64,000 nucleotides of DNA from Microbacterium sp. UFMG61 (GTDB lineage Bacteria; Actinomycetota; Actinomycetes; Actinomycetales; Microbacteriaceae), in contig NZ_JACAFP010000007.1 of the NCBI RefSeq assembly GCF_015354505.1, positions 37,317 through 101,316 of the forward strand. Direction: 5' to 3'. The stretch's first letter is position 1. Each line of letters opens with the position of its first letter. A program made the translations under genes and the position numbers. The notes beneath the pieces are model-generated. The model was not told where the DNA came from. It searched no databases and was given only the letters and a program-made list of their open reading frames with translations. Below are positions 1-64,000 of this stretch, piece after piece.

Positions 1-205
1 TCCGCGCAGGATGGGACCTGGCGACACTGGACCGGTCCACCAGCCCCGCGGGGCCGGACTCGCGGAACCTGCGCCACCACCGCCACGCCGTCGTGCGCGA
101 GATACCCATCTCCGCCGCCACATGCGCGACGGCACGACCGGACTGGATGCGCTGAACCATGATCAACCTGCCGGCCGGAGTCAGCCGGGCATTAGCGTGG
201 GACAC
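1..205 (-). CDS. IS481-family transposase, N-terminal part (runs off the left edge)
   Basis: Reading leftward from a GTG at 205 gives 68 codons with no stop before the window edge. The protein starts VSHANARLTPAGRL and continues with VAHVAAEMGISRTTAWRWWRR and GLVDRSS, the helix-turn-helix N-terminus characteristic of IS481-type DDE transposases, which cut and join the ends of their own insertion sequence. An ACGGAGG ribosome binding site sits about 5 bases before the GTG. The catalytic DDE domain lies beyond the window, so completeness cannot be judged. This is the only clear mobile gene in the window. Confidence 0.88.
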   Translation of the reverse strand, partial: MSHANARLTPAGRLIMVQRIQSGRAVAHVAAEMGISRTTAWRWWRRFRESGPAGLVDRSSVARSHPAR

Positions 206-303
206 GAGAAGCCTCCGTGTGATCGAGCTGCAGAACTAGACAGCTCCAACTCGACACCGGAGGCTTCTCCTACGTCAACAACGATCTGGGTCAGTACATC
301 TAG
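206..303. repeat. Terminal region of the IS481 element and abutting partial inverted copy
   Basis: Read leftward from 242, the sequence TGTCTAGTTCTGCAGC looks like an IS481-type terminal inverted repeat (these usually begin TGT). Immediately to its right, 243-303 on the plus strand carries CAGCTC and CGGAGGCTTCTC blocks that also occur on the minus strand just before the transposase start, and then an open frame reading VNNDLGQYI followed by TAG. That tail resembles the C-terminus of IS481 transposases, and CTAG is also part of the terminal repeat. I infer a truncated second IS end in tail contact with the first; the exact boundaries are uncertain. Confidence 0.45.
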
Positions 304-1019
304 CCCGCGGGCCACGTGGTGGGAAGCGGAAGCGCTGCGGGATTGACGGCTGCGACGATCTCGGTCAGCACGCGACGCGTCTGCGACTCCCCCACCCACA
401 GGTGCTTGCCCCCATCGACGGCGATGAGCGTCGCATGCGGCACCGATGCGAATCGGGCGCGGGCTTCATCCGGGCGCAGGTAGTCGTCGAGTTCCGGCAC
501 GAGGATGACGACCTTCACTCCTGTGTCCGCCCATGCGGCGACCTCGGCGTCCGTCGCACGGTGCAGCGGAGGAGACAGAAGGATGATCCCCTCGATCTCG
601 TGCTCGCGCCCGTACTTCAGGGCGAGTTCCGTGCCGAACGACCATCCGAGAAGCCAGGGACGCGGGAGAGCGCGCTCTCGCACGAAGTCCATCGCCGCCG
701 CGACATCGAACTGCTCGGCTGCTCCCCCGTCGAACTGACCCTCACTCTTCCCGCGGGGTGAGCTCGTACCGCGCGTGTTGAACCGGAGTACGGCGAGGTC
801 GGCGATCGCGGGCAGCCGTGCGGCGGCTTTGCGGAGGATGTGGGAGTCCATGAAACCCCCGGCGGTGGGCAGGGGATGCAGAGTCACGAGCGTCGCGACC
901 GGGTCGGTCGACTCCGGTACGGCGAGCTCTCCCACGAGCCTGAGCTCGTCGGCGGTGACCAGTTCGATGTCCTCGCGCTGCGCGGGCAGTTCGAGCGGTC
1001 CACGGATCTCGATCGTCAC
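300..1019 (-). CDS. Alpha/beta hydrolase (dienelactone hydrolase-like)
   Basis: A 239-residue alpha/beta-hydrolase-fold protein with no signal peptide. Visible elements are the oxyanion-side segment TLHPLPTAGG near residue 46, the nucleophile elbow GWSFG (Ser127), an acidic pair LDD near 178-179 and a C-terminal GGKH (His206), giving a Ser-Asp-His triad. The GTG start at 1019 overlaps the TGA of the upstream zinc-ribbon gene (GTGA), so the two are probably translationally coupled. The last codons abut an IS481 remnant, and the stop lies inside a CTAG that may belong to the IS end, so the native C-terminus may have been altered. Substrate unknown. Confidence 0.8.
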   Translation of the reverse strand: MTIEIRGPLELPAQREDIELVTADELRLVGELAVPESTDPVATLVTLHPLPTAGGFMDSHILRKAAARLPAIADLAVLRFNTRGTSSPRGKSEGQFDGGAAEQFDVAAAMDFVRERALPRPWLLGWSFGTELALKYGREHEIEGIILLSPPLHRATDAEVAAWADTGVKVVILVPELDDYLRPDEARARFASVPHATLIAVDGGKHLWVGESQTRRVLTEIVAAVNPAALPLPTTWPAG

Positions 1020-1303
1020 GCCATCCTCCAACAGTGTGTGTGCCAGTGTCTGCGCGCTGCCAGATCGGCGGCATCGCCGAGGACTCCGTCCGCACGCCAG
1101 GCGACGAGGTGCGCGGTTCCGGGCTCGATCATGCGACTGCAGCCCGGGCAGCTGTACTCCTTCTGGGCCTGCACGGCCGACACCGGCTGTACGGTCCATT
1201 CCGCCCCGCGACGCACCTCGGTGCGCTTCCAGGACGCGAGAAGACGGTCGAGCGAGTCCTCGGAGTCAGGGCGCGTCTGACGGCGGCGATGTGAGCGGGG
1301 CAT
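1016..1303 (-). CDS. Small zinc-ribbon protein of unknown function
   Basis: A 95-residue basic protein. The C-terminal half has CPGC (Cys52, Cys55) and a terminal HWHTHCW (His86/88/90, Cys91), which together could bind one zinc ion; the N-terminal 50 residues are Arg-rich. Similar short proteins sit next to hydrolase genes in other actinomycetes, but I know no function. It is the first gene of a two-gene unit with the hydrolase, sharing four bases. The start at 1303 lies 9 bases after the stop of the lysozyme-like gene on the same strand, so all three could be co-transcribed. Confidence 0.65.
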   Translation of the reverse strand: MPRSHRRRQTRPDSEDSLDRLLASWKRTEVRRGAEWTVQPVSAVQAQKEYSCPGCSRMIEPGTAHLVAWRADGVLGDAADLAARRHWHTHCWRMA

Positions 1304-1312
1304 GACCGCCGC

Positions 1313-1978
1313 TCACCACCAGTGGTTCTTCGTCCAGAAGGCGTGCGCGCCAGCCCAGCTGCCGTATCGCCCTGTGGCGTATCCGGTCGCCCAGCGGAGG
1401 TTGTCGATCGGGTCGTAGCCGTTGCCGGGGACCTTGCTGCATGGCAGCGCCTGCACGAGGCCGCATGCTCCGGACGACTTGTTCGTCGCATTCGGATTCC
1501 AGCCGCTCTCACGCGACACGATGTAATCGACGTAGCCCCAGTCGCCCTCCGCAATGCCTGCGGCAGACATCCACTCTGCGGGTGCGCCACCGCCCGTGTA
1601 GAACAGCGGCCCTCCCCCGCCACCGCCGCCACCGCTCGGTGACGAGGGCGACTTCTCGGTGGGAGTCGGAGTCGGAGTCGGAGTCGGCGTCACGTAGACG
1701 GTGAACATCCCACGCTGCACAGGGGCGATAGCAGCGCCGCCTGACGTGACGGTGAGATTCTGCGTGTCGGCGAGAGCGACCGAGTAGGCAGATTCCGGCG
1801 ACGCCTGGTCCGGCTGCTGCGCGAGTGCGACTCCCGTGGGAGCGACCATGGCGCCCGCGAAGCCGATCACGGCCAAGGCGCTGACCACGCCGGCGACCCC
1901 GCGCTTCCGAGTTCCCTTGCGCGCCGAATTCGCCGGCGCTGGGCGCACCGGCGCCACATCTTCTCGCTTGTGAGTCAT
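1313..1978 (-). CDS. Secreted lysozyme/transglycosylase-like protein with TP-rich linker
   Basis: About 221 residues from the ATG at 1978; an in-frame GTG at 1996 would add six residues, and neither start has a strong ribosome binding site. A cytoplasmic basic stretch (RKGTRKRG) is followed by a hydrophobic segment (residues about 24-48) ending in ALAQ, a likely signal peptide or anchor. Then comes a spacer, a Thr-Pro run, a Gly-rich run, and a C-terminal 75-residue domain with SRESGWNPNATNKSSGACGL and a catalytic-type Glu, as in lytic transglycosylase/resuscitation-factor folds that cleave peptidoglycan. Role in wall remodelling is inferred from the domain. Confidence 0.75.
   Translation of the reverse strand: MTHKREDVAPVRPAPANSARKGTRKRGVAGVVSALAVIGFAGAMVAPTGVALAQQPDQASPESAYSVALADTQNLTVTSGGAAIAPVQRGMFTVYVTPTPTPTPTPTEKSPSSPSGGGGGGGGPLFYTGGGAPAEWMSAAGIAEGDWGYVDYIVSRESGWNPNATNKSSGACGLVQALPCSKVPGNGYDPIDNLRWATGYATGRYGSWAGAHAFWTKNHWW
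1662..1686. repeat. Hexanucleotide GGAGTC tandem repeat
   Basis: Four perfect GGAGTC units in a row on the plus strand encode the Thr-Pro run of the secreted lysozyme-like protein on the minus strand. A run of C-rich codons for eight glycines lies just beside it at about 1610-1635. Because the unit is a multiple of three, length change would alter linker length without breaking the frame. Confidence 0.7.
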
Positions 1979-2043
1979 GTCGTCTCGGGAGTTCACGATA
2001 GAGGGAGTCTACCGGGTGAGCGGCAGATCGACCACGGGAACGT

Positions 2044-2628
2044 TCAGCGAACGGCCAGGATCACGTCGACCGTGGCGTCGAGCAGGGCGTCGACCTGCTC
2101 CTCGCGGTATCCACCCCGCTGCATGCGGAAAGCCGCAGAGCGGAGCTGTTCTGCGGTGAGCGGCTCTCCGTCTCGGAGGTACCGCACGATTCGACCGGCC
2201 ACGTGATCGACCTCGTCGATTCGGTACCCGAACGTGAGGACCTGGGAACGGGCGAACAGGTGGCGTTGCGGGCGAGCGAGATGATCGAGGATGAGTTGCG
2301 CATCGCCCCGCGCCTGGTCGACCCAGACTCCGGCCCCGCGGGACCGCACAGCCTGGTCGCGCTCACGAGCGGCCAACGCGTCTTCGACCCGGCCGAGTGC
2401 AGCGTCGACCTCGGCCACGACATACCCGCCCCTCACGAGCGGGAAAGAGGCCACCCTGACGTCGGCGGCGGTCAACTCACCGTCGGAGTCCTCGAACGCG
2501 GCTCGCGCTGCGGCGAGGAAGGTGTCGACGGCCGCCTGGTGATACCCCTTCTCACGTCCGGTCGTCAGCGAGAAGGCAGGAGCCGTGCGCGCGGCTCCTG
2601 CTCCGGTCGAAGCGTCGTCGGGAGTCAT
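2044..2628 (-). CDS. DivIVA-domain-containing protein
   Basis: A 194-residue protein starting at the ATG that shares one base with the cdsA stop (TGATG). It contains two copies of a short module: FSLTTGREKGYHQAAVDTFL near residue 19 with a matching FPLVRGGYVVAEVDAAL, and later VLTFGYRIDEVDHVAGRI with FRMQRGGYREEQVDALL near the end. The G-Y-x-x-x-x-V-D pattern is the DivIVA/Wag31 membrane-curvature motif. Unlike true Wag31 there is no long coiled coil, so this is probably an accessory DivIVA-like protein and not the polar growth scaffold. It is coupled to cdsA, which suggests a membrane or envelope role. Confidence 0.8.
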   Translation of the reverse strand: MTPDDASTGAGAARTAPAFSLTTGREKGYHQAAVDTFLAAARAAFEDSDGELTAADVRVASFPLVRGGYVVAEVDAALGRVEDALAARERDQAVRSRGAGVWVDQARGDAQLILDHLARPQRHLFARSQVLTFGYRIDEVDHVAGRIVRYLRDGEPLTAEQLRSAAFRMQRGGYREEQVDALLDATVDVILAVR

Positions 2629-3767
2629 CACAGCACCGTCCAGGAGGAGAAGAGGAAGTACAGGCACAGCGCGGGAACCGTCGAGGGCAGGATGCTGTCC
2701 AGCCGATCGAGAAGACCGCCGTGACCGGGAAGCCACGAGCTCATGTCCTTGATGCCGAGATCGCGCTTGAGCATCGACTCGCCGAGGTCGCCCAGCGTCG
2801 CCGACAGGAGGATCGCGACTCCGAAGATCGCGCCGATCCACCAGGGAAGGCCGAGGAGGAAGATCGCCAGCAGAACGCCGGCCGTGATCGACCCGACCAC
2901 AGCGCCCCCGAACCCCTCCCAGGTCTTCTTGGGGCTGATCCGAGGAGCCATCGGGTGACGGCCGAATGCGAGCCCCGCAGCGTACGCGCCGGTGTCGGCG
3001 ACGACGGCGATCGCGATGAAGCTCAGGACCCACCACTGTCCGCCCTCCTGCTTGAGCAGGATCAGAGCGACCGCAGCGAGGAACGGGACATAGATCTGGA
3101 CGAAGCCTGCGACGACCGCATCTGTGAGCACATCACCGTACGTACGGCCGTCCTTGGTGATCATCTGCGCGACGAGACGCCAGACGATCACGAAGGCCAC
3201 GGCGATGAACAGCATGACCCACACGAGCCATACCTCGACGAAGAACGCCGTGAGTACGACCAGAGCAGCCGCTGCGAGCTGCGGGCCCACGTCGACCCGA
3301 CGACCCGAGGTACGCAGAGCGAGAGCAAGCTCGTAGACACCGAGAAGCGCCGCCGCGAGAGCGAACGGAACGAAGAGGACCTTGATGAACAGCAGCGAGG
3401 CCAGCAGCGCGCCTCCGAAGGCCAGGCCGATCAAGATCGCGAGCACCAGATCGCGCCCGGTCCGCTCCTTGATGCGCTCGTTCGCCTGATCGAACTGATC
3501 ACGCGCGTTGGACACATGACTGCCGAGTTCGTCGCGCGCCAACCGCCACTGCTCGCGGATCGCCGCGTGGTCGGCGAGGTCGATCGATGCGAGAGGTCCC
3601 CTGCCGTCGCGAGGGGGCACCGGCGGACGCGGCGGCACACTCGCTGCGTCGAATGCCTGGTAGGCCCCGTCCTCGAGGGGCACACCGCCGGTCGACGCCG
3701 ACGAATCGCGCGCGTGACGGCGCGTGGGGGGCTGGTCGGCACCAGCACCGGTGGGTTCGTCGGACAT
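2628..3767 (-). CDS. cdsA: Phosphatidate cytidylyltransferase
   Basis: Makes CDP-diacylglycerol from phosphatidate and CTP, the branch point of phospholipid synthesis, in the cytoplasmic membrane. The protein has 379 residues with about eight hydrophobic segments. The family signature is clear near the C-terminus: SATLGDLGESMLKRDLGIKD followed by PGHGGLLDRLDS. The first 110 residues are a hydrophilic extension with a short charged helix (REQWRLARDELGSHVSNARD) that is longer than in Gram-negative CdsA but common in actinobacteria. It lies 5 bases downstream of frr and overlaps the DivIVA-like gene by one base. Confidence 0.95.
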   Translation of the reverse strand: MSDEPTGAGADQPPTRRHARDSSASTGGVPLEDGAYQAFDAASVPPRPPVPPRDGRGPLASIDLADHAAIREQWRLARDELGSHVSNARDQFDQANERIKERTGRDLVLAILIGLAFGGALLASLLFIKVLFVPFALAAALLGVYELALALRTSGRRVDVGPQLAAAALVVLTAFFVEVWLVWVMLFIAVAFVIVWRLVAQMITKDGRTYGDVLTDAVVAGFVQIYVPFLAAVALILLKQEGGQWWVLSFIAIAVVADTGAYAAGLAFGRHPMAPRISPKKTWEGFGGAVVGSITAGVLLAIFLLGLPWWIGAIFGVAILLSATLGDLGESMLKRDLGIKDMSSWLPGHGGLLDRLDSILPSTVPALCLYFLFSSWTVL

Positions 3768-3772
3768 CCGGC

Positions 3773-4327
3773 CTACACCTCGAGCAGTTCAGCCTCTTTG
3801 CGCTTGAGTGCGTCGTCGATCAGGTCGACGTGCTGGCGCGTGAGTGCGTCGAGTTCCTTCTCGCCGCGGGCGATCTCGTCTTCGCCCACATCATTCTTCA
3901 GTGCATCGAGTTCGTCCTTCGCCTTGCGGCGGATGCCACGGACGTGGACCTTCGCATCCTCGCCCTTCGCCTTGACGAGCTTCACGTACTCCTTGCGGCG
4001 GTCGGCGGTGAGCTCGGGCATGGTCACGCGCACGATGTTGCCGTCGTTCGTCGGGTTCGCACCGAGGTTCGGCATGTCGCGGACGGCCTGCTCGATCGCT
4101 TTGAGCGCCGACTTGTCGTACGGGGTGATCAGCAGCGACCGAGCCTCGGGGTTCGCGAGCGATGCGAGCTGGGCGAGAGGCGTCGGCGTCCCGTAGTAGT
4201 CGACGAGCAGCTTCTGGAACAGCTGCGGGTTCGCCCGCCCCGTGCGCACGGTGGAGAAGTCCTCCTTGGCGGCATCGACCGCTCGGGCCATACGGGAGGT
4301 GGTTTCTGCGAGGACATCCGCGATCAC
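3773..4327 (-). CDS. frr: Ribosome recycling factor
   Basis: A 184-residue protein, the usual RRF length, which with EF-G splits post-termination ribosomes. Diagnostic segments are [12 protein letters not shown] near residue 25, [20 protein letters not shown] near residue 100 and [13 protein letters not shown] near 129, matching the three-helix bundle and its hinge. It starts with GTG at 4327 after GATAGGAG. It lies between pyrH (66 bases upstream) and cdsA (5 bases downstream), the conserved actinobacterial order. Confidence 0.97.
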
Positions 4328-4393
4328 GGTGACTCCTATCGTCGGGGTGTGAGGAAATTCTATCGGCCAGGACCCGTGAGCCCGGTCAGGCGC

Positions 4394-5110
4394 TCAGGCG
4401 GTGACGAGAGTTCCGATGGGCTCACCGAGCAGCGCACGGGTGACGTTGCCGGCCGGCTCCATTCCGAACACCCGCATGTCCATGTTGTTGTCCATGCACA
4501 GGCTGAACGCCGTCGAATCCACGACCTTGAGCCCCTGCTGAAGCGCGTCGCGATACGTGACGCGCTCGATGCGCTCCGCATCCGCATGCTTGTTCGGGTC
4601 AGCCGTATAGATCGCGTCCACGCCGTTCTTCGCCACGAGGACTTCCTGTGCGCCGATCTCGAGGGCGCGCTGCGCGGCGACCGTGTCGGTCGAGAAGTAC
4701 GGAAGACCTGCGCCGGCCCCGAAGATCACGACCCGCCCCTTCTCCATGTGACGCTCCGCGCGCAGCGGGATGTAGGGCTCTGCGACCTGGGTCATCGAGA
4801 TGGCGGACTGCACGCGAGTCGGTGCTCCGGCCTGCTCGAGGAAGTCCTGAAGCGCGAGCGCATTCATGACGGTTCCGAGCATGCCCATGTAATCGGCCCG
4901 GCCGCGATCCATGCCGCGCTGGCTGAGTTCGGCGCCGCGGAAGAAGTTGCCGCCACCGACGACGATGGCGATCTCGACGCGGTCGACCGCTGCGGCGATG
5001 TCGCGCGCGATCTGGCTGACGACGTCGGGGTTGACGCCGAGCTGGCCGGCGCCGAACGCCTCGCCGGAGAGCTTCAGAAGGACGCGTCGGCGTCCGGTGC
5101 GTTCGGTCAT
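4394..5110 (-). CDS. pyrH: Uridylate kinase
   Basis: Phosphorylates UMP to UDP in pyrimidine nucleotide synthesis. The 238-residue protein has the amino-acid-kinase fold signature: [10 protein letters not shown] at the N-terminus, [11 protein letters not shown] near residue 50, and [14 protein letters not shown] near 135. The ATG at 5110 is chosen over an in-frame upstream ATG at 5155 because GAGAGGA sits 9 bases before it and because homologues begin here. It follows tsf across a hairpin terminator, so it may have its own promoter. Confidence 0.96.
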
Positions 5111-5159
5111 GGGTGTTGTCCTCTCGTCCCACTCAAGATAGTGCCTTCTGGGCATGAAG

Positions 5160-5192
5160 AAGGGGTTCGGACCCTGCGGATCCGAACCCCTT
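5160..5192 (-). terminator. Hairpin terminator after tsf
   Basis: AAGGGGTTCGGA (5160-5171) pairs perfectly with TCCGAACCCCTT (5181-5192) across a 9-base loop, just downstream of the tsf stop. There is no T-run after it, as is common in high-GC actinomycetes, so it may act as a partial terminator or RNA-stabilising end between tsf and pyrH. Confidence 0.65.
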
Positions 5193-5200
5193 CGACGATG

Positions 5201-6028
5201 TTACGCGCCGACCTTGAAGCGCGCGAAGTCCGTCACGGTGATACCGGCGTTCTTCGCCACCTGGGCGACAGAGAGCTTGTTGTCCTTCGCGTAGTCCTGC
5301 TCGAGCAGTGCGACCTGCTTGATGAACGCGGAGACACGGCCCTCGACGATCTTGGGCAGAGCCGCCTCCGGCTTGCCCTCGTTACGGGAGATCTCGGTGA
5401 CGATCTCGCGTTCCTTTTCCACGGCCTCAGCCGGGACGTCCTCACGGGACAGGTACGACGGGTTCGCGAACGAGATGTGCTGGGCGATGCTGCGAGCGGT
5501 CTCGGCGTCGTCACCCGAGTAGGCGACGACGACACCGATCTGCGGCGGCAGGTCCTTGCTCGTGCGGTGCAGGTAGACCTCGACCTTGTCGCCCGAGATC
5601 GTGCGCACGCGACGCAGTTCGACCTTCTCGCCGATGATCGCGGCCTCTTCGGAGATGACCTGCTCGACGCTCTTGTCGCCGGCCTGAGCGGCAAGACCGC
5701 TCTCGACCGAGTCGGCCTTGACGGCCGCGACCGCGTCGGCGACCTTGTCGGCCAGCGCGATGAAGCGGTCGTTCTTGGCGACGAAGTCCGTCTCGCAGGC
5801 GAGCTCGATGAGCGTCACAGCGCCATCCTGCTCGCGAGCGACGATGAGTCCCTCGCTGGTCGAACGGTCGGCGCGCTTCGCGTTGCCCTTGGCACCCTTG
5901 AGACGCAGGATCTCGGTGGCCTTCTCGACGTCTCCGTCAGCCTCCTCGAGCGCCTTCTTGGTGTCGACCATTCCCGTGCCGAGCTGCTCACGCAGCGCCT
6001 TGAGGTCAGCGATGGTGAAGTTGGCCAT
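5201..6028 (-). CDS. tsf: Translation elongation factor Ts
   Basis: A 275-residue EF-Ts, the guanine-nucleotide exchange factor for EF-Tu. The N-terminal UBA-like segment LREQLGTGMVDTKKALEEAD and the EF-Tu-contacting ELACETDFVAKND near residue 75 are intact, and a second conserved region follows (VVVAYSGDDAETARSIAQHISF). AAGGAG precedes the ATG by 9 bases. It sits 42 bases after rpsB, the universal rpsB-tsf pair, and is followed by a strong hairpin. Confidence 0.97.
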   Translation of the reverse strand: MANFTIADLKALREQLGTGMVDTKKALEEADGDVEKATEILRLKGAKGNAKRADRSTSEGLIVAREQDGAVTLIELACETDFVAKNDRFIALADKVADAVAAVKADSVESGLAAQAGDKSVEQVISEEAAIIGEKVELRRVRTISGDKVEVYLHRTSKDLPPQIGVVVAYSGDDAETARSIAQHISFANPSYLSREDVPAEAVEKEREIVTEISRNEGKPEAALPKIVEGRVSAFIKQVALLEQDYAKDNKLSVAQVAKNAGITVTDFARFKVGA

Positions 6029-6070
6029 GTGTGGTGGCTCCTTGCTTCGTGATGTGTGGTGGTCGCGGAA

Positions 6071-6967
6071 TTACTTGGCGTCTGCCTCAGCGGGGGCCTC
6101 AGCGGCCTCGGCTGCGGGAGCCTCGTCGGTCTCGGCCGGAGCCTCAGCAACGGCGTCCTCGGCCGGAGCCTCAGCAGCGGCGTCCTCGGCCGGAGCCTCA
6201 GCAGCGGCCTCAGCGGGAGCCTCGAGAAGCTCCTTCTCCCAGTCGGCGAGCGGCTCAGCGTCGCCCGTCTCGGGGTTGTGCTTCTGCTGCAGACCCTCGG
6301 CCGCAGCGTCCGCGATGATACGGGTGAGCAGCGAGACCGATCGGATCGCGTCGTCGTTGCCGGGGATCGGGTACTGGAAGTCGTCCGGGTCGGCGTTCGT
6401 GTCGAGGATTCCGATCACGGGGATGCCGAGCTTCTTGGCCTCATCGATCGCGAGGTGCTCGCGCTTGGCGTCGACCACCCAGAGGGCGGACGGCGTCTTG
6501 GTGAGGTTGCGGATACCGCCGAGCGACTTGTGGAGCTTGTCGAGCTCGCGCTTCTTGAGCAGCAGCTCCTTCTTGGTGAAGCCCGAGGCAGAAGGGTTCT
6601 CGTAGTCGAGCTCCTCGAGCTCCTTCATGCGAGCGAGACGCTTCGCGATGGTGGAGAAGTTGGTGAGGAGTCCACCGAGCCAGCGCTGGTTGACATAGGG
6701 CTGGCCGACGCGAGTCGCCTGCTCGGCGAGGATCTCCTGCGCCTGCTTCTTCGTGCCCACGAAGAGGATGGTGCCGCCGTGCGCGACGGTCTCCTTGACG
6801 AAGTCATAGGCCTTGTCGATGTAGCCGAGCGACTGCTGGAGGTCGATGATGTGGATGCCGCTGCGCTCGGTGAGGATGAAGCGCTTGACCTTCGGGTTCC
6901 ACCGACGGGTCTGGTGTCCGAAGTGCACACCGCTGTCGAGCAGCTGGCGGATGGTGACCACAGCCAT
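6071..6967 (-). CDS. rpsB: 30S ribosomal protein S2 with Ala/Glu/Pro-rich tail
   Basis: A 298-residue S2. The core ([20 protein letters not shown] at the N-terminus, [34 protein letters not shown]) is normal. The ATG at 6967 follows AAGGAGA; the frame stays open further upstream but without homology. After the normal end near residue 250 comes a 45-residue tail of EAPAE-type repeats, encoded partly by a 27-bp tandem duplication. The same kind of tail is present on S16 in this window. First gene of the rpsB-tsf unit, preceded by a roughly 300-base leader region. Confidence 0.97.
6126..6204. repeat. 27-bp tandem repeat in the rpsB tail
   Basis: A 27-base unit beginning CGGCGTCCTCGGCCGGAGCC occurs twice in exact tandem (6151-6177 and 6178-6204) and a shortened, diverged copy lies at about 6126-6150. 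Each unit encodes nine residues of the Ala/Glu/Pro tail of S2 on the minus strand. In-frame repeat number could vary between strains. Confidence 0.8.
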
Positions 6968-7272
6968 GGTCGTCTCCTTGTTCCGGCGCGATTCTGCGCC
7001 ATTGAGGTTGTCAAGTCGATCGGACGATCGAACTCCCTGGTGCCCGGCGCACGCCCGCCTGTTCGAGAACAGGACCTGTGGGAGTGGATGCCACGACCGA
7101 AGTCGCTCTGGGCACGCGTAGTCACCTCGAGATCGAGGTGCTCCTCCAGCATACAGGATCCGGACGCCTGACCCGCTCTGCACCGGCGTTCGGATGGCGA
7201 GGATCCTCCCCATCACCGTGGCGGGAACCGAAGACCTCCGTTCGAATCGGGCCCATCATGCAGGATCGATCG
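6968..7272. other. Divergent intergenic region with structured rpsB leader
   Basis: This 305-base gap separates rpsB (minus) from the M23 peptidase gene (plus). On the rpsB side I see several hairpins: CACCTCGA/TCGAGGTG (7123-7140, 2-base loop), CCTGTTC/GAACAGG (near 7058-7073), and a long-range pairing GTGCCC (7040-7045) with GGGCAC (7110-7115). A TATGCT -10-like hexamer reads leftward near 7148-7153, but no good -35 accompanies it. I found no additional gene. Confidence 0.4.
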
Positions 7273-7812
7273 ATGCACTGCAATCGCCGGCCACGGGCAG
7301 CCCGACTCATGATGGTTGCCGCCCTCGCTCTGATCGTCACCTGTTCGCCGAACGCGCACGCCGCATCGCCGACCGCCGACGACGACACGCGCTATCCAGT
7401 GTGGGCGTGGCCGCTGCAGGCGCCACGCGACGTAGTCGCACCGTACCGTGCGCCCGCCCACGAATATGCAGCCGGCCATCGCGGCGTCGATCTGGCGGCC
7501 GAGATCGGCACCATCGTCCACGCGCCTGCGACCGGGGTCGTGGCGTTTCGCGGCACCGTGGTCGACCGTCCTCTGCTCACGATCGAGCACCCGGGCGGGT
7601 TCGTCTCGACGTTCGAGCCTCTCGTGTCGGCGCTGTCGCCCGGTGACCCCGTGTCGGCCGGCGACCCTGTCGGCATCGTCGACCACGGCGGACACGTCGC
7701 GGTCGGGACAGTGCACGTCGGCGTGCGTCTCGACGGGGCATATCTGAATCCTCTGCTGCTCTTCGGGCCCGTGCCTCGCGCCGTGCTGCTCCCGTGTTGT
7801 GATGCTCTGTGA
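7273..7812 (+). CDS. M23-family (LytM-like) secreted peptidase
   Basis: A 179-residue exported protein: Arg-rich N-terminus, hydrophobic core (MMVAALALIVTCSPNAHA) and a signal-peptidase site after AHA, with a Cys before SPN that could alternatively be lipidated. The mature part has HRGVDLAAEIGT (the H-x3-D zinc ligands) and GTVHVGVR near the C-terminus. The first His of the usual HxH pair is replaced, as in many actinobacterial members (xVHxG), so activity is plausible but not certain. ATG 7273 is preferred because AGGA lies 7 bases upstream; an ATG at 7258 is also in frame. Likely role: cleaving cell-wall peptides or acting as an amidase activator. Confidence 0.8.
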   Translation: MHCNRRPRAARLMMVAALALIVTCSPNAHAASPTADDDTRYPVWAWPLQAPRDVVAPYRAPAHEYAAGHRGVDLAAEIGTIVHAPATGVVAFRGTVVDRPLLTIEHPGGFVSTFEPLVSALSPGDPVSAGDPVGIVDHGGHVAVGTVHVGVRLDGAYLNPLLLFGPVPRAVLLPCCDAL

Positions 7813-7835
7813 CCGCGAAGCTCTGTGACCGCGAA
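7804..7835. repeat. 16-bp perfect tandem duplication at the end of the M23 gene
   Basis: GCTCTGTGACCGCGAA occurs twice without a spacer (7804-7819 and 7820-7835). The first copy contains the stop codon of the peptidase gene; the second feeds into the following hairpin. The exact duplication suggests a recent slippage event. Confidence 0.85.
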
Positions 7836-7846
7836 CTTCGGCGGTC
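7827..7846. terminator. Hairpin between convergent M23 and xerC genes
   Basis: GACCGC (7827-7832) pairs with GCGGTC (7841-7846) around GAACTTCG, in which GAA and TTC can also pair. It lies between two convergent genes and probably serves both. No T-run follows. Confidence 0.5.
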
Positions 7847-7906
7847 GCGTGTGTCCGGCCGGCGAGTGATCACTCGAAGAACCTCTGGACTGTCCGGCGA
7901 GGACCC

Positions 7907-8809
7907 TCAGGCGCGCGGGTGCGCGAGTCGGTACGTGGCTGTGAGCCGCTCCGCCGACACGTGCGTGTAGATCTGCGTCGTGCCGAGACTCGCATGACCG
8001 AGGATCTCCTGCACCGCGCGAAGATCCGCGCCTCCGTCGAGGAGATGCGTCGCCGCTGTGTGACGAAGAGCGTGCGGCCCGACGGTCTCGGCACCGACGA
8101 ACGGCGAGAGCACCTCGGCGACAAGTGTGTACACCGCACGCGACCCGATCCGCGCGCCGCGGGTGCTCAGGAAGAGCGCGCTGGTCGTCGTCGAAGAGCG
8201 CGCGAGCAAAGCCGGGCGAGAGCGGGTCAGATAAGCACCGAGCGCCAGCCGCGCAGGCGCCCCGAACGGCACCACGCGCTCCTTGGATCCCTTACCGAGC
8301 ACCCGGGCGGTGGCGCGATCGAGGTCGAGGTCGTCGACATCGAGCCCGCACAGCTCGGATACACGAATACCTGACCCATAGAGCATCTCGAGCATCCCGT
8401 GGTCGCGCATCGCGATCGGATCGCCGGACTCCGTCGCGGCGCGCTGAGCGTCGAGCAAGCCCTTCATCGCTTCCTGGGACGCGACTGTGGGCAGGGTTCG
8501 GCCCCGCCTGGGCGCGATGAGCCGAAGACTCGGATCCACATCGATCAGTTCCTGCTCCTGCGCCCAGCTGAAGAAGGACCGTGCCGCCGCCGCCCGACGC
8601 GCGAGGGTCGATCGCGCGTCCCCCCGCTGCGTCGCGCGCCACAGCCAGCCGCGGAGGGTCTCGAGATCGACTTCGTCGAGCTGCGCATCGCCGACGACCA
8701 CACCGAGATCCCGAAGGTCCGAGCGGTATGCCCGAACCGTCGCGGTCGAGAGCCTTCGCACCTTCTCGAGGTGCTCGGCGAACGCACTCGCCGCGACCGA
8801 GAACTCCAT
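7907..8809 (-). CDS. xerC: Tyrosine recombinase XerC
   Basis: A 300-residue site-specific recombinase that with XerD resolves chromosome dimers at dif. The N-terminal SAM-like core-binding domain includes LSTATVRAYRSDLRDL. The catalytic domain carries all key residues: GSGIRVSELCGL (Arg), GKGSKERVVPFG (Lys), HALRHTAATHLL (His-x-x-Arg), LGHASLGTTQIYTHV (His and nucleophile Tyr). The ATG at 8809 gives the usual XerC length. It lies downstream of dprA in the conserved dprA-xerC-rpsB order, so this is the housekeeping enzyme and not a phage integrase. Confidence 0.93.
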   Translation of the reverse strand: MEFSVAASAFAEHLEKVRRLSTATVRAYRSDLRDLGVVVGDAQLDEVDLETLRGWLWRATQRGDARSTLARRAAAARSFFSWAQEQELIDVDPSLRLIAPRRGRTLPTVASQEAMKGLLDAQRAATESGDPIAMRDHGMLEMLYGSGIRVSELCGLDVDDLDLDRATARVLGKGSKERVVPFGAPARLALGAYLTRSRPALLARSSTTTSALFLSTRGARIGSRAVYTLVAEVLSPFVGAETVGPHALRHTAATHLLDGGADLRAVQEILGHASLGTTQIYTHVSAERLTATYRLAHPRA

Positions 8810-8844
8810 GGTGACAGCTTGCCTGAGCGAGGCACGGGCTGAGG

Positions 8845-10031
8845 TCAGCCTCGCCGTGCCTCCATCCGCTTCTTCCTCCACCCGGCGTCCGACCGTTCCA
8901 CTGCCCCTTCCAGCTCGAGGACGCCCAGAAGGGCTCGCGTCCGGTCGGGAGCCAAGCCCGCCCGTCGTCCGATCTCGGCGAGCGGCACCCAGCTCCGGGT
9001 CCCGATCGCATCCAGCAGCCGGCGCTGTTCCGGGTCGGTCGCCCTCGTCTCGGGAATGACCGAGCGTGGCGCTCCCTCCCACAGTTCACGGACTTCGCTC
9101 GTGTTCGTGACGCAGCGGGCGTCGTACTCCCGAAGCAGGCGATGACATCCCGCGGATGCGGCGGAGGTGACCGGCCCGGGCACCGCTCCGAGTGGCCGCC
9201 CCAGCGAGGCGGCATGACCAGCCGTGTTGAGCGACCCGCTGCGCCACCCCGCTTCGACCACGACCGTCGCCTGAGCCACGGCGGCGATCAGTCGATTGCG
9301 CGACAGAAAGCGCCACTTGGTCGGCGCGACCCCGCAGGGCACTTCGCTGACGACCGCCCCGGTGCCGACGATCCGACGCAACAACTGCTGATGACCTTGC
9401 GGGTACGCTCTGTCCACGCCCCCGGCGAGAAACGCCACTGTGGCCCCGTCCACAGTGAGCGCGGCTCTGTGAGCAGCACCGTCGATTCCGTACGCACCGC
9501 CCGAGACGATCACCGCACCCGTTGCTGCGAGGTCGCCCGCGATCTCCGCCGTACCATCTCTCCGTATGCGCTGGACGCTCGCGCGCCGACGATCGCGACG
9601 CGAGGATCGCGGCTGAGCAGAGAGGTATCGCCACGCACCCACAGAACGATCGGGGCGTGCGCGCCGAGGTCTTCCAGCGCGATCGGCCACTCCGGGTCAC
9701 CGGGCACGACCAGCTGGGCCACCACATCACGGGCGTCCGTGACGGCGCGCCGCACGGCCTCCGGATCCGCTCTCGCCGACCATCGCGCGATTCCCTCCCT
9801 GATCGTCCTGCCCTCATCCCCCGGCGGGACGAGTGCCTGCGTGTCGCCGAAGACGAATCTGAGCGCCCCCGCGGCGCCGAGCTCGCCGACCAAAGCCCCG
9901 GCAACACCGTCGCCTGGTTCGGCCAGCACCGACCACGCGATCCGCGCGATCGTCTCGGCATGCTCACCGGCGGGATGCACGTCATCGACGGCGGTGCGGA
10001 GTCCTCCGTCTGCGAGCAGCGCGTCGATCAT
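8845..10031 (-). pseudogene. dprA: DNA-processing protein DprA, disrupted by a -1 frameshift
   Basis: DprA loads RecA on incoming single-stranded DNA during transformation. The N-terminal frame starts at ATG 10031 (ATGA overlap with comM) and reads normally through VLWVRGDTSLLSRDPRVAIV and GARASSAYGEMV, then leaves homology. The rest of the Rossmann domain (TAEIAGDLAATGAVIVSGGA, GIDGAAHRAAL, AGGVDRAYPQGH, FLSRNRLIAA, GSLNTAGHA) and the C-terminal winged-helix domain continue in another frame to 8845. Restoring one base at about 9550-9554, between GEMV and TAEI, would give a continuous protein of about 395 residues. Either a real inactivating deletion or a sequencing error; all catalytic-fold motifs are otherwise intact. 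Confidence 0.85.
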
Positions 10032-11557
10032 GAGATGAATCCTCTCTTGAGGAAGAGCGCTCCGCCGACCTCGTCGCGGCCCGGTCTGTCGACCCCAGCG
10101 AGGTCTGCCATGGTCCAGGCCACGCGCAGCACGCGATCGTAGCCCCGCAGGGTGAGGGCACCCCGTTCCAATGCCGTGTCGAGGGGGGCGCGGGCCTTCG
10201 GGTCGACCCGCAGGTCGAACTGGCGCAGACGCGCACCGGGGATCTCACCGTTGCATCGCCAGGGTGTGCCCCGCCAGCGCGCGGCCGCGCGCTCCCTCGC
10301 CTCACGGACGCGCTCGCGCGCTGTGGCGGTGGTGACCGTTGCCTGAGCCCCGCGCATGGTTCGAGCCACCGCCACCCTCGCGACGTGGAGCTCGATGTCG
10401 AGTCGATCCCGGAGAGGTCCGGACAGGCGTGTCGCGTATCGACGTATGGCGAGCGAGGGGCAGACGCACTCTGCCCCTCGGACTCCGTTGTTCCCGCACG
10501 GACACGGGTTCATCGCCAGAACGAGCTGGAAGCGCGCGGGGTAGCTCGCCGTGAAACCGGCTCGACTCACCTCGATGGCGCCGGCCTCGAGAGGCTGGCG
10601 AAGCGAGTCGAGAGCGACCCGGGAGAACTCCGCTGCTTCGTCGAGGAAGAGGACTCCCCGATGCGCGCGCACGATCGCGCCTGGACGGGCCACACGCGAT
10701 CCACCTCCGACCAAGGCGGCCACAGATGCGCTGTGGTGCGGTGACTGGATCGGCGGCACGAGATCGAGACTGCGAACCGACTCCCCCGCGAGCGAGCGGA
10801 TCGACGCCACCTCGAGCGCCTCCTCGTCCGTGAGCGGTGGCAGGATGCCGGGGAGCCGACGCGCAAGCATGGTCTTGCCAGCGCCCGGCGGTCCGCTCAA
10901 GAGCATGTGATGACCACCGGCAGCCGCGATGGTCAGCGCCTCGACAGCCGCTTCCTGACCGATGACGTCGGCGAGGTCGAGCTGCGCAGGTGGGTCGGAG
11001 ACGTTGCTGATCGATTCGACGGGTTCGACGTCAACCGGTTCCACATCGGCCCCGTGCCAGAGCGCCACCTGAGCGAGTGTCGCTGCCGCGCGCACATCGA
11101 TCCCCGGAACGAGCCGCGCCTCCGCTTCGTTGGCATGGGGGACGATCACCGTGTCGAAGCCGGCGCGCATGGCCGCGAAGACCGCGGGGAGGACGCCGGG
11201 AACCGGTCGAAGCCGGCCGTCGAGTCCGAGTTCGCCCAGGTGCACCGTCCTCGAGATGGCTCGTGACTGCACCGCACCTCCCGCCGCCAGCGCGGCCACT
11301 GCGACGCTCAGATCGAAAGCCGAGCCCTGCTTCGGCAGGCTCGCGGGCGACAGGTTCACGGTCAGGCGGCGACGCGGAAGCGAGAGCCCCACGTTCTTGC
11401 AGGCGTTGTGCACCCGCTGAACGGCCTCTCCCAGAGATTTGTCGGGCAGCCCGATGATCCTGAATTCCGGAGTCTGGTTCGACAGGTCCGCTTCGACCTC
11501 GACCATGTGCCCGACGACACCGGTGAGCGCGACAGCCCAGGTCCGAGCGGTCGTCAC
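10028..11557 (-). CDS. comM: YifB/ComM-family Mg-chelatase-like AAA+ ATPase
   Basis: A 509-residue protein. The N-terminal Lon-like domain has VEADLSNQTPEFRIIGLPDK and KNVGLSLPRRRLTVNLSPA; the AAA+ domain has Walker A LSGPPGAGKTMLARRLPGIL and Walker B VLFLDEAAEF; a CPCG...CVC cysteine cluster lies at NPCPCGNNGVRGAECVC. In competent bacteria ComM is a hexameric helicase that extends branch migration of transforming DNA. GTG 11557 overlaps the yraN stop (GTGA), and its own stop overlaps dprA. The comM-dprA-xerC order is conserved in actinobacteria even without demonstrated competence. Confidence 0.92.
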   Translation of the reverse strand: MTTARTWAVALTGVVGHMVEVEADLSNQTPEFRIIGLPDKSLGEAVQRVHNACKNVGLSLPRRRLTVNLSPASLPKQGSAFDLSVAVAALAAGGAVQSRAISRTVHLGELGLDGRLRPVPGVLPAVFAAMRAGFDTVIVPHANEAEARLVPGIDVRAAATLAQVALWHGADVEPVDVEPVESISNVSDPPAQLDLADVIGQEAAVEALTIAAAGGHHMLLSGPPGAGKTMLARRLPGILPPLTDEEALEVASIRSLAGESVRSLDLVPPIQSPHHSASVAALVGGGSRVARPGAIVRAHRGVLFLDEAAEFSRVALDSLRQPLEAGAIEVSRAGFTASYPARFQLVLAMNPCPCGNNGVRGAECVCPSLAIRRYATRLSGPLRDRLDIELHVARVAVARTMRGAQATVTTATARERVREARERAAARWRGTPWRCNGEIPGARLRQFDLRVDPKARAPLDTALERGALTLRGYDRVLRVAWTMADLAGVDRPGRDEVGGALFLKRGFIS

Positions 11558-11916
11558 GACAGGTCCCGAAGGTGCTCGAGTTCTCCCGAGGCGGGGTCCG
11601 ATCCGATGATCCCGATCGCCTCGATGACGATCTCCAGCCCACGCGCGTGTTCCGGATTCGCCTCGGCCCAGGCATGGGCGAGCTGCCACAGGCGGCGACG
11701 CTTTCGGGCATCGACCGCCTCGAAGGGATGGCCGAAAGCTGCCGATCGCCGCGTCTTCACCTCGACGACTGCGAGTCGTCGGTCGATCCTGGCTACGACG
11801 TCGATCTCGCCCTGGTCGGAGCGCCAGTTCCTGTCGAGTACTCGATACCCGATCGCGGTCAGATAGCGGACCGCACGCTCTTCACCGGCTCTGCCGAGCT
11901 CGTCTTTCGCTGCCAT
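11554..11916 (-). CDS. YraN family protein (UPF0102)
   Basis: A 120-residue protein with an endonuclease-like fold. The conserved segments are ELGRAGEERAVRYL at the N-terminus, ILDRNWR-like VLDRNWRSDQGEIDVVA near residue 25 and VVEVKTR near 50, giving the D-ExK arrangement of the PD-(D/E)xK nuclease superfamily. No biochemical role is firmly established. It is coupled by a GTGA overlap to comM, suggesting a DNA-processing context. Confidence 0.88.
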   Translation of the reverse strand: MAAKDELGRAGEERAVRYLTAIGYRVLDRNWRSDQGEIDVVARIDRRLAVVEVKTRRSAAFGHPFEAVDARKRRRLWQLAHAWAEANPEHARGLEIVIEAIGIIGSDPASGELEHLRDLS

Positions 11917-12018
11917 GGGGACAGCCTGACGAGAACGACGACGTCGCGATGCGGCGACACCGCGCGATCACCGGCTTCTCTGGGAAACCGCGAAATCACT
12001 CGATATGTGCAGAGCGGA

Positions 12019-12345
12019 TCACTCGCCGTCGAGCGAGAGCTCCTGGGGGATCTCGAACTCACGACGCTGCAGCTCTTCGACGTTCACATCCTTGAACGTG
12101 AGCACGCGAACGGCCTTGACGAATCGGTCAGCCCGATAGATGTCCCAGACCCAGACATCGCTCATCGAGATCTCGAAATAGAAATCGTGCTCGGTGTCGC
12201 GGCGGACCACGTTGACCTCGTTGGCGAGGTAGAACCGCCGCTCCGTCTCGACGACGTACTGGAACTGCGCGACGACATCGCGGTACTCGCGGAACAGTGC
12301 GAGTTCGAGCTCGCGGTCGTAGTCGTCGAAGGCTTCCTCATCCAT
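12019..12345 (-). CDS. DUF2469 family protein
   Basis: A 108-residue acidic, aromatic-rich protein (YDRELELALFREYRDVV, ETERRFYLANEV, DFYFEISMSDVWVWDIYR). It matches the DUF2469 family, which is almost confined to actinobacteria and regularly sits between rnhB and yraN. Function unknown. No signal peptide or membrane segment. It follows rnhB by 47 bases and precedes yraN by 102 bases on the same strand. Confidence 0.88.
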   Translation of the reverse strand: MDEEAFDDYDRELELALFREYRDVVAQFQYVVETERRFYLANEVNVVRRDTEHDFYFEISMSDVWVWDIYRADRFVKAVRVLTFKDVNVEELQRREFEIPQELSLDGE

Positions 12346-12392
12346 GATGACTCCATCCTAGAGTCGACGGCGCGACTGGGCCGCACGAGCCG

Positions 12393-13052
12393 TCAGAACA
12401 GGGTCGGTGCAGCGGCGATGGCCCACGACGACCGGTGGTGCGGTGACAGCCCGAGGTCGTTGATGGCCTGACGATGCTCGGCACTCGCATACCCCTTGTT
12501 CCTGTCCCACTGATATGCCGGGTGCTCCTCATGAATCCCGGTCATGTACGTGTCTCGAGCGACCTTCGCGATCACGGACGCCGCCGAGACGGATGCGCAG
12601 TCCCGGTCGGCTTTGATCACCGGCCGTACTCGCAGCGGGTCCGGGTGCACAGAGGAGAGATAGTCGTGGTTCCCGTCGAGCAGCACCAGCGCGTTCGCGA
12701 GCAGGACTCCCTGATCGGCGATGGCCTGCACTGCGCGTGAGGCGGCGAGCCCCAGAGCACGCATGATCCCCACCTCATCGACTTCGGCAGAGCTCGCCCA
12801 CCCGACGCCCGAGGCCTGCACCCACGCGGACGCGCGGACGGCGACCTCAGGCCTGCGCTTCTCGGAGACCAGCTTGGAATCGCGGAGCCCGTCAGGGACA
12901 CGCCGCCGCGCACCGGCGGCGGTCATCATCGCAGCGCCCACCGCCACGGGGCCGGCCAGCGCCCCTCTACCCACCTCGTCCAAAGAGATCACGAGGTCGC
13001 ACTCGGTCAACAGTCTGCGCTCCAGCGCGAGCGTCGGCACGGCCACGGTCAT
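12393..13052 (-). CDS. rnhB: Ribonuclease HII
   Basis: A 219-residue RNase HII that removes misincorporated ribonucleotides and RNA in RNA/DNA hybrids. The catalytic acidic residues lie in SLDEVGRGALAGPV (Asp-Glu-x-Gly-Arg-Gly), VLLDGNHDYL and VIKADRDCASVSAASVIAK. The final segment HYQWDRNKGY-type (YQWDRNKGYASAEH) is conserved. The ATG at 13052 overlaps the lepB TGA by four bases (ATGA). Confidence 0.95.
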   Translation of the reverse strand: MTVAVPTLALERRLLTECDLVISLDEVGRGALAGPVAVGAAMMTAAGARRRVPDGLRDSKLVSEKRRPEVAVRASAWVQASGVGWASSAEVDEVGIMRALGLAASRAVQAIADQGVLLANALVLLDGNHDYLSSVHPDPLRVRPVIKADRDCASVSAASVIAKVARDTYMTGIHEEHPAYQWDRNKGYASAEHRQAINDLGLSPHHRSSWAIAAAPTLF

Positions 13053-13783
13053 TCCGGATCCGGAACCCCGTTGAAGCTGTCGTGATGACCGTCGATCGTT
13101 CCCAGTCGGTCGAGGGGCCAGGTGGTGAGGAACGCCTTGCCGACCACGTTCGCGAGAGGCACGAATCCGCCGCTGGGCAGATCCTGATGCGCGCGCGAAT
13201 CGCGCGAACGGTCGCGGTTGTCGCCGAGGAGCCACAGAGACTCTTCGGGAACTGTGACGTCGAAGGCCTCGTTCGAGGCTGCGGTGTCACCGTCCGGGAG
13301 GTTGAGATAGGCGAGCTCATCGATCGGAGCGCCGTTGACGGTGATCTGGCCGAGGGCGTTGCAGCAGACCACGTGATCGCCCGGAAGGCCGATGACACGC
13401 TTCACGAGGTGATCCTGCGAGTCCGTCGCCGAGATGCCGACCATGTTGAGCACCCAGTCGACCGCTTCGACCAGCGGAGGCTGCGCCGGAGTCTGCGGCA
13501 CACCGTCGAGCCACCCGCCCGGATCCTTGAAGACGACGACGTCTCCGCGTTCGTACGAGGCCCACCGCGGCGTGAGCTCGTCCACGAGGATGCGGTCGTT
13601 GACCATCAGCGTCCGTTCCATGGACGCGGAGGGGATGTAGAACGAGCGTACGACGAACGTCTTGACCACGAACGAGACGAGAGCCGCGATCACGATGATC
13701 ACGAGGACGTCCCGGAGGAAGATCAGAAGACCGCGGCGACGCCTGGTCGGGGACGTGGACGCAGCCGCAGAGTCAGTCGTCAT
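13049..13783 (-). CDS. lepB: Signal peptidase I
   Basis: A 244-residue membrane protease that cleaves signal peptides of exported proteins. It has one N-terminal transmembrane helix (DVLVIIVIAALVSFVVKTFV), the catalytic serine in SASMERTL just after it, the catalytic lysine in KRVIGLPGDHVV, and the conserved GDNRDRSRDSR box. The first 15 residues are cytoplasmic and Arg-rich. It lies downstream of rplS across a strong terminator and is translationally coupled to rnhB. Confidence 0.96.
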   Translation of the reverse strand: MTTDSAAASTSPTRRRRGLLIFLRDVLVIIVIAALVSFVVKTFVVRSFYIPSASMERTLMVNDRILVDELTPRWASYERGDVVVFKDPGGWLDGVPQTPAQPPLVEAVDWVLNMVGISATDSQDHLVKRVIGLPGDHVVCCNALGQITVNGAPIDELAYLNLPDGDTAASNEAFDVTVPEESLWLLGDNRDRSRDSRAHQDLPSGGFVPLANVVGKAFLTTWPLDRLGTIDGHHDSFNGVPDPE

Positions 13784-13847
13784 CTGGATTCCTTCACAGT
13801 CTCGAACCGCTCGGAGACGGCATTACCAAGGTTCGCACACCTCGCTG

Positions 13848-13888
13848 AAAACACAGCACCCCGGGACATCGTGTCCCGGGGTGCTGTG
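13848..13888 (-). terminator. Strong rho-independent terminator after rplS
   Basis: A perfect 17-bp stem (13852-13868 with 13872-13888), based on CAGCACCCCGGGACA and its complement, closes on a 3-base loop. On the minus strand it is followed by GTTTTC. It lies 12 bases past the rplS stop and should end that transcript, so lepB needs its own promoter or read-through. Confidence 0.9.
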
Positions 13889-13900
13889 GAGCGCGCGAAG

Positions 13901-14248
13901 TCAGTTGTCGCGCTTCTCCTTGATCTTCGCCTTCTTGCCACGCAGCTGGCGGAGGTAGTACAGCTTCGCGCGACGCACGTCACCGCGAGTGACGACCTCG
14001 ATGTGGTCGATCACCGGGGAGTGAACCGGGAAGGTACGCTCGACGCCCACCTGGAAGCTGATCTTGCGAACGGTGAAGGTCTCACGCACACCATCGCCCT
14101 GGCGACCGATGACGACGCCCTTGAAGACCTGGATACGCGAGCGGGTTCCCTCGGTGATGTTCACGTGCACGTTGACCGTGTCACCGGGGTGGAAGACGGG
14201 GATGTCGGAACGCAGGGATGCTGCGTCGACGGCGTCGAGGATCTGCAT
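13901..14248 (-). CDS. rplS: 50S ribosomal protein L19
   Basis: A 115-residue L19, which contacts the 16S/23S interface. Conserved segments: [54 protein letters not shown] and [22 protein letters not shown] 14248 is preferred over an in-frame GTG at 14266 because it gives the family start and follows GAGAGA. The gene stands alone with its own promoter about 130 bases upstream and a strong terminator. Confidence 0.96.
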
Positions 14249-14379
14249 GATCGTCTCTCTCTGCACTCGCCTCAGGTCGGATGCATGATGTAGGAAGGAA
14301 TAAGAACGGGTTCGTGCTGAACGGCGCCGAAGCGTCCGCGGGCTCCCCTGAGGCAGAACCGGTCACGGCACAAACATTC

Positions 14380-14408
14380 ATTCTGCCACGGATGCGGCTC
14401 GCATTCAA
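14380..14408 (-). promoter_or_regulatory. Probable promoter of rplS
   Basis: Reading leftward, TTGAAT (14403-14408) and CAGAAT (14380-14385) are separated by exactly 17 bases, a good sigma-70-type match. Transcription would begin near 14373, leaving a 5' leader of about 125 bases in which GCCTCAGG (14347-14354) can pair with CCTGAGGC (14269-14276), each read on the transcript, enclosing a smaller fold. Confidence 0.6.
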
Positions 14409-14424
14409 AACGCTCGCGGCACTG

Positions 14425-14922
14425 TCAGTCGCGTGAGTCGGTCTCCCTGACGACGATGACCTCGTGCGGTCTGGTCGCACGAGGAGACGAGCTCGTCTCG
14501 CCGACGCTCTCCGTCATGGACCACGACACGGTCTGACGGAATCCTGCCCCGTTCGCCTTCGCCTCGGTCCAGAGCTGCCAGAACTGCAGCCAGAACATGC
14601 CGATCCCCACGACGACAGCCGCGGCGAGGAGCCATCCGAACGCGCCGTCGATGAAGCATCCCACGGCGATGGTCAGACCGTGCCAGAGGGTGAACCCGCC
14701 GACGTCCCACCAGGACACCGCCCGTTCGGCACGCACCGAAGGGCGCGAACGCGTGAGCAGAGTGAGCGCCAGCTGCCCGACGAAGACCGACGGAACAGCG
14801 ATGAAGAGGACCCAGAGGATCGCCCAGCCGCCCTGGAACACTCCCCAGCCGATCAACAGCCAGAGCGGCAGCAGGAAAGCCGCCGGAATCAGCCAGCGGA
14901 AGAACGCCTGACGCAACCACAT
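14425..14922 (-). CDS. Small integral membrane protein of unknown function
   Basis: A 165-residue protein starting at MWLRQAFFRWLIPAAF. Four hydrophobic segments are visible: residues about 10-28, 32-54, 75-95 and 98-118. A charged C-terminal tail follows. It resembles proteins annotated loosely as MFS permease-like in Microbacteriaceae, but it is far too short for a transporter of that family and I assign no function. The downstream side abuts the rplS promoter; the upstream side is divergent from map. Confidence 0.7.
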   Translation of the reverse strand: MWLRQAFFRWLIPAAFLLPLWLLIGWGVFQGGWAILWVLFIAVPSVFVGQLALTLLTRSRPSVRAERAVSWWDVGGFTLWHGLTIAVGCFIDGAFGWLLAAAVVVGIGMFWLQFWQLWTEAKANGAGFRQTVSWSMTESVGETSSSPRATRPHEVIVVRETDSRD

Positions 14923-15031
14923 GCCTGAATCGTACGACGAAGCACCGACGCCTGTCCCGGTGTTCGCTGTGAGCGCGTGAACGCCCGCGGTCGGCATATC
15001 GGGGAGAATGGAGGAGACGAGAGGACACCCG

Positions 15032-15814
15032 ATGATCGAACTGCGCACCCCTGCCGAGATCGACGAGATGCGCGCCGCCGGACGGTTCGTGGCCGAGACC
15101 CTGGCCACGTTGCGGGATGAGACCAAGGTCGGAACGAACCTGCTGTCGATCGACCGACGCGCGCACGACTTGATCCGCAAGGCCGGTGCGGAGTCCTGCT
15201 ACATCGATTACCACCCGTCGTTCGGGGCCAGCCCGTTCGGAAAGGTCATCTGCACCTCGATCAACGACGCGGTCCTGCACGGTCTCCCCCACGACTACGC
15301 GCTTCGCGACGGAGACCTCGTCTCTCTCGATTTCGCCGTCTCCGTCGGCGGCTGGGTCGCCGACTCCGCCGTGTCTTTCGTAGTGGGCACGCCACGTGAC
15401 GAGGATCTCAGGATCATCGAGACGACCGAACGCGCCCTGGATGCCGCGATCGCCGCGGCTGTCGTCGGCAACCGGATCGGCGACATCTCGGCAGCCATCG
15501 CCGACGTGTCGCACGGCGAGGGATATTCGATCAACACGGACTTCGGTGGTCACGGCGTCGGGCGCATCATGCACGGCGATCCCCATGTACCCAACGACGG
15601 TCGAGCAGGACGTGGATTCCCGCTGCGCGAAGGACTCGTTTTCGCACTCGAGCCCTGGCTGCTCGCGTCCACCGATGAGCTCGTGACCGACCCCGACGGC
15701 TGGACTCTGCGCAGCGTCGACGGGTCGAGAGGCGCTCATTCCGAGCACACCGTCGCAGTGACGGCGGACGGACCGATCATTTTGACCGACCGGTCGTTCC
15801 TCGGCGTCGACTGA
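15032..15814 (+). CDS. map: Type I methionine aminopeptidase
   Basis: A 260-residue metallo-aminopeptidase that removes the initiator methionine. The five metal ligands are visible: LVSLDFAVSVGGWVADSAVS (two Asp), GHGVGRIMHGDPHVPN (His), LVFALEPWLL (Glu) and GAHSEHTVAVT (Glu); substrate-positioning His lies in CYIDYHPSFGASPFGK. ATG 15032 follows GAGAGGA by 6 bases and gives the family start. It is divergent from the small membrane protein gene and convergent with a methyltransferase gene. Confidence 0.96.
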   Translation: MIELRTPAEIDEMRAAGRFVAETLATLRDETKVGTNLLSIDRRAHDLIRKAGAESCYIDYHPSFGASPFGKVICTSINDAVLHGLPHDYALRDGDLVSLDFAVSVGGWVADSAVSFVVGTPRDEDLRIIETTERALDAAIAAAVVGNRIGDISAAIADVSHGEGYSINTDFGGHGVGRIMHGDPHVPNDGRAGRGFPLREGLVFALEPWLLASTDELVTDPDGWTLRSVDGSRGAHSEHTVAVTADGPIILTDRSFLGVD

Positions 15815-15838
15815 GCTGCGGACTCCCCTGCCGCTCGA

Positions 15839-16576
15839 TCAGACGCGTCGATAGACGAACACGTCGGTCACGATCGGAAGGTCGAACTCCTGCCGGCCGC
15901 GGATCTCGGGGTCTCCGTCGAGGACGTTCTCGATCTCTGCGTACAGCGCAGAGCGCGTGTCATCGTCAGCGACGAGGAACGTGCTCACCGTCGACCATCG
16001 CCGCAGGTAATCTGCCCGCTCGATCCGCTCGGTCCAGTGGATCTGCTCGTGGGTGACGAATCGGAATCCGGGGAGCTGCTCCACAGCACTGCTCGTGGTG
16101 CCGTCGTCGTCGGTGACCGCGGGGTGTGCGATCCGATGCGCCGCGCTGTCCCAGGCGCACGCCGGATCGGAGTGGTTCCAGATCAATCCGAGCGCTCCGT
16201 CCGGGGTCAGTACCCGCGCGATCTCGGCGCAGGCGCGCGCACGATCGAACCAGTGGAAGGCTTGGGCGACGGCGACGACATCGACGGAGGCATCCTGCAC
16301 GGGGATATCCTCAGCGCTGGCACAATGTGCTTCCACACTTGGCAGTTTCGACCGCAGCACCGCGAGCATCGCCTCCGACGGCTCGACCGCGATCACGTGA
16401 TCGGCTCGCCCGACGAGGAGCTCTGTGAACTTCCCCGTGCCCGCCCCCAGATCCAGCGCCGCGCCCACCGACTGCGGCAGCAGCAGGTCCACGCACGCCG
16501 GGGGAAAACCCGGACGGTAGCGGTCGTAGTCCGCTCCGATCGCCTCGAACGATCTCGCCAGTGCTTCGTCGACCAC
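15839..16576 (-). CDS. Class I SAM-dependent methyltransferase
   Basis: A 245-residue cytosolic methyltransferase. Motif I is ALDLGAGTGKFTELL near residue 40, the acidic loop is VIAVEPSEAML, motif II is SVDVVAVAQAFHWFD and a later motif is RVLTPDGALGLIWN. It belongs to the UbiE/type 11 group with the FHWF variant often seen in actinobacteria. Substrate unknown. GTG start at 16576. It lies on the trmD strand 59 bases downstream of trmD and may be the last gene of the rpsP transcript. Confidence 0.85.
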   Translation of the reverse strand: MVDEALARSFEAIGADYDRYRPGFPPACVDLLLPQSVGAALDLGAGTGKFTELLVGRADHVIAVEPSEAMLAVLRSKLPSVEAHCASAEDIPVQDASVDVVAVAQAFHWFDRARACAEIARVLTPDGALGLIWNHSDPACAWDSAAHRIAHPAVTDDDGTTSSAVEQLPGFRFVTHEQIHWTERIERADYLRRWSTVSTFLVADDDTRSALYAEIENVLDGDPEIRGRQEFDLPIVTDVFVYRRV

Positions 16577-16635
16577 GAGTCGACGCTACCAGCGCACCGA
16601 GACGTCACCTCGACCGGCCTCACCGAGTCGGCGGT

Positions 16636-17367
16636 CTAGGACGCGTCGTCGAGAAGGTCGGGGCGACGTGTGCGGGTTCGTTCGAGCTGCTGATCGCGGC
16701 GCCACGTCGCGATCAGCTTGTGGTTGCCGCTGAGGAGGACGTCGGGAACCGCGCGGTCCCGCCACATCGATGGCTTCGTGTACGACGGGTACTCGAGAAG
16801 CCCATCCTCATGCGACTCCTCGACCAGGCTCTCGGGGTTCCCCACCACACCGGGGATCAATCGCCCGATGGCCTCGATCATCGCCATGGTCGCGACCTCT
16901 CCCCCGTTGAGGACGTAGTCGCCCAGACTCAGGAGGCGCACCTCCCCGAGCGACGATGCGTACTCGAAGACGCGCTCGTCGATGCCCTCATAGCGTCCGC
17001 ACCCGAAGATCAGGTGCTCGCGAGTACTCAGATCGCGTGCGGTGGCCTGGGTGAACACCTCTCCCGCGGGAGAGGGGAAGATGATGGTCGGCCGTTCCCC
17101 CGAGTGCGGCGGAGTGGTGGAGGTGAGCTCGTCGAGTGCGAGTCCCCAGGGCTCGGGCTTCATCACCATACCGGCGCCCCCGCCGTAGGGAGTGTCGTCG
17201 ACCGTACGGTGACGATCCGAGGTCCAGTCCCGGAGGTCGCGCACGGAGAGATCGAGAATGCCGGTGCTCTGTGCCTTGCCGAGAAGCGAGAGTGTCAGCC
17301 CGTCGAAGTACGTCGGGAAGATGGAGACGACGTCGATGCGCACGGCAGCACCCGTACCAGCGGTCAC
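16636..17367 (-). CDS. trmD: tRNA (guanine-N1)-methyltransferase
   Basis: Methylates G37 of tRNAs, which prevents +1 frameshifting. The 243-residue SPOUT protein has [36 protein letters not shown] near residue 58, [13 protein letters not shown] and [20 protein letters not shown], the knotted SAM-binding region. GTG 17367 overlaps the rimM stop (GTGA); many homologues begin at the equivalent of GTG 17343 (VRIDVVSIF), so the start is uncertain by eight residues. Confidence 0.95.
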
Positions 17368-17984
17368 TCGGAGGCGTCGGAGTCCGAGGACTCCCCCGCG
17401 TCCGGCGTCTCGGATGCGTCGGGAAGTTCTTCGAAGAGTCCTGCGGGCGGCGTCACGACGACGCGGCCGGCGGTGACATCGACAGTGGGAACGATCGCCT
17501 GCACGAACGGGACCATGATCTCCTGGTCACCGGACTTGACGATGAGCAGGTCCTGTGCGGGAAAATGCTCCACGCGGGCGACCTTCCCGACCACGACATC
17601 GTCGCGGACGACGTCGAGACCCACGAGCTGGTGATCGAACCAGGCGTTTTCCTCGGCCTCATCGGCATCCTGGTCGATCCAGAGGATCGCGCGGACGAGG
17701 CTCTCCGCGCCTTCGCGATCGTCGACGTCGTTGAGGAAGACGACGGGGTTGCCGTTCATCACGCGGTACTCGCGAACGACCACGGTCTTGCCGTGCCACG
17801 GAGATGCCTCAGGCACCTGAAGAGTGAACTCGGCTCCCGGCGTGAAACGACCCTCGGGGTTGTCGGTGTACAGCTCGAGCTTGAGCGCGCCCTTCAGGCC
17901 GTGAGCCTTGACGAGGCGCCCCACACGCAGCTGATTCTTGCCCTGGTTGCGTTCCTTCGACACCACGTCAGTCGTCCGCGACAT
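17364..17984 (-). CDS. rimM: 16S rRNA processing protein RimM
   Basis: A 206-residue 30S maturation factor that binds S19. The N-terminal domain has [20 protein letters not shown], and the PRC-barrel part includes [12 protein letters not shown] and [18 protein letters not shown]. The C-terminal 35 residues are an acidic Ser/Asp/Glu-rich extension (ending SSDSDASE). The ATG at 17984 overlaps the khpA gene by 17 bases; GTG codons at 17966 or 17963 are alternatives that would avoid the overlap. Confidence 0.93.
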
Positions 17985-18198
17985 CGACGCGGACGCGTCG
18001 CCCGTCCGCCAGAGCGGAGATGAGCGTACGCAGTGCTTTCGCGGTGCGGCCGCCGCGCCCGATCACGCGTCCACGATCATCGGGGTGCACGCGCACCTCG
18101 AGGAGATCGCCTCGCGGCGAGGTGGACGAATTGATACGCACATCCTCCGGGTGATCGACGATCCCCTTGACGATGTGTTCGAGCGCGGCGGCGAGCAC
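17968..18198 (-). CDS. khpA: KH-domain RNA-binding protein (KhpA/YlqC type)
   Basis: A 76-residue single KH domain with the GxxG loop in GRVIGRGGRTAKALRTLISA. Homologues lie between rpsP and rimM in Gram-positive bacteria and act with KhpB as an RNA chaperone linked to cell size. GTG start at 18198, six bases after the rpsP stop. Confidence 0.92.
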   Translation of the reverse strand: MLAAALEHIVKGIVDHPEDVRINSSTSPRGDLLEVRVHPDDRGRVIGRGGRTAKALRTLISALADGRRVRVDVADD

Positions 18199-18204
18199 GA
18201 CGGA

Positions 18205-18636
18205 TTACTCCGAGTCGGCGGCGGGAGCCTCAGCGGCCTCCGCGTCGGCAGCGGCCGGAGCCTCCTCAGCGGGAGCCTCCTTCTTCTCTGCCTTGGGCTT
18301 GACGACGGACTTCTTGGACGCGTCGATCTCGAACGGAACCTTGGGCTCCTTGACCTTCAGCGTGGACTTGGCGTCCTTGTCGCCCTTGAACTTGCCCCAG
18401 TCGCCCGTGATCTTGAGAAGGGCTGCGACCTGTTCGGTCGGCTGCGCGCCGACGGAGAGCCAGTACTGCGCACGCTCGGAGTCGATCTCGATGAACGAGG
18501 GCTCCTCAGTGGGGTGGTACTTGCCGATCTCTTCGATCACGCGGCCGTCGCGCTTGGTCTTCGAGTCGGCGACGACGATGCGGTAGTAGGGCGCACGGAT
18601 CTTGCCCAGGCGCTTGAGACGAATCTTTACAGCCAC
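18205..18636 (-). CDS. rpsP: 30S ribosomal protein S16 with Ala/Glu/Pro-rich tail
   Basis: A 143-residue S16. The conserved core ([56 protein letters not shown]) occupies the first 85 residues. It is followed by a Lys-rich stretch and an Ala/Glu/Pro tail ([20 protein letters not shown]) resembling that of S2. GTG 18636 follows AGGAGAATC, an excellent ribosome binding site. First gene of rpsP-khpA-rimM-trmD. Confidence 0.96.
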
Positions 18637-18730
18637 GATTCTCCTGAATTGTGTGGAAGTTGACGAACCGATCGCCTGGAGAGTGGGGTGCACACCCGGC
18701 GGAAGCTCAAAGAGGGAGGACGAGAGCTGG

Positions 18731-18763
18731 ATAGAGGGTCGAGCACGTCGTCCGACCCTCTAT
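18731..18763. other. Perfect hairpin upstream of rpsP, overlapping a possible promoter
   Basis: ATAGAGGGTCG (18731-18741) and CGACCCTCTAT (18753-18763) form an 11-bp perfect inverted repeat. On the rpsP strand its first base lies next to CAGAAT, the same hexamer used as the -10 of rplS, with a weaker TTCGCT 18 bases before it. It could be an operator or the start of a structured S16 leader. A second inverted repeat (18795-18804 with 18813-18822, CGGCGACACG) lies near the divergent ligase start. Confidence 0.4.
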
Positions 18764-18845
18764 TCTGCCAGATGCGCGGCCCAGGAGCGAAACGCGGCGA
18801 CACGACGGTTGCCGTGTCGCCGACAGTGCGTGTCAGACTGTGCTC

Positions 18846-19997
18846 GTGAAGCTCGATTTCGCGCCGTCCGCGCGGTCCACCGTCGGCCTGGAGTGGGAGA
18901 TCATGCTCGCCGATCCGGCAAGCGGCGATCTCGTCGGGCGCGCGCCTGAGCTGCTGGCCGCGCTCGAGGCGGAGAGTGCCGAGGAGCGTCACACGGTGAC
19001 CGGCGAACTGCTCACGAACACCATCGAGGTCACCAGCGGCATCGGCGACTCCGTGGCCCACGCTGTCGACGACATCGCGAACGCCATCGCGGCCGTTCGA
19101 TCGGCCACGGATCCGGCCGGCATCGAGCTGCTGTCGGCGGGCAGCCACCCCTTCGCCCAGTGGTACGACCAGGAAGTCACTGATAAGACGCGGTATCACA
19201 CCCTCATCGAGCGTACGCAGTGGTGGGGCCGCAACATGATGATCTGGGGAATCCACGTCCACATCGGCGTGGAGGATCAGCGCAAGGTCATCCCCATCAT
19301 CAACGCCTTGGCCGCCTATCTTCCGCACCTGCAGTCACTGGCCGCGTCGAGCCCGTTCTGGGCGGGCGAGCGCACGGGCTACGCCTCGAACCGCGCCCTG
19401 GTCTTCCAGCAGCTGCCGACCGCCGGTCTTCCCTGGCCACTGCGCGACTGGTCGCAGTACGAGTCCTACCTCGATGACATGGTGCGCACCGGCGTGATGG
19501 CCGATGCCACCGAAGTCCGCTGGGACATCCGCCCTGCGCCGCGATGGGGAACGATCGAGGTCCGCGCCTGCGACGGCCTCTCGACCCTGCCCGAGCTCGC
19601 CGCGGTGGCGGCACTCGTCCAGGTGCTGGTGGAGCATCTCTCCCGTCAGCTCGACGACGGACGCGACCTGGCGGAGATGCCTGCCTGGTTCCACCGCGAG
19701 AACAAGTGGCGCGCAGCGCGCTACGGACTCGACGCTCGGGTGATCGTCGACGATGTCGGTACGCAGCGCCCCGTGCGCGAGCACCTGGCGGAGATCATCG
19801 ACGAACTCGCTCCCATCGCGGTGGAACTCGGCTGCGTGCGCGAGTTCGGGAGCATCGGCTCGATCCTCAAGGACGGCGCGAGCTACGAGCGGCAGCTGAT
19901 CATCGCGAATGCCACAGGCGGAGATCTGGGCGCCGTCGTACAGCACCTGATCCGCGAGTTCCGCTCGGGCCCCGAGGCGTCGACCGACGGCCCCTGA
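18846..19997 (+). CDS. Carboxylate-amine ligase, GCS2 family (YbdK-like)
   Basis: A 383-residue protein of the glutamate-cysteine ligase 2 family. Visible motifs: STVGLEWEIML at the N-terminus (ATP/Mg-binding glutamates), WGIHVHIGVED near residue 135, SPFWAGERTGYASNRAL and VRWDIRPAPRWGTIEVRACD. Most members are weak gamma-glutamylcysteine ligases or carboxylate-amine ligases of unknown substrate; actinomycetes use mycothiol, so glutathione synthesis should not be assumed. GTG 18846 gives the family start; GTG 18840 is also in frame. It is divergent from rpsP and convergent with the SorC-type regulator. Confidence 0.88.
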   Translation: MKLDFAPSARSTVGLEWEIMLADPASGDLVGRAPELLAALEAESAEERHTVTGELLTNTIEVTSGIGDSVAHAVDDIANAIAAVRSATDPAGIELLSAGSHPFAQWYDQEVTDKTRYHTLIERTQWWGRNMMIWGIHVHIGVEDQRKVIPIINALAAYLPHLQSLAASSPFWAGERTGYASNRALVFQQLPTAGLPWPLRDWSQYESYLDDMVRTGVMADATEVRWDIRPAPRWGTIEVRACDGLSTLPELAAVAALVQVLVEHLSRQLDDGRDLAEMPAWFHRENKWRAARYGLDARVIVDDVGTQRPVREHLAEIIDELAPIAVELGCVREFGSIGSILKDGASYERQLIIANATGGDLGAVVQHLIREFRSGPEASTDGP

Positions 19998-19999
19998 CC

Positions 20000-20971
20000 T
20001 CAGTCCTCGACCAGCATCCGCGCCAGGCCCTCATCGAGCACCACGTCCGTGATGAGCTCTGCGGCGATGGCGGCCCGCAGGCTCACGAGCTTCGGCACAC
20101 CCGAGACCACGCATACGCGACGGGGCACGCGGCGCAGTCTGTCGAGTGTCGGACCGGTGGCTCTCGCATTCACGCGGATGTCACGCCACGATCCGTCCGC
20201 ACGGAAGAACACCGTCGCGACGTCACCGATGGCGTGGTCCTCGCGCAGACTGCGGTAATCGTCCCTGCTGAGATAGCCGCCGACGTACACCCGGCTCGGG
20301 ACCTCGGCCGCGGGCGAACCGAGACTGAACACCGCGATGTCCATCTTCGACTGGAGGTCGAGCACGCGTCGCGTGCTCCGCTCCCGCCACATCGCCTCGC
20401 GCGTCGACGGATCGTCGAAGAACGCGGGCACCGGGAACTGCTGCACCTGAGCGCCGAAAGCGCTTCCGAATCGCTGCAGGATGTCACTCGAGTACTCGAC
20501 GCCGCTCGTCTGGGTGTTCCCCGCGCCGTTGAGCTGCACGAACGTCGTGTTGTGCGTCTCCTTCTGAGTCAGGCCTCGGCTGACGGCGCTGATCGTGGAG
20601 CCCCAGGCGACCCCGACGATCATGTTGGAGTCGACGAACTGCGACAGCAACCGCCCCGCAGTCAGGGCCACGCGCTCGAGTCGCTCGACCTCGCTCACGA
20701 TCTCGGGAATCGGCACCACGTGTGCGACCACTCGATGACCATCGCGGATGCGCTGCTCGAGCATGCCGAGGCGTTCGAGTGGCGAATTGATCCGGATGTC
20801 GACCAGCCCGCTCTCCCGCGCGTAGCTCAGCAGGCGGGAGACCGAGGAGCGCGACGTGCCCAGCTCCTGGGCGATGACCTCCATCGTCTTGTCCTGCATG
20901 TAGTAGAGCTGCGCCGCGGTGAGCGCGGCGATCAGCTTCGCGTCCCGAGATTCTGCGCCTGACTGGCTCAT
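20000..20971 (-). CDS. SorC/DeoR-type sugar-responsive transcriptional regulator
   Basis: A 323-residue regulator. The N-terminal helix-turn-helix is AAQLYYMQDKTMEVIAQELG then TSRSSVSRLLSYARESGLV; the remaining 260 residues match the SorC sugar-phosphate-binding domain (VGVAWGSTISAVSRGL, NTTFVQLNGAGN, GVPKLVSLRAAI). AGGAGG precedes the ATG. It is divergent from glpD-glpF-glpK with a perfect palindrome in between, so it probably controls glycerol uptake in response to a phosphorylated sugar such as glycerol 3-phosphate. The effector is inferred. Confidence 0.88.
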   Translation of the reverse strand: MSQSGAESRDAKLIAALTAAQLYYMQDKTMEVIAQELGTSRSSVSRLLSYARESGLVDIRINSPLERLGMLEQRIRDGHRVVAHVVPIPEIVSEVERLERVALTAGRLLSQFVDSNMIVGVAWGSTISAVSRGLTQKETHNTTFVQLNGAGNTQTSGVEYSSDILQRFGSAFGAQVQQFPVPAFFDDPSTREAMWRERSTRRVLDLQSKMDIAVFSLGSPAAEVPSRVYVGGYLSRDDYRSLREDHAIGDVATVFFRADGSWRDIRVNARATGPTLDRLRRVPRRVCVVSGVPKLVSLRAAIAAELITDVVLDEGLARMLVED

Positions 20972-20995
20972 GTCGACCTCCTGGACACCGATCCT

Positions 20996-21009
20996 TGCAC
21001 ATATGTGCA
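20996..21009. promoter_or_regulatory. Palindromic operator between the SorC-type regulator and glpD
   Basis: TGCACATATGTGCA is a perfect 14-bp palindrome midway between the two divergent starts (25 bases from the regulator ATG, 64 from the glpD ATG). Its position fits a site for the SorC-type protein repressing or activating both directions. Confidence 0.6.
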
Positions 21010-21072
21010 GCTGGCTTGCGCGCGGTGGCCGTGCGGGTCGAAGCTGGGAGCAAGCAGAGAGAAGGGTCGAAG

Positions 21073-22782
21073 ATGATCGAGTCGACACACTCATCACCGG
21101 AACGCGCGGACGTCCGCGCCGTACGCGAATCGGGACGCACCAGCGTCGTCGTCATCGGAGCGGGCATCAACGGGATCTCGACGTTCCGCGACCTCGCGCT
21201 GCAGGGCGTGGACGTCCTGCTCGTCGAACGCGGCGACTTCGCTTCGGGAGCCTCGGCGGCGTCGAGCCACATGATCCACGGTGGCATCCGATACCTCGAG
21301 AACGGCGAGTTCCGACTCGTCCGGGAATCCGTCGAAGAGCGCAACGGCCTGCTCAAGATCGCACCGCACTACGTCAAGCCGCTGCAGACGACGATCCCCA
21401 TCTACTCGACGTTCTCCGGCATCCTCTCCGCTCCGCTGCGCTTCCTGACGCACAAGAGCGGCAAGCCTCAGGAGCGCGGTGCGTTCCTCATCAAGGTCGG
21501 CCTCACGATCTACGACACGTTCTCGCGCGACGGCGGCATGGTCCCCCGTCACCGCTTCCTGGGACGCAAGCGCTCGCTCGCCGAGCTCCCCTCGCTCGAC
21601 CCGAACATCAAGTACACGGCGACCTACTACGACGCCTCGATGCACGATCCGGAGCGCCTCGCACTCGACGTGCTGCAGGACGGACGTGCCGCCCACCCGG
21701 GTGCGGTCGCGCTCAACTACGTCGAGGCGATCGGACGCAACGGCGCGAAGGTCCTCCTCCGCGACCGCGAGAGCGGCACCGAGTTCGCGGTCACCGCCGA
21801 CGTCGTGGTCAACGCCTCGGGCCCCTGGACCGATCTGACGAACGATTCCCTCGGTACCGACACTCGCTTCATGGGCGGCACCAAGGGTTCGCACATCGTC
21901 CTCGATCACCCCGAGCTCCTCGAGGCGACCCGGGGTCGCGAGATCTTCTTCGAGCACTCGGACGGCCGCATCGTGCTCATCTACCCGCTCAAGGGGCGCG
22001 TCCTCGTCGGCACGACCGACATCGATGCCGACCCGCGCGAGGTCCCTGTGTGCACAGAGGAGGAGATCGACTACTTCTTCGACCTCATCCATCACGTCTT
22101 CCCGCAGATCGACGTGACGCGCGAGCAGATCGTCTACAACTTCTCCGGCATCCGTCCGCTTCCCCGTCACGAGGACACCGCTCCCGGCTTCGTGTCCCGC
22201 GACTACCGCATCGAGGTCGACGACAAGGGCGCAGCCCCGCTCGTGAGCCTCGTCGGTGGGAAGTGGACGACGTTCCGCGCACTCGGAGAATCGCTCTCGG
22301 ACGTGGTGCTCGGTCTGATCGGTCGCACCCGCACCGTCTCGACGGCCGGCCGCGCGATCGGTGGAGGCCGCGACTTCCCTCGCACCGAGAAGGCCCGTCG
22401 CATCTGGATCCAGGAGAACCTTCCCGGAGCCGGTGACCGCGCCGAGCGTCTGCTCGCCCGCTACGGCACCCGCGCCGCGCAGGTGTGGGAGTACATCGAA
22501 CAGGGCGATGACGCCCCCCTCGCGGGCGACGACCTGTCGACTCGCGAACTCGCCTGGATGGTCGAGAACGAGATGGTCGCGCGCCTGCAGGACGTCGTCC
22601 TGCGTCGCACGAGCATCGCTTTCGTCGGACACGCCGACGCGGATGTGCTCGAAGAGCTTGCCGACGCACTGGCTCCTCTGCTCCACTGGGACCGTGCACG
22701 GCACGATGCCGAGCTCGAGCAGACGCGTCTGCTGCTGAACGAACGGCATGGACTGAAGATCTCGTCCCGCGCACGCGGCTGA
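21073..22782 (+). CDS. glpD: Glycerol-3-phosphate dehydrogenase (FAD-dependent)
   Basis: Oxidises glycerol 3-phosphate to dihydroxyacetone phosphate at the membrane, passing electrons to quinone. The 569-residue protein has the FAD-binding segment VVIGAGINGISTFRDLAL, the signature ASGASAASSHMIHGGIRYLE, and later GGTKGSHIVL and GTTDIDADPREV. AGAAGGG precedes the ATG at 21073. It is the first gene of glpDFK and is followed by a hairpin before glpF. Confidence 0.94.
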   Translation: MIESTHSSPERADVRAVRESGRTSVVVIGAGINGISTFRDLALQGVDVLLVERGDFASGASAASSHMIHGGIRYLENGEFRLVRESVEERNGLLKIAPHYVKPLQTTIPIYSTFSGILSAPLRFLTHKSGKPQERGAFLIKVGLTIYDTFSRDGGMVPRHRFLGRKRSLAELPSLDPNIKYTATYYDASMHDPERLALDVLQDGRAAHPGAVALNYVEAIGRNGAKVLLRDRESGTEFAVTADVVVNASGPWTDLTNDSLGTDTRFMGGTKGSHIVLDHPELLEATRGREIFFEHSDGRIVLIYPLKGRVLVGTTDIDADPREVPVCTEEEIDYFFDLIHHVFPQIDVTREQIVYNFSGIRPLPRHEDTAPGFVSRDYRIEVDDKGAAPLVSLVGGKWTTFRALGESLSDVVLGLIGRTRTVSTAGRAIGGGRDFPRTEKARRIWIQENLPGAGDRAERLLARYGTRAAQVWEYIEQGDDAPLAGDDLSTRELAWMVENEMVARLQDVVLRRTSIAFVGHADADVLEELADALAPLLHWDRARHDAELEQTRLLLNERHGLKISSRARG

Positions 22783-22826
22783 CGGGTGATCCGAACACCG
22801 CCCTCCCCGCGGTGTAACTCCCAACA

Positions 22827-22854
22827 AGTGCCAGGGCTATGGGGCCCTGGCACT
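22827..22854 (+). other. Hairpin in the glpD-glpF gap
   Basis: AGTGCCAGGGC (22827-22837) pairs with GCCCTGGCACT (22844-22854) around a 6-base loop, 45 bases after glpD and 20 before glpF. No T-run follows, so it is more likely an mRNA-processing or differential-expression element than a full terminator. Confidence 0.6.
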
Positions 22855-22874
22855 CAAGAAAGGTCAAAGAAGAC

Positions 22875-23627
22875 ATGACTGATGTGAATCTCGGTCTCTA
22901 CTTCCTGTCGGAGTTCGTCGGCACAGCGATGCTGATCCTCCTGGGTTGTGGTGTCGTCGCCAACGTCGCCCTCGCCAAGAACAAGGGCTTCGGCGGCGGC
23001 TTCCTGATGGTGAACTGGGGATGGGGCCTCGCGGTGTTCGTGGGTGTCCTCGCATCCGCCTACTCCGGCGCCATCCTCAACCCCGCGGTCGGAATCGGAC
23101 TCCTCGTCGCCGGCAAGATCGACTTCTCGCAGTTCGCGGTGGCGACCGGCGCAGAGCTCCTCGGTGCGATCGTCGGTGCGGTCCTCACCTGGCTCGCCTA
23201 CAAGCAGCACTTCGATGAGGAACCGGAGGCCGCCAACAAGCTCGGCGTGTTCTCGACCGGCCCCGCGATCCGCTCGTATGGCTGGAATCTCGTCACCGAG
23301 GTCATCGGCACCTTCGTCCTCGTGTTCGCTGTCTTCGCGTTCGCAGACTACGGCGTCGCCGACATCGGAACGCCGGCGGGCCTCGGACCGCTCAGCGCAC
23401 TGCCTGTGGCCCTCGTCGTGGTCGCGATCGGTGCCTCCCTCGGTGGACCGACCGGATACGCCATCAACCCCGCCCGTGACCTCGGACCGCGTATCGCACA
23501 CGCCATCCTCCCGATCAAGGGCAAGGGCTCGAGCGACTGGTCGTACTCGTGGGTGCCGGTCGTCGGCCCCCTCATCGGTGGTGTCCTCGCCGCCGTCGCC
23601 GCGCCCGCACTGCTCAGCCTCGCCTGA
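22875..23627 (+). CDS. glpF: Glycerol facilitator (aquaglyceroporin)
   Basis: A 250-residue MIP-family channel with six transmembrane segments and two half-helix motifs, [10 protein letters not shown] (Asn69) and [14 protein letters not shown] (Asn198), both with intact NPA. The aspartate after the second NPA-R is the glycerol-channel marker. ATG 22875 follows AAAGGTCAAAGAAG. It sits between glpD and glpK, so it supplies glycerol to the kinase. Confidence 0.93.
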
Positions 23628-23656
23628 ACCCGAACCTGACTTCAAAGGAGAACACA

Positions 23657-25171
23657 ATGGCCGACTACATCATCGCCATCGATCAGGGCACCACATCCAG
23701 CCGCGCGATCATCTTCGACAAGAAGGGAAGCATCGTCGCGAGCGGCCAGAAGGAGCACGAGCAGATCCTTCCGAAGGCAGGCTGGGTCGAGCACGACCCC
23801 GCCGAGATCTGGCGCAACGTGCAGGAGGTCATCGGCCTCGCGCTGAGCCGCGCCGACCTGACACGCCACGACATCGCTGCCGTCGGCATCACCAACCAGC
23901 GTGAGACCGCGGTGGTCTGGGACAAGACGACCGGTAAGGCCGTCTACAACGCCATCGTCTGGCAGGACACCCGTACGCAGGAGATCGTCGACCGCCTCGC
24001 GGCGGACGGCGGTGTCGAGCGGTTCAAGCCGATCGTGGGCCTCCCGCTCGCGACCTACTTCTCGGGCACCAAGATCGCCTGGATCCTCGAGAACGTCGAG
24101 GGTGCGCGCGAGAAGGCCGAGGCGGGCGACCTCGTCTTCGGCACGACCGACAGCTGGGTGCTCTGGAACCTCACCGGCGGCGTCGACGGCGGCGTGCACG
24201 TCACCGACGTCACCAACGCGTCGCGCACGCTGTTCATGGACCTCGAGACGCTCGAGTGGCGCGACGACATCCTCGAGGCGTTCGGCGTTCCGCGCTCGAT
24301 GATGCCGGAGATCCGCTCCTCCTCCGAGGTGTACGGCGCCGCAGAGGACTCCTCGCTGCTGCGCGAGACGCCGATCGCCGGCATCCTGGGCGACCAGCAG
24401 GCCGCGACCTTCGGGCAGGCCGCCTTCAACACGGGTGAGAGCAAGAACACCTACGGCACCGGCTGCTTCCTGATTTTCAACACGGGCGAGGAGATCGTCC
24501 ACTCGAAGAACGGGCTGCTCACCACGGTCGGCTACAAGCTCGGCGACGGACCCACGCACTACGCGCTCGAAGGCTCGATCGCCGTCACGGGATCCCTGAT
24601 CCAGTGGCTCCGCGACCAGCTCGGCATCATCGGATCCGCTCCCGAGGTCGAGGAGCTCGCCAAGCAGGTCGACGACAACGGCGGCGTCTACATCGTCCCC
24701 GCGTTCTCGGGTCTGTTCGCGCCGTACTGGCGTCCTGACGCTCGCGGTGCGATCGTGGGTCTCACCCGCTACGCGAACAAGAACCACATCGCTCGCGCAG
24801 CGCTCGAGGCCGTCGCCTTCCAGACGCGCGACGTGCTCGATGCGGTCAACGCCGACGCAGGTGTCGATCTCACCGAGCTCAAGGTCGACGGCGGCATGGT
24901 CGCGAACGACGCGCTCATGCAGTTCCAGGCCGACGTGCTGGGCGTTCCGGTCGTTCGCCCGGTCGTCGCGGAGACCACCGCGCTCGGCGCCGCGTACGCC
25001 GCCGGACTCGCGGTCGGCTTCTGGAACGGTCTGGACGACCTGTCCGCCAACTGGCAGGAAGACCGCCGCTGGGAGCCGTCGATGGAGGACGCAGAGCGCG
25101 ACCGCCAGCTTCGCCTGTGGCGCAAGGCCGTCAGCAAGTCTATGGACTGGGTCGATGAGGACGTGAAGTGA
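23657..25171 (+). CDS. glpK: Glycerol kinase
   Basis: Phosphorylates glycerol, trapping it in the cell. The 504-residue FGGY kinase has [15 protein letters not shown] at the N-terminus, [35 protein letters not shown], the FGGY signature region [14 protein letters not shown] and [15 protein letters not shown] with the catalytic aspartate (Asp in PDARG vicinity). AAAGGAG lies 6 bases before the ATG, the strongest binding site of the operon. A terminator follows 20 bases after the stop. Confidence 0.96.
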
Positions 25172-25173
25172 CC

Positions 25174-26109
25174 TCAGAGTTCTGAAGAGGCGGGCCCGGA
25201 GGATTCCTCCGGGCCCGTTTCGTCTTTCGTGGCATCGATCATCGAGTCGATCACTTCGAGGAAGGCGATCGCGACGCCCCGCGGCGCACGGTCGTCCCAC
25301 GCGACGTACTGCACGCGCGTCGGGCCGTCGGCGAGTTCGACCGCGACGGCATCCGTGGATGAGCCGACGATGACCCCGGGAGCGAGCAACGCGATCGCCA
25401 GCCCCTCCGAGACGAGTCCGAGGATCAACCCGGACGAGTCGGCTTCGAAGGCCACATCGCGGGCGACACCGGATGACGCGAACGCCCTGTCGCCCTGAGC
25501 ACGCCCCGACGTGCCGGCAGGGAAGTCAGCGAACACCTCGTCGACGAGATCGACGATCCGGACGCCGGTCCGTCCGGCCAGTCTGTGCGTCGGGGCGACC
25601 GCTGCCACCAGACGTTCACGGGCGAGCACCCGCACGGCGACGCCCTTCGGCACGCTCCCTTCGCGCAAGCCGAGGAGCGCGATGTCGAGATCTCCCCGTC
25701 GCACCGCGTCGGCGAGCGTATCGCTGTTGCCGACGGTGAGCTCGACGCGAGCGTCGGGATGCGCCTCTCGGAACCGGGAAACCACCCGCGGCACCGACAC
25801 CGCACTTGCCGTGGGGATCACGCCGAGACGGAGCGTGCCCACGATACGGCCGGACGCAGCGGCCGCGGCATCTCGGGCATCGTCGGCAGCGATCACCGCC
25901 TTCCTCGCGTGGACGAGGAAGGCCTCCCCCGCATCCGTCGTCCGGACACTGCGACTCGAACGGACGAAGAGACGTTGTCCGAGTTCGCGCTCCAGGGCGG
26001 CGATCTGGTGACTCAGTGCCGATTGCGTGACGTAGCACCGCTCCGCGGCACGGGTGAAGCTCGAGGTCGATGCGACCTCGACGACGTATCGCAGCTGTTG
26101 GAGATCCAC
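25174..26109 (-). CDS. LysR-type transcriptional regulator
   Basis: A 311-residue LysR protein from GTG 26109 (VDLQQLRYVVEVA, the family start); in-frame ATGs at 26124-26130 would add up to seven residues and no start has a clear ribosome binding site. The winged helix is SFTRAAERCYVTQSALSHQI; the effector domain follows (GTLRLGVIPTASAV, GDLDIALLGL). It is divergent from an EamA-type exporter, so that exporter is the likely target. The 3' end overlaps the glpK terminator. Confidence 0.88.
   Translation of the reverse strand: MDLQQLRYVVEVASTSSFTRAAERCYVTQSALSHQIAALERELGQRLFVRSSRSVRTTDAGEAFLVHARKAVIAADDARDAAAAASGRIVGTLRLGVIPTASAVSVPRVVSRFREAHPDARVELTVGNSDTLADAVRRGDLDIALLGLREGSVPKGVAVRVLARERLVAAVAPTHRLAGRTGVRIVDLVDEVFADFPAGTSGRAQGDRAFASSGVARDVAFEADSSGLILGLVSEGLAIALLAPGVIVGSSTDAVAVELADGPTRVQYVAWDDRAPRGVAIAFLEVIDSMIDATKDETGPEESSGPASSEL
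25191..25220. terminator. Terminator between glpK and the LysR gene
   Basis: CGGGCCCGGAGG (25191-25202) pairs with CCTCCGGGCCCG (25206-25217) around ATT, followed by TTTCGTCTTT. It ends the glp operon; it overlaps the last codons of the convergent LysR-type gene. Confidence 0.9.
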
Positions 26110-26187
26110 ACGTCCATGATTCATCATCATGATTCGTGTGACAAGTATGTGTTGGACTCATCGGTACGATCCGATCAGGCTGGAGAC

Positions 26188-27099
26188 ATGAACCGCGTCG
26201 CCCTTCTGCTGCTCACGGCGATCGCTCCTCTCTCGTGGGGAACGACGTACCTCGTGACGACCGAGCTGCTCCCCTTCGGTCACCCGCTCCTGGCCGGGCT
26301 CCTCCGTGCACTCCCTGCGGGGATCATCGCGCTGGCGATCGGCAGGCGCCTGCCGTCCGGAGGATGGTGGCTGAAGTCGCTGGTTCTCGGAGTCCTCAAC
26401 ATCGGAGCGTTCTTCCCGCTGCTGTTCCTCGCCGCCGAGCGGCTGCCGGGAGGCGTCGCCGCAGCGGTCGCAGGGGTGCAACCGATGATCATCCTCGGCA
26501 TGAGCGCGCTCGTCCTGCGAGACCGGATACGACCGCTCACCGCGACCGCTGCCGTCGTGGGCGCGGGAGGCGTCGCCCTCGTCGTGCTGGGGCCCGCCGC
26601 ACATCTCGATGCCCTCGGAGTCCTGGCGGCACTCGGAGGCGTGACAGCGACGGCGCTCGGCATGATCCTCACGAAGCGGTGGGGCCGCCCTGCAGGCGTC
26701 GGCCCGGTATCGTACGCGGGATGGCAGCTGACGGCGGGCGGTCTCGTCCTCCTGCCGCTCACCCTGCTGTTCGAAGGCATCCCTGCCTCGATCGACGGCG
26801 GAGCCGTGCTCGGCTACCTGTGGCTGGGCTCAGTCGGAGGGCTGCTCGCCTATACGCTCTGGTTCCGCGGCATCCAGCTGCTGCCGGTCATCGCTCCGGG
26901 GCTGCTCGCTCTGCTCTCCCCCGTGGTCGCCACGCTGCTGGGCACGCTCGTGGCCGGCGAGACATTCACACCGCTCCAGGCACTCGGAATCGCACTGGTA
27001 CTCGTCGCGCTGGTCGTGGGCCAGCTGACGGCGCTCAGGACGACGCGTCGGTCATCGACTCCGGCCCGCGAGCAGGAGTTGCAGGCGTCCCGACCCTGA
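26188..27099 (+). CDS. EamA/DMT-family transporter
   Basis: A 303-residue integral membrane protein with ten predicted helices in two homologous EamA halves; the second begins near VLAALGGVTATALGMIL. Characteristic phrases are ISWGTTY-like PLSWGTTYLVT, GVAAAVAGVQPMIILGMSAL and LLALLSPVVATLLGTLVAGE. DMT proteins usually export amino acids, drugs or metabolites; substrate unknown here. Likely controlled by the divergent LysR protein. Ends six bases from ffh. Confidence 0.9.
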   Translation: MNRVALLLLTAIAPLSWGTTYLVTTELLPFGHPLLAGLLRALPAGIIALAIGRRLPSGGWWLKSLVLGVLNIGAFFPLLFLAAERLPGGVAAAVAGVQPMIILGMSALVLRDRIRPLTATAAVVGAGGVALVVLGPAAHLDALGVLAALGGVTATALGMILTKRWGRPAGVGPVSYAGWQLTAGGLVLLPLTLLFEGIPASIDGGAVLGYLWLGSVGGLLAYTLWFRGIQLLPVIAPGLLALLSPVVATLLGTLVAGETFTPLQALGIALVLVALVVGQLTALRTTRRSSTPAREQELQASRP

Positions 27100-27105
27100 C
27101 TCGCG

Positions 27106-28659
27106 TCAGTTCTTGCCGAAAAGCTTCTGGATCTCTGCGAGATCGGCCTCGCTCGGCACCTTCTGCCCGCCCAGACCGAAACCCGACCCCGTCGGGGTGG
27201 ATGCGCTGGCGATCCCCGCGTTCTCGGCGGCACGCTTCGCCGGGTTGCCCGAGCGCGAACCGCCCGACGACTTGCCCTTCTTGCCGCGCTTCGACGACGC
27301 CCCCGGCTTGCCCATGCCGGGCATCGACCCCATCCCGGGGATGTTCGGAGTGCCACCGCGTGCGACGGTCTTCATCATCTTCGCGGCCTGATCGAACCGC
27401 TGCACGAGCTGGTTGACGTCGGTGACGGTCATACCGGAGCCGCGGGCGATGCGCAGACGACGCGAGCCGTTGAGCACCTTCGGGTTGCGACGCTCTCCCG
27501 GAGTCATGGAGCGGATGATCGCCTCGGTGCGATCGATCTCGCGCTCGTCGAAGTCCTCGAGCTGCTGCTTCATCTGGCCCATGCCGGGGAGCATCCCCAG
27601 CATCTTCTTCATCGAGCCCATCTTCTTCATCTGCTGAAGCTGGTCGAGGAAGTCCTCGAGGGTGAACTGCTCGGTGGCGAGCTTCTCGGCCATCTTCATG
27701 GCCTCTTCCTCATCGAAGGCCTGCTGGGCCTGTTCGATGAGGGTCAGGATGTCGCCGAGGTCGAGGATTCGGCTCGCCATGCGATCGGGATGGAACGGCT
27801 CGAGGTCTTCGAGGCGCTCGCCGGTCGAGGCGAAGATGATGGGACGGCCGGTGACGGACGCCACCGACAGCGCGGCGCCACCACGGGCGTCACCGTCGAG
27901 CTTCGAGAGCACGACACCGGTGAAGTCGACGCCCTCCTGGAAGGCCTTGGCCGTGTTGACGGCGTCCTGACCGATCATGGCGTCGATGACGAAGAGGACT
28001 TCGTCGGGATCGACGGCTTTGCGGATGTTCGACGCCTGCTTCATCAGCTCGGCGTCGACGCCGAGGCGACCGGCCGTGTCGATGATCACGACGTCGTGCT
28101 GCTGACGACGGGCGTACTCGACTCCGTCTCGCGAGACCTTGACGGGGTCGCCGACTCCGTTGCCGGGCTCTGGCGCGTAGACGGTGGCACCCGCCTGCTC
28201 GGCGACCACCTGGAGCTGGTTGACCGCGTTGGGACGCTGAAGATCGGCAGCGACGAGCAGAGGCGTGTGCCCCTCGCTCTCGAGCTGCTTCGCGAGCTTT
28301 CCCGCGAACGTGGTCTTTCCCGATCCCTGAAGACCCGCGAGCATGATCACCGTCGGCGCGGTCTTCGCGAACTGCAGCCGTCGCTGCTCGCCGCCGAGGA
28401 TCTGCACGAGCTCCTCATTGACGATCTGCACGACCTGCTGCGCGGGGTTCAGCGCCTTGTTGACCTCATCGCCGAGTGCGCGCTCGCGCACCTTGGCGGT
28501 GAACTCCTTGACGACGGAGAGTGCGACGTCCGCGTCGAGCAGTGCGCGACGAATCTCACGGACGGTGCCGTCGACATCGGCCGCAGTGAGCTTTCCCTTC
28601 GTGCGCAGGTTGCGGAAGGTCTCGGTGAGCCGATCGGAGAGCGTGCCAAAGGTTGCCAT
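27106..28659 (-). CDS. ffh: Signal recognition particle protein Ffh
   Basis: A 517-residue SRP54 GTPase that delivers nascent membrane proteins to FtsY. N domain first, then G domain with [45 protein letters not shown]; the C-terminal M domain is Met-rich ([20 protein letters not shown]) and has the RNA-binding [12 protein letters not shown] Gly/Ser/Lys-rich tail follows. ftsY is encoded 3 kb away on the same strand. Confidence 0.97.
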
Positions 28660-28733
28660 GGTGCTTCAGATTCTACGCGAGCCGCGGCTCCACGCTCAGC
28701 GCCGCGCGAAGTCACGCTTCGGGCCGCGTGCTT

Positions 28734-29330
28734 TCAGCCCTTCACCGCCACCCACGGGAGCTGGTCGATCGCCGCCGCGGCCTCGTCGAACCGATCTCCC
28801 ACCGAACCGCGCCCCGCGCCGCCCTCGGCCCACGCGCGCACGGCTGCGAGCACAGCCCCGGCCCAGGTCACCGCGACGATGTCCGCCACCATCGACGCCA
28901 CGCCGGACCGTCGCGCGAGGTCGGCAAGCGCTCCCGACAGGCGGGCCTGACGCCGTGCGGCATCCAGATCGAGTTCGTCCTCCAGCCCCATCGCTGTGGA
29001 GTTCGTCATGGCGAGGGCGAGGCTGTCCGGAGCGAAGTCCGCGACGAGGGCGGAGAGGATGCGCCGCACCTCGGAGCCCCGGCGGTCTTCGCGGACCGTG
29101 ACGAGATCGGAGACAGCCCGGTCGATGCGCTCATCCAAGCCCGACCAGAGCACATCGCTCTTCGACGTGAAGTAGTTGAAGAAGCTGGATCGGCTGACTC
29201 CCGCGCGCTGCGTGATGTCGGCGACGGAGGTCGCGTCGTACCCGCGCTCGAGGAACAGTTCGCACGCCGCCTCCGCGAGCGTCTCGCGAGAAGAGGCCCT
29301 GGGGCGGCCCGCCCGGCCTGGAATGCTCAT
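28734..29330 (-). CDS. TetR-family transcriptional regulator
   Basis: A 198-residue regulator. The N-terminal helix-turn-helix region is [20 protein letters not shown] then [20 protein letters not shown], a good TetR match; the C-terminal 140 residues are the variable ligand and dimer part. ATG 29330 is preferred; a GTG at 29336 is in frame. It is divergent from lipB, but a link to lipoate metabolism is unproven. Ligand unknown. Confidence 0.86.
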
Positions 29331-29427
29331 CCTCACACGCTACCGCGCGTCGCTCCTCGGCCGTCGGGCCGGCACGGAGGAGTATTGTTGGACGCAATCC
29401 ATCAAATGACTGAGAGCGGCCACGAGA

Positions 29428-30081
29428 ATGCTCGACATCCTGACCCCCGGCCTCGCGCCCCACTACGTGCCCTACACCGAGGGGTGGAATCTGCAGCGAC
29501 GCGTCCACGCCGACGTCGTCGACGGGACCAGACCGGACACCCTGATCCTTCTCGAGCACGAAGCCGTGTACACCGCGGGCAAGCGCACCGAACGCCAGGA
29601 GAGACCGCAGGACGGCACACCGGTGATCGATGTCGATCGCGGTGGCAAGATCACGTGGCACGGACCCGGCCAGCTCGTCGGCTACCCGATCGTACGTCTA
29701 CCCGAGCCCATGGACGTCGTCGCGCACGTCCGCCGCCTCGAGCGTCTTCTGATCGACGTGCTCCGCCCCATCGGCGTCGAGGGATATCAGGTCGAGGGCC
29801 GCAGCGGAGTGTGGGTACGCCGGCCGCTCTCGGAGGACAAGGTCGCAGCGATCGGCGTGCGCGTTCAGCAGGGCGTCACCATGCACGGGTTCGCGATCAA
29901 CTGCGACAACTCGCTGTCGGGCTTCCGCGACATCATTCCCTGCGGCATCACCGACGCGGGAGTCACCACCGTGAGCGAAGTCGTCGGAGCCGACATCTCG
30001 CCCGCCGACATCCTCGACGCCGTGACCACGGCTTTCCTCGCAGAATATTCACCCGCCGCCCACGCAGGAGCACTCGCATGA
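29428..30081 (+). CDS. lipB: Octanoyltransferase LipB
   Basis: Transfers the octanoyl chain from acyl carrier protein to lipoyl domains, the first step of lipoate synthesis. The 217-residue protein has the signature [17 protein letters not shown] near residue 72, the catalytic lysine in KVAAIGVRV, and the acyl-binding cysteine in FRDIIPCGI. Its stop overlaps the lipA start (ATGA). Confidence 0.96.
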
Positions 30082-31067
30082 CCGCCGCACCCGAGGGACG
30101 CAAGCTCCTTCGCCTCGAGATCCGCAATTCCGAGACGCCGATCGAGCGCAAGCCCGAATGGATCAAGACGAAGGCGAAGATGGGTCCCGAGTACACGGCC
30201 CTGCACTCCCTCGTGAAGAGCGAGGACCTGCACACGGTCTGCCAGGAAGCCGGCTGCCCCAACATCTTCGAGTGCTGGGAGGACCGCGAGGCGACGTTCC
30301 TGATCGGGGGTTCGCAGTGCACCCGGCGCTGTGACTTCTGCCAGATCGACACCGGAAAGCCCGACGCCTACGACACCGACGAGCCCCGCCGTGTCGCCGA
30401 GAGCGTGGTGCGGATGAACCTGCGCTACGCGACCGTCACGAGTGTCGCGCGCGACGACCTCCCCGACACCGGCGCCTGGCTCAACGCCGAGACGGTCCGC
30501 AAGATCCACGAGCTCAACCCGAACACCGGCGTCGAGCTGCTCGCCAACGAGCACAACGCGGACCCGGCCTTCCTCGGGCAGATCTTCGACGCTCGCCCGG
30601 AAGTGTTCGCCCACAACGTCGAGACGGTGCCGCGCATCTTCAAGCGCATCCGCCCGGCCTTCCGCTATGAGCGCTCTCTCGACGTGATCACCCAGGCGCG
30701 CAACGCCGGACTCATCACGAAGTCCAACCTGATCCTCGGCATGGGCGAAGAGCCGGAAGAAGTCGTCCAAGCGCTGAACGACCTGCATGACGCCGGTTGC
30801 GACATCATCACCATCACGCAGTATCTGCGCCCCTCGCCGCGCCACCTCCCCGTCTCGCGATGGGTGAAGCCCGCGGAGTTCGTGGACTTCAAGGAGGAGG
30901 CGGAGCGAATCGGTTTCCTCGGTGTCCTCGCCGGTCCGCTCGTGCGCTCGTCGTACCGCGCCGGGCGCCTGTGGGCACAGTCCATGGTGTCCAAGGGGCG
31001 AGAGATCCCCCCGCACCTGGCACACATCGCCGAGAGTGCGGATCTGGGCTTCGCCCAGGCCGTGTGA
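30078..31067 (+). CDS. lipA: Lipoyl synthase LipA
   Basis: A 329-residue radical-SAM enzyme that inserts two sulfurs into octanoyl-protein. The auxiliary cluster cysteines lie in [13 protein letters not shown], the radical-SAM cluster in CTRRCDFCQ, and the C-terminal serine ligand in LVRSSYRAG. Length and motifs are complete. Translationally coupled to lipB. Confidence 0.97.
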
Positions 31068-31077
31068 CGCTGTCGCC

Positions 31078-31578
31078 TCAGTCGGCGCTCATGACCGACT
31101 GGACGCTGCCGTCGGATCCGAGATTCACGAGCAGGACGTCGTCGGTGGTGTCCGCGTCGAGCGCGTACTCGAGCACCGCGAACGGCTCCGAGCCTCCGTG
31201 TTCGTCGGCCAGGATCGTCATGCTCATCAGCTTGAGAGAGCGGATGATGTCGACTGCGGCATCGCCGCTCACGTCGACGAGGACGTCTTCGAGTTCGTCA
31301 CCGTAGGCCTCCTGCTGCTGCAGGATGTACTCGGTCACCTCGCTCGTGCGGTCATCGACCTCCGACAGCATCCCCCGTCGCGCTGTGGCATCCACGGTCT
31401 CCAGACCGGCGATCAGCGATGCGGCGATGTCGAGCGCGTCCGCGGACACGTCGTCCTGGTCCGGGGCGGTGAGGTCGACGGTGACACTCTGGTCGCCGAG
31501 CTCCACGGTCTCCGACCAGAAGATCGAGCCGTCGGGCCCTGAGGACAGGAGTCCGAAGTAGTCGTGTTCGATCGCCAT
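31078..31578 (-). CDS. DUF2004 domain-containing protein
   Basis: A 166-residue acidic protein starting MAIEHDYFGLL and containing IFWSETVELGDQSVTVDLTA. This matches the DUF2004 family of unknown function. No signal peptide or membrane helix. It lies between convergent lipA and the ftsY gene on its own strand, 42 bases downstream of ftsY. Confidence 0.72.
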   Translation of the reverse strand: MAIEHDYFGLLSSGPDGSIFWSETVELGDQSVTVDLTAPDQDDVSADALDIAASLIAGLETVDATARRGMLSEVDDRTSEVTEYILQQQEAYGDELEDVLVDVSGDAAVDIIRSLKLMSMTILADEHGGSEPFAVLEYALDADTTDDVLLVNLGSDGSVQSVMSAD

Positions 31579-31620
31579 AACGCTATGAAACCAGCCTCGT
31601 GCTCGTGACGGTAGTCCTGT

Positions 31621-32493
31621 TCAGCCGACCATCGATTGGACGAAAACATGCGGGGTGAATCCGGTCAGGTCGTCGATTCCCTCACCCTGGCCGAGAAGCT
31701 TGACCGGGATGCCGGTTCGTTCTTGGACCGCGAGCACGAATCCCCCCTTGGCCGATCCGTCGAGCTTGGTGATCACGAGTCCCGTGACACCGGCGTGCTC
31801 GAGGAAGGCCTCCGCCTGCATGACCCCGTTCTGCCCGGTGGTCGCATCGAGGACGAGGAGAACCTCGCTGATCGGCGCCTGCTTCTCGATGACGCGGCGG
31901 ATCTTGGACAGCTCGTCCATCAGGCCGCCCTTGGTGTGCAGGCGGCCGGCGGTGTCGATGATCGCGATCTCGATCCCTTCCCGCTGTGCGTACTCGACGG
32001 TCTGGTACGCGACGGACGCCGGGTCCTGACCCTCCTGCTGAGGACGGACGATGGCCGCTCCCCCGCGCTGGGCCCAGGTCGCGAGCTGATCCACCGCGGC
32101 AGCGCGGAACGTGTCCGCCGCACCCACGACCACGCTGCGCTGATACCCGCGCAGGAACTTCGTGAACTTGCCGATCGTCGTGGTCTTGCCGACTCCGTTC
32201 ACACCGACGACGAGAACCACCGCCGGACGTTCTGTGAGCTTGAGGGTCGTGTCGAACTTGGCGAAATGCTCCTCGAGCGTCTCGCGGAGCATGCGCTGCA
32301 GATCCTGAGGATCGGTCGTGCGGTAGCGCTCGACCTTCTCTCGCAGCTCGTCGACCACGCGCTCGCTGATGTCAGGACCGAAGTCGGCCGTGATGAGAGC
32401 CGTCTCGAGGTCCTCCCAGGTCGTCTCGTCGATCGTGGGCTTGACGAACATCCCGCGCAGCGCACGGGTGAGGGACCAGGACTTCTCCGCCAT
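31621..32493 (-). CDS. ftsY: SRP receptor FtsY
   Basis: A 290-residue GTPase that receives SRP-ribosome complexes at the membrane. N domain (SLTRALRGMFV), then [54 protein letters not shown] and ITKLDGSAKGGFVLAV. The long acidic A domain of proteobacterial FtsY is absent, as usual in actinobacteria. It starts only 28 bases from a divergent hydrolase gene. Confidence 0.96.
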   Translation of the reverse strand: MAEKSWSLTRALRGMFVKPTIDETTWEDLETALITADFGPDISERVVDELREKVERYRTTDPQDLQRMLRETLEEHFAKFDTTLKLTERPAVVLVVGVNGVGKTTTIGKFTKFLRGYQRSVVVGAADTFRAAAVDQLATWAQRGGAAIVRPQQEGQDPASVAYQTVEYAQREGIEIAIIDTAGRLHTKGGLMDELSKIRRVIEKQAPISEVLLVLDATTGQNGVMQAEAFLEHAGVTGLVITKLDGSAKGGFVLAVQERTGIPVKLLGQGEGIDDLTGFTPHVFVQSMVG

Positions 32494-32521
32494 GAGTCCA
32501 GCCTACGGGTAGCATCCTGAG

Positions 32522-33187
32522 ATGCCTCACGAACGCGTCTTCGTCCACGGCTCCGGACGGCGCGGCATCGAGGCCTGGCCGGAGAAGGATGCCTCGGCCG
32601 GCGAGTTCCTCGGGCTCACCCAGGGTCTCTCGATCGCCGATCAGGTCAGCGCGCTCCGCTCACGATGCGAGAGGCGTCGAGTCATCGTGTTCGCGCACTC
32701 CATCGGCGCGATTCCGGCCGTGATCGCCGCACGCGACCTGGACCTCGCAGCACTCGTCCTCATCGAGCCGGCTCTCTATGACATCGCACGGGGAGACGCC
32801 GCCGTCGAGCGGCACATCGGCATCGTCACCGAAGCGAGGTCCGTCGCGGAGGCCGGAGATCTGCCGGGCTTCTGGGCGATCATGCGTCCACTCATGTTCG
32901 GCGGCCACTTCGACGGTGCTCTCTGGGACGAGGAACGGGCCCTGGCGGCGCGCTGGGCATGCACGAATCTGCCCTGGGGCCACGGAGCGCGCGCACAGAT
33001 GGTGGACGGCATCCCCACTCTGGTCGTCACCGGGGGCTGGAACGACGAGTACGAGCAGATCGCGAGGGTCCTCCGGGATCGCGGTGCGAGGCACGAGATC
33101 GTTCCGGGCCATGGTCACCGGCCGCAGGATTCGTCGCGTTTCACCGACGTCGTCGGCGCGTTCGAATCGACGCTCTTCCCTGGGTGA
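32522..33187 (+). CDS. Alpha/beta hydrolase
   Basis: A 221-residue protein with VFVHGSGRRG (oxyanion HGxG) near the start, nucleophile elbow FAHSIGAIPA (Ser near residue 61) and GHGHRPQD with the catalytic His near 200. A short lid region (residues 100-150) is present. Substrate unknown. It is divergent from ftsY and convergent with smc. Confidence 0.8.
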   Translation: MPHERVFVHGSGRRGIEAWPEKDASAGEFLGLTQGLSIADQVSALRSRCERRRVIVFAHSIGAIPAVIAARDLDLAALVLIEPALYDIARGDAAVERHIGIVTEARSVAEAGDLPGFWAIMRPLMFGGHFDGALWDEERALAARWACTNLPWGHGARAQMVDGIPTLVVTGGWNDEYEQIARVLRDRGARHEIVPGHGHRPQDSSRFTDVVGAFESTLFPG

Positions 33188-33215
33188 GCTCCGAGTAGGA
33201 CGCCCAGGAGAGCGG

Positions 33216-36200
33216 TCAGTTCGCTGGGGACGCCCTGTCGCCCACTCGCTGCCCGACGACCGCGGACATGCCGTCCTGACGCATCGAGACGCCGTAGAGG
33301 GCATCTGCGATCTCCATCGTGCGCTTCTGGTGCGTGATGATGAGAAGCTGGGAGCTCTCGCGAAGCTGCTCGAAGACGGTCAGGAGCCGCCCCAGGTTGG
33401 CATCGTCGAGAGCCGCTTCGACCTCGTCGAGGATGTAGAAGGGGCTGGGACGCGCCTTGAAGATGGCGACGAGAAGCGCGACGGCCGCAAGCGACCGCTC
33501 GCCGCCCGAGAGCAGCGACAGTCGCTCGATCTTCTTGCCCACGGGACGCACAGAGACTTCGATTCCCGTGGTGAGCATGTTCTCCGGATCCGTGAGCGAG
33601 ATGCTGCCGGATCCACCGGGGAACAGCAGCGGGAAGACCTCGCCGAACGCTTCACGCGTGTCGTCGAAGGCGCTCGCGAAGATGGTCTGCATCCGCTCGT
33701 CCAGGTCGGCGATGATCGTCAGAAGATCCTGCCGGGTCTGCGTGAGATCGCTCAGCTGCTCCGTGAGGAAGGCATGCCGTTGCTCGAGAGCCGCGAACTC
33801 CTCGAGAGCGAGCGGGTTGACGCGTCCCAGCTGCGCGAGCTTGCGCTCCGCGTCGGCGAGACGCCGTTGCTGAATCCGTCGATCGAAGGGAATCGCAGTG
33901 TCGTCGGGGCCACCATCGTCTGCGCCGTCAGCGGTCCCCGCGCCGGGATCGCGTGGAACAAGCTGATCAGGACCATATTCTGCAACGAGAATATCTTCGT
34001 CGAGCGCAAGCTCCGACCCCACCCGCTCCAAGAGGCTGTGCAGGTGAAGCTTCTTCTCGTGAATCTGCAGCTCGAGTCCGTGCACGCTTTCGGTGAGTCC
34101 TGCCAGTCGCTCGCGCAGCGAGGTCTCCTGAGCGCGCAGCGCCGTCAGCTCCTGGTTCTGAGCGGACCGCGCCGCTTCGGCTTCGGCCAGAGCGACCCGC
34201 GCTTCGGTGACGGAGCGGTCGATGGAGTCGAGGATGCGGGGAAGCTCGTCGGCGACTCCCGCTGCTGACTCGCGCTGAGCGCGCCGGATCACGGCACGGC
34301 GGGCAGCCTCAGCGGCGGCATCGCGTTCCTGCTCTCGCTGGCGTTCGAGAGCGACGACCCTCGCCTGAGCGGCGCGCACCCGCTCCCGCAGAGTCTCGAT
34401 CTCGAGTCGGGCGCGGATCTCGTTCTCGCGGGCCGACTCCAGCGCCTCGAGCAGACCGTCACGCGCTGACGCATCGAGGACCGGACGGGGTGTGGACACC
34501 ACGGCTTCGACCTCAGCCTTCGCCTTCTCGGCCTTCGCCTCCGCATCCTCCACCGCCGCCTGCGCCTGCGCGAGGCCGCTCTCGAGCCTCTCGCACTCGG
34601 CGACGGCCGACTCATGCGTCACGGTGATGCGATTGATCTGCTCGGCGTGGCTGGCGAGCGCTGCATCGTGCTCGCGGAGGGTCCGGAGAGCATCCTTCGC
34701 ATGTCGGCGCGATGCCTCCACGGTCTCGTTCGCCTCCTCGCGGGCGTCGCGCAGCGAATCGACGATCACCTGCACCTCGGCGAGCCGTTCGTCGGCCGCG
34801 TCCCGCTCAGCCGCAAGCTCGAGGCGCGATCGCTCCCCGCCGGAACCAGTGCGCAGCGTCTGCGCCGTGACCACGTCGCCCGCAGTGGTGACGATCGTCG
34901 TCGTGACGTCTCCCGTCACGTCGAGGGTCGCTCGCGCCACGCGCGCAGCTGCGAGATCGTCCGCGATGAGGACGTGGGCAAGGATTCCGAGCACACCTTC
35001 AGGGGCGGTCACGGTGTCGGTCGCGGGCGTGACGCCTGCGACAGCAGTCAGCTCGACGGAGGGACGGATGCCGTCGGCGACGACGAAGTCGACCACTCCT
35101 CGACGCTGTTCCGCGACGTCCGCGGCGAGGGCGAAGGCATCCGCGGAACGCTCGACGAGCACACCTTCCGCGAGCGGGCCCAGCACCGCGGCGATCGCCG
35201 CTTCGAAACCGGCCCTGACCTGCACGGAGTCACCGACCAGCCCGCGGATACCTGCTCCCCCGCCCTTGACGATCTCGGCTGCACCTCCCGAGATCGAGAG
35301 CGCGCTTCCGAGAGCCGCTGACTTGGCCATGAGCGCATCGACCTCACGCTCGGCAGCATGGAGACGTTCCCGGAGCGCTTCTCGTTCGGATTCCGCGGCC
35401 GTCGCGGCGCGCTGCGCACTCTCGTACGCGGCGGAGTGCTCTGCAGCCGTTCCTTCCGGAGCCTCGGCCTCGTCGATCGCATCAAGAGCCTCGGCAGCCT
35501 CACGGCGCCGGTTGTTCGCCGCCTCGAGGGCGTTCTCCTGGCGCAGCACGGCGCCACGCACGGCGGCGAGAGCCGATGCCGCCGCATCGGCCGTACCCCG
35601 CAGCGAGCTGAGTCGCATGTCGTATTCCGACACCAGCGCGCTCTGCTCTGCGATGTCGACATCGAGTGTGTCCAGCTCTGCGCGCGCGAGCACGACCTCT
35701 CGGCTCGCCGTACTCGCCGCGTCCTGAGCATCGCCGAGCCCCGCCGAGATCGCCGCGATCTCGTCCTGCGCGTCGTCGATCGTGCTCTGAGTGACCGTCA
35801 CCGCCGTCACGGCGGCATCGTCCTCCTCCGAACCGAGGAGAGCGAGGCGCTGGTTCGCGAGCGTATAGAGCCCGCGCATCCGCTCCTGCACCTGCTCCAG
35901 TCCGAAAGCCACACCCCGCGCCTGATCGACAGCCACGGAATTCTGGTCCTGTTCGAGTCGGGCGATGCTCGCCCGCACCGCTTCGGCCTGATCGCTGAGG
36001 ACCAACCGCTCGGTGTGGCGTTCGTTCTCGGTGCGAGTGTGATCGGCGAGAGCCGTGCGCAGGGCGACGACGTCGTCGGCGAAGATCCGAGCCTTGGCGT
36101 CGCGGACGACGGCTGCGATCGTCTGCGCCTCCCGCGCGATCTCCGCCTGCCGTCCCAGTGGTTTGAGCTGCCTCCGGATCTCGACGGCGAGGTCACTCAG

Positions 36201-36770
36201 ACGGGTGAGATTGGTCTCCATCGCGTCGAGCTTGCGGAGAGTCTTCTCCTTGCGGCGCCGATGCTTCAGAATTCCCGCCGCTTCCTCGATGAAGCCGCGG
36301 CGGTCCTCGGGCGACGCCTGGAGCACTGTGTCGAGTCGCCCCTGCCCCACGATCACATGCATCTCGCGACCGAGACCGGAATCGCTCAGCAGCTCCTGCA
36401 CGTCCAACAGGCGGCAGTTCTCCCCGTTGATCGCATACTCGCTCGAGCCGCTCCGGAACAGCGTCCTACTGATCGTGACCTCGGCGTAGTCGATCGGCAG
36501 AGCACCGTCGCTGTTGTCGATCGTGAGCTGGACCTCCGCCCGCCCCAGAGGCCCGCGAGTCGAGGTACCCGCGAAGATGACGTCCTCCATCTTGCCGCCC
36601 CGGAGCGTCTTCGCGCCCTGTTCGCCCATGACCCAGGCCAGAGCGTCGACGACGTTCGACTTGCCGGATCCGTTCGGCCCGACGATGCAGGTGACTCCCG
36701 GTTCGAAGACGAAACTCGTCGGCTGCGCGAAGGACTTGAACCCTTTGAGGGTCAGGCTCTTCAGATGCAT
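33216..36770 (-). CDS. smc: Chromosome segregation protein SMC
   Basis: An 1184-residue SMC ATPase that with ScpA/ScpB organises and segregates chromosomes. The N-terminal head has CIVGPNGSGKSNVVDALAWV; long coiled coils flank a hinge near residue 500-640 (GIRGLVGDSVQVRAGFEAAI); the C-terminal head has LSGGERSLAAVALLVAIF and FYILDEVEAALDDANLGRLL. ATG 36770 gives the family start MHLKSLTLKGFKSF. Upstream is the divergent promoter of the GNAT/ABC locus. Confidence 0.97.
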   Translation of the reverse strand: MHLKSLTLKGFKSFAQPTSFVFEPGVTCIVGPNGSGKSNVVDALAWVMGEQGAKTLRGGKMEDVIFAGTSTRGPLGRAEVQLTIDNSDGALPIDYAEVTISRTLFRSGSSEYAINGENCRLLDVQELLSDSGLGREMHVIVGQGRLDTVLQASPEDRRGFIEEAAGILKHRRRKEKTLRKLDAMETNLTRLSDLAVEIRRQLKPLGRQAEIAREAQTIAAVVRDAKARIFADDVVALRTALADHTRTENERHTERLVLSDQAEAVRASIARLEQDQNSVAVDQARGVAFGLEQVQERMRGLYTLANQRLALLGSEEDDAAVTAVTVTQSTIDDAQDEIAAISAGLGDAQDAASTASREVVLARAELDTLDVDIAEQSALVSEYDMRLSSLRGTADAAASALAAVRGAVLRQENALEAANNRRREAAEALDAIDEAEAPEGTAAEHSAAYESAQRAATAAESEREALRERLHAAEREVDALMAKSAALGSALSISGGAAEIVKGGGAGIRGLVGDSVQVRAGFEAAIAAVLGPLAEGVLVERSADAFALAADVAEQRRGVVDFVVADGIRPSVELTAVAGVTPATDTVTAPEGVLGILAHVLIADDLAAARVARATLDVTGDVTTTIVTTAGDVVTAQTLRTGSGGERSRLELAAERDAADERLAEVQVIVDSLRDAREEANETVEASRRHAKDALRTLREHDAALASHAEQINRITVTHESAVAECERLESGLAQAQAAVEDAEAKAEKAKAEVEAVVSTPRPVLDASARDGLLEALESARENEIRARLEIETLRERVRAAQARVVALERQREQERDAAAEAARRAVIRRAQRESAAGVADELPRILDSIDRSVTEARVALAEAEAARSAQNQELTALRAQETSLRERLAGLTESVHGLELQIHEKKLHLHSLLERVGSELALDEDILVAEYGPDQLVPRDPGAGTADGADDGGPDDTAIPFDRRIQQRRLADAERKLAQLGRVNPLALEEFAALEQRHAFLTEQLSDLTQTRQDLLTIIADLDERMQTIFASAFDDTREAFGEVFPLLFPGGSGSISLTDPENMLTTGIEVSVRPVGKKIERLSLLSGGERSLAAVALLVAIFKARPSPFYILDEVEAALDDANLGRLLTVFEQLRESSQLLIITHQKRTMEIADALYGVSMRQDGMSAVVGQRVGDRASPAN

Positions 36771-36898
36771 TCGCGCGCCGCGCTTCCGGGGTGGATCACG
36801 CCCATACGCTACCGGAATCACGCGGATCTCTCGGCATCCCGCGCGGGTTCATGGCGAACTTCGATCAGTCGCGACACGCCGATTCCGGCCACTCGTGC

Positions 36899-36928
36899 TT
36901 GACGGACACGCCCGGGTTTCGCTACCGT
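36899..36928 (+). promoter_or_regulatory. Probable promoter of the GNAT/ABC locus
   Basis: TTGACG (36899-36904) and TACCGT (36923-36928) are 18 bases apart, matching the actinobacterial pattern of a good -35 with a TAnnnT -10. Transcription would begin near 36935, about 28 bases before the small ORF. An inverted repeat (GTAACCTCC at 36927-36935, GGAGGTTAC at 36952-36960) straddles the expected start point, an operator-like position. Confidence 0.5.
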
Positions 36929-36962
36929 AACCTCCGGATCGCCACACGAAAGGAGGTTACCG

Positions 36963-37067
36963 ATGATGATCACACTCACCGCACAGGCCACGAGCCTCGC
37001 CGCGCCATTCGCGCCGCGCACTGCGCACTCGGTAACCGCCGGCGTCCGTCTCCGCACGCTTTCGTAG
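36963..37067 (+). CDS. 34-residue small ORF, possible leader peptide
   Basis: ATG ATG follows AAAGGAGGTTACCG, the best ribosome binding site in the window. The 34-residue peptide begins MMITLTAQATSLAAPFAP, is rich in Ala, Thr, Ser and Arg and has no Cys. GGTTACCG just before the ATG (36955-36962) can pair with CGGTAACC inside the ORF (37030-37037), so translation and RNA folding would interact. I recognise no family. It may be a regulatory leader for the downstream acetyltransferase and transporter genes or a genuine micropeptide. Confidence 0.5.
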   Translation: MMITLTAQATSLAAPFAPRTAHSVTAGVRLRTLS

Positions 37068-37316
37068 CATCGCTGCCCCAGGACTCCGCCGCTCGCCGGC
37101 ATCGGGACATCGCCCTGTGAACCGCGCCGTCCGCCGCGCCTCGTCGCGCGCCACCCTCTGATCTGCAGCCAGATCACGGACCTCGTCGACCCGACGTCCG
37201 CCTTTCCGCGGCTCCGGTCTCGTTCCTCCCGCCGCGCTTCCTTCGTGGTCGCCCCCCGCGCCACGAAGGCTGCGGCTCCTCGACCCCATCCGCACCATTC
37301 ATCTCGAAGGACCATC
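37068..37316 (+). other. Untranslated gap with two hairpins in the GNAT/ABC locus
   Basis: This 249-base stretch holds no convincing gene. It contains TGATCTG-CAGC-CAGATCA (37159-37176) and CCTTCGTGG paired with CCACGAAGG (37240-37269, 12-base loop), the second ending 47 bases before the next GTG start. The arrangement small ORF, hairpins, structural gene resembles an attenuator, but no T-run is present. Confidence 0.4.
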
Positions 37317-37595
37317 GTGAACACCACGCTGTATCGCAGCATCACCCACCCACCGGATACCGAGGACCACCAGGTCCTCCACATCCCCGCACCCGACGAA
37401 CTGCGGCGACTCGCGCTCACCGATCGTCTCTCCCTCCGCGTCGGCCTCTGGCTGCTCCAACGCGCTCAGCGACAGCGCACTCAGCGACCGCGCACGAGGT
37501 GCTCGGCAGACCCGCTCTCGCTGGAGCGGCGGGAGCGCTCCATCACTGAGGCGCACGCCCTGCTCGCATTCGACCTGCAGCGTCAGCTGCGCTGA
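37317..37595 (+). CDS. 92-residue basic protein of unknown function
   Basis: GTG 37317 follows GAAGGA by five bases. The protein starts MNTTLYRSITHPPDTED, has a central LRRLALTDRLSLRVGLWLLQ helix and an Arg/Gln-rich segment (RAQRQRTQRPRTR), and ends in a predicted helix. No signal peptide; the central part is amphipathic and could touch membrane or nucleic acid. It ends 12 bases before the first GNAT gene, so it is very likely co-transcribed. I do not recognise the family. Confidence 0.6.
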   Translation: MNTTLYRSITHPPDTEDHQVLHIPAPDELRRLALTDRLSLRVGLWLLQRAQRQRTQRPRTRCSADPLSLERRERSITEAHALLAFDLQRQLR

Positions 37596-37607
37596 CCCGG
37601 AGGACAG

Positions 37608-38696
37608 ATGAGCATCCCACTCACAGACACCGCCACGCTGCATCCGCTCGCGCTTCCCGCACGGGCGGATGCAGCGGACGCGGGGGAATTCCGAGAGCTC
37701 TCCCGCGTCCGCAACGACGTCTACCGTTCACTCACCGGACGGACCGAGCAGGACCTCGCCCCCGAAGCACTGCTGCCGCTCCTGCGGTCACGCGCGGAGA
37801 GGACCACCGTCGTGTGGGCGCTTCGCGTCGACGGCGAGATGGTCGGACGCGCGGTCGTCGACATCCCTCACGAAGACGGATCCCGAGTCGCCATCGCCTC
37901 GGTCGAGATCCATCCGCGCGTCTGGGGCCGAGGCATCGGTTCGGCGATCGTCCCTCACATCGAAGCGGTGGCCCGCGAGCACGGACGCTCTGTGATCCAG
38001 AACTGGACGGAGCAGCAGGCGAGCTCCGGCCCCCGCATCGACGCACGGACCGGATTCGGCAGCGTGCCGGATGACCACGTCGCACGATTCCTCCGGCGAC
38101 AGGGTTTCACTCTGGAACAGGTCTATCGGGTGAGTCGACTCGATCTGACCCCTGACGCTGTGGACCGCGCGCGCCGGCTTCTGAATGAGGCTCGACGATT
38201 CTCGACGGACTACCGAGTGCTCCAGTGGATGATCCCGACCCCCGCTGAGCACCTCGACGGGTACGCGTGGCTGAAGTCACGGATGTCGACGGACGCTCCG
38301 TCCGCCGATCTCGAGACGGACGAGGAATCGTGGGATGCCGCGCGGCTGACTGCGGCAGAGGATCGCATCGCCGAGATGAGACAGACGATGCAGGTGACGG
38401 TCGCGCAGCACATCGGCACGGGCGAACTGGCCGCATTCACCGAGATCGGGATCGGTCCCGATCCGAGCGCGACGACGCATCAGCACGACACCCTCGTGCT
38501 GCGAGAGCACCGCGGGAACCGGCTCGGGCAGCTCGTGAAATGCGCAGCACTCCTGTCATGGGCCGACGCGGCGCCGGCATCGCGCGACGTCATCACGTAC
38601 AACGCCGAGGAGAACCGGCCGATGCTCTCCATCAACGAGGCGATGGGTTTCGCCCCGATCGCCTACGAAGGCGCCTGGAAGAAGGACCTGTCATGA
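37608..38696 (+). CDS. Double-GNAT acetyltransferase (first of tandem pair)
   Basis: A 362-residue protein with two GNAT domains. The N-terminal domain has the acetyl-CoA pyrophosphate loop HPRVWGRGIGS (residues 102-112); the C-terminal one has LREHRGNRLGQLVK and the late motif NAEENRPMLSINEAMGF (from residue 332). GGAGGACAG precedes the ATG. The double layout recalls mycothiol synthase MshD and aminoglycoside-type acetyltransferases, but the substrate cannot be read from sequence. ATGA overlap with the next, paralogous gene. Confidence 0.85.
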   Translation: MSIPLTDTATLHPLALPARADAADAGEFRELSRVRNDVYRSLTGRTEQDLAPEALLPLLRSRAERTTVVWALRVDGEMVGRAVVDIPHEDGSRVAIASVEIHPRVWGRGIGSAIVPHIEAVAREHGRSVIQNWTEQQASSGPRIDARTGFGSVPDDHVARFLRRQGFTLEQVYRVSRLDLTPDAVDRARRLLNEARRFSTDYRVLQWMIPTPAEHLDGYAWLKSRMSTDAPSADLETDEESWDAARLTAAEDRIAEMRQTMQVTVAQHIGTGELAAFTEIGIGPDPSATTHQHDTLVLREHRGNRLGQLVKCAALLSWADAAPASRDVITYNAEENRPMLSINEAMGFAPIAYEGAWKKDLS

Positions 38697-39772
38697 CGAC
38701 GATCACCCTGACGATCACCCCTCTCATCGTCCCGGCTGCGCTCGAGGACGACGACGGAGCGGAGTTCCGCGCGTACGGCGAGCTGAACCGGCTGATCTGC
38801 GATGAAGCGGTCGGCTTGCCGGACATCGCGCCCGATGCCGCACAACTGCTGGCTTCGTGGCGGGATCCCACCGACACCCTGTGCACAGGCTTCGTCGCGC
38901 GACATGGTGACGAGATCGTGGGGATGATCACGATCGACTACCCCCAGGAGGAGGACGCGCAGGCGGCAGAGGTCGACCTGATGGTCCCGGCGCGGCACTG
39001 GGGCCGAGGGGTCGAGGATGCGCTGCTGTCGCTCGCCGAATCCGAGGCGCTCTCTCACGGTCGCTCGCTCGTGCAGACCTGGACGCTGCACCGACCGCTC
39101 GAGGCAGAGCGCATGATCGCACCGCGGACGGGGTGGGGACGAATCCCCGCGACGGCTCTCTCGGACGTCCTCACAGCGCGGGGCTATGACTTCGAGCAGG
39201 TCGAGCGGAACAGCGAGTTCGATCTCAGGTCCGACCCTGGGCCGGTGCGTGCCGCCCTGGAGTCCGCAGAGGCGGCAGCCGGAGCCGACTACCGAGTGCT
39301 GCAGTGGATGGCGCCGACCCCGCCGATGTACAGGGACGGCTACGCGGCAATTCTGGCTCGCTTGTCGACCGATGCTCCGAGCGGTGACATGGACTTCGTC
39401 GCCGAGGTGTGGGACGCCGATCGTGTCGTCCGACGCGAACGACGACTGACGGGCGCCGGTCAGGCACTGTCCGTCGTGGCCGTGGAGCATGTGCCGAGTG
39501 GCACGATCGTCGCCTACAACGAGCTGCTCGTCGGTGCCGATCGCACGAGCATCACGCACCAGTTGGGGACGCTCGTCTCGAGCGATCATCGCGGGCGCCG
39601 TCTGGGCACCATCGTCAAGTGCGCGAACCTCCTGCAGTGGCGGGAGAGCATGCCGCTGTCGCCGGCGGTATCGACGTTCAACGCCGAGGAGAACCGTCCG
39701 ATGCTGAGCATCAATGAAGCGCTCGGTTTCCGTGCAGTGTCGTACGCCGGCGCCTGGCAGAAGCGACTCTGA
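38693..39772 (+). CDS. Double-GNAT acetyltransferase (second of tandem pair)
   Basis: A 359-residue paralogue of the preceding protein. N-terminal domain: VPARHWGRGVEDALL, in which the Gly-x-Gly loop has become GVE, so acetyl-CoA binding there may be weakened. C-terminal domain: SDHRGRRLGTIVKCA and NAEENRPMLSINEALGF, intact. Both paralogues share an interdomain block (DYRVLQWM-P-TP). The pair probably arose by tandem duplication and then diverged. Its stop lies 88 bases before the ABC ATPase gene. Confidence 0.85.
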   Translation: MTTITLTITPLIVPAALEDDDGAEFRAYGELNRLICDEAVGLPDIAPDAAQLLASWRDPTDTLCTGFVARHGDEIVGMITIDYPQEEDAQAAEVDLMVPARHWGRGVEDALLSLAESEALSHGRSLVQTWTLHRPLEAERMIAPRTGWGRIPATALSDVLTARGYDFEQVERNSEFDLRSDPGPVRAALESAEAAAGADYRVLQWMAPTPPMYRDGYAAILARLSTDAPSGDMDFVAEVWDADRVVRRERRLTGAGQALSVVAVEHVPSGTIVAYNELLVGADRTSITHQLGTLVSSDHRGRRLGTIVKCANLLQWRESMPLSPAVSTFNAEENRPMLSINEALGFRAVSYAGAWQKRL

Positions 39773-39780
39773 AGGATCAT

Positions 39781-39820
39781 CCGATCGGTGTATCCCGCAG
39801 GTGTGGGATACACCGATCGG
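39781..39820. promoter_or_regulatory. 16-bp perfect inverted repeat before the ABC transporter genes
   Basis: CCGATCGGTGTATCCC (39781-39796) is followed after eight bases by its exact complement GGGATACACCGATCGG (39805-39820). A further CACCGATCG copy lies at 39828-39836. It begins 8 bases after the second GNAT stop and ends 40 bases before the ATPase start. It can be an operator (TGTATCCC-n8-GGGATACA core) or a transcript hairpin; there is no T-run, and the flanking half-site favours an operator. Confidence 0.65.
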
Positions 39821-39860
39821 CCGATGCACCGATCGTGGCCCCCGAGCGAGGCTGGACAGC

Positions 39861-40556
39861 ATGAACGCATCCGTGCTCGAAGCCCGACACCTCACCAAGT
39901 CCTACGGCACCACCCACGCACTCGCCGGAGTGGACCTCACGATCCTGCGCGGCGAATCCGTCGCGATCATGGGCGCATCCGGCTCCGGCAAGACCACCCT
40001 GCTGCATGTGCTCGCCGGCATCATCACCCCGGATTCGGGATCCGTCAGCTTCCAGCCGTCCGCAGGAGGCCCGGTCGACGTGGCCGCTCTCGGCGAGTCC
40101 GCCCGATCGCGGCTCCGTCGTGAGCGGTTCGGATTCGTCTTCCAGCAGGGGCTGCTGATCCCCGAGCTCACCGCCGTCGAGAACGTCGCGCTCGCGTCGA
40201 TGATCAACGGGGTGACTCGATCGGATGCCGTCGCCCACGCCGCATCCTGGCTCGCCGCGCTCGGACTCGCCGGACTGGAGGACCGCCGGATCGGGGAACT
40301 GTCCGGCGGTCAGGCGCAGCGCGTCGCGATCGCGCGAGCACAGGCGACAGGCGCAGACCTGGTGTTCGCCGATGAGCCGACCGGCGCACTCGATTCGACC
40401 ACCTCGCACGAGGTCATGGACGCCCTGCTGTGGTCGACGACCGGACAGGGCCGCACGCTTCTCGTGGTCACGCACGACCCCGAGGTCGCTGCCCGGTGCT
40501 CACGCACGGTCGCTGTGCGCGACGGTCGGATCATCGGGACCGAGGTCTCCGCGTGA
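39861..40556 (+). CDS. ABC transporter ATP-binding protein (MacB/LolD type)
   Basis: A 231-residue ATPase: Walker A MGASGSGKTTLLHVLAGI, Q-loop FVFQQGLLIPELTAVENVAL, signature LSGGQAQRVAIARA, Walker B LVFADEPTGALDS and switch His in VVTHDPEVAARC. This subclass pairs with FtsX-like permeases in export or mechanotransmission. Its stop overlaps the permease start (GTGA). It lies directly after the tandem acetyltransferases and the 16-bp inverted repeat. Confidence 0.93.
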   Translation: MNASVLEARHLTKSYGTTHALAGVDLTILRGESVAIMGASGSGKTTLLHVLAGIITPDSGSVSFQPSAGGPVDVAALGESARSRLRRERFGFVFQQGLLIPELTAVENVALASMINGVTRSDAVAHAASWLAALGLAGLEDRRIGELSGGQAQRVAIARAQATGADLVFADEPTGALDSTTSHEVMDALLWSTTGQGRTLLVVTHDPEVAARCSRTVAVRDGRIIGTEVSA

Positions 40557-41875
40557 ACGCCCAGACCCTCGCCCTGCTCTTCCGTCCGGCAAAGGATCAG
40601 AGCTCCGTACTGCTCCTCCCCGTCGTCGCCTTCGCCATCGTGACCGCCCTTGTGATGACCGTGGTCGGGGGCGCTCAGTCGTTCTGGGCCTGGACCGATC
40701 CGGAGGCACCGATCTACCAGGCGCTCGCAGCGATCGCGCTCGTGCTTCTGGTGGTGCCGCTGATGAATCTCGGCGGAGCCGCCGCACGCCTCTCCGCACG
40801 CCGGCGCGACGAACGACTCTCGACGCTGCGGCTTCTGGGAGTCACGCCTGCCGGGGTCACCGTCATGACCGTTATCGAGTCCGTCCTGGTGGCAGCCACC
40901 GGGGCGTTCATCGGCGCGCTCGGCCATCTGGCGATATCTCCTCTGATCGGAATGATCCCCTTCCGCGGGGCGCCGCTCGGGATGAGCGCGGTCCTCCTCT
41001 CACCGATCAACGGTGCCGCTGTGGTGCTCCTCGTCCTCCTCCTCGCCGCGGCCAGCGCGGTCCTGGGCCTCCGCCGGGTGATCATCTCGCCGCTCGGGGT
41101 GCGTCTTCGCACCACGGCCTCGCCTGTGCACTGGCTCAGGGTGGTCGCCGGGGTGGCGGTGCTCGCGGGCATCTTCGTGATGATGAAGGTCTTCCCGTCG
41201 GTCGCCGACCTCGCGGTGACGATCGTGGTGCTCGCCGCGCTCTTCGGCGTCGCTCTCGCCGTACTCAACGTCATCGGCCCCTGGGTGCTGAAAGTCGAGG
41301 CGTCGCGACATCTTCGCCGAGCTCAGCAGCCCGCAGGCCTGCTCGCAGCACGCATGGTGCTCGACTCGCCGAAGGCGTCATGGCGCCAGGTCAGCGGAGT
41401 CGCGATGACCAGCTTCATCGCGGTGTTCGCGGGCACCGGCGTCTCCCTTCTGAACGTGATGTCCGCCGGAGACCTGAACGACGCCGACGCGGCTCTCGCG
41501 GCCGACATCGGCACGGGCCTCACCATCACGCTCATCGCGTCGTTCCTCATGGTCGCGGCATCGGTCGGCGTGAACCAGGCGGCCTCCGTGCTCGATCAGC
41601 GCGACCTGCACAGCAGCCTGCATCGCCTGGGGATGCCGATGGAGACCGTGCACACCGCACGTCGGCGGGCGATCATGTCACCTCTGCTCACCGTCTCGAT
41701 CGGCTCCGCCCTGTGCGCGGGAGTTCTCGTGTTCCCTCTGCTGGGGATGGCGCTGATGACGGCGCCCGAGTCGCTGCTCACGATCGGGATCGTGCTCGTC
41801 CTGGGTATCGGCATCGTCTGGTCGAGTACTCAGGCGACCAGGCCGCTGCTCGCGCGTGCGTTCCAGGAGGGGTGA
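40553..41875 (+). CDS. FtsX-like ABC transporter permease
   Basis: A 440-residue membrane protein beginning VNAQTLALLFRPAKDQ. It has two FtsX-like blocks, each with several helices: the first with RRRDERLSTLRLLGVTPAGV near residue 85, the second with LDQRDLHSSLHRLGMPMETV near 360. About ten helices in total, without a large extracellular MacB domain, as in BceB/VraG-like or actinobacterial drug-export permeases. It works with the preceding ATPase. Substrate unknown; export of an acetylated or toxic compound is a guess from context. Confidence 0.88.
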   Translation: MNAQTLALLFRPAKDQSSVLLLPVVAFAIVTALVMTVVGGAQSFWAWTDPEAPIYQALAAIALVLLVVPLMNLGGAAARLSARRRDERLSTLRLLGVTPAGVTVMTVIESVLVAATGAFIGALGHLAISPLIGMIPFRGAPLGMSAVLLSPINGAAVVLLVLLLAAASAVLGLRRVIISPLGVRLRTTASPVHWLRVVAGVAVLAGIFVMMKVFPSVADLAVTIVVLAALFGVALAVLNVIGPWVLKVEASRHLRRAQQPAGLLAARMVLDSPKASWRQVSGVAMTSFIAVFAGTGVSLLNVMSAGDLNDADAALAADIGTGLTITLIASFLMVAASVGVNQAASVLDQRDLHSSLHRLGMPMETVHTARRRAIMSPLLTVSIGSALCAGVLVFPLLGMALMTAPESLLTIGIVLVLGIGIVWSSTQATRPLLARAFQEG

Positions 41876-41882
41876 GACGATG

Positions 41883-42746
41883 TCAGCGGCGGCGCTGACA
41901 CCGCGGGCAGAAGTGGCTCGAACGATTCATGAATGCCTCGCGTCGGATCAGCCCGCCGCACCGGGGGCAGGGTTGTCCACCGCGCCCGTACGCGTTCAGC
42001 GAGTGGGCGAAGTAGCCGGCCTGGCCGTTGACGTTCACATACTGCGCGTCGAAGCTCGTGCCGCCTTCGGCCAGGGCTTTCGCGAGGACCGACCTGACTT
42101 CGGCGAGGAGCCTCATCACTGCGGGGGTCGAGAGCGTGCTCGCCGTGGTCTCGGGATGGATGCGCGCCGCCCAGAGCGACTCGTCAGCATAGATGTTGCC
42201 GACCCCGCTGATCACCTGCTGGTCGAGCAGCACCCTCTTGATCGCGCTTCCTCGACGGCGCGACGCCTCTCGGAACGCGGCGTCGTCGAAGAACGTGTCG
42301 AGCGGATCCCGTGCGATGTGCACGACCTGGGTCGGGATCCGCGAGGGACCGTCCGGAACCAGTCGGTCCACGGCGAGCGATCCGAACGTGCGCTGGTCCG
42401 CGAAGACCACGGCGAGCTCCCCGTGCTGAGGATGCTCGACGGTCACGCGGATCCTCTCATGTCGCTCCGCTGCGGCATCCGGGGCCCGGAGCAGCATCTG
42501 CCCGCTCATGCCCAGGTGCGCGATGAGCGCGGATTCATCGTCATCGAGCGGCAACCAGAGGAACTTGCCGCGACGTACGGCGTCAGTGAACCTGCGACCT
42601 TCGAGCCGGGCGACGAAGTCCGCCGCGCCCGCCGGATGCCGGGTGAGCGCACGTTCGTCGAACACGCTGACCCCTGTGATCACCGACCCGGTGGTCGCCG
42701 GAGCGAGTCCCGTCCGCACGACCTCGACTTCGGGGAGTTCAGGCAC
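41883..42746 (-). CDS. mutM: Formamidopyrimidine-DNA glycosylase
   Basis: Removes oxidised purines such as 8-oxoguanine. The 287-residue protein has the catalytic N-terminus [13 protein letters not shown], a helix-two-turn-helix with [14 protein letters not shown], and a C-terminal zinc finger [13 protein letters not shown] with CPRCQ. All are intact. It overlaps rnc by eight bases on the same strand. Confidence 0.95.
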
Positions 42747-43431
42747 GTTCGTCGAGGACGCGCCAGGCGCTGAGCGCGGCTGCCATCTCGGCCGTCTTCT
42801 TGCTGCTGCCCTTGCCGGTCATCGTCAGGTCTCCGACAACCACGGTCGCAATGAATCGGCGGTCGTGGTCAGGGCCGCTGGCCTCGACCGAGTACTGCGG
42901 CGGTGTGGCGCCCTGACGCGCGGCGAGCTCCTGCAGACTCGTCTTCGGATCCATCGCGGCGCCGTAGCGCTCGGGGTCCGCGAGCAGCGGCTTCGTCAGA
43001 CGAAGGACCAGTTCGGTCGCAGCCTCGGGTCCCGCAGACAGATAGGTCGCGCCGATCACGGCTTCCATCGTGTCGGCAAGGATCGAGTCCTTGTCGCGAC
43101 CGCCGGTCTGCTCTTCTCCACGACCGAGTCGCAGGTGACTTCCCAGACCGATGCCGCGCGCGACCTCGGCGAGAGCGACCGTCGACACGACGCTCGCACG
43201 CCGTTTCGCCAGGGATCCCTCATCGAGCTCAGGATGGGTCGTGAACAGCATGACGGTGACCGCCTGGCCGAGCACCGAGTCTCCGAGGAACTCCAGCCGC
43301 TCGTTGTGCGGGATCGCACCATGCTCATACGCGTAGGAGCGATGCGTCAGCGCCAACTCCAGAAGCTCCGCGTCGATATCGACGCGGAGCTTCTCGGGGA
43401 GAGGTCGCGTCGTTCCGTCGACCCCTGTCAC
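42739..43431 (-). CDS. rnc: Ribonuclease III
   Basis: A 230-residue double-strand-specific RNase. The catalytic signature is [13 protein letters not shown] near residue 43, with the second acidic pair in [12 protein letters not shown]; the C-terminal dsRNA-binding domain includes [10 protein letters not shown] and [21 protein letters not shown] 43431 is chosen; the frame is open upstream through rpmF but without homology. Order yceD-rpmF-rnc-mutM is conserved. Confidence 0.94.
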
Positions 43432-43448
43432 AACTCTGATGTCGCGAC

Positions 43449-43658
43449 TCAGACGTCGGCGACCTTGCGGCCCTTGTACTCGAGGAACAGCTCGGTGCCC
43501 TGCGAGTCGGTGACGACCTTCGCCTGGTGAGGACGGCTGTAGACGACCTTGCCGTTCTCGATGGTCTTGACGAGCGCGGGGGCTTCGGCCTTCCACTGCG
43601 CGCGGCGCGAGCGGGTGTTCGAACGGGAGACCTTGCGCTTCGGGGGGTTACCAGCCAT
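43449..43658 (-). CDS. rpmF: 50S ribosomal protein L32
   Basis: A 69-residue L32: [20 protein letters not shown] followed by [16 protein letters not shown]. It lacks the four zinc-ligand cysteines, so it is the zinc-independent form. AGAGAG precedes the ATG. It starts two bases after the yceD stop, the usual pairing. Confidence 0.94.
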
Positions 43659-43660
43659 GA

Positions 43661-44224
43661 CTAGCTCTCTTCTTTCTCGGCGGCGCGGCTCTCTGCCTTG
43701 CCGTCTTGGTCTGTGATGTTCTGGAGCGCGCTCCACCGCGGATCGATGGGAGCGGCCTGCTCCGTTCCGGTGCTCTCGGTCAGACGTTCGCCTGTAACCG
43801 GGTCGAGCCCGAGGCAATCCGGCTGACACACCGGCTGAAATGGAAGCGACAATACGGCCGCATCCCTGACAAGAGTTTCAAGATCCACGTGGTCGTCTTG
43901 AACCTCGAAGTCAGTTTCTTCCTCACCAGGATACGCGAAAAGCTCCTGGAACTCGACTTCGACGGGCCGAGCGATGTCGATCAGGCATCTGCCGCACACT
44001 CCGGAGTACTCGGCATCGACCGTTCCGGACACCAGAATGCCCTCGTGGACCGACTCCAGGCGCACATCGAAGTCGAGCTGAGACCCGGCCTCGTAGGACA
44101 CGATCCCCTCGCCCCAGGCCTCGGGCAGCGTCACTGTGAAGTCATGCTCGCGCATCTCCCCCGGCTTGCGGACGATGTCACGGACAGGGAGGACGAAGGG
44201 GCCATTGAGTCGGGAACGCACCAC
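43661..44224 (-). CDS. yceD: YceD (DUF177) family protein
   Basis: A 187-residue protein of the YceD family, linked to 23S rRNA accumulation and always next to rpmF. Characteristic parts are SGVCGRCLIDIARPVEVEF and VCQPDCLGLDPVTG, giving two cysteine pairs. The acidic C-terminus is species-specific. GTG start at 44224. Confidence 0.9.
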   Translation of the reverse strand: MVRSRLNGPFVLPVRDIVRKPGEMREHDFTVTLPEAWGEGIVSYEAGSQLDFDVRLESVHEGILVSGTVDAEYSGVCGRCLIDIARPVEVEFQELFAYPGEEETDFEVQDDHVDLETLVRDAAVLSLPFQPVCQPDCLGLDPVTGERLTESTGTEQAAPIDPRWSALQNITDQDGKAESRAAEKEES

Positions 44225-44290
44225 GCAATGGTATCGGCTCTGCAGCCGCGATGGCTGGTTGCGCGCTGAGCGGTCCGGCCCCGATGATGC

Positions 44291-44788
44291 TCAGATGCCG
44301 CGGGAGCCCGTGTCGAGGAACGCCGCGACAGCGGGAGGCACGAACGGCGAGACGTCGCCGCCGAGCCCGGCGACCTGACGAACCAGTGAGCTCGACACGA
44401 GTGCATGCGCAGGATCCGGCAGAAGGAAGACGGTCTCGATGTCTGCGAGGTGGCGGTTCACGATGGCCATCGGCGACTCGTACGCGACATCGATCTGCGA
44501 GCGGATGCCCTTGACGAGCACCCCCGCTCCCACATCACGGGCGTAGTCGACGAGGAGGCCCATGCTCCACGATCCGATGACGACGTTGCCGTCCATGCCC
44601 TCTTCGGCGATCGACTGCTCGAGCAGTGACATGCGCTGCGCGATCGGCAGCATCGCCTGCTTGCCGGGGTTGTGCACGACGAGCACATGAAGCTCGTCAT
44701 ACAGTTTCGCCGCGCGACGGATCACGTCGAGGTGACCCAGGGTCGGCGGATCGAACGAACCCGGGACGACGGCGATCCGACTGCTCAT
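44291..44788 (-). CDS. coaD: Phosphopantetheine adenylyltransferase
   Basis: A 165-residue nucleotidyltransferase for the fourth step of coenzyme A synthesis. Conserved parts: [20 protein letters not shown] (the HxGH-like site), [16 protein letters not shown], and [20 protein letters not shown]. Complete and of normal length. Lies between recG and yceD on the same strand. Confidence 0.95.
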
Positions 44789-44818
44789 GCCCCCAGCCTA
44801 AAGCACACGTGGAGCGCG

Positions 44819-46993
44819 TCAGTTCTTGGCGAGTGCAGCACGGTCCTCGTCGCTGACGCGCCGCATGATCGCCGACTTCAGCCCGGGGTTCGCTTCGAGA
44901 TCGGGGTCCTCGGCGAGGATGACTTCGGCGAGCTCACGAGCCTTGACGATGAGTCGCGAGTCCTTGACCACGCGGAGCAGTTTGAGAGACGAGCGCACTC
45001 CGGCCTGCGCGGAGCCGAGAACGTCTCCCTCGCCGCGCAGCTCGAGATCGACCTCGGCCAGAGCGAATCCGTCGAGTGTGGCCGCGACGGCATCGACGCG
45101 CTCGCGGGCGACCGACCCCTCTTCGGCCTCCGTCACCAGCAGACAGAGTCCGGGGACTCCTCCTCGACCGACGCGACCTCGGAGCTGATGAAGCTGCGAC
45201 ACACCGAATCGGTCGGCGTCGAGGACGATCATGGTCGACGCGTTCGGCACGTCGACGCCGACTTCGATCACGGTCGTCGCCAGGAGCAGATCGATCTCGC
45301 CGCGGGCGAACTCCTGCATGACCGCATCCTTCTCGTCCGACGGCATCTTCCCGTGCAGCACTGCGCGACGGAGCCCTCCGAGTCTCGGGTGCGTCGCGAG
45401 CGCCTCGTCGAGCTGGACGACTCCCCAGCGCGGCCCCGAGGCGCCCTCGGGCTGAGGCGCGAGCGGCTCCCCCGCTTCGGCGGTCTTCTTCGCCGTGTCG
45501 ATCGCCGCGCAGACCGCGAAGACCTGACGCCCCTGGGCGATCTCCTCGGCAGCGCGCTCCCAGACGCGGTTGAACCACCCGGGATGCTCGGCGAGAGGCG
45601 CCACGAAGGACTCGATCCCTGCGCGACCCTTGGGCATCGTGCGGATCACGGAGGTGTCGAGGTCGCCGAAGACCGTCATGGCCACGGTGCGCGGAATCGG
45701 CGTCGCGGTCAGCACCAGCGCGTGCGGACTCGATCCCTTGGCACGAAGCGCCTCGCGCTGTTCGACGCCGAACCGGTGCTGCTCATCGACGACGACGAGA
45801 CCGAGGTCTGCGAACGTCGTCTTCTCGCCTAGAAGCGCGTGAGTGCCGACGACGATGAGTGCCTGACCCGACGCCACACGAAGTGCCGCCTTGCGACGAT
45901 CCGCGGCCGGCATCTGCCCCGTGAGCAGTGTCGGCATCACGAGCGGCGCGAGCTGTGGCCCGAGCATCTTCGTGATGGAACGCAGGTGCTGGCCGGCCAG
46001 GACCTCGGTCGGCGCGATCAGTGCCGCCTGACCGCCGGACTCGGCGACCTGCAGCATCGCGCGCAGCGCCACGAGGGTCTTTCCCGAACCCACCTCGCCC
46101 TGCACCAGTCGGTTCATCGGCCACGCACCCACCAGATCGGCCGCGACCTGCTCGCCCACCGTCTGCTGGTCGGGAGTCAGCGAATAGGGCAGCACCGCAT
46201 CGAAGCGCTCGAGCAGACCTCCCGGCCTCGCAGGCCGGGCCGTGGCCGACAGCGAGCGCACCGCGTCGCGCTGCTGCAGCAGAGCGGTCTGCAGCGTCAG
46301 CGCCTCATGCATACGCAGCGTGCGCACCGCAGGATCGATGTCGTTGCGGGTCTTCGGGCGGTGGATCTGCTCGATCGCCTCACGCGCGGTGAGAAGCTCC
46401 TCGCGGGCTCGCACCTCTGCCGAGAGCGGCTCCGGCACATCGTCGACAGCATCCAGAACCCGCCCGACGAACTTCGCGATCTGCCAGGTCTGCAGGCTGG
46501 CCGTCGCCGGATAGATCGGGATCAGGACCGCGGCGCGGGCGTCGGCTCGGCGACGCGCGGCGTCTTCGTCATCGAAGAGCTCGTACTCGGGGTGTGCGAA
46601 CTGCGTGACGCCGTTGAACTCCCCCACCTTGCCCGAGAAGACACCCCGTCGACCGACCGCGAGATCGTCCGATCGCCACTTCGCCGCCCCCAGGTTCTTG
46701 GCGAAGAACGTCAGCGACATCTTGCCGATGCCGTCACCGATGACGACGTCGACCATGGCTCCGCGCCTGTTGCGCATCGCACGAGCACTCGAGGAGAGCA
46801 CTTCGGCGACGATCGTGACGGTCTCGCCGAGCGGGAGTTCTCTGATCGGCGTCAGCTCACCGGGATCGGCGTAGCGCCGCGGATAGTGCGAGAGAAGGTC
46901 CCCGACCGACGTGAGTCCGAACGCCCGATCGAGGGTCTTCGCGGGGGTGGCACCGAGAGCCTCCTCCAGCGAGGAATCGAGCGTGAGCGACAT
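44819..46993 (-). CDS. recG: ATP-dependent DNA helicase RecG
   Basis: A 724-residue helicase that remodels stalled forks and Holliday junctions. The N-terminal wedge domain precedes the helicase core: Walker A QGEVGSGKTLVALRAM, Walker B VVVDEQHRFGVEQR, ATPIPRTVAM, and ATTVIEVGVDVPNASTMIV with the QLHQLRGRVGRG motif. Complete. It is divergent from rsmD, and coaD follows 30 bases downstream. Confidence 0.96.
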   Translation of the reverse strand: MSLTLDSSLEEALGATPAKTLDRAFGLTSVGDLLSHYPRRYADPGELTPIRELPLGETVTIVAEVLSSSARAMRNRRGAMVDVVIGDGIGKMSLTFFAKNLGAAKWRSDDLAVGRRGVFSGKVGEFNGVTQFAHPEYELFDDEDAARRRADARAAVLIPIYPATASLQTWQIAKFVGRVLDAVDDVPEPLSAEVRAREELLTAREAIEQIHRPKTRNDIDPAVRTLRMHEALTLQTALLQQRDAVRSLSATARPARPGGLLERFDAVLPYSLTPDQQTVGEQVAADLVGAWPMNRLVQGEVGSGKTLVALRAMLQVAESGGQAALIAPTEVLAGQHLRSITKMLGPQLAPLVMPTLLTGQMPAADRRKAALRVASGQALIVVGTHALLGEKTTFADLGLVVVDEQHRFGVEQREALRAKGSSPHALVLTATPIPRTVAMTVFGDLDTSVIRTMPKGRAGIESFVAPLAEHPGWFNRVWERAAEEIAQGRQVFAVCAAIDTAKKTAEAGEPLAPQPEGASGPRWGVVQLDEALATHPRLGGLRRAVLHGKMPSDEKDAVMQEFARGEIDLLLATTVIEVGVDVPNASTMIVLDADRFGVSQLHQLRGRVGRGGVPGLCLLVTEAEEGSVARERVDAVAATLDGFALAEVDLELRGEGDVLGSAQAGVRSSLKLLRVVKDSRLIVKARELAEVILAEDPDLEANPGLKSAIMRRVSDEDRAALAKN

Positions 46994-47054
46994 GCTCCGA
47001 GTCTAGGAGGCCCTGCCGACAACCGTCGCCCCGCGGCTGTCGTATCGTGAACGG

Positions 47055-47648
47055 GTGACGAGGATCATCGCCGGAAAGGCACGGGGCGCCAGATTGGCGG
47101 TGCCCGCTGCGGGCACCCGACCCACGAGCGACAGGGTGAGGGAGTCGCTCTTCGGGGCTCTCGAATCAGTCGACGCCTTCACCGGCGCCCGCGTTCTAGA
47201 TCTCTACGCCGGCTCCGGAGCGCTGGGACTCGAGTCACTCAGCCGGGGCGCCGCGTCGGCCGATCTCGTGGAGCACGGACGCGCCGCGGCATCCGTCGTG
47301 CGACGGAACGCCGCGATCGTCGCCAAGGCCGGAGGCCTGTCGACGGCTCGAGTGCACGAGAGCACGGTCCGATCGTTCCTGCAGCGCGCCGCCGGCACGT
47401 TCGATCTCGTGTTCTCCGACCCGCCGTACGATCTCGCCGACGACGCGATGACCGCCGATCTCATGGCGCTCGCGCCGCTCCTGTCAGCCGACGCGCTGGT
47501 GATCATCGAACGTGCACGTCGGTCGACGCCGCCCGAGCTGGCTGCCGCAGGCCTCGATCTCATCCGCGAGAAGACCTACGGCGACACGACCCTCTGGTGG
47601 GCCGAGCCGGCGACAACTCAGCCCGACGCCGAGTCCCAGTCGCGATAG
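47055..47648 (+). CDS. rsmD: 16S rRNA (guanine966-N2)-methyltransferase RsmD
   Basis: A 197-residue methyltransferase. N-terminal RIIAGKARGARLAVP and TRPTSDRVRESLFGAL are diagnostic; SAM motif LDLYAGSGALGLE and catalytic DPPYDL follow. GTG start at 47055. Its last 31 bases overlap the 3' end of the convergent thiL gene. Confidence 0.94.
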   Translation: MTRIIAGKARGARLAVPAAGTRPTSDRVRESLFGALESVDAFTGARVLDLYAGSGALGLESLSRGAASADLVEHGRAAASVVRRNAAIVAKAGGLSTARVHESTVRSFLQRAAGTFDLVFSDPPYDLADDAMTADLMALAPLLSADALVIIERARRSTPPELAAAGLDLIREKTYGDTTLWWAEPATTQPDAESQSR

Positions 47649-48613
47649 GGGTCCCAGCCCGCGACATCGACGGGCGCGCCGTCGACCAGCAGCGCCTCGT
47701 CCCCACGGGTGATCACCGAACCGATGATCCGGAATCCGGGCGGCAGTCCCCCCGCGGGGAAGGTCGCGAGAAGTGCGTGGTCCTCGCCCCCGGCCAGAGC
47801 ACGCTGTGGATCACGGCCCAGGGTCGAACCGTCGAGCGCGATCGTCACCTCGGATGCCGCGGCAAGACGCCGCGCATCGAGTGCGAGGCCGTCGGAGACG
47901 TCCATCATCGCCGTCGCGCCCGCCACCGCAGCGACAGGGCCGAGGCCGATGGGTGGCGAGGGGCGGAGCTGAGCAGCGAGAGCCGAGCTCTCGCCCTCTC
48001 CGAGCCGGCTGACGTCGACCGGCACCGGAACCTCACCGTCGCGGAAGCGACCGAACAGCACAGCGAGACCGAGCGCGGCATGCCCCAGCTCTCCGGCCAC
48101 GGCGACGACATCGCCCACGCTCGCGCCCGACCGCGTCACAGGCGCTCGTCCCTCGAGATCTCCCAGCGCCGTCACCGCGACCGTGAGAACGTCGGACACG
48201 GTCAGATCGCCCCCGACGACCGCGCATCCCGGCGCGAGCGACTGACACGCATCGCGGAATCCGTCCGCGAGCCGTTCGACGAAGGACAGATGCAGATCCC
48301 TCGGCACGGCGAGAGCCACGAGAAGCGCCGTGGGACGGCCCCCCATCGCGGCGATGTCGGCGAGATTCACCGCCGCCGACTTCCATCCCAGGTCATAGCC
48401 GCTCGACCACGCGAGGCGGAAATCCGGACCGTGCACGAGCGTGTCCGTCGTCGCGATGACGCTGCCCGACGGAGCGGCGATCACGGCCGCGTCATCACCG
48501 GGGCCCAGCAGCGTGTGCGCCGCGGGCGCTGTCCTGGCCAGGATCGCCCGGAGTATCTCTCCCTCGGAGAGGTCTCCCAGGCGGGGATCGTCATGGTCGG
48601 GTCGGGAGGGCAT
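47618..48613 (-). CDS. thiL: Thiamine-monophosphate kinase
   Basis: Makes thiamine diphosphate from thiamine monophosphate. The 331-residue PurM-like protein has LLGPGDDAAVI, the Asp-rich TTDTLVHGPDF, GWKSAAVNLADIAAMGG, VVGGDLTVSD and MMDVSDGLALDARRLA. Complete. Convergent overlap of 31 bases with rsmD; divergent from the DUF3515 lipoprotein gene 23 bases away. Confidence 0.94.
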   Translation of the reverse strand: MPSRPDHDDPRLGDLSEGEILRAILARTAPAAHTLLGPGDDAAVIAAPSGSVIATTDTLVHGPDFRLAWSSGYDLGWKSAAVNLADIAAMGGRPTALLVALAVPRDLHLSFVERLADGFRDACQSLAPGCAVVGGDLTVSDVLTVAVTALGDLEGRAPVTRSGASVGDVVAVAGELGHAALGLAVLFGRFRDGEVPVPVDVSRLGEGESSALAAQLRPSPPIGLGPVAAVAGATAMMDVSDGLALDARRLAAASEVTIALDGSTLGRDPQRALAGGEDHALLATFPAGGLPPGFRIIGSVITRGDEALLVDGAPVDVAGWDPYRDWDSASG

Positions 48614-48636
48614 GCAGTCAAAGGTAGCCTGGATGC

Positions 48637-49131
48637 ATGCCTCGTTCCCGCCGTCTCACCGTCGTCGCCGGCGGATTGGCGCTCGTCGCGGCGCTCTCCG
48701 GGTGCTCGACCACGATCCACCTCGAGCCGGCCGACTACGCGAACGATCCCGCGTGCGCCGAGGTCTCGGTGCTGCTCCCCGACGCGGTCGGCGAGCTCGA
48801 TCGCGTCTGGACCGACGCGCAGGCGACAGGAGCCTGGGGAGACCCGAGCGTCGTGCTCCGCTGCGGCGTCGAACCGCCTGCGCCGTCGACTGAGGTCTGC
48901 ACGACGATCGGCAGCATCGACTGGCTCGTGCTCGACCAGGAGGAGGAGCGGCAGCGGCTCGTGACCTACGGTCGTGATCCCGCCGTCGAGGTCATCATCC
49001 GGCGGGGAGAGTCCCTCGATTTCCGGACCGTGGTCGAGAGCCTCTCCACCAGCATCCGGTCCGGGCTCGCACCCGCCACCGCTCGCTGCACGGATCGCAT
49101 CCCGACGACAGACGACTCTGCGGCGGGCTGA
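48637..49131 (+). CDS. DUF3515 family lipoprotein
   Basis: A 164-residue protein with a lipoprotein signal peptide: basic start, hydrophobic stretch and lipobox ALSGC (Cys23). The mature part has four further cysteines (PACAEV, LRCGVE, VCTTIG, ARCTD), suggesting two disulfides, and the DUF3515 pattern. Function unknown; the family is restricted to actinobacteria and regularly neighbours ddl and thiL, as here. Convergent with ddl. Confidence 0.86.
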   Translation: MPRSRRLTVVAGGLALVAALSGCSTTIHLEPADYANDPACAEVSVLLPDAVGELDRVWTDAQATGAWGDPSVVLRCGVEPPAPSTEVCTTIGSIDWLVLDQEEERQRLVTYGRDPAVEVIIRRGESLDFRTVVESLSTSIRSGLAPATARCTDRIPTTDDSAAG

Positions 49132-49150
49132 CCGCCCGCCGCGGAGTCGA

Positions 49151-50233
49151 TCAGCGCCGCAGCCCTGCCTCGATCAGCTCGGAGATCAGGTCGCCGTAGC
49201 TCAGCCCCGATGCGACCCAGCACTTCGGGAACATCGAGATCGGCGTGAATCCGGGCATGGTGTTCAGCTCATTCACGACGAGCTCGCCTGCCGGCGTGAG
49301 GAACATGTCGACGCGGGCGAGACCGCGACCGTCGACCGCCTCGAAGGCGTGGATGCCCGCCTGCTGGATCGCAGCGATCTCGTCGTCCGCGAGCTCTGCG
49401 GGGCAGACGACGTCGACGCCGTCGCCGCCGAGATACTTGCCCTCGAAATCGTAGAAGCCGCGCGAGGTCAGAACGATCTCGCCCGGCAGCGAGGCACGGA
49501 CGCCCTCGACTCCCTCGAGCACGGCGACCTCGATCTCGCGCCCCGAGACGCCGGTCTCGATCAGGACCTTGTCGTCTTCGGCGAAGGCCACGGCGAGAGC
49601 CTCGTCGAGTTCATCGGGTGAGGTGACCTTGGACACGCCCACGCTCGAGCCCGCACGTGCGGGCTTCACGAACAGCGGCAGACCGAGGTCAGCCGCCGCG
49701 AGACGCACCGAAGCGGCATCCTGCGCCCATTGGCGTGCACGCACCGTCACCCACGGCGCGACGGCGAGTCCGGCGGCTTGCAGCGCGATCTTCATGAAGT
49801 GCTTGTCCATGCAGAGCGCGGAGTCGAGCACGCCGCCACCCGCATAGGGGACCTCGAGAGTGTCGAAGTACCCCTGGATCGTTCCGTCCTCGCCGTGGGG
49901 GCCGTGAAGGATCGGAAGCACGATGTCGATCGCACCGAGCCCCTCGACCGTGCCGTCGGGCTGGACCACGCGGAGCGTGCGGTCTCCCCCGGGCTCGGGC
50001 CACAGCACACGGGTGCCGTTGTCCGCGACCTCGGGAAGATGTTCGGCATCCAGCGGGAACTTCGCCGGGTCGTCCTCTTCGAGCACGAAGGCGCCTTCGC
50101 GCGTGATCCCGACCGGAATCACGTCGTAGCGGGTGCGATCAATCGCGCCCAGCACCCCGCCCGCCGTGGCGGAACTGATCGAATGCTCGCTGGAGCGCCC
50201 GCCGAAGAGCACCACCACCGTCTGCTTGTCCAT
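49151..50233 (-). CDS. ddl: D-alanine--D-alanine ligase
   Basis: A 360-residue ATP-grasp enzyme joining D-Ala residues for peptidoglycan. VVLFGGRSSEHSISSATA at the N-terminus, LPILHGPHGEDGTIQGYFD, KPARAGSSVGVSKV, GREIEVAVL and FLTPAGELVVNELNTMPGFT are present. ATG 50233 follows GAGAGGA. Its 5' 95 bases overlap the reading frame of gpsA. It completes the murA-plsC-gpsA-ddl cluster. Confidence 0.95.
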   Translation of the reverse strand: MDKQTVVVLFGGRSSEHSISSATAGGVLGAIDRTRYDVIPVGITREGAFVLEEDDPAKFPLDAEHLPEVADNGTRVLWPEPGGDRTLRVVQPDGTVEGLGAIDIVLPILHGPHGEDGTIQGYFDTLEVPYAGGGVLDSALCMDKHFMKIALQAAGLAVAPWVTVRARQWAQDAASVRLAAADLGLPLFVKPARAGSSVGVSKVTSPDELDEALAVAFAEDDKVLIETGVSGREIEVAVLEGVEGVRASLPGEIVLTSRGFYDFEGKYLGGDGVDVVCPAELADDEIAAIQQAGIHAFEAVDGRGLARVDMFLTPAGELVVNELNTMPGFTPISMFPKCWVASGLSYGDLISELIEAGLRR

Positions 50234-51272
50234 GGTTGGTCCTCTCACCCTGGGGGGTGTCGTCGTCCGTCGTCAGGTGCGGTGCGATGTCGCGGGGATT
50301 CATCTTCCCGTCGAGCACCATCTTCACCTGCTCGACGATGGGCATGTCCACACCGGACTCGCGGGCGAGCTGCAGCACGGGAGCGACGGAGGCGAGGCCC
50401 TCGGCGGTCTGCTGCATCTGCTTCACGACGTCCTGGAAGCTGTATCCCTGGCCGAGCAGTCGCCCGGCCGTGTTGTTGCGGCTGAGTGGAGACTGGCACG
50501 TGGCGATCAGATCTCCGAGACCCGCCAGCCCCTGCAGAGTCTCGGGGTGGGCGCCGTTCGCCACCGCGAAGTCCGTCATCTCCACGAGTCCGCGGGTGAT
50601 GATGGACGCCTTGGTGTTCTCGCCGTATCCGACGCCGTCGACGATCCCGATGGCCACGGCGATCAGGTTCTTCAGCACACCGCCGAACTCGGTACCGATC
50701 ACGTCCGTGTTCACGAACGTGCGGAAGTAGCCGTTGCGTGCGGCTCGGGCGACCTCCTCGGCCGTCTCCCGGCTGCGCGATGAGATCACCGCGGCGGTCG
50801 GCTGCTCGCGAGCGATCTCGAGAGCGAGGTTCGGGCCGGAAGCGACGGCGATCCGGTCAGGATCGCACCGGAGCTCCTGCTCGATGACCTGGCTCATCCG
50901 AAGACCGGTCGATCGTTCGACGCCCTTCATCAGGCTGACGATCTTCGCGTCGCCGTCGGCGATGAGCGGTCTCAGCGCTTTGAGATTCTCACGGAGAGAC
51001 TGGCTGGGAACCGACAGATAGACCTGGTCGACGTCACGCAGAGCAGTGGCGAGCTCGTGCGTCGCCGCCATCGTGCGCGGCAGGTTGATCCCCGGGAGGT
51101 ATCGCGAGTTCCGCTTGGCCTCGTCGATCTCGTGCGCCAGCTCGGCGCGGCGCGCCCACATCGTCACCTGTGCTCCGCCGTCGGCGAGGATCTTCCCGAA
51201 GGTGGTCCCCCAGCTGCCGGCGCCGATCACGGCGACGCGTGGCCCCGTGGCCACAGTCCGCTTAGGAGTCAA
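50139..51272 (-). CDS. gpsA: Glycerol-3-phosphate dehydrogenase (NAD(P)+), GpsA
   Basis: Makes glycerol 3-phosphate for phospholipids. The 377-residue protein has VAVIGAGSWGTTFGKILADG, LPSGPNLA-like VASGPNLALEIAREQP, and GVLKNLIAVAIGIVDG with the catalytic lysine. TTG 51272 is chosen because AAGGAG lies 10 bases upstream and it overlaps the plsC stop; GTG 51254 is an alternative. The frame runs 95 bases into ddl, giving a 31-residue Gly/Arg-rich tail beyond the usual end. Confidence 0.9.
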   Translation of the reverse strand: MTPKRTVATGPRVAVIGAGSWGTTFGKILADGGAQVTMWARRAELAHEIDEAKRNSRYLPGINLPRTMAATHELATALRDVDQVYLSVPSQSLRENLKALRPLIADGDAKIVSLMKGVERSTGLRMSQVIEQELRCDPDRIAVASGPNLALEIAREQPTAAVISSRSRETAEEVARAARNGYFRTFVNTDVIGTEFGGVLKNLIAVAIGIVDGVGYGENTKASIITRGLVEMTDFAVANGAHPETLQGLAGLGDLIATCQSPLSRNNTAGRLLGQGYSFQDVVKQMQQTAEGLASVAPVLQLARESGVDMPIVEQVKMVLDGKMNPRDIAPHLTTDDDTPQGERTNHGQADGGGALRRALQRAFDQFRHGGRGAGRD

Positions 51273-52026
51273 GGCGACCCGTCTCCTTCTGCCCGTGCGA
51301 TGCAGGATTCCATCGCTCCGCGGGCGCCTTCTCATCCCGGAGCTCTTCGAGGAGCTCGGTGATGGCCTTCATCAAGCGGTTCGTGGCTTCGTTCAGCGCC
51401 GCGGCCTCACCGGCCCGACCGCGAAGGTCGGACACGTCGACGGGATCGCCGACCACGACGTCCACGCGCTTGCGGAGGGGCCACAGGCTCAGACCCTTCT
51501 GGTAGCGACCCATGATCTCCTGGGTGCCCCAGTGGGCCATCGGGATGAGCGGGATGCCGTCGGTCAGGGCGAGCCTGACGGCACCGGACTTGCCGCGCAT
51601 CGGCCACATGTCGGGGTCACGGGTCAGCGTGCCCTCGGGGTACACGATGACACCGCGGCCGTGCTCGACGAGCTCTGCGGACTGCTTCAGCGTCTGCTTC
51701 GCCGCGGAGGCGGACGACGCGCGCGCCACCGGGATCATGCCGGTCGCCCGGAGGATGGATCCCAGCACGGGCACCCTGAAGAGACTCTCCTTCGCCATGA
51801 ACCGCGGAGCACGTCCGATGCGCCACACGGCGACAGCTACGATCAGCGGATCGAACTCCGAGTAGTGGTTCGGGGCCAGCACGTAAGCACCGTCTCGGGG
51901 CAGCTTCTCGCCACCGGTGACCCTGATCTTCGCGATGAGCGAGACCAGGGGCAGGACGATCGCCGCGACCGGCCAGAACAGGCTGGGCCGTGTGGTCTCC
52001 GGGGACCGGGAACCCATCGGGGTCAC
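51262..52026 (-). CDS. plsC: 1-acyl-glycerol-3-phosphate acyltransferase
   Basis: A 254-residue membrane-associated acyltransferase that makes phosphatidate. The four blocks are visible: APNHYSEFDPLIV (H-x4-D), FMAKESLF, IVYPEGTLTRDP and a later LIPMAHWG. An N-terminal hydrophobic segment (residues 15-35) anchors it. GTG 52026 overlaps the murA stop (GTGA). With gpsA it forms a lipid-precursor pair; other lysophospholipid substrates are possible. Confidence 0.9.
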   Translation of the reverse strand: MTPMGSRSPETTRPSLFWPVAAIVLPLVSLIAKIRVTGGEKLPRDGAYVLAPNHYSEFDPLIVAVAVWRIGRAPRFMAKESLFRVPVLGSILRATGMIPVARASSASAAKQTLKQSAELVEHGRGVIVYPEGTLTRDPDMWPMRGKSGAVRLALTDGIPLIPMAHWGTQEIMGRYQKGLSLWPLRKRVDVVVGDPVDVSDLRGRAGEAAALNEATNRLMKAITELLEELRDEKAPAERWNPASHGQKETGRLDS

Positions 52027-53390
52027 CGGATGACGTCGAAGTCGGCGCCGAGCGCGTCGAGCTTGGCGAGGAACTTCTCGTATCCACGGCTGAGGATGTC
52101 GACGCCGGAGACCTTCGATTCGCCCTCTGCCGTCAACGCCGCGATCACGTGGCTGTATCCGCCGCGAAGGTCGGGAACGACGATGTCCGCACCGTGCAGA
52201 GGCGTCGGGCCGGTGATGACCGCGGCCTGCTCCAGGTCGCGGCGCGGCACACGCCGCGGGCCGTCCTGCAGACCGCGCGGGTGCACGACGATGTCGGCGC
52301 CCATCTTGACCAGGGCGTCGGTGAAGCCCATGCGGTTCTCGTAGACGGTCTCGTGCACGACTGAACGACCGTTCGCCTGAGTCAGCGCCACCACGAGGGG
52401 CTGCTGCCAGTCGGTCATGAAGCCGGGGTGCACGTCGGTCTCGACGACGACCGGCTTGAGCTCGCCCTCACGACGGAACAGGATTCCGTCCTCCTGGATG
52501 TCGAACCAACCGCCCGCCTTGCGGAAGACGTTGAGGAAGGTCAGCATCTCCTGCTGCTTCGCACCGCCGACGAAGATCTCACCGTCGGTCGCCAGCGCCG
52601 CAGACGCCCAGGAGGCGGCCTCGTTGCGGTCGAAGATCGAGCGGTGGTCGTAGCCGCGGAGCTTCTCGACGCCCTCGATGAGGATCACCCGATTCGGCTC
52701 GTAGGAGATGATCGCGCCCATCTTCTGCAGTACCGCGATCAGATCCATGATCTCGGGCTCGATGGCCGCGTTGCGCAGCTCGGTCGTTCCCTCTGCGCGC
52801 ACGGCCGTGAGCAGGACCTGCTCGGTGGCGCCGACGCTCGGATACGGGAGGTGGATCTTCGCGCCGTGCAGGCGTGTGCCGCCGGTGGAGAGGCGGATGC
52901 CGCTCGGCAGCTTCTCGACGACGGCACCGAACTTGCGAAGTGCGTCGAGGTGGAAGTCGATCGGACGGTCGCCGATCCGGCAGCCTCCGAGGTCCGGGAT
53001 GAACGCCTGACCGAGTCGGTGCAGGAGCGGTCCGCAGAAGAGGATCGGGATGCGCGAGGCACCGGCGTGTGCGTCGATCTCCTCGAAGTGGGCGGACTCG
53101 ACACCGATGGGGTCGAATGTCAGCGAGCCGGGCTCGTCACCGGGCGTCACCTGCACGCCGTGCACCTCGAGCAGCGACCGCACGACGGCCACATCGCTGA
53201 GGTCCGGCACATCGCGCAGCGTGCTCGGCGTCTCGCCCAGCAGAGTCGCGACCATGGCCTTCGTCGCGAGGTTCTTCGCGCCCTTGACGTCGACGCGTCC
53301 GCGAAGCGGGCGCCCTCCGCGAATGGCGAGGACGTCTCCGGTGAGAGCGGGAGCTCCGTCGGGGAGAGCGTCGCGCACGGGTGTCGTCAT
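52023..53390 (-). CDS. murA: UDP-N-acetylglucosamine 1-carboxyvinyltransferase
   Basis: First committed step of peptidoglycan synthesis and the target of fosfomycin. The 455-residue protein has VDVKGAKNLATKAMVATLL, the catalytic region PDLGGCRIGDRPIDFHLDAL with an active-site cysteine (so not the naturally resistant Cys-to-Asp form), and TDVHPGFMTDWQQPLVV. The N-terminal loop reads LATKAM where most enzymes have AALPIM. First gene of murA-plsC-gpsA-ddl, after the leuD terminator. Confidence 0.93.
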   Translation of the reverse strand: MTTPVRDALPDGAPALTGDVLAIRGGRPLRGRVDVKGAKNLATKAMVATLLGETPSTLRDVPDLSDVAVVRSLLEVHGVQVTPGDEPGSLTFDPIGVESAHFEEIDAHAGASRIPILFCGPLLHRLGQAFIPDLGGCRIGDRPIDFHLDALRKFGAVVEKLPSGIRLSTGGTRLHGAKIHLPYPSVGATEQVLLTAVRAEGTTELRNAAIEPEIMDLIAVLQKMGAIISYEPNRVILIEGVEKLRGYDHRSIFDRNEAASWASAALATDGEIFVGGAKQQEMLTFLNVFRKAGGWFDIQEDGILFRREGELKPVVVETDVHPGFMTDWQQPLVVALTQANGRSVVHETVYENRMGFTDALVKMGADIVVHPRGLQDGPRRVPRRDLEQAAVITGPTPLHGADIVVPDLRGGYSHVIAALTAEGESKVSGVDILSRGYEKFLAKLDALGADFDVIR

Positions 53391-53416
53391 TCGGGCCTCA
53401 CTTCATTCAGGGAAAT

Positions 53417-53449
53417 CGGGGCGGGTCGCCCTTCGGCTCACCCGCCCCG
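53417..53449 (-). terminator. Terminator after leuD
   Basis: CGGGGCGGGT (53417-53426) pairs perfectly with ACCCGCCCCG (53440-53449) around a 13-base loop, directly after the leuD stop. ATTTCC follows on the minus strand. Confidence 0.8.
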
Positions 53450-53453
53450 CCGT

Positions 53454-54050
53454 TCACTGAACGGGAAGGGTCCGGGGCCGCCACGACTCGCGACGGGCCT
53501 CGAACTGCGCGATCTTGTCTTCGTTGCGCAGGGTGAGCCCGATGTCATCGAGCCCTTCGAGGAGCCGCCATCTAGTGTAATCGTCGATACCGAGGTCAGC
53601 CTGGATATCGCCGATCGAGGCGATCCGCTGCTCGAGGTCCACGGTGATCCGCGCCCCGGGATTCCGGTCGATCTCGGACCAGATCCGGTCGAGATCCTCT
53701 TCCGAGATCGTCGCGGCGAGCAGGCCCTGCTTGCCGGAGTTCCCTCGGAAGATGTCGGCGAAGCGCGGGCTGAGCACGACCGAGAATCCGAAGTCGCGCA
53801 GAGCCCACACGGCGTGCTCACGGCTCGACCCCGTGCCGAAGTCCGGCCCGGCGACCAGCACGGAGGCTCCGTGGAACGCCGGCTGATTGAGCACGAACTC
53901 GGGGTCCTGGCGCCACCCGTGGAAGAGCGCGTCCTCGAAGCCGGTCTTGGTGACCCGCTTGAGGAACACCGCGGGGATGATCTGGTCGGTGTCGACGTTC
54001 GAGCGCTTCAGCGGCGCCGCGATGCCGGTGTGGGTGGTGAACTTCTCCAT
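53454..54050 (-). CDS. leuD: 3-isopropylmalate dehydratase small subunit
   Basis: With LeuC isomerises 2- to 3-isopropylmalate in leucine synthesis. The 198-residue swivel domain has [37 protein letters not shown] and [11 protein letters not shown]. The ATG shares one base with the leuC stop (TGATG). A terminator follows. Confidence 0.96.
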
Positions 54051-55531
54051 CAGATGGCTCCAGCCGTGGTCGCGCCCGCGTTGACGGGCTCTTCGTTCGA
54101 CAGGTCGCTGGGGCTGGAGAGCGTGCCGCGGATGGCGGTCGCCGCCGCGACAAGCGGCGAGACGAGGTGCGTACGCCCACCCTTGCCCTGTCGTCCCTCG
54201 AAGTTGCGATTCGACGTCGACGCGCAGCGCTCCCCCGGGGCGAGCTGGTCGGGGTTCATGCCGAGGCACATCGAGCATCCGGCGAAACGCCACTCGGCGC
54301 CGAAGTCCTTGATCACCTGATCGAGGCCCTCGGCCTCGGCTTCCAGGCGCACGCGCGCGGACCCCGGAACGACCATCACACGGACGCCGTCGGCCTTCTT
54401 CTTGCCCTTGACGATCGAGGCGAATGCGCGCAGGTCCTCGATGCGACTGTTCGTGCATGACCCCATGAAGACGGCATCCACCGGCACCGCCTTGAGCGGC
54501 GTGCCCGGAGTGAGGTCCATGTACTCCAGCGCTCGTTCTGCGGCTGCCCGCTCGTTGGCATCGGCGATCTCGGCGGGGTCGGGGACCGCGGCGGAGAGCG
54601 AGCTGCCCTGGCCGGGGTTGGTGCCCCAGGTCACGAACGGCTCGAGCTCGTCGGCGTCGATGAACACCTCGGCGTCGAAGGTCGCGCCCTCGTCGGTGGG
54701 CAGCGTGCGCCAGTAGGCGACGGCATCGTCCCAGTCCTTGCCCTTGGGCGCATGCGGGCGCCCCTTCAGGTACTCGAACGTCGTCTCGTCGGGGGCGACC
54801 ATGCCCGCGCGGGCTCCGGCCTCGATCGACATGTTGCAGATCGTCATGCGGCCCTCCATCGACAGCGACCGGATGGCGCTGCCGCGGAACTCCAGAACGT
54901 AACCCTGACCACCGCCGGTGGTGATCTTCGCGATGACCGCGAGGATGATGTCCTTCGCCGTCACACCGGGGCGCAACGTGCCCTCGACGTTGATGGCCAT
55001 GGTCTTGAAAGGCTTGAGCGGCAGCGTCTGCGTCGCCATGACGTGCTCGACCTCGCTCGTACCGATGCCGAAGGCCATGGCGCCGAAAGCTCCGTGGGTC
55101 GACGTGTGCGAGTCGCCGCAGACCACGGTGATGCCGGGCATCGTCAATCCGAGCTGCGGTCCGACGACATGGACGATGCCCTGCTCGGCATCGCCCAGCG
55201 AGTGCAGACGCACGCCGAACTCGGCGGCGTTGCGCCGCAGGGTCTCGATCTGGGTGCGGCTCGTCAGGTCGGCGATGGGCTTGTCGATGTCCCACGTCGG
55301 AGTGTTGTGGTCCTCTGTCGCGATCGTGAGATCGAGACGTCGCAGTGGACGGCCTTCGGCGCGCAGACCGTCGAAGGCCTGCGGGCTCGTGACCTCGTGC
55401 ACCAGATGCAGGTCGATGTAGATGAGGTCCGGCTCGCCGTTCTCGCCCTTGACGACGAGGTGGTCGTCCCAGACCTTCTCGGCCAGGGTCCGGCTGCGTG
55501 CGGGAGCAGAGTCTGCTGAGGGGGTGTTCAT
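54050..55531 (-). CDS. leuC: 3-isopropylmalate dehydratase large subunit
   Basis: A 493-residue aconitase-family protein. Iron-sulfur ligands lie in [12 protein letters not shown] and [40 protein letters not shown] and [12 protein letters not shown] are diagnostic. ATG 55531 follows AGGAGAGAAGC. It is preceded by a leucine-containing leader peptide and a hairpin, so it is probably controlled by leucine supply. Confidence 0.96.
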
Positions 55532-55572
55532 TGCTTCTCTCCTGAAGATGGCGGGTCGGCCCACGATGGACT

Positions 55573-55611
55573 CCGCGACGAGGAGGGGCTCAGAACGAGG
55601 TCTCGTCGCGG
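55573..55611 (-). promoter_or_regulatory. Attenuator-like hairpin in the leuC leader
   Basis: On the transcript CCGCGACGAG (from 55611) pairs with CTCGTCGCGG (to 55573), ten perfect base pairs around a 19-base loop. The first arm is the part of the leader peptide that encodes Gly-Arg-Asp-Glu, directly after the leucine codons, so ribosome position would decide whether the hairpin forms. No T-run follows. Confidence 0.6.
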
Positions 55612-55637
55612 CCGCTAAGAAGGAGCACGATCCGCAT
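55590..55637 (-). CDS. leuC leader peptide
   Basis: A 15-codon ORF reading [15 protein letters not shown] and then TGA, with three consecutive leucine codons (CTC CTT CTT). It ends 58 bases before leuC. There is no ribosome binding site, but an extended -10 lies 6 bases upstream, so the message is probably leaderless, as is common for actinobacterial leader peptides. Coding sense and stop position fit leucine-responsive attenuation. Inferred, not a known entry. Confidence 0.65.
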
Positions 55638-55643
55638 GACGTC

Positions 55644-55652
55644 AGGTTACCA
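55644..55652 (-). promoter_or_regulatory. Extended -10 of the leuCD transcript
   Basis: On the minus strand TGG followed by TAACCT matches an extended -10 (TGn-TAnnnT). It ends 6 bases before the leader-peptide ATG, so transcription would start at or next to the A of ATG. No good -35 is visible. Confidence 0.45.
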
Positions 55653-55681
55653 CCGCTCGAACGGTGCGCGACGCGCCGTGA

Positions 55682-55693
55682 CACAGTACTGTG
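55682..55693. promoter_or_regulatory. Palindrome between leuC and the sulfhydrylase gene
   Basis: CACAGTACTGTG is a perfect 12-bp palindrome, 25 bases before the sulfhydrylase ATG and about 30 bases upstream of the leuC -10. It may be an operator for one or both divergent genes. Confidence 0.4.
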
Positions 55694-55718
55694 ACCCGCA
55701 CCTTCGAGAGGCACCCGC

Positions 55719-57014
55719 ATGACCGACGACACCACCGGCTTCACCACCAGAGCTGTGCACGCCGCGAGGAGTCAGGGGGCCGCGTCGTCGAGAGCCACCC
55801 CGATCTACCTGACGGCGGGATTCGAGTTCGACGACTTCGACCACGCGGCTGATCACTTCGGCACCGGCGCAGGATTCGGCTACACCCGCACCGGAAACCC
55901 CACGATCCATGCGGTCGAGCGTCAGCTCGCGGCCCTCGAGTCCGGCGCGGATGCGGTTCTCGTCGCCAGCGGGCAGGCGGCCGTCGTCACAGCGCTCCTC
56001 ACCGTGGCGGGCGCCGGCGACCACATCGTCTCGTCGACCCACATCTACGAGGGCACACGCGGCCTGCTCCTCGACAATCTCTCACGCCTCGGCATCGACG
56101 CCACGTTCATCGACGACATCGGAGACCCTGAGGCATGGCGGAGGGCGATCCGCCCGAACACCAGAGCCCTGTTCGCGGAGTCGATCGCGAACGCCCGCAA
56201 CGACATCCTCGACATCGAGGCGGTGAGCGCCGTCGCGGACGCCGCTGCGATCCCGCTCATCGTCGACAACACCCTCGCCACGCCCTTCCTCGTGCGGCCC
56301 CTCGAGCACGGCGCCGCGATCGTGGTGCACTCCGCGTCGAAGTTCCTTGCGGGCCATGGATCGGTGCTCGGCGGCGTCATCATCGACGACGGACGTTTCG
56401 ACGCCGAGCGGGCCGGCCACAACGCCCCGCATCTGGTGCTTCCCGGCCGCGGTGGGGTGCCCAGCGTCGCGGCGCGACACGGCGGCAAGGCGCGAATCGC
56501 GTACGCCCGCGAGTCGGTGGCGCCCCGCTTCGGAGCATCGCCCTCTCCCCTGAACGCCTTCCTGATCGGCCAAGGAGCGGAGACGCTCGGTCTTCGGGTC
56601 GAGCGCCAGTCCCGCAACGCCCTCGAGGTCGCACGCTGGCTGGCCGCGCAGGATGCGGTGGAGAGCGTCGACTACGTCGGACTCGAGAGTCACCCGGATC
56701 ACGCGCTCGCTCGGAAGTATCTCCACGGCGGCCATGGGTCGATCTTCACGTTCACTCTGCGCGGCGGACTCGAGGCGGCGCGCGACTTCGTCGAGAGTGT
56801 TCGGGTGTTCACCCACATGACGCACATCGGGGATGTCCGCTCCCTCGTGCTGCACCCGGGGACGACCAGTCATTCCCACCGCACGCAGGAGGAACGCGAC
56901 GTCCTGGGCGTGCAGCCGGGGACCCTGCGCCTCTCGATCGGGATCGAAGACGTCGCCGATCTCCTCGCGGATCTCGCGCGCGTGCTGGAACCGGCGCGAG
57001 AGGCCGTCGCGTGA
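55719..57014 (+). CDS. O-acetylhomoserine sulfhydrylase-like PLP enzyme
   Basis: A 431-residue Cys/Met-metabolism PLP enzyme. [35 protein letters not shown], the lysine motif [17 protein letters not shown] and the C-terminal [18 protein letters not shown] with LRLSIGIED place it in the O-acetylhomoserine aminocarboxypropyltransferase group, making homocysteine from sulfide. Cystathionine-type activity is not excluded. Its stop overlaps the flavin monooxygenase gene (GTGA), so the pair may serve sulfur scavenging. Confidence 0.9.
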
Positions 57015-58324
57015 CCAGGCCGCAACACTTCGGATGGTTCCTGGCGCGCGGCTTCGGTCCGCAGGGCTGGGGATACCCGTCGCTGGACTGGAACTACGAC
57101 TGGACCCGCCCCGAGATCTATCAGGACGCGGCTCGCACTCTGGAACAGGCCGGGTTCGACCTCGTCATCGTCGAGGACGCTCCGTCGCTCGGTTCTCCGG
57201 AGACGCTCGACCTGCGCGTCCGACACGCGTTCGGCGGCCCCAAGCACGATCCGCTTCTTCTCGCGCCGTATCTCTTCCAGGCGACCAGGCATCTCGGGGT
57301 CGTGCCGACCGTCAACCCCGCGGCGTACCTGCCCTACACCGCGGCGCGGCAGTTCTCGACACTGCAGCATCTGAGCGGCCACCGTCTCGGACTCAACGTC
57401 GTGACAGACACCGGAAGCGCGCGCCACTTCTCGGCCGCCGAGCAGTTGGGGCATGACGCCGCCTACGACCGCGCCGAAGAATGGCTCACCGGCATCCGCT
57501 CGCTCTGGCGCAGCTGGGACGACGGCGCGCTGGTGCAGGATCGCATCACCGACGTGTTCGCCGACGGGTCGAGGTTGCGCCCTGTCCGGCATCGCGGCGA
57601 GCATTTCGCGTTCGACGGGCCCCTGAATGCGGCGCCTTTCACCGCAGGCGAACCCGCGATCGTCTCTCCCGGCGGCTCCGGTCGCGGACTCGGGTTCGCC
57701 GGCGCGAACTCGGACGTCCAGCTCGCTCTCGCACCTCTCGACGAGGCGTCGGTGCGCGCCTACCGATCGAAGATCCACGACGCGGCGAGGGCCGCGGGCC
57801 GCTCGCCCGCGGACATCAAGATCCTGTTCGCGATCCAGCCCGTCATCACCTCGTCGCCGGAGGAGGCGGATCGCGTCGTCGCCGCATCCGCCCATCCCGA
57901 CGACGCGGCCCTGGTGCAGATCGCTCGCAAGCAGTCGAGCGATCTCGAGACCGATCTGACCGCGCTCGACCTCGACCGCCCCCTCGATCTGTCGATCTTC
58001 GGGGAGCACGTCTCGCGCGGCAGCATCCAGCGCCTGATCGGAGACCGAGACGAGGATGCTCCGCTGCGCGCCCACCTCACGGCGCTCGCCCGCACCGGCC
58101 GGATCACCGACCGCTCGGGATTCGTCGGCACGGCCGAGGAGTTCGCCGATCTCATCGACGAGCTCGGCGACTGGGGCAACGACGGCGTGCTGCTGTGGGG
58201 CGACTTCCACCCGGTCACGCTGCATCGCACGCTCGATGAGCTCGTGCCCGTGCTCCGTCGCCGCGGCATCCTGCGCCGCGAGTACGTCGATGGCGGGCTG
58301 CAGGCCAACCTGCGCGCGTTCTGA
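57011..58324 (+). CDS. FMN-dependent LLM-class monooxygenase (NtaA/DszA type)
   Basis: A 437-residue TIM-barrel flavoprotein. HFGWFLARGFGPQGWGYPSL, FDLVIVEDAPSLGSPETLD, HLSGHRLGLNVVTD and PAIVSPGGSGRGLGFAG resemble the NtaA/SnaA/DszA family, whose members oxidise organosulfur or chelator compounds with reduced FMN. Coupling to a sulfhydrylase supports a role in organic sulfur use. Substrate unknown. GTG start at 57011. Confidence 0.88.
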   Translation: MTRPQHFGWFLARGFGPQGWGYPSLDWNYDWTRPEIYQDAARTLEQAGFDLVIVEDAPSLGSPETLDLRVRHAFGGPKHDPLLLAPYLFQATRHLGVVPTVNPAAYLPYTAARQFSTLQHLSGHRLGLNVVTDTGSARHFSAAEQLGHDAAYDRAEEWLTGIRSLWRSWDDGALVQDRITDVFADGSRLRPVRHRGEHFAFDGPLNAAPFTAGEPAIVSPGGSGRGLGFAGANSDVQLALAPLDEASVRAYRSKIHDAARAAGRSPADIKILFAIQPVITSSPEEADRVVAASAHPDDAALVQIARKQSSDLETDLTALDLDRPLDLSIFGEHVSRGSIQRLIGDRDEDAPLRAHLTALARTGRITDRSGFVGTAEEFADLIDELGDWGNDGVLLWGDFHPVTLHRTLDELVPVLRRRGILRREYVDGGLQANLRAF

Positions 58325-58339
58325 GCGAGCACCCAGGGC

Positions 58340-58837
58340 TCACCAGCCCATCGAGCCCGGCACTCCCTTGAACGGCCCGACGACGGTCGACGTCACCCAG
58401 CCGCCGTAGAAGCCACCCGGCTGAGGGACGACGACCTCTCCCCCGACCGTGCACTCGTCCATCGGTCCGGCATACACGGCGACCCGATCCGCCAAGGTCT
58501 CGAACCCGGACGTGGGGTTCGGATAGTTCCACGCCGCTCCCGCCGCCACCAGGCGTCCGCCGTGCACGTCGAGATACCGGGCCGCACCCTTGAACTCGCA
58601 GAACGACGAGCCTGCGGCATCCACGAGCGCACCGTCGATGAAATCGTCGATCGGCAGGTAGTAGACGGGAGGGTGGCTCGTCTCGAGCACCCTCATCGCC
58701 CTCTCGGTATCGGCGATGAGCTCGCCGCCGAAGCGTATCGTCACGCGCTCGAGCACCGGCTCGACCCTCGGTGGCCGCGGATAGTCCCACACGGACTCCT
58801 GACCGGAAGCGGGAACGACGGGGCGAGGTCTGTGCAT
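58340..58837 (-). CDS. DUF427 domain-containing protein
   Basis: A 165-residue protein with the DUF427 pattern: GGELIADTERAMRVLETSHP, PVYYLPIDDF, FCEFKGAARYLDV and AAGAAWNYPNPT. Family members are small beta-rich proteins of unknown function. ATG 58837 gives the usual start. Convergent with the monooxygenase gene, divergent from the LON-like gene. Confidence 0.88.
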   Translation of the reverse strand: MHRPRPVVPASGQESVWDYPRPPRVEPVLERVTIRFGGELIADTERAMRVLETSHPPVYYLPIDDFIDGALVDAAGSSFCEFKGAARYLDVHGGRLVAAGAAWNYPNPTSGFETLADRVAVYAGPMDECTVGGEVVVPQPGGFYGGWVTSTVVGPFKGVPGSMGW

Positions 58838-58880
58838 CTGATCACTGTACGTCGCCGGGCATGCCGTGTTGACTGGGCTC

Positions 58881-59474
58881 ATGGCCGCGATCCCCATGTT
58901 CCCGCTCGGCTCGGTGCTCTTTCCGCACACCCCTCTGCTGCTGCGGGTGTTCGAGCCCCGGTATCTCACCATGATCGGAGAGCTCCTCGATCAGGACGAC
59001 CCGCAGTTCGGTGTCGTGCTCATCGAACGCGGTCACGAGGTCGGCGGTGGTGATCGCCGCAGCAGCGTCGGCACGATCGCCAGACTGGCGACCGTCTCGG
59101 CGGATGCGGAGGCGCTGCACATCGTCGGCGTCGGAACCATCCGCATCGCGGTCGAGCAGTGGACGGATGAGTCTCCGTACCCCCGGGCCGACGTCACCCC
59201 GCTGCCGGAACTGACGTGGAACGACGCTCTCGCCCCGCTGCGCACCGAAGCGGAGGCCATCGTGCGGCGAGTACTCGCTCGCGTCGACGGGCCCTGGGAT
59301 CCCGACACCGAGCTCTCCGACGATCCGATCGCCGCGTCCTGGCAGCTCGCCGCGATCGCACCGCTCGGAGAGTACGACCGGTACACGCTTCTGCGATCGG
59401 ACTCGGTCGGCGCGCTGCTGCGTCAGGTCATCGACCTCACGCTCGAGGCGGAGCTGCTCTGGTCGGCCGAGTGA
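58881..59474 (+). CDS. LON peptidase substrate-binding domain protein
   Basis: A 197-residue protein starting MAAIPMFPLGSVLFPHTPLL, then LRVFEPRYLTMI, the hallmark of the Lon N-terminal domain as a stand-alone protein. There is no ATPase or protease domain. Stand-alone members are of unknown function, possibly protein quality control. Convergent with terC. Confidence 0.88.
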   Translation: MAAIPMFPLGSVLFPHTPLLLRVFEPRYLTMIGELLDQDDPQFGVVLIERGHEVGGGDRRSSVGTIARLATVSADAEALHIVGVGTIRIAVEQWTDESPYPRADVTPLPELTWNDALAPLRTEAEAIVRRVLARVDGPWDPDTELSDDPIAASWQLAAIAPLGEYDRYTLLRSDSVGALLRQVIDLTLEAELLWSAE

Positions 59475-59485
59475 AGGCGCCTGCC

Positions 59486-60490
59486 CTACTCGACGCCCAC
59501 TGACCTCTTCGCGGCCGACTTCTCGCGCGACGCCGCGATCAGGCTCGCGACCGTGGCGACCGTCATCGACACGACGATGACGCCGAGCGAGACCAGGTTG
59601 TCGATGTCGGGCACCCACTCGACGTGCTCTCCACCGTTGATGAAGGGCAGCTCGTTCTCGTGCAGGGCGTGCAGGATGAGCTTGACGCCGATGAAGCCGA
59701 GGATCACCGCGATGCCGTAGTGCAGGTAGCGCAGCCGGTCGAGCAGATCGCCCAGCAGGAAGTACAGCTGGCGAAGGCCCATGAGCGCGAAGATGTTCGC
59801 CGCGAAGACGAGGAATCCATTGGTCGTGATCTCGAAGATGGCCGGGATGGAGTCGATCGCGAAGATGAGGTCCGTCACGCCGATCGTGATGAACACGATG
59901 ACCATGGGTGTCCACATGCGCTTGCCGTCGACCGTCGTGCGGAGCTTGGAGCCGTCATACGTCTCGCTGATGTCGATGCGACGCCGCAGCAGGCGCACGA
60001 TGAAGTTCTCCTTCTTCACATCATCTTCGTGCTCGCCCTCGGGCATGGCCTGCTTGATCGCCGTATAGATGAGGAAGGCGCCGAAGATGTAGAAGATCGG
60101 CGAGAAGTGCTCGATCACCGTGACTCCGACGAGGATGAAGGCCCCCCGCAGCACGAGCGCGATGATGATGCCGACCATCAGCACCTGCTGCTGCAGACGT
60201 CGCGGCACCGCGAACTGCGCCATGATCAGCACGAAGACGAAGAGGTTGTCGATCGAGAGGCTGTACTCCAGGGCCCAGCCGGTGATGAAGTCCCCGGCGT
60301 TGCGCCATCCCGCGACGTTGCCGAGGAGCACTGCGAAGAGCAGCGCGAGGCCGACGTAGAACACGACCCACAGCGTCGACTCCTTGGTCGACGGGATGTG
60401 CGGACGCAGGCGGATGAGGAGGAGGTCGCCGATCAGGATGATCGTGAGGACGATCATCGAGGTGATCTCGAACCAGACAGGAATGTCCAC
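59486..60490 (-). CDS. TerC family membrane protein
   Basis: A 334-residue integral membrane protein with about nine helices. EYSLSIDNLFVFVLIMAQF and VTDLIFAIDSIPAIFEITTN each carry the conserved intramembrane acidic residues of TerC/Alx exporters; a cytoplasmic loop is acidic (MPEGEHEDDVKKEN). Members export manganese or support metalation of secreted proteins. GTG 60490 is the likely start. A probable manganese riboswitch lies just upstream. Confidence 0.9.
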   Translation of the reverse strand: MDIPVWFEITSMIVLTIILIGDLLLIRLRPHIPSTKESTLWVVFYVGLALLFAVLLGNVAGWRNAGDFITGWALEYSLSIDNLFVFVLIMAQFAVPRRLQQQVLMVGIIIALVLRGAFILVGVTVIEHFSPIFYIFGAFLIYTAIKQAMPEGEHEDDVKKENFIVRLLRRRIDISETYDGSKLRTTVDGKRMWTPMVIVFITIGVTDLIFAIDSIPAIFEITTNGFLVFAANIFALMGLRQLYFLLGDLLDRLRYLHYGIAVILGFIGVKLILHALHENELPFINGGEHVEWVPDIDNLVSLGVIVVSMTVATVASLIAASREKSAAKRSVGVE

Positions 60491-60552
60491 GGGTGCTCTG
60501 CACCTTTCGGGAGGGGTCGGAAAACTGTCGAAAGTCTCTCCCACGCATGGAA

Positions 60553-60628
60553 TGCGTCGCACGACCGGAGCAGCGATGACGGTGCTCGTGATGACGGTGG
60601 ATGCGCTTGCGGGATACTCCCTCTCGCG
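60553..60628 (-). promoter_or_regulatory. Probable yybP-ykoY-type manganese riboswitch upstream of terC
   Basis: On the terC transcript the leader contains AGGGAGTA (60615-60622), matching the conserved GGGGAGUA loop of the Mn riboswitch, followed by two ACCGTCAT copies (60591-60598 and 60576-60583), the other conserved loop (ACCGUCAnCA). An ACGCAT-GGA-ATGCGT hairpin (60543-60557) follows and may be the expression platform. Position upstream of a TerC gene fits this class. No covariance test was run. Confidence 0.6.
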
Positions 60629-60739
60629 TCCCTGATTCTAGACCCAGTGCGCCGTTGATGCGGATTCCACACATCTGAGACGATGGGGCCTCGTTCGACA
60701 CTTCCCAGGTGAGAGACACCGAACCGAAACGGGACGCCC

Positions 60740-61291
60740 GTGCAGACAACTGATCAGAGATGGGTGGCGGACGCCGCCGCCGGCGACGAGAGCGCCTTCC
60801 GCGAGCTGTACCGCGCACATGTCCGCGCGGTCTACTGGATCGCCCACGGCCTGCTCGCCTCGCCGACGGATGCGGAGGACGTGACCCAGGAGACGTTCGT
60901 CACCGCGTGGCGCAAGCTGCCGGGCTTCGATCTGCAGGGAGAGTCCCTGCTCCCCTGGCTCGCGACGATCTGCCGCTTCCAGGCGGCGAATCGGCTGCGA
61001 CAGCGTCGACGCGACCGGGCGCACACCACGGATGCGGCCGATGACACGATCCCCTCGACGATCAGCGTCGAGGGCCAGGTCATCAGCGCGGCGCTGGCAG
61101 AGCGGATCACAGCCGAGGTGGGCACGCTGAGCGATCTCGACCGCGAGATCTTCCGCCTCTGCGCAGCGGCCGGGTACTCGTATCAGGCGGCGGCGGAAGA
61201 GCTCGGAGTGAGCCATGCCATCGTGCGGAACCGTCTCTCCCGAGTCCGCACCCGCCTGCGCGGTGCCGTGAAGGAAGCGAGCGACGTATGA
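60740..61291 (+). CDS. ECF-type RNA polymerase sigma factor
   Basis: A 183-residue sigma-70 family protein. Region 2: FRELYRAHVRAVYWIAHGLL then DAEDVTQETFVTAWRKLPGF; region 4 helix-turn-helix: YSYQAAAEELGVSHAIVRNR then LSRVRTRLRG. GTG start. Its stop overlaps the DUF4349 membrane protein (ATGA), which may act as its regulator. Target promoters unknown. Confidence 0.92.
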   Translation: MQTTDQRWVADAAAGDESAFRELYRAHVRAVYWIAHGLLASPTDAEDVTQETFVTAWRKLPGFDLQGESLLPWLATICRFQAANRLRQRRRDRAHTTDAADDTIPSTISVEGQVISAALAERITAEVGTLSDLDREIFRLCAAAGYSYQAAAEELGVSHAIVRNRLSRVRTRLRGAVKEASDV

Positions 61292-62397
61292 ACGACCAGC
61301 GACAGAAGAACGACAGCCTGCCCGTCGAAGACCTCCCGGAGATCTCGGATGCCACGGTGGCGCGCATCGAGGCATCCGTCTTCGAACAGATCGCGACCGA
61401 GCGCCCTGCGGGCACGTCCTCCTCTGGTCGCTCGAAGGTTCGCCGCCGCCGATGGCTCACGGGCGCAGGCATGGCCGCCGCGTTCGTGGTCGGCGTGCTC
61501 GTCACACCGCCCATTCTCGGAGCCGTGGGTGGCGGCGCCATGAGCGACGCCGGCGGTGGAGATGCGCCGGTCGGCGTCGCGGTCGAGGACTCGCGCGCGG
61601 GTTCCGCCGACCAGGTCATGCCGGAGAGCCTCACGGATTCGGCGGAATCGTCGGGCGTGCTGCCCGGCGCCGCCGACAGCGTTGATCGCGAGATCATCGC
61701 GACAGCGAACGCCACCGTCCGGGTCGAGGACATCGCCGACGCCGCTGCCCGGATCACCGCCATAGCCGAGGCCCACGGAGGCTACGTCGAGGGCACGGAG
61801 ATCGGCGGGGGTACCGGTGTCGGCTCGGCGGATCCCGTTCCGTCCGACACCGGATACGGATGGATCAGCATCCGGGTCCCCTCAGCAGATCTCGCGGACG
61901 TGATCGACGAGCTTGCGGACTCCGGCGACGTGCTCTCCTCCTCCACTTCGAAGCAGGATGTCACCTCTGCGGCGATCGACCTTCGGGCGCGCGTGGACGC
62001 CACCAGGGCGTCGGTGCAGCGTCTGACCGAGCTGATGTCCCAGACGGGCACCGTCTCGGAACTCATCGAGGCCGAGGTCGCGCTCACCGACCGTCAGGCA
62101 CTGCTCGAGTCCTACGAGCAGCAGCTCAGCACTCTCGAGGACCAGGTCGCCATGTCGAGTCTTCAGGTGCAGCTGACCCGCACGACAGCGCCTACCACCG
62201 CCGATCCCGCGGGATTCGCCGACGGGCTCATGGCAGGGTGGAACGGCCTCGTGGTATCCCTGAACGCGCTGGTCGTGGCGATCGGCTTCGTCCTTCCGTG
62301 GGCCGCACTCGTCGGTGCCGCGATCCTCGTGATCTGGGTCATCCGACGGGCACGCCGCGCCCGTCGAGCGCGTTCGACCGCGGCCGCCGACGAGTAG
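61288..62397 (+). CDS. DUF4349 membrane protein, possible anti-sigma factor
   Basis: A 369-residue protein: cytoplasmic N-terminus of about 50 residues (ISDATVARIEASVFEQIATE), a transmembrane helix near 57-78, an extracytoplasmic region with DUF4349 (IIATANATVRVEDIADAAAR, GYGWISIRVPSADL) and a coiled-coil (residues about 225-285), then a second helix near 320-350 and a basic tail. It is coupled to the ECF sigma gene and its topology fits an anti-sigma or sensor, but no zinc-binding ZAS motif is present. That role is inferred. Confidence 0.8.
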   Translation: MNDQRQKNDSLPVEDLPEISDATVARIEASVFEQIATERPAGTSSSGRSKVRRRRWLTGAGMAAAFVVGVLVTPPILGAVGGGAMSDAGGGDAPVGVAVEDSRAGSADQVMPESLTDSAESSGVLPGAADSVDREIIATANATVRVEDIADAAARITAIAEAHGGYVEGTEIGGGTGVGSADPVPSDTGYGWISIRVPSADLADVIDELADSGDVLSSSTSKQDVTSAAIDLRARVDATRASVQRLTELMSQTGTVSELIEAEVALTDRQALLESYEQQLSTLEDQVAMSSLQVQLTRTTAPTTADPAGFADGLMAGWNGLVVSLNALVVAIGFVLPWAALVGAAILVIWVIRRARRARRARSTAAADE

Positions 62398-62469
62398 GCC
62401 GACGCTCACACGACGTCCGCCTCCCGCTGGGCGAACGGGACCCTCGGCCTCGCGCTGATCACGGAAACG

Positions 62470-62502
62470 ACGAAAGCCCTCCGGCAACCGGAGGGCTTTC
62501 GT
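62470..62502. terminator. Bidirectional terminator after tRNA-Glu
   Basis: ACGAAAGCCCTCCGG (62470-62484) pairs perfectly over 15 bp with CCGGAGGGCTTTCGT (62488-62502) around CAA. It lies 8 bases past the tRNA 3' end and also 72 bases past the DUF4349 gene. T-rich on both sides. Confidence 0.92.
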
Positions 62503-62510
62503 GTGTTGTG

Positions 62511-62583
62511 TGACCCCAGCGGGATTCGAACCCGCGTTACCGCCGTGAGAGGGCAGCGTACTAGGCCGCTATACGATGGGGCC
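62511..62583 (-). tRNA. tRNA-Glu (CTC)
   Basis: A 73-base cloverleaf read leftward from 62583: acceptor GGCCCCA pairs with TGGGGTC plus discriminator A, the T-arm has GGTTCGAATCC, and the anticodon loop CTCTCAC gives anticodon CTC. CCA is not encoded. Promoter and terminator flank it, so it is transcribed alone. Confidence 0.95.
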
Positions 62584-62620
62584 GTCTGGCGGAATGTTTC
62601 CGTTCCGCGACAACTGTTCA

Positions 62621-62649
62621 AGTATGCCACGGCGATTCTGCGCGCGCAA
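62621..62649 (-). promoter_or_regulatory. Probable promoter of tRNA-Glu
   Basis: Leftward TTGCGC (62644-62649) and CATACT (62621-62626) with a 17-base spacer. The start would fall about 30 bases before the mature tRNA 5' end. Confidence 0.5.
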
Positions 62650-62735
62650 AATCGAGCGGCGCTCTCCTCGATCCCGGGCGTGGCGCGCCGGTGCAGACGT
62701 TTGCCAGACGCCGCAGGAAGGAGTTGACTCAGGTC

Positions 62736-63374
62736 ATGCGCGTCACGAAATTCGAACATGCCGCTCTTCGCATCGAGCAGGGCGGCGACATCCTGCTCAT
62801 CGACCCGGGCTCCTTCACCACACCCCCGCAGGATCTCGCCGGCCTGGTCGCCGTCGTGCTCACGCACGAGCACCCGGACCACTGGACCCCGGAGCATCTG
62901 GACCGCATCCTGCGTGCGGCCCCGGGCACTCCGATCTTCGCCCCGTCGGGCGTCGCCCGTGCTGCCGACGGCTACGACATCACCGTCGTGGCTCCCGACG
63001 ACGTCGTCGAGGCAGGGAGCTTCTCACTTCGATTCTTCGGAGGGACCCACGAGGTCATCCACTCCTCGATCCCGACGATCGAGAACGTCGGAGTCCTCGT
63101 GAACGGCGCGCTCTACTATCCCGGCGACTCCTATGCCGTGCCCGAGGACGTCGAGGTCGACACGCTGGCGGCGCCTCTCGGTGCCCCGTGGCTCAAGATC
63201 GGCGATGCGATGGACTACGTGCTCGCCGTCAAGCCTCGCCGAGCATTCGGCACCCACGACATGACACTCTCGGTCGCCGGCAAGACGATGCATCGTCAGC
63301 GGCTGCAGTGGGCCACCGAGCAGAACGGCGGCGAGTTCACGGTACTCGAGCCGGGCGATTCGCTCGACATCTGA
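62736..63374 (+). CDS. MBL-fold metallo-hydrolase (UlaG-like)
   Basis: A 212-residue metallo-beta-lactamase-fold protein. VVLTHEHPDHWTPEHLD carries the HxHxDH zinc motif; FGGTHEVIHSS and YYPGDSYAVPEDVE give further ligands (His, Asp), and FGTHDMTLS a final His. This is the compact UlaG/ElaC-like hydrolase type; substrate unknown. AAGGAG lies 12 bases before the ATG. One base separates its stop from the next gene's start. Confidence 0.86.
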   Translation: MRVTKFEHAALRIEQGGDILLIDPGSFTTPPQDLAGLVAVVLTHEHPDHWTPEHLDRILRAAPGTPIFAPSGVARAADGYDITVVAPDDVVEAGSFSLRFFGGTHEVIHSSIPTIENVGVLVNGALYYPGDSYAVPEDVEVDTLAAPLGAPWLKIGDAMDYVLAVKPRRAFGTHDMTLSVAGKTMHRQRLQWATEQNGGEFTVLEPGDSLDI

Positions 63375-63375
63375 C

Positions 63376-64000
63376 GTGGCGAACTCCCCTGTCGCGGAGC
63401 ACTCGCTCGACGAGGCCGGCGTCCGTGCGCTGCTGCGCGCGCACGCGCCGGGGTGTGCGGACCTCCCGCTCACGCTGTTCGCCGAGGGGTGGGACAACGC
63501 GATGTGGCGGCTGGGGGCGGAGCTCGTCGTGCGACTCCCCCGCCGCGCACTCTCGGTCGCGCTGATCACGAACGAGCATCGCGCCCTTCCCGAGATCGGC
63601 CCACCGCTGGCATCGCTCGGCATCCGCACCCCGATACCCGTGATCGCGGGGCCGCCGACGGACGTGTTCCCCTGGCCGTGGTCGGTGGTCCCCTGGATCG
63701 ACGGCACGGCGGCCATCGCATCATCGCGGACTGAGAACGGACTGTGGGCCCCGGATCTCGCGGCAGCGTTGCTGACCCTGCACTCCCCTGCGCCCGCCGA
63801 CGCGCCGCTCAACCCCGTGCGCGGGCGGGAGCTGAGAACACGCGACGACGCCATGCGTCCTCGACTCGCCGCCCTCTCTCGCCATTCCACACTGCGCGAC
63901 TACTGGGCTGCGGGCCTCGCAGCGCCGCCCAGCGACGAGCGGGTCTGGATCCACGGCGACCTCCACCCCGGCAACATCCTCGTGCACGAGGGCAGACTCG
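63376..64000 (+). CDS. Aminoglycoside phosphotransferase-family protein (cut by right edge)
   Basis: Starts at GTG 63376, directly after the metallo-hydrolase stop, and is open to the window end (208 codons). LFAEGWDNAMWRLGAELVVR is the nucleotide-binding beta-hairpin, PWPWSVVPWIDG the hinge, and WIHGDLHPGNILVHEG the catalytic loop with its Asp. Members phosphorylate aminoglycosides, macrolides or small metabolites; a resistance role should not be assumed. C-terminus missing. Confidence 0.85.
   Translation, partial: MANSPVAEHSLDEAGVRALLRAHAPGCADLPLTLFAEGWDNAMWRLGAELVVRLPRRALSVALITNEHRALPEIGPPLASLGIRTPIPVIAGPPTDVFPWPWSVVPWIDGTAAIASSRTENGLWAPDLAAALLTLHSPAPADAPLNPVRGRELRTRDDAMRPRLAALSRHSTLRDYWAAGLAAPPSDERVWIHGDLHPGNILVHEGRL

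Follow-up and report, generated by a model that had tools for sequence, protein, structure and literature searches.

An actinobacterial LEU element upstream of leuCD in Microbacterium, and its possible exchange with NdgR/LtbR

Introduction

The closest described relative of the leader considered here is the LEU element, which Seliverstov et al. (2005) found before leuA in most Actinobacteria and which has three parts: a leader ORF with a Leu run, a pseudoknot, and a pairing of the Leu codons with the Shine-Dalgarno sequence that makes up a base stem (PMC1262725). Their genome set includes Leifsonia xyli, of the same family as the genome studied here, and the element was reported only for leuA (plus a transposase fragment). 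Codon-based attenuation was judged unlikely for it (PMC1262725). As relayed by the same paper, whose conclusion is that the Leu codons have no influence on regulation, Craster et al. (1999) saw effects of leuA leader mutations that are inconsistent with classical attenuation.

Several other actinobacterial leaders are comparable. LeuL1 of Streptomyces lividans (MRFGLLLLSCRGEGL) is reported to be leaderless and to lack a typical terminator and, in the accessible part of its report, precedes leuA only (PMC8079986); a copy before leuC is the difference here. The leuA leader of Corynebacterium glutamicum is likewise a Leu-run leader, with four consecutive Leu codons before leuA (accessible part of PMC4046766). 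The Corynebacterium ilvB-II uORF is also a branched-chain leader in an actinobacterium, but unlike the case described here it has a predicted terminator and antiterminator, according to the portion of PMC10272879 that was available.

Results

A leader ORF, hairpin and pseudoknot ahead of leuC

The window (the whole stretch analysed) is 64,000 nt of Microbacterium sp. UFMG61 (GCF_015354505.1, contig NZ_JACAFP010000007.1, 37,317 to 101,316). The features that matter are:

55644..55652, minus strand: extended -10 TGGTAACCT (TGG TAACCT), read from the sequence; in 110/110 genus loci the start codon follows TAnnnT by 6-7 nt
55590..55637, minus strand: leader ORF, 15 codons plus TGA (ATG 55637-55635, stop 55592-55590), conserved in the genus
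55617..55625, minus strand: sensor codons CTC CTT CTT (Leu-Leu-Leu), with ATC GTG (Ile, Val) just before
55602..55611, minus strand: 5' arm of hairpin P1, CCGCGACGAG, within the leader ORF; paired in 53/53 aligned sequences
55586..55589, minus strand: 5' strand of the pseudoknot, GCCC, in the hairpin loop directly after the leader stop
55573..55582, minus strand: 3' arm of P1, CTCGTCGCGG, from the alignment
55559..55562, minus strand: 3' strand of the pseudoknot, GGGC, from the alignment and helix scoring
55539..55543, minus strand: Shine-Dalgarno of leuC, AGGAG; the Leu codon run is its complement, and a helix between the two is possible
54086..55531, minus strand: leuC, 3-isopropylmalate dehydratase large subunit (NCBIfam TIGR00170, above cut-off), first gene of leuCD
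55719-57014, opposite strand to leuC: divergent neighbour, a PLP enzyme of Cys/Met metabolism (Pfam)

The 5' half of the leader reads ATG CGG ATC GTG CTC CTT CTT AGC and is followed by GGC CGC GAC GAG ACC TCG TTC TGA. Codons GGC CGC GAC GAG contain the 5' arm of P1, a perfect 10-bp hairpin. A first-pass annotation of this DNA had pointed to the three successive Leu codons running into a 10-bp hairpin arm and to an extended -10 six bases upstream of the leader start; both are present, on the minus strand, which it left unstated. Since the start codon lies 6 nt past the -10, a leaderless mRNA is predicted. Leaderless sensors of this sort have reportedly been described by Canestrari et al. (2020) in mycobacteria, there as short ORFs with poly-cysteine runs. 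A pair scan of 55480-55760 returned no -35/-10 pair, so the extended -10 is what carries the promoter assignment. The leuD of this operon is a presumed one, assigned by its position. Among the 80 top-ranking named LeuC matches, out of at least 591, the closest are from Microbacterium (94-95%).

Between leuC and the divergent PLP-enzyme gene lies a perfect 12-bp palindrome, CACAGTACTGTG (55682-55693). It was dropped as a functional site: among 12 loci compared it occurs at the window locus only and, having no counterpart in the 11 others, is probably due to chance.

Conservation within the genus

A DNA search matched the element in 59/59 genus genomes (matches weaker than about 1.3e-5 were left out, two of them at 1.7e-5 and 2.7e-5 and the others at 2e-4 or worse). 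A DNA search of the window's own genome returned a second copy, upstream of leuA, with the leader MPFGGLLLLSCRDESSS. The genus set comprises 112 loci: 58 before leuC (one a duplicate), 53 before leuA, and one cut by a contig end. Dropping L001 (a duplicate of L003) and L099 (the contig end) leaves 110 loci (57 leuC, 53 leuA; 101 distinct sequences), in which L068 and L069, identical pieces of one genome, are both counted.

Leader architecture is held tightly across these 110 loci. An in-frame ATG (72 loci) or GTG (38) follows TAnnnT by 6 nt in 101 loci and by 7 nt in nine, and TGn precedes TAnnnT in 85. Start and last Leu codon are 18, 21 or 24 nt apart, with no other spacing, and the frame is preserved in 110/110 despite these 3-nt length changes. 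Conservation of the Leu codons, on which the first-pass annotation had staked its reading beforehand, holds up well: the sensor run ends in LLL in 108/110 loci and in LL in the other two. Its last codon is CTT in 110/110, a codon that makes up 9/198 Leu codons in five window ORFs; the pattern used to anchor the loci includes this final CTT, and no locus failed it.

The two gene contexts differ in what accompanies the Leu run. Leaders before leuC have an Ile codon in 34/57 cases and a Val codon in 19/57, with both in 6/57, the MRIVLLL of the window included; leaders before leuA have Val in 3/53 and Ile in 0/53. The leuC copies are thus not purely leucine. The common leuA leader peptide in the genus is MRFGGLLLLSCRDESSF or similar, and LeuL1 of S. 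lividans, in the accessible part of its report, is nearly the same peptide (PMC8079986).

Folding of the window leader as a single sequence is no better than that of shuffles (z -0.49), so the decisive evidence for the element is conservation. For a structural alignment, 5/110 loci with longer or odd linkers were omitted and the remainder thinned to 53. P1 is paired in 53/53 of these, and at two of its ten pairs both sides have changed. The hairpin loop forms a pseudoknot with a strand about 10 nt past the hairpin; in the MAFFT register, where several rows are shifted by one at this helix, 84% of cells are paired. Scored in a free register, the two strands covary (own partners 14.2, versus 12.1 ± 0.24 for shuffled partners; 50 shuffles). 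The pairs are GGGCC/GGCCC in 47 leuA loci, GCCC/GGGC in 16 leuC loci, GGACC/GGTCC in two leuA loci, and others; in four leuC loci the best helix is an unrelated one (CTCGAT/ATCGAG and similar). In four leuA copies (L049, L059, L067, L083) the linker from P1 to the pseudoknot strand is longer and may contain an extra hairpin.

The Leu run could also pair with the Shine-Dalgarno sequence, 84-131 nt separating the last Leu codon from the gene start in leuA and leuC copies. Over the 110 loci the predicted pairing averages -10.0 kcal/mol, versus -7.4 when shuffled and -7.9 when the Leu run is recoded with CTG (own better in 78/110). Partners swapped between leuA and leuC pair less well than a locus's own; within a gene there is no covariation of the Leu run with the Shine-Dalgarno, permuted partners pairing equally well. 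In nested folding with a modelled ribosome (ViennaRNA), the mean unpaired Shine-Dalgarno is 0.27 free, 0.41 with a stalled ribosome and 0.34 with the ribosome at the stop. Stalling beats the stop position in 27 and loses in 10 of 53 leuA loci, and wins in 26 and loses in 19 of 57 leuC loci. The window locus runs opposite to a switch model (0.57 free, 0.30 stalled, 0.49 at the stop). With a small mean effect and many exceptions, no clear nested-fold switch emerges; as ViennaRNA cannot model the pseudoknot, the test is not decisive either way.

No U-run follows the hairpin, the longest T-run to the gene start being ≤4 in 110/110 loci; in the 8 nt past the hairpin 109/110 loci have ≤4 T, and L086 has five. 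A terminator scan found none (loops of 3-8 nt only, a range outside which P1 falls; 0.1 expected by chance). The absence of a T-run, which the first-pass annotation had remarked on, is a property of the whole genus set.

A known element in an apparently new place

By sequence comparison, the element in the window is a copy of the LEU element, with the pseudoknot matched to the published description and not strand by strand. The two share a Leu-rich leader ORF, a conserved pseudoknot, the lack of a terminator, and a potential for pairing between Leu run and Shine-Dalgarno. The window copy differs in lying upstream of leuC; its paralogue in the same genome is upstream of leuA. Position before leuA is the place where the element was discovered and not part of its mechanism. 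The copies analysed here further differ from the 2005 set in including Val/Ile/Leu versions before leuB-ilvE in other families. This is a known element at a new location and not a new kind, and the leuC placement appears new: among the matches listed in the open-licence literature, we found no report that places the LEU element ahead of leuC or leuB. Neither L001 nor L002 matched any Rfam 15 model at E ≤ 1, and in the window the one Rfam match at gathering score was a tRNA.

A covariance model, R1, built from the leuA and leuC copies of the genus, matches 115/120 family, 115/149 order and 172/197 class genomes (the family in these counts taken as Microbacteriaceae, members of which are also in the order and class draws). 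Judged from these sequence matches, the window copy is homologous to the class-wide leuA copies. With three exceptions, the matches inspected outside the family sit in leuA or leuB loci; L169 (26.6 bits) and L251 (at a contig end) have neither gene nearby, and L259 has only a weak LeuA match. TAnnnT stands 5-8 nt before the start codon in 10/14 class-wide leuA leaders examined and is missing from the other four.

Within the family, 74/115 genomes with leuC have the element before it (50 by eye from coordinates, plus 12/33 and 12/32 inspected sequences), 40 are without it and one has a decayed-looking version; where a genome has two LeuC-like matches, the better one was used. The decayed-looking element, upstream of leuC at L172 (G075), scores 18.5 bits and was not counted, and a second species of the same genus has an intact one (L173, 42.8 bits). 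A tree of 118 element sequences, built for dating the duplication, did not resolve and places leuC copies in more than one group; its rows labelled 'outleuA' (L118-L120) are actually family members.

Copies before leuB-ilvE carry other codons

Eleven copies from five other families lie before leuB (L167, L168, L265, L266, L269, L271, L273, L274, L277, L278, L281), a number that is not a frequency estimate, as they were found through second matches in chosen genomes. By eye from coordinates, ilvE is just downstream of leuB in 11/11. The same hairpin follows sensor runs that read LVIL, VVILI, VFVLI, VLVLI, LVVI, VRIL, VLIL or IFVL. Val, Ile and Leu are all present in 11/11 of these leaders, and three Leu in a row in 0/11. 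Val or Ile falls within the last three sensor codons in 11/11 leuB-ilvE copies versus 0/110 leuA and leuC copies, so that the sensor codons match the operon downstream. Only two of the 11 have TAnnnT 5-8 nt before the start codon; nine are without it. The copies end 125-645 nt before leuB, a distance at which a codon:Shine-Dalgarno helix cannot be general.

In most cases (L167, L168, L265, L266, L269, L271, L274, L277, L278, L281) a small ORF of about 26-45 codons, with an end motif like LQEAMDRRDNGGETGH, separates the LEU-type element from leuB. For four examples, Pfam and NCBIfam gave no match at E up to 0.1.

The element and NdgR/LtbR at leuCD

NdgR has been described as the adjacent regulator of leuCD (accessible parts of PMC10331944 and PMC4340878). 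In 24 leuC upstream regions from 19 other families of the order, the element occurs in 0/24 and a divergent IclR-type gene in 24/24 (66-100% identical to the query, one being its source; IclR domains by Pfam). Its place beside leuCD identifies this gene as NdgR/LtbR. The 80 top-ranking named leuC loci, out of at least 591 matches, divide in the same way. The 32 from Microbacteriaceae have the element in 22 and NdgR in 0, and the 48 others have the element in 0 and NdgR in 46, on the opposite strand in all 46. Family membership of the 32 is presumed from their names, most of the genera being listed under the family. Among the 22, the L289 element and the leuC match downstream of it are about 670 nt apart, and the L287 element overlaps the first bases of its leuC match. 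Taken together, the 72 loci outside the family (24 from the order sample plus 48 named, with possible overlap of species) have the element in 0/72 and a divergent NdgR/LtbR-type gene in 70/72, the exceptions being L335 and L358.

At E 1e-40, NdgR was found in 0/120 family genomes; as a control, the same search recovered it in 15/15 genomes from other families in which its presence had been established. Six weaker IclR-type matches occur in the window's genome, the best at 35% identity. In the genomes examined, leuC copies of the element are seen only where NdgR was not found. NdgR is missing family-wide in this sample, and the element is not universal there; we infer that the element may have replaced a lost NdgR/LtbR at leuCD in Microbacteriaceae, in whichever order loss and gain took place.

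Discussion

So, does the ribosome sense leucine ahead of leuCD? We consider it probable, at roughly two in three, that this copy of the LEU element controls leuCD through ribosome-mediated leucine sensing. The first transcribed base is probably the A of the leader ATG. With charged tRNA-Leu plentiful, the ribosome would pass the Leu codons, reach the stop codon in the hairpin loop and depart; the message would then take up its default fold of P1 and pseudoknot, in which the Leu codons may also pair with the Shine-Dalgarno of leuC. That fold would keep leuCD low, by blocked initiation and/or by Rho acting on untranslated message. When leucine is short, a ribosome stalled on the Leu codons would cover the 5' part of P1 as well as the codons that would otherwise pair with the Shine-Dalgarno, and leuCD would be expressed. 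The output step may be translation or Rho. In favour of translation, the Leu codons could form a helix with the Shine-Dalgarno, and swapped partners pair more weakly; in favour of Rho, a U-run is lacking and the distance from the leuB copies to leuB is too great for them to occlude it directly.

How far do other explanations reach? A purely Rho-dependent attenuation, which overlaps with the sensing mechanism just outlined, would have leader translation set Rho loading on the C-rich region past the leader stop while the fold tunes RNA polymerase pausing, with no role for the Shine-Dalgarno. The lack of a U-run for an intrinsic terminator and the 125-645 nt before leuB, over which a codon:Shine-Dalgarno helix is not general, both suit it, and Rho has been suggested for similar cys leaders (PMC1262725). 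A plain Rho model, however, has no need of the conserved pseudoknot, and in leuA and leuC copies the gap from last Leu codon to gene start stays fairly short (84-131 nt); on balance we find it unlikely. An RNA element bound by a protein, with the regulator reading P1 and pseudoknot and the leader codons secondary, fits the strong conservation of that fold and the class-wide R1 matches, and an ML1624-type DEAD-box protein was suggested in 2005 (PMC1262725). Yet the sensor codons vary with the operon while the hairpin stays constant, and frame, start codon and -10 spacing are preserved in the genus. A match of codons to operon is expected of a sensor of charged tRNA, and a protein that merely binds the fold would hardly account for it; we consider this second option rather improbable.

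The first-pass annotation had proposed a leaderless leucine leader peptide and attenuator at leuCD. The leader peptide, the predicted leaderless start and the link to leuCD are well supported by conservation and by the S. lividans leuA homologue (accessible part of PMC8079986), and termination at the hairpin is not. The hairpin does overlap the leader ORF, and L086 (1/110) has its five T in 8 nt, but T-runs of ≤4 between hairpin and gene start in 110/110 loci speak against a classical transcription attenuator with a U-run terminator and make this reading very improbable. A chance meeting of short ORF and hairpin, without function, could point to the single-sequence fold; it is already refuted by conservation over genus, family and class, and its probability is negligible. 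What that annotation did not contain is that the element was already known, its pseudoknot, the leuA paralogue, and the coincidence with the absence of NdgR.

Returning to ribosome-mediated sensing, a wider reading is tentative, and we would not quite bet on it: the LEU element as a modular, terminator-free ribosome sensor that spread over the actinobacterial branched-chain regulon, with a fixed hairpin and pseudoknot and exchangeable codons, which read as a Leu run before leuA and leuC and as Val-Ile-Leu before leuB-ilvE, and that replaced NdgR/LtbR at leuCD in Microbacteriaceae. It is weakened by the Ile and Val codons of the window leader and by the lack of the -10 spacing in most leuB leaders.

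The chief points of interest are the apparent exchange of regulators and the codon-swapped copies. The leuB-ilvE copies amount to a natural experiment in which the codons match the products of the operon, which favours codon-specific sensing by the ribosome and reopens that question for the LEU element despite the verdict of 2005. With leuC copies present only where NdgR was not found, the idea that an RNA sensor took over from a transcription factor at leuCD in Microbacteriaceae becomes a testable proposition.
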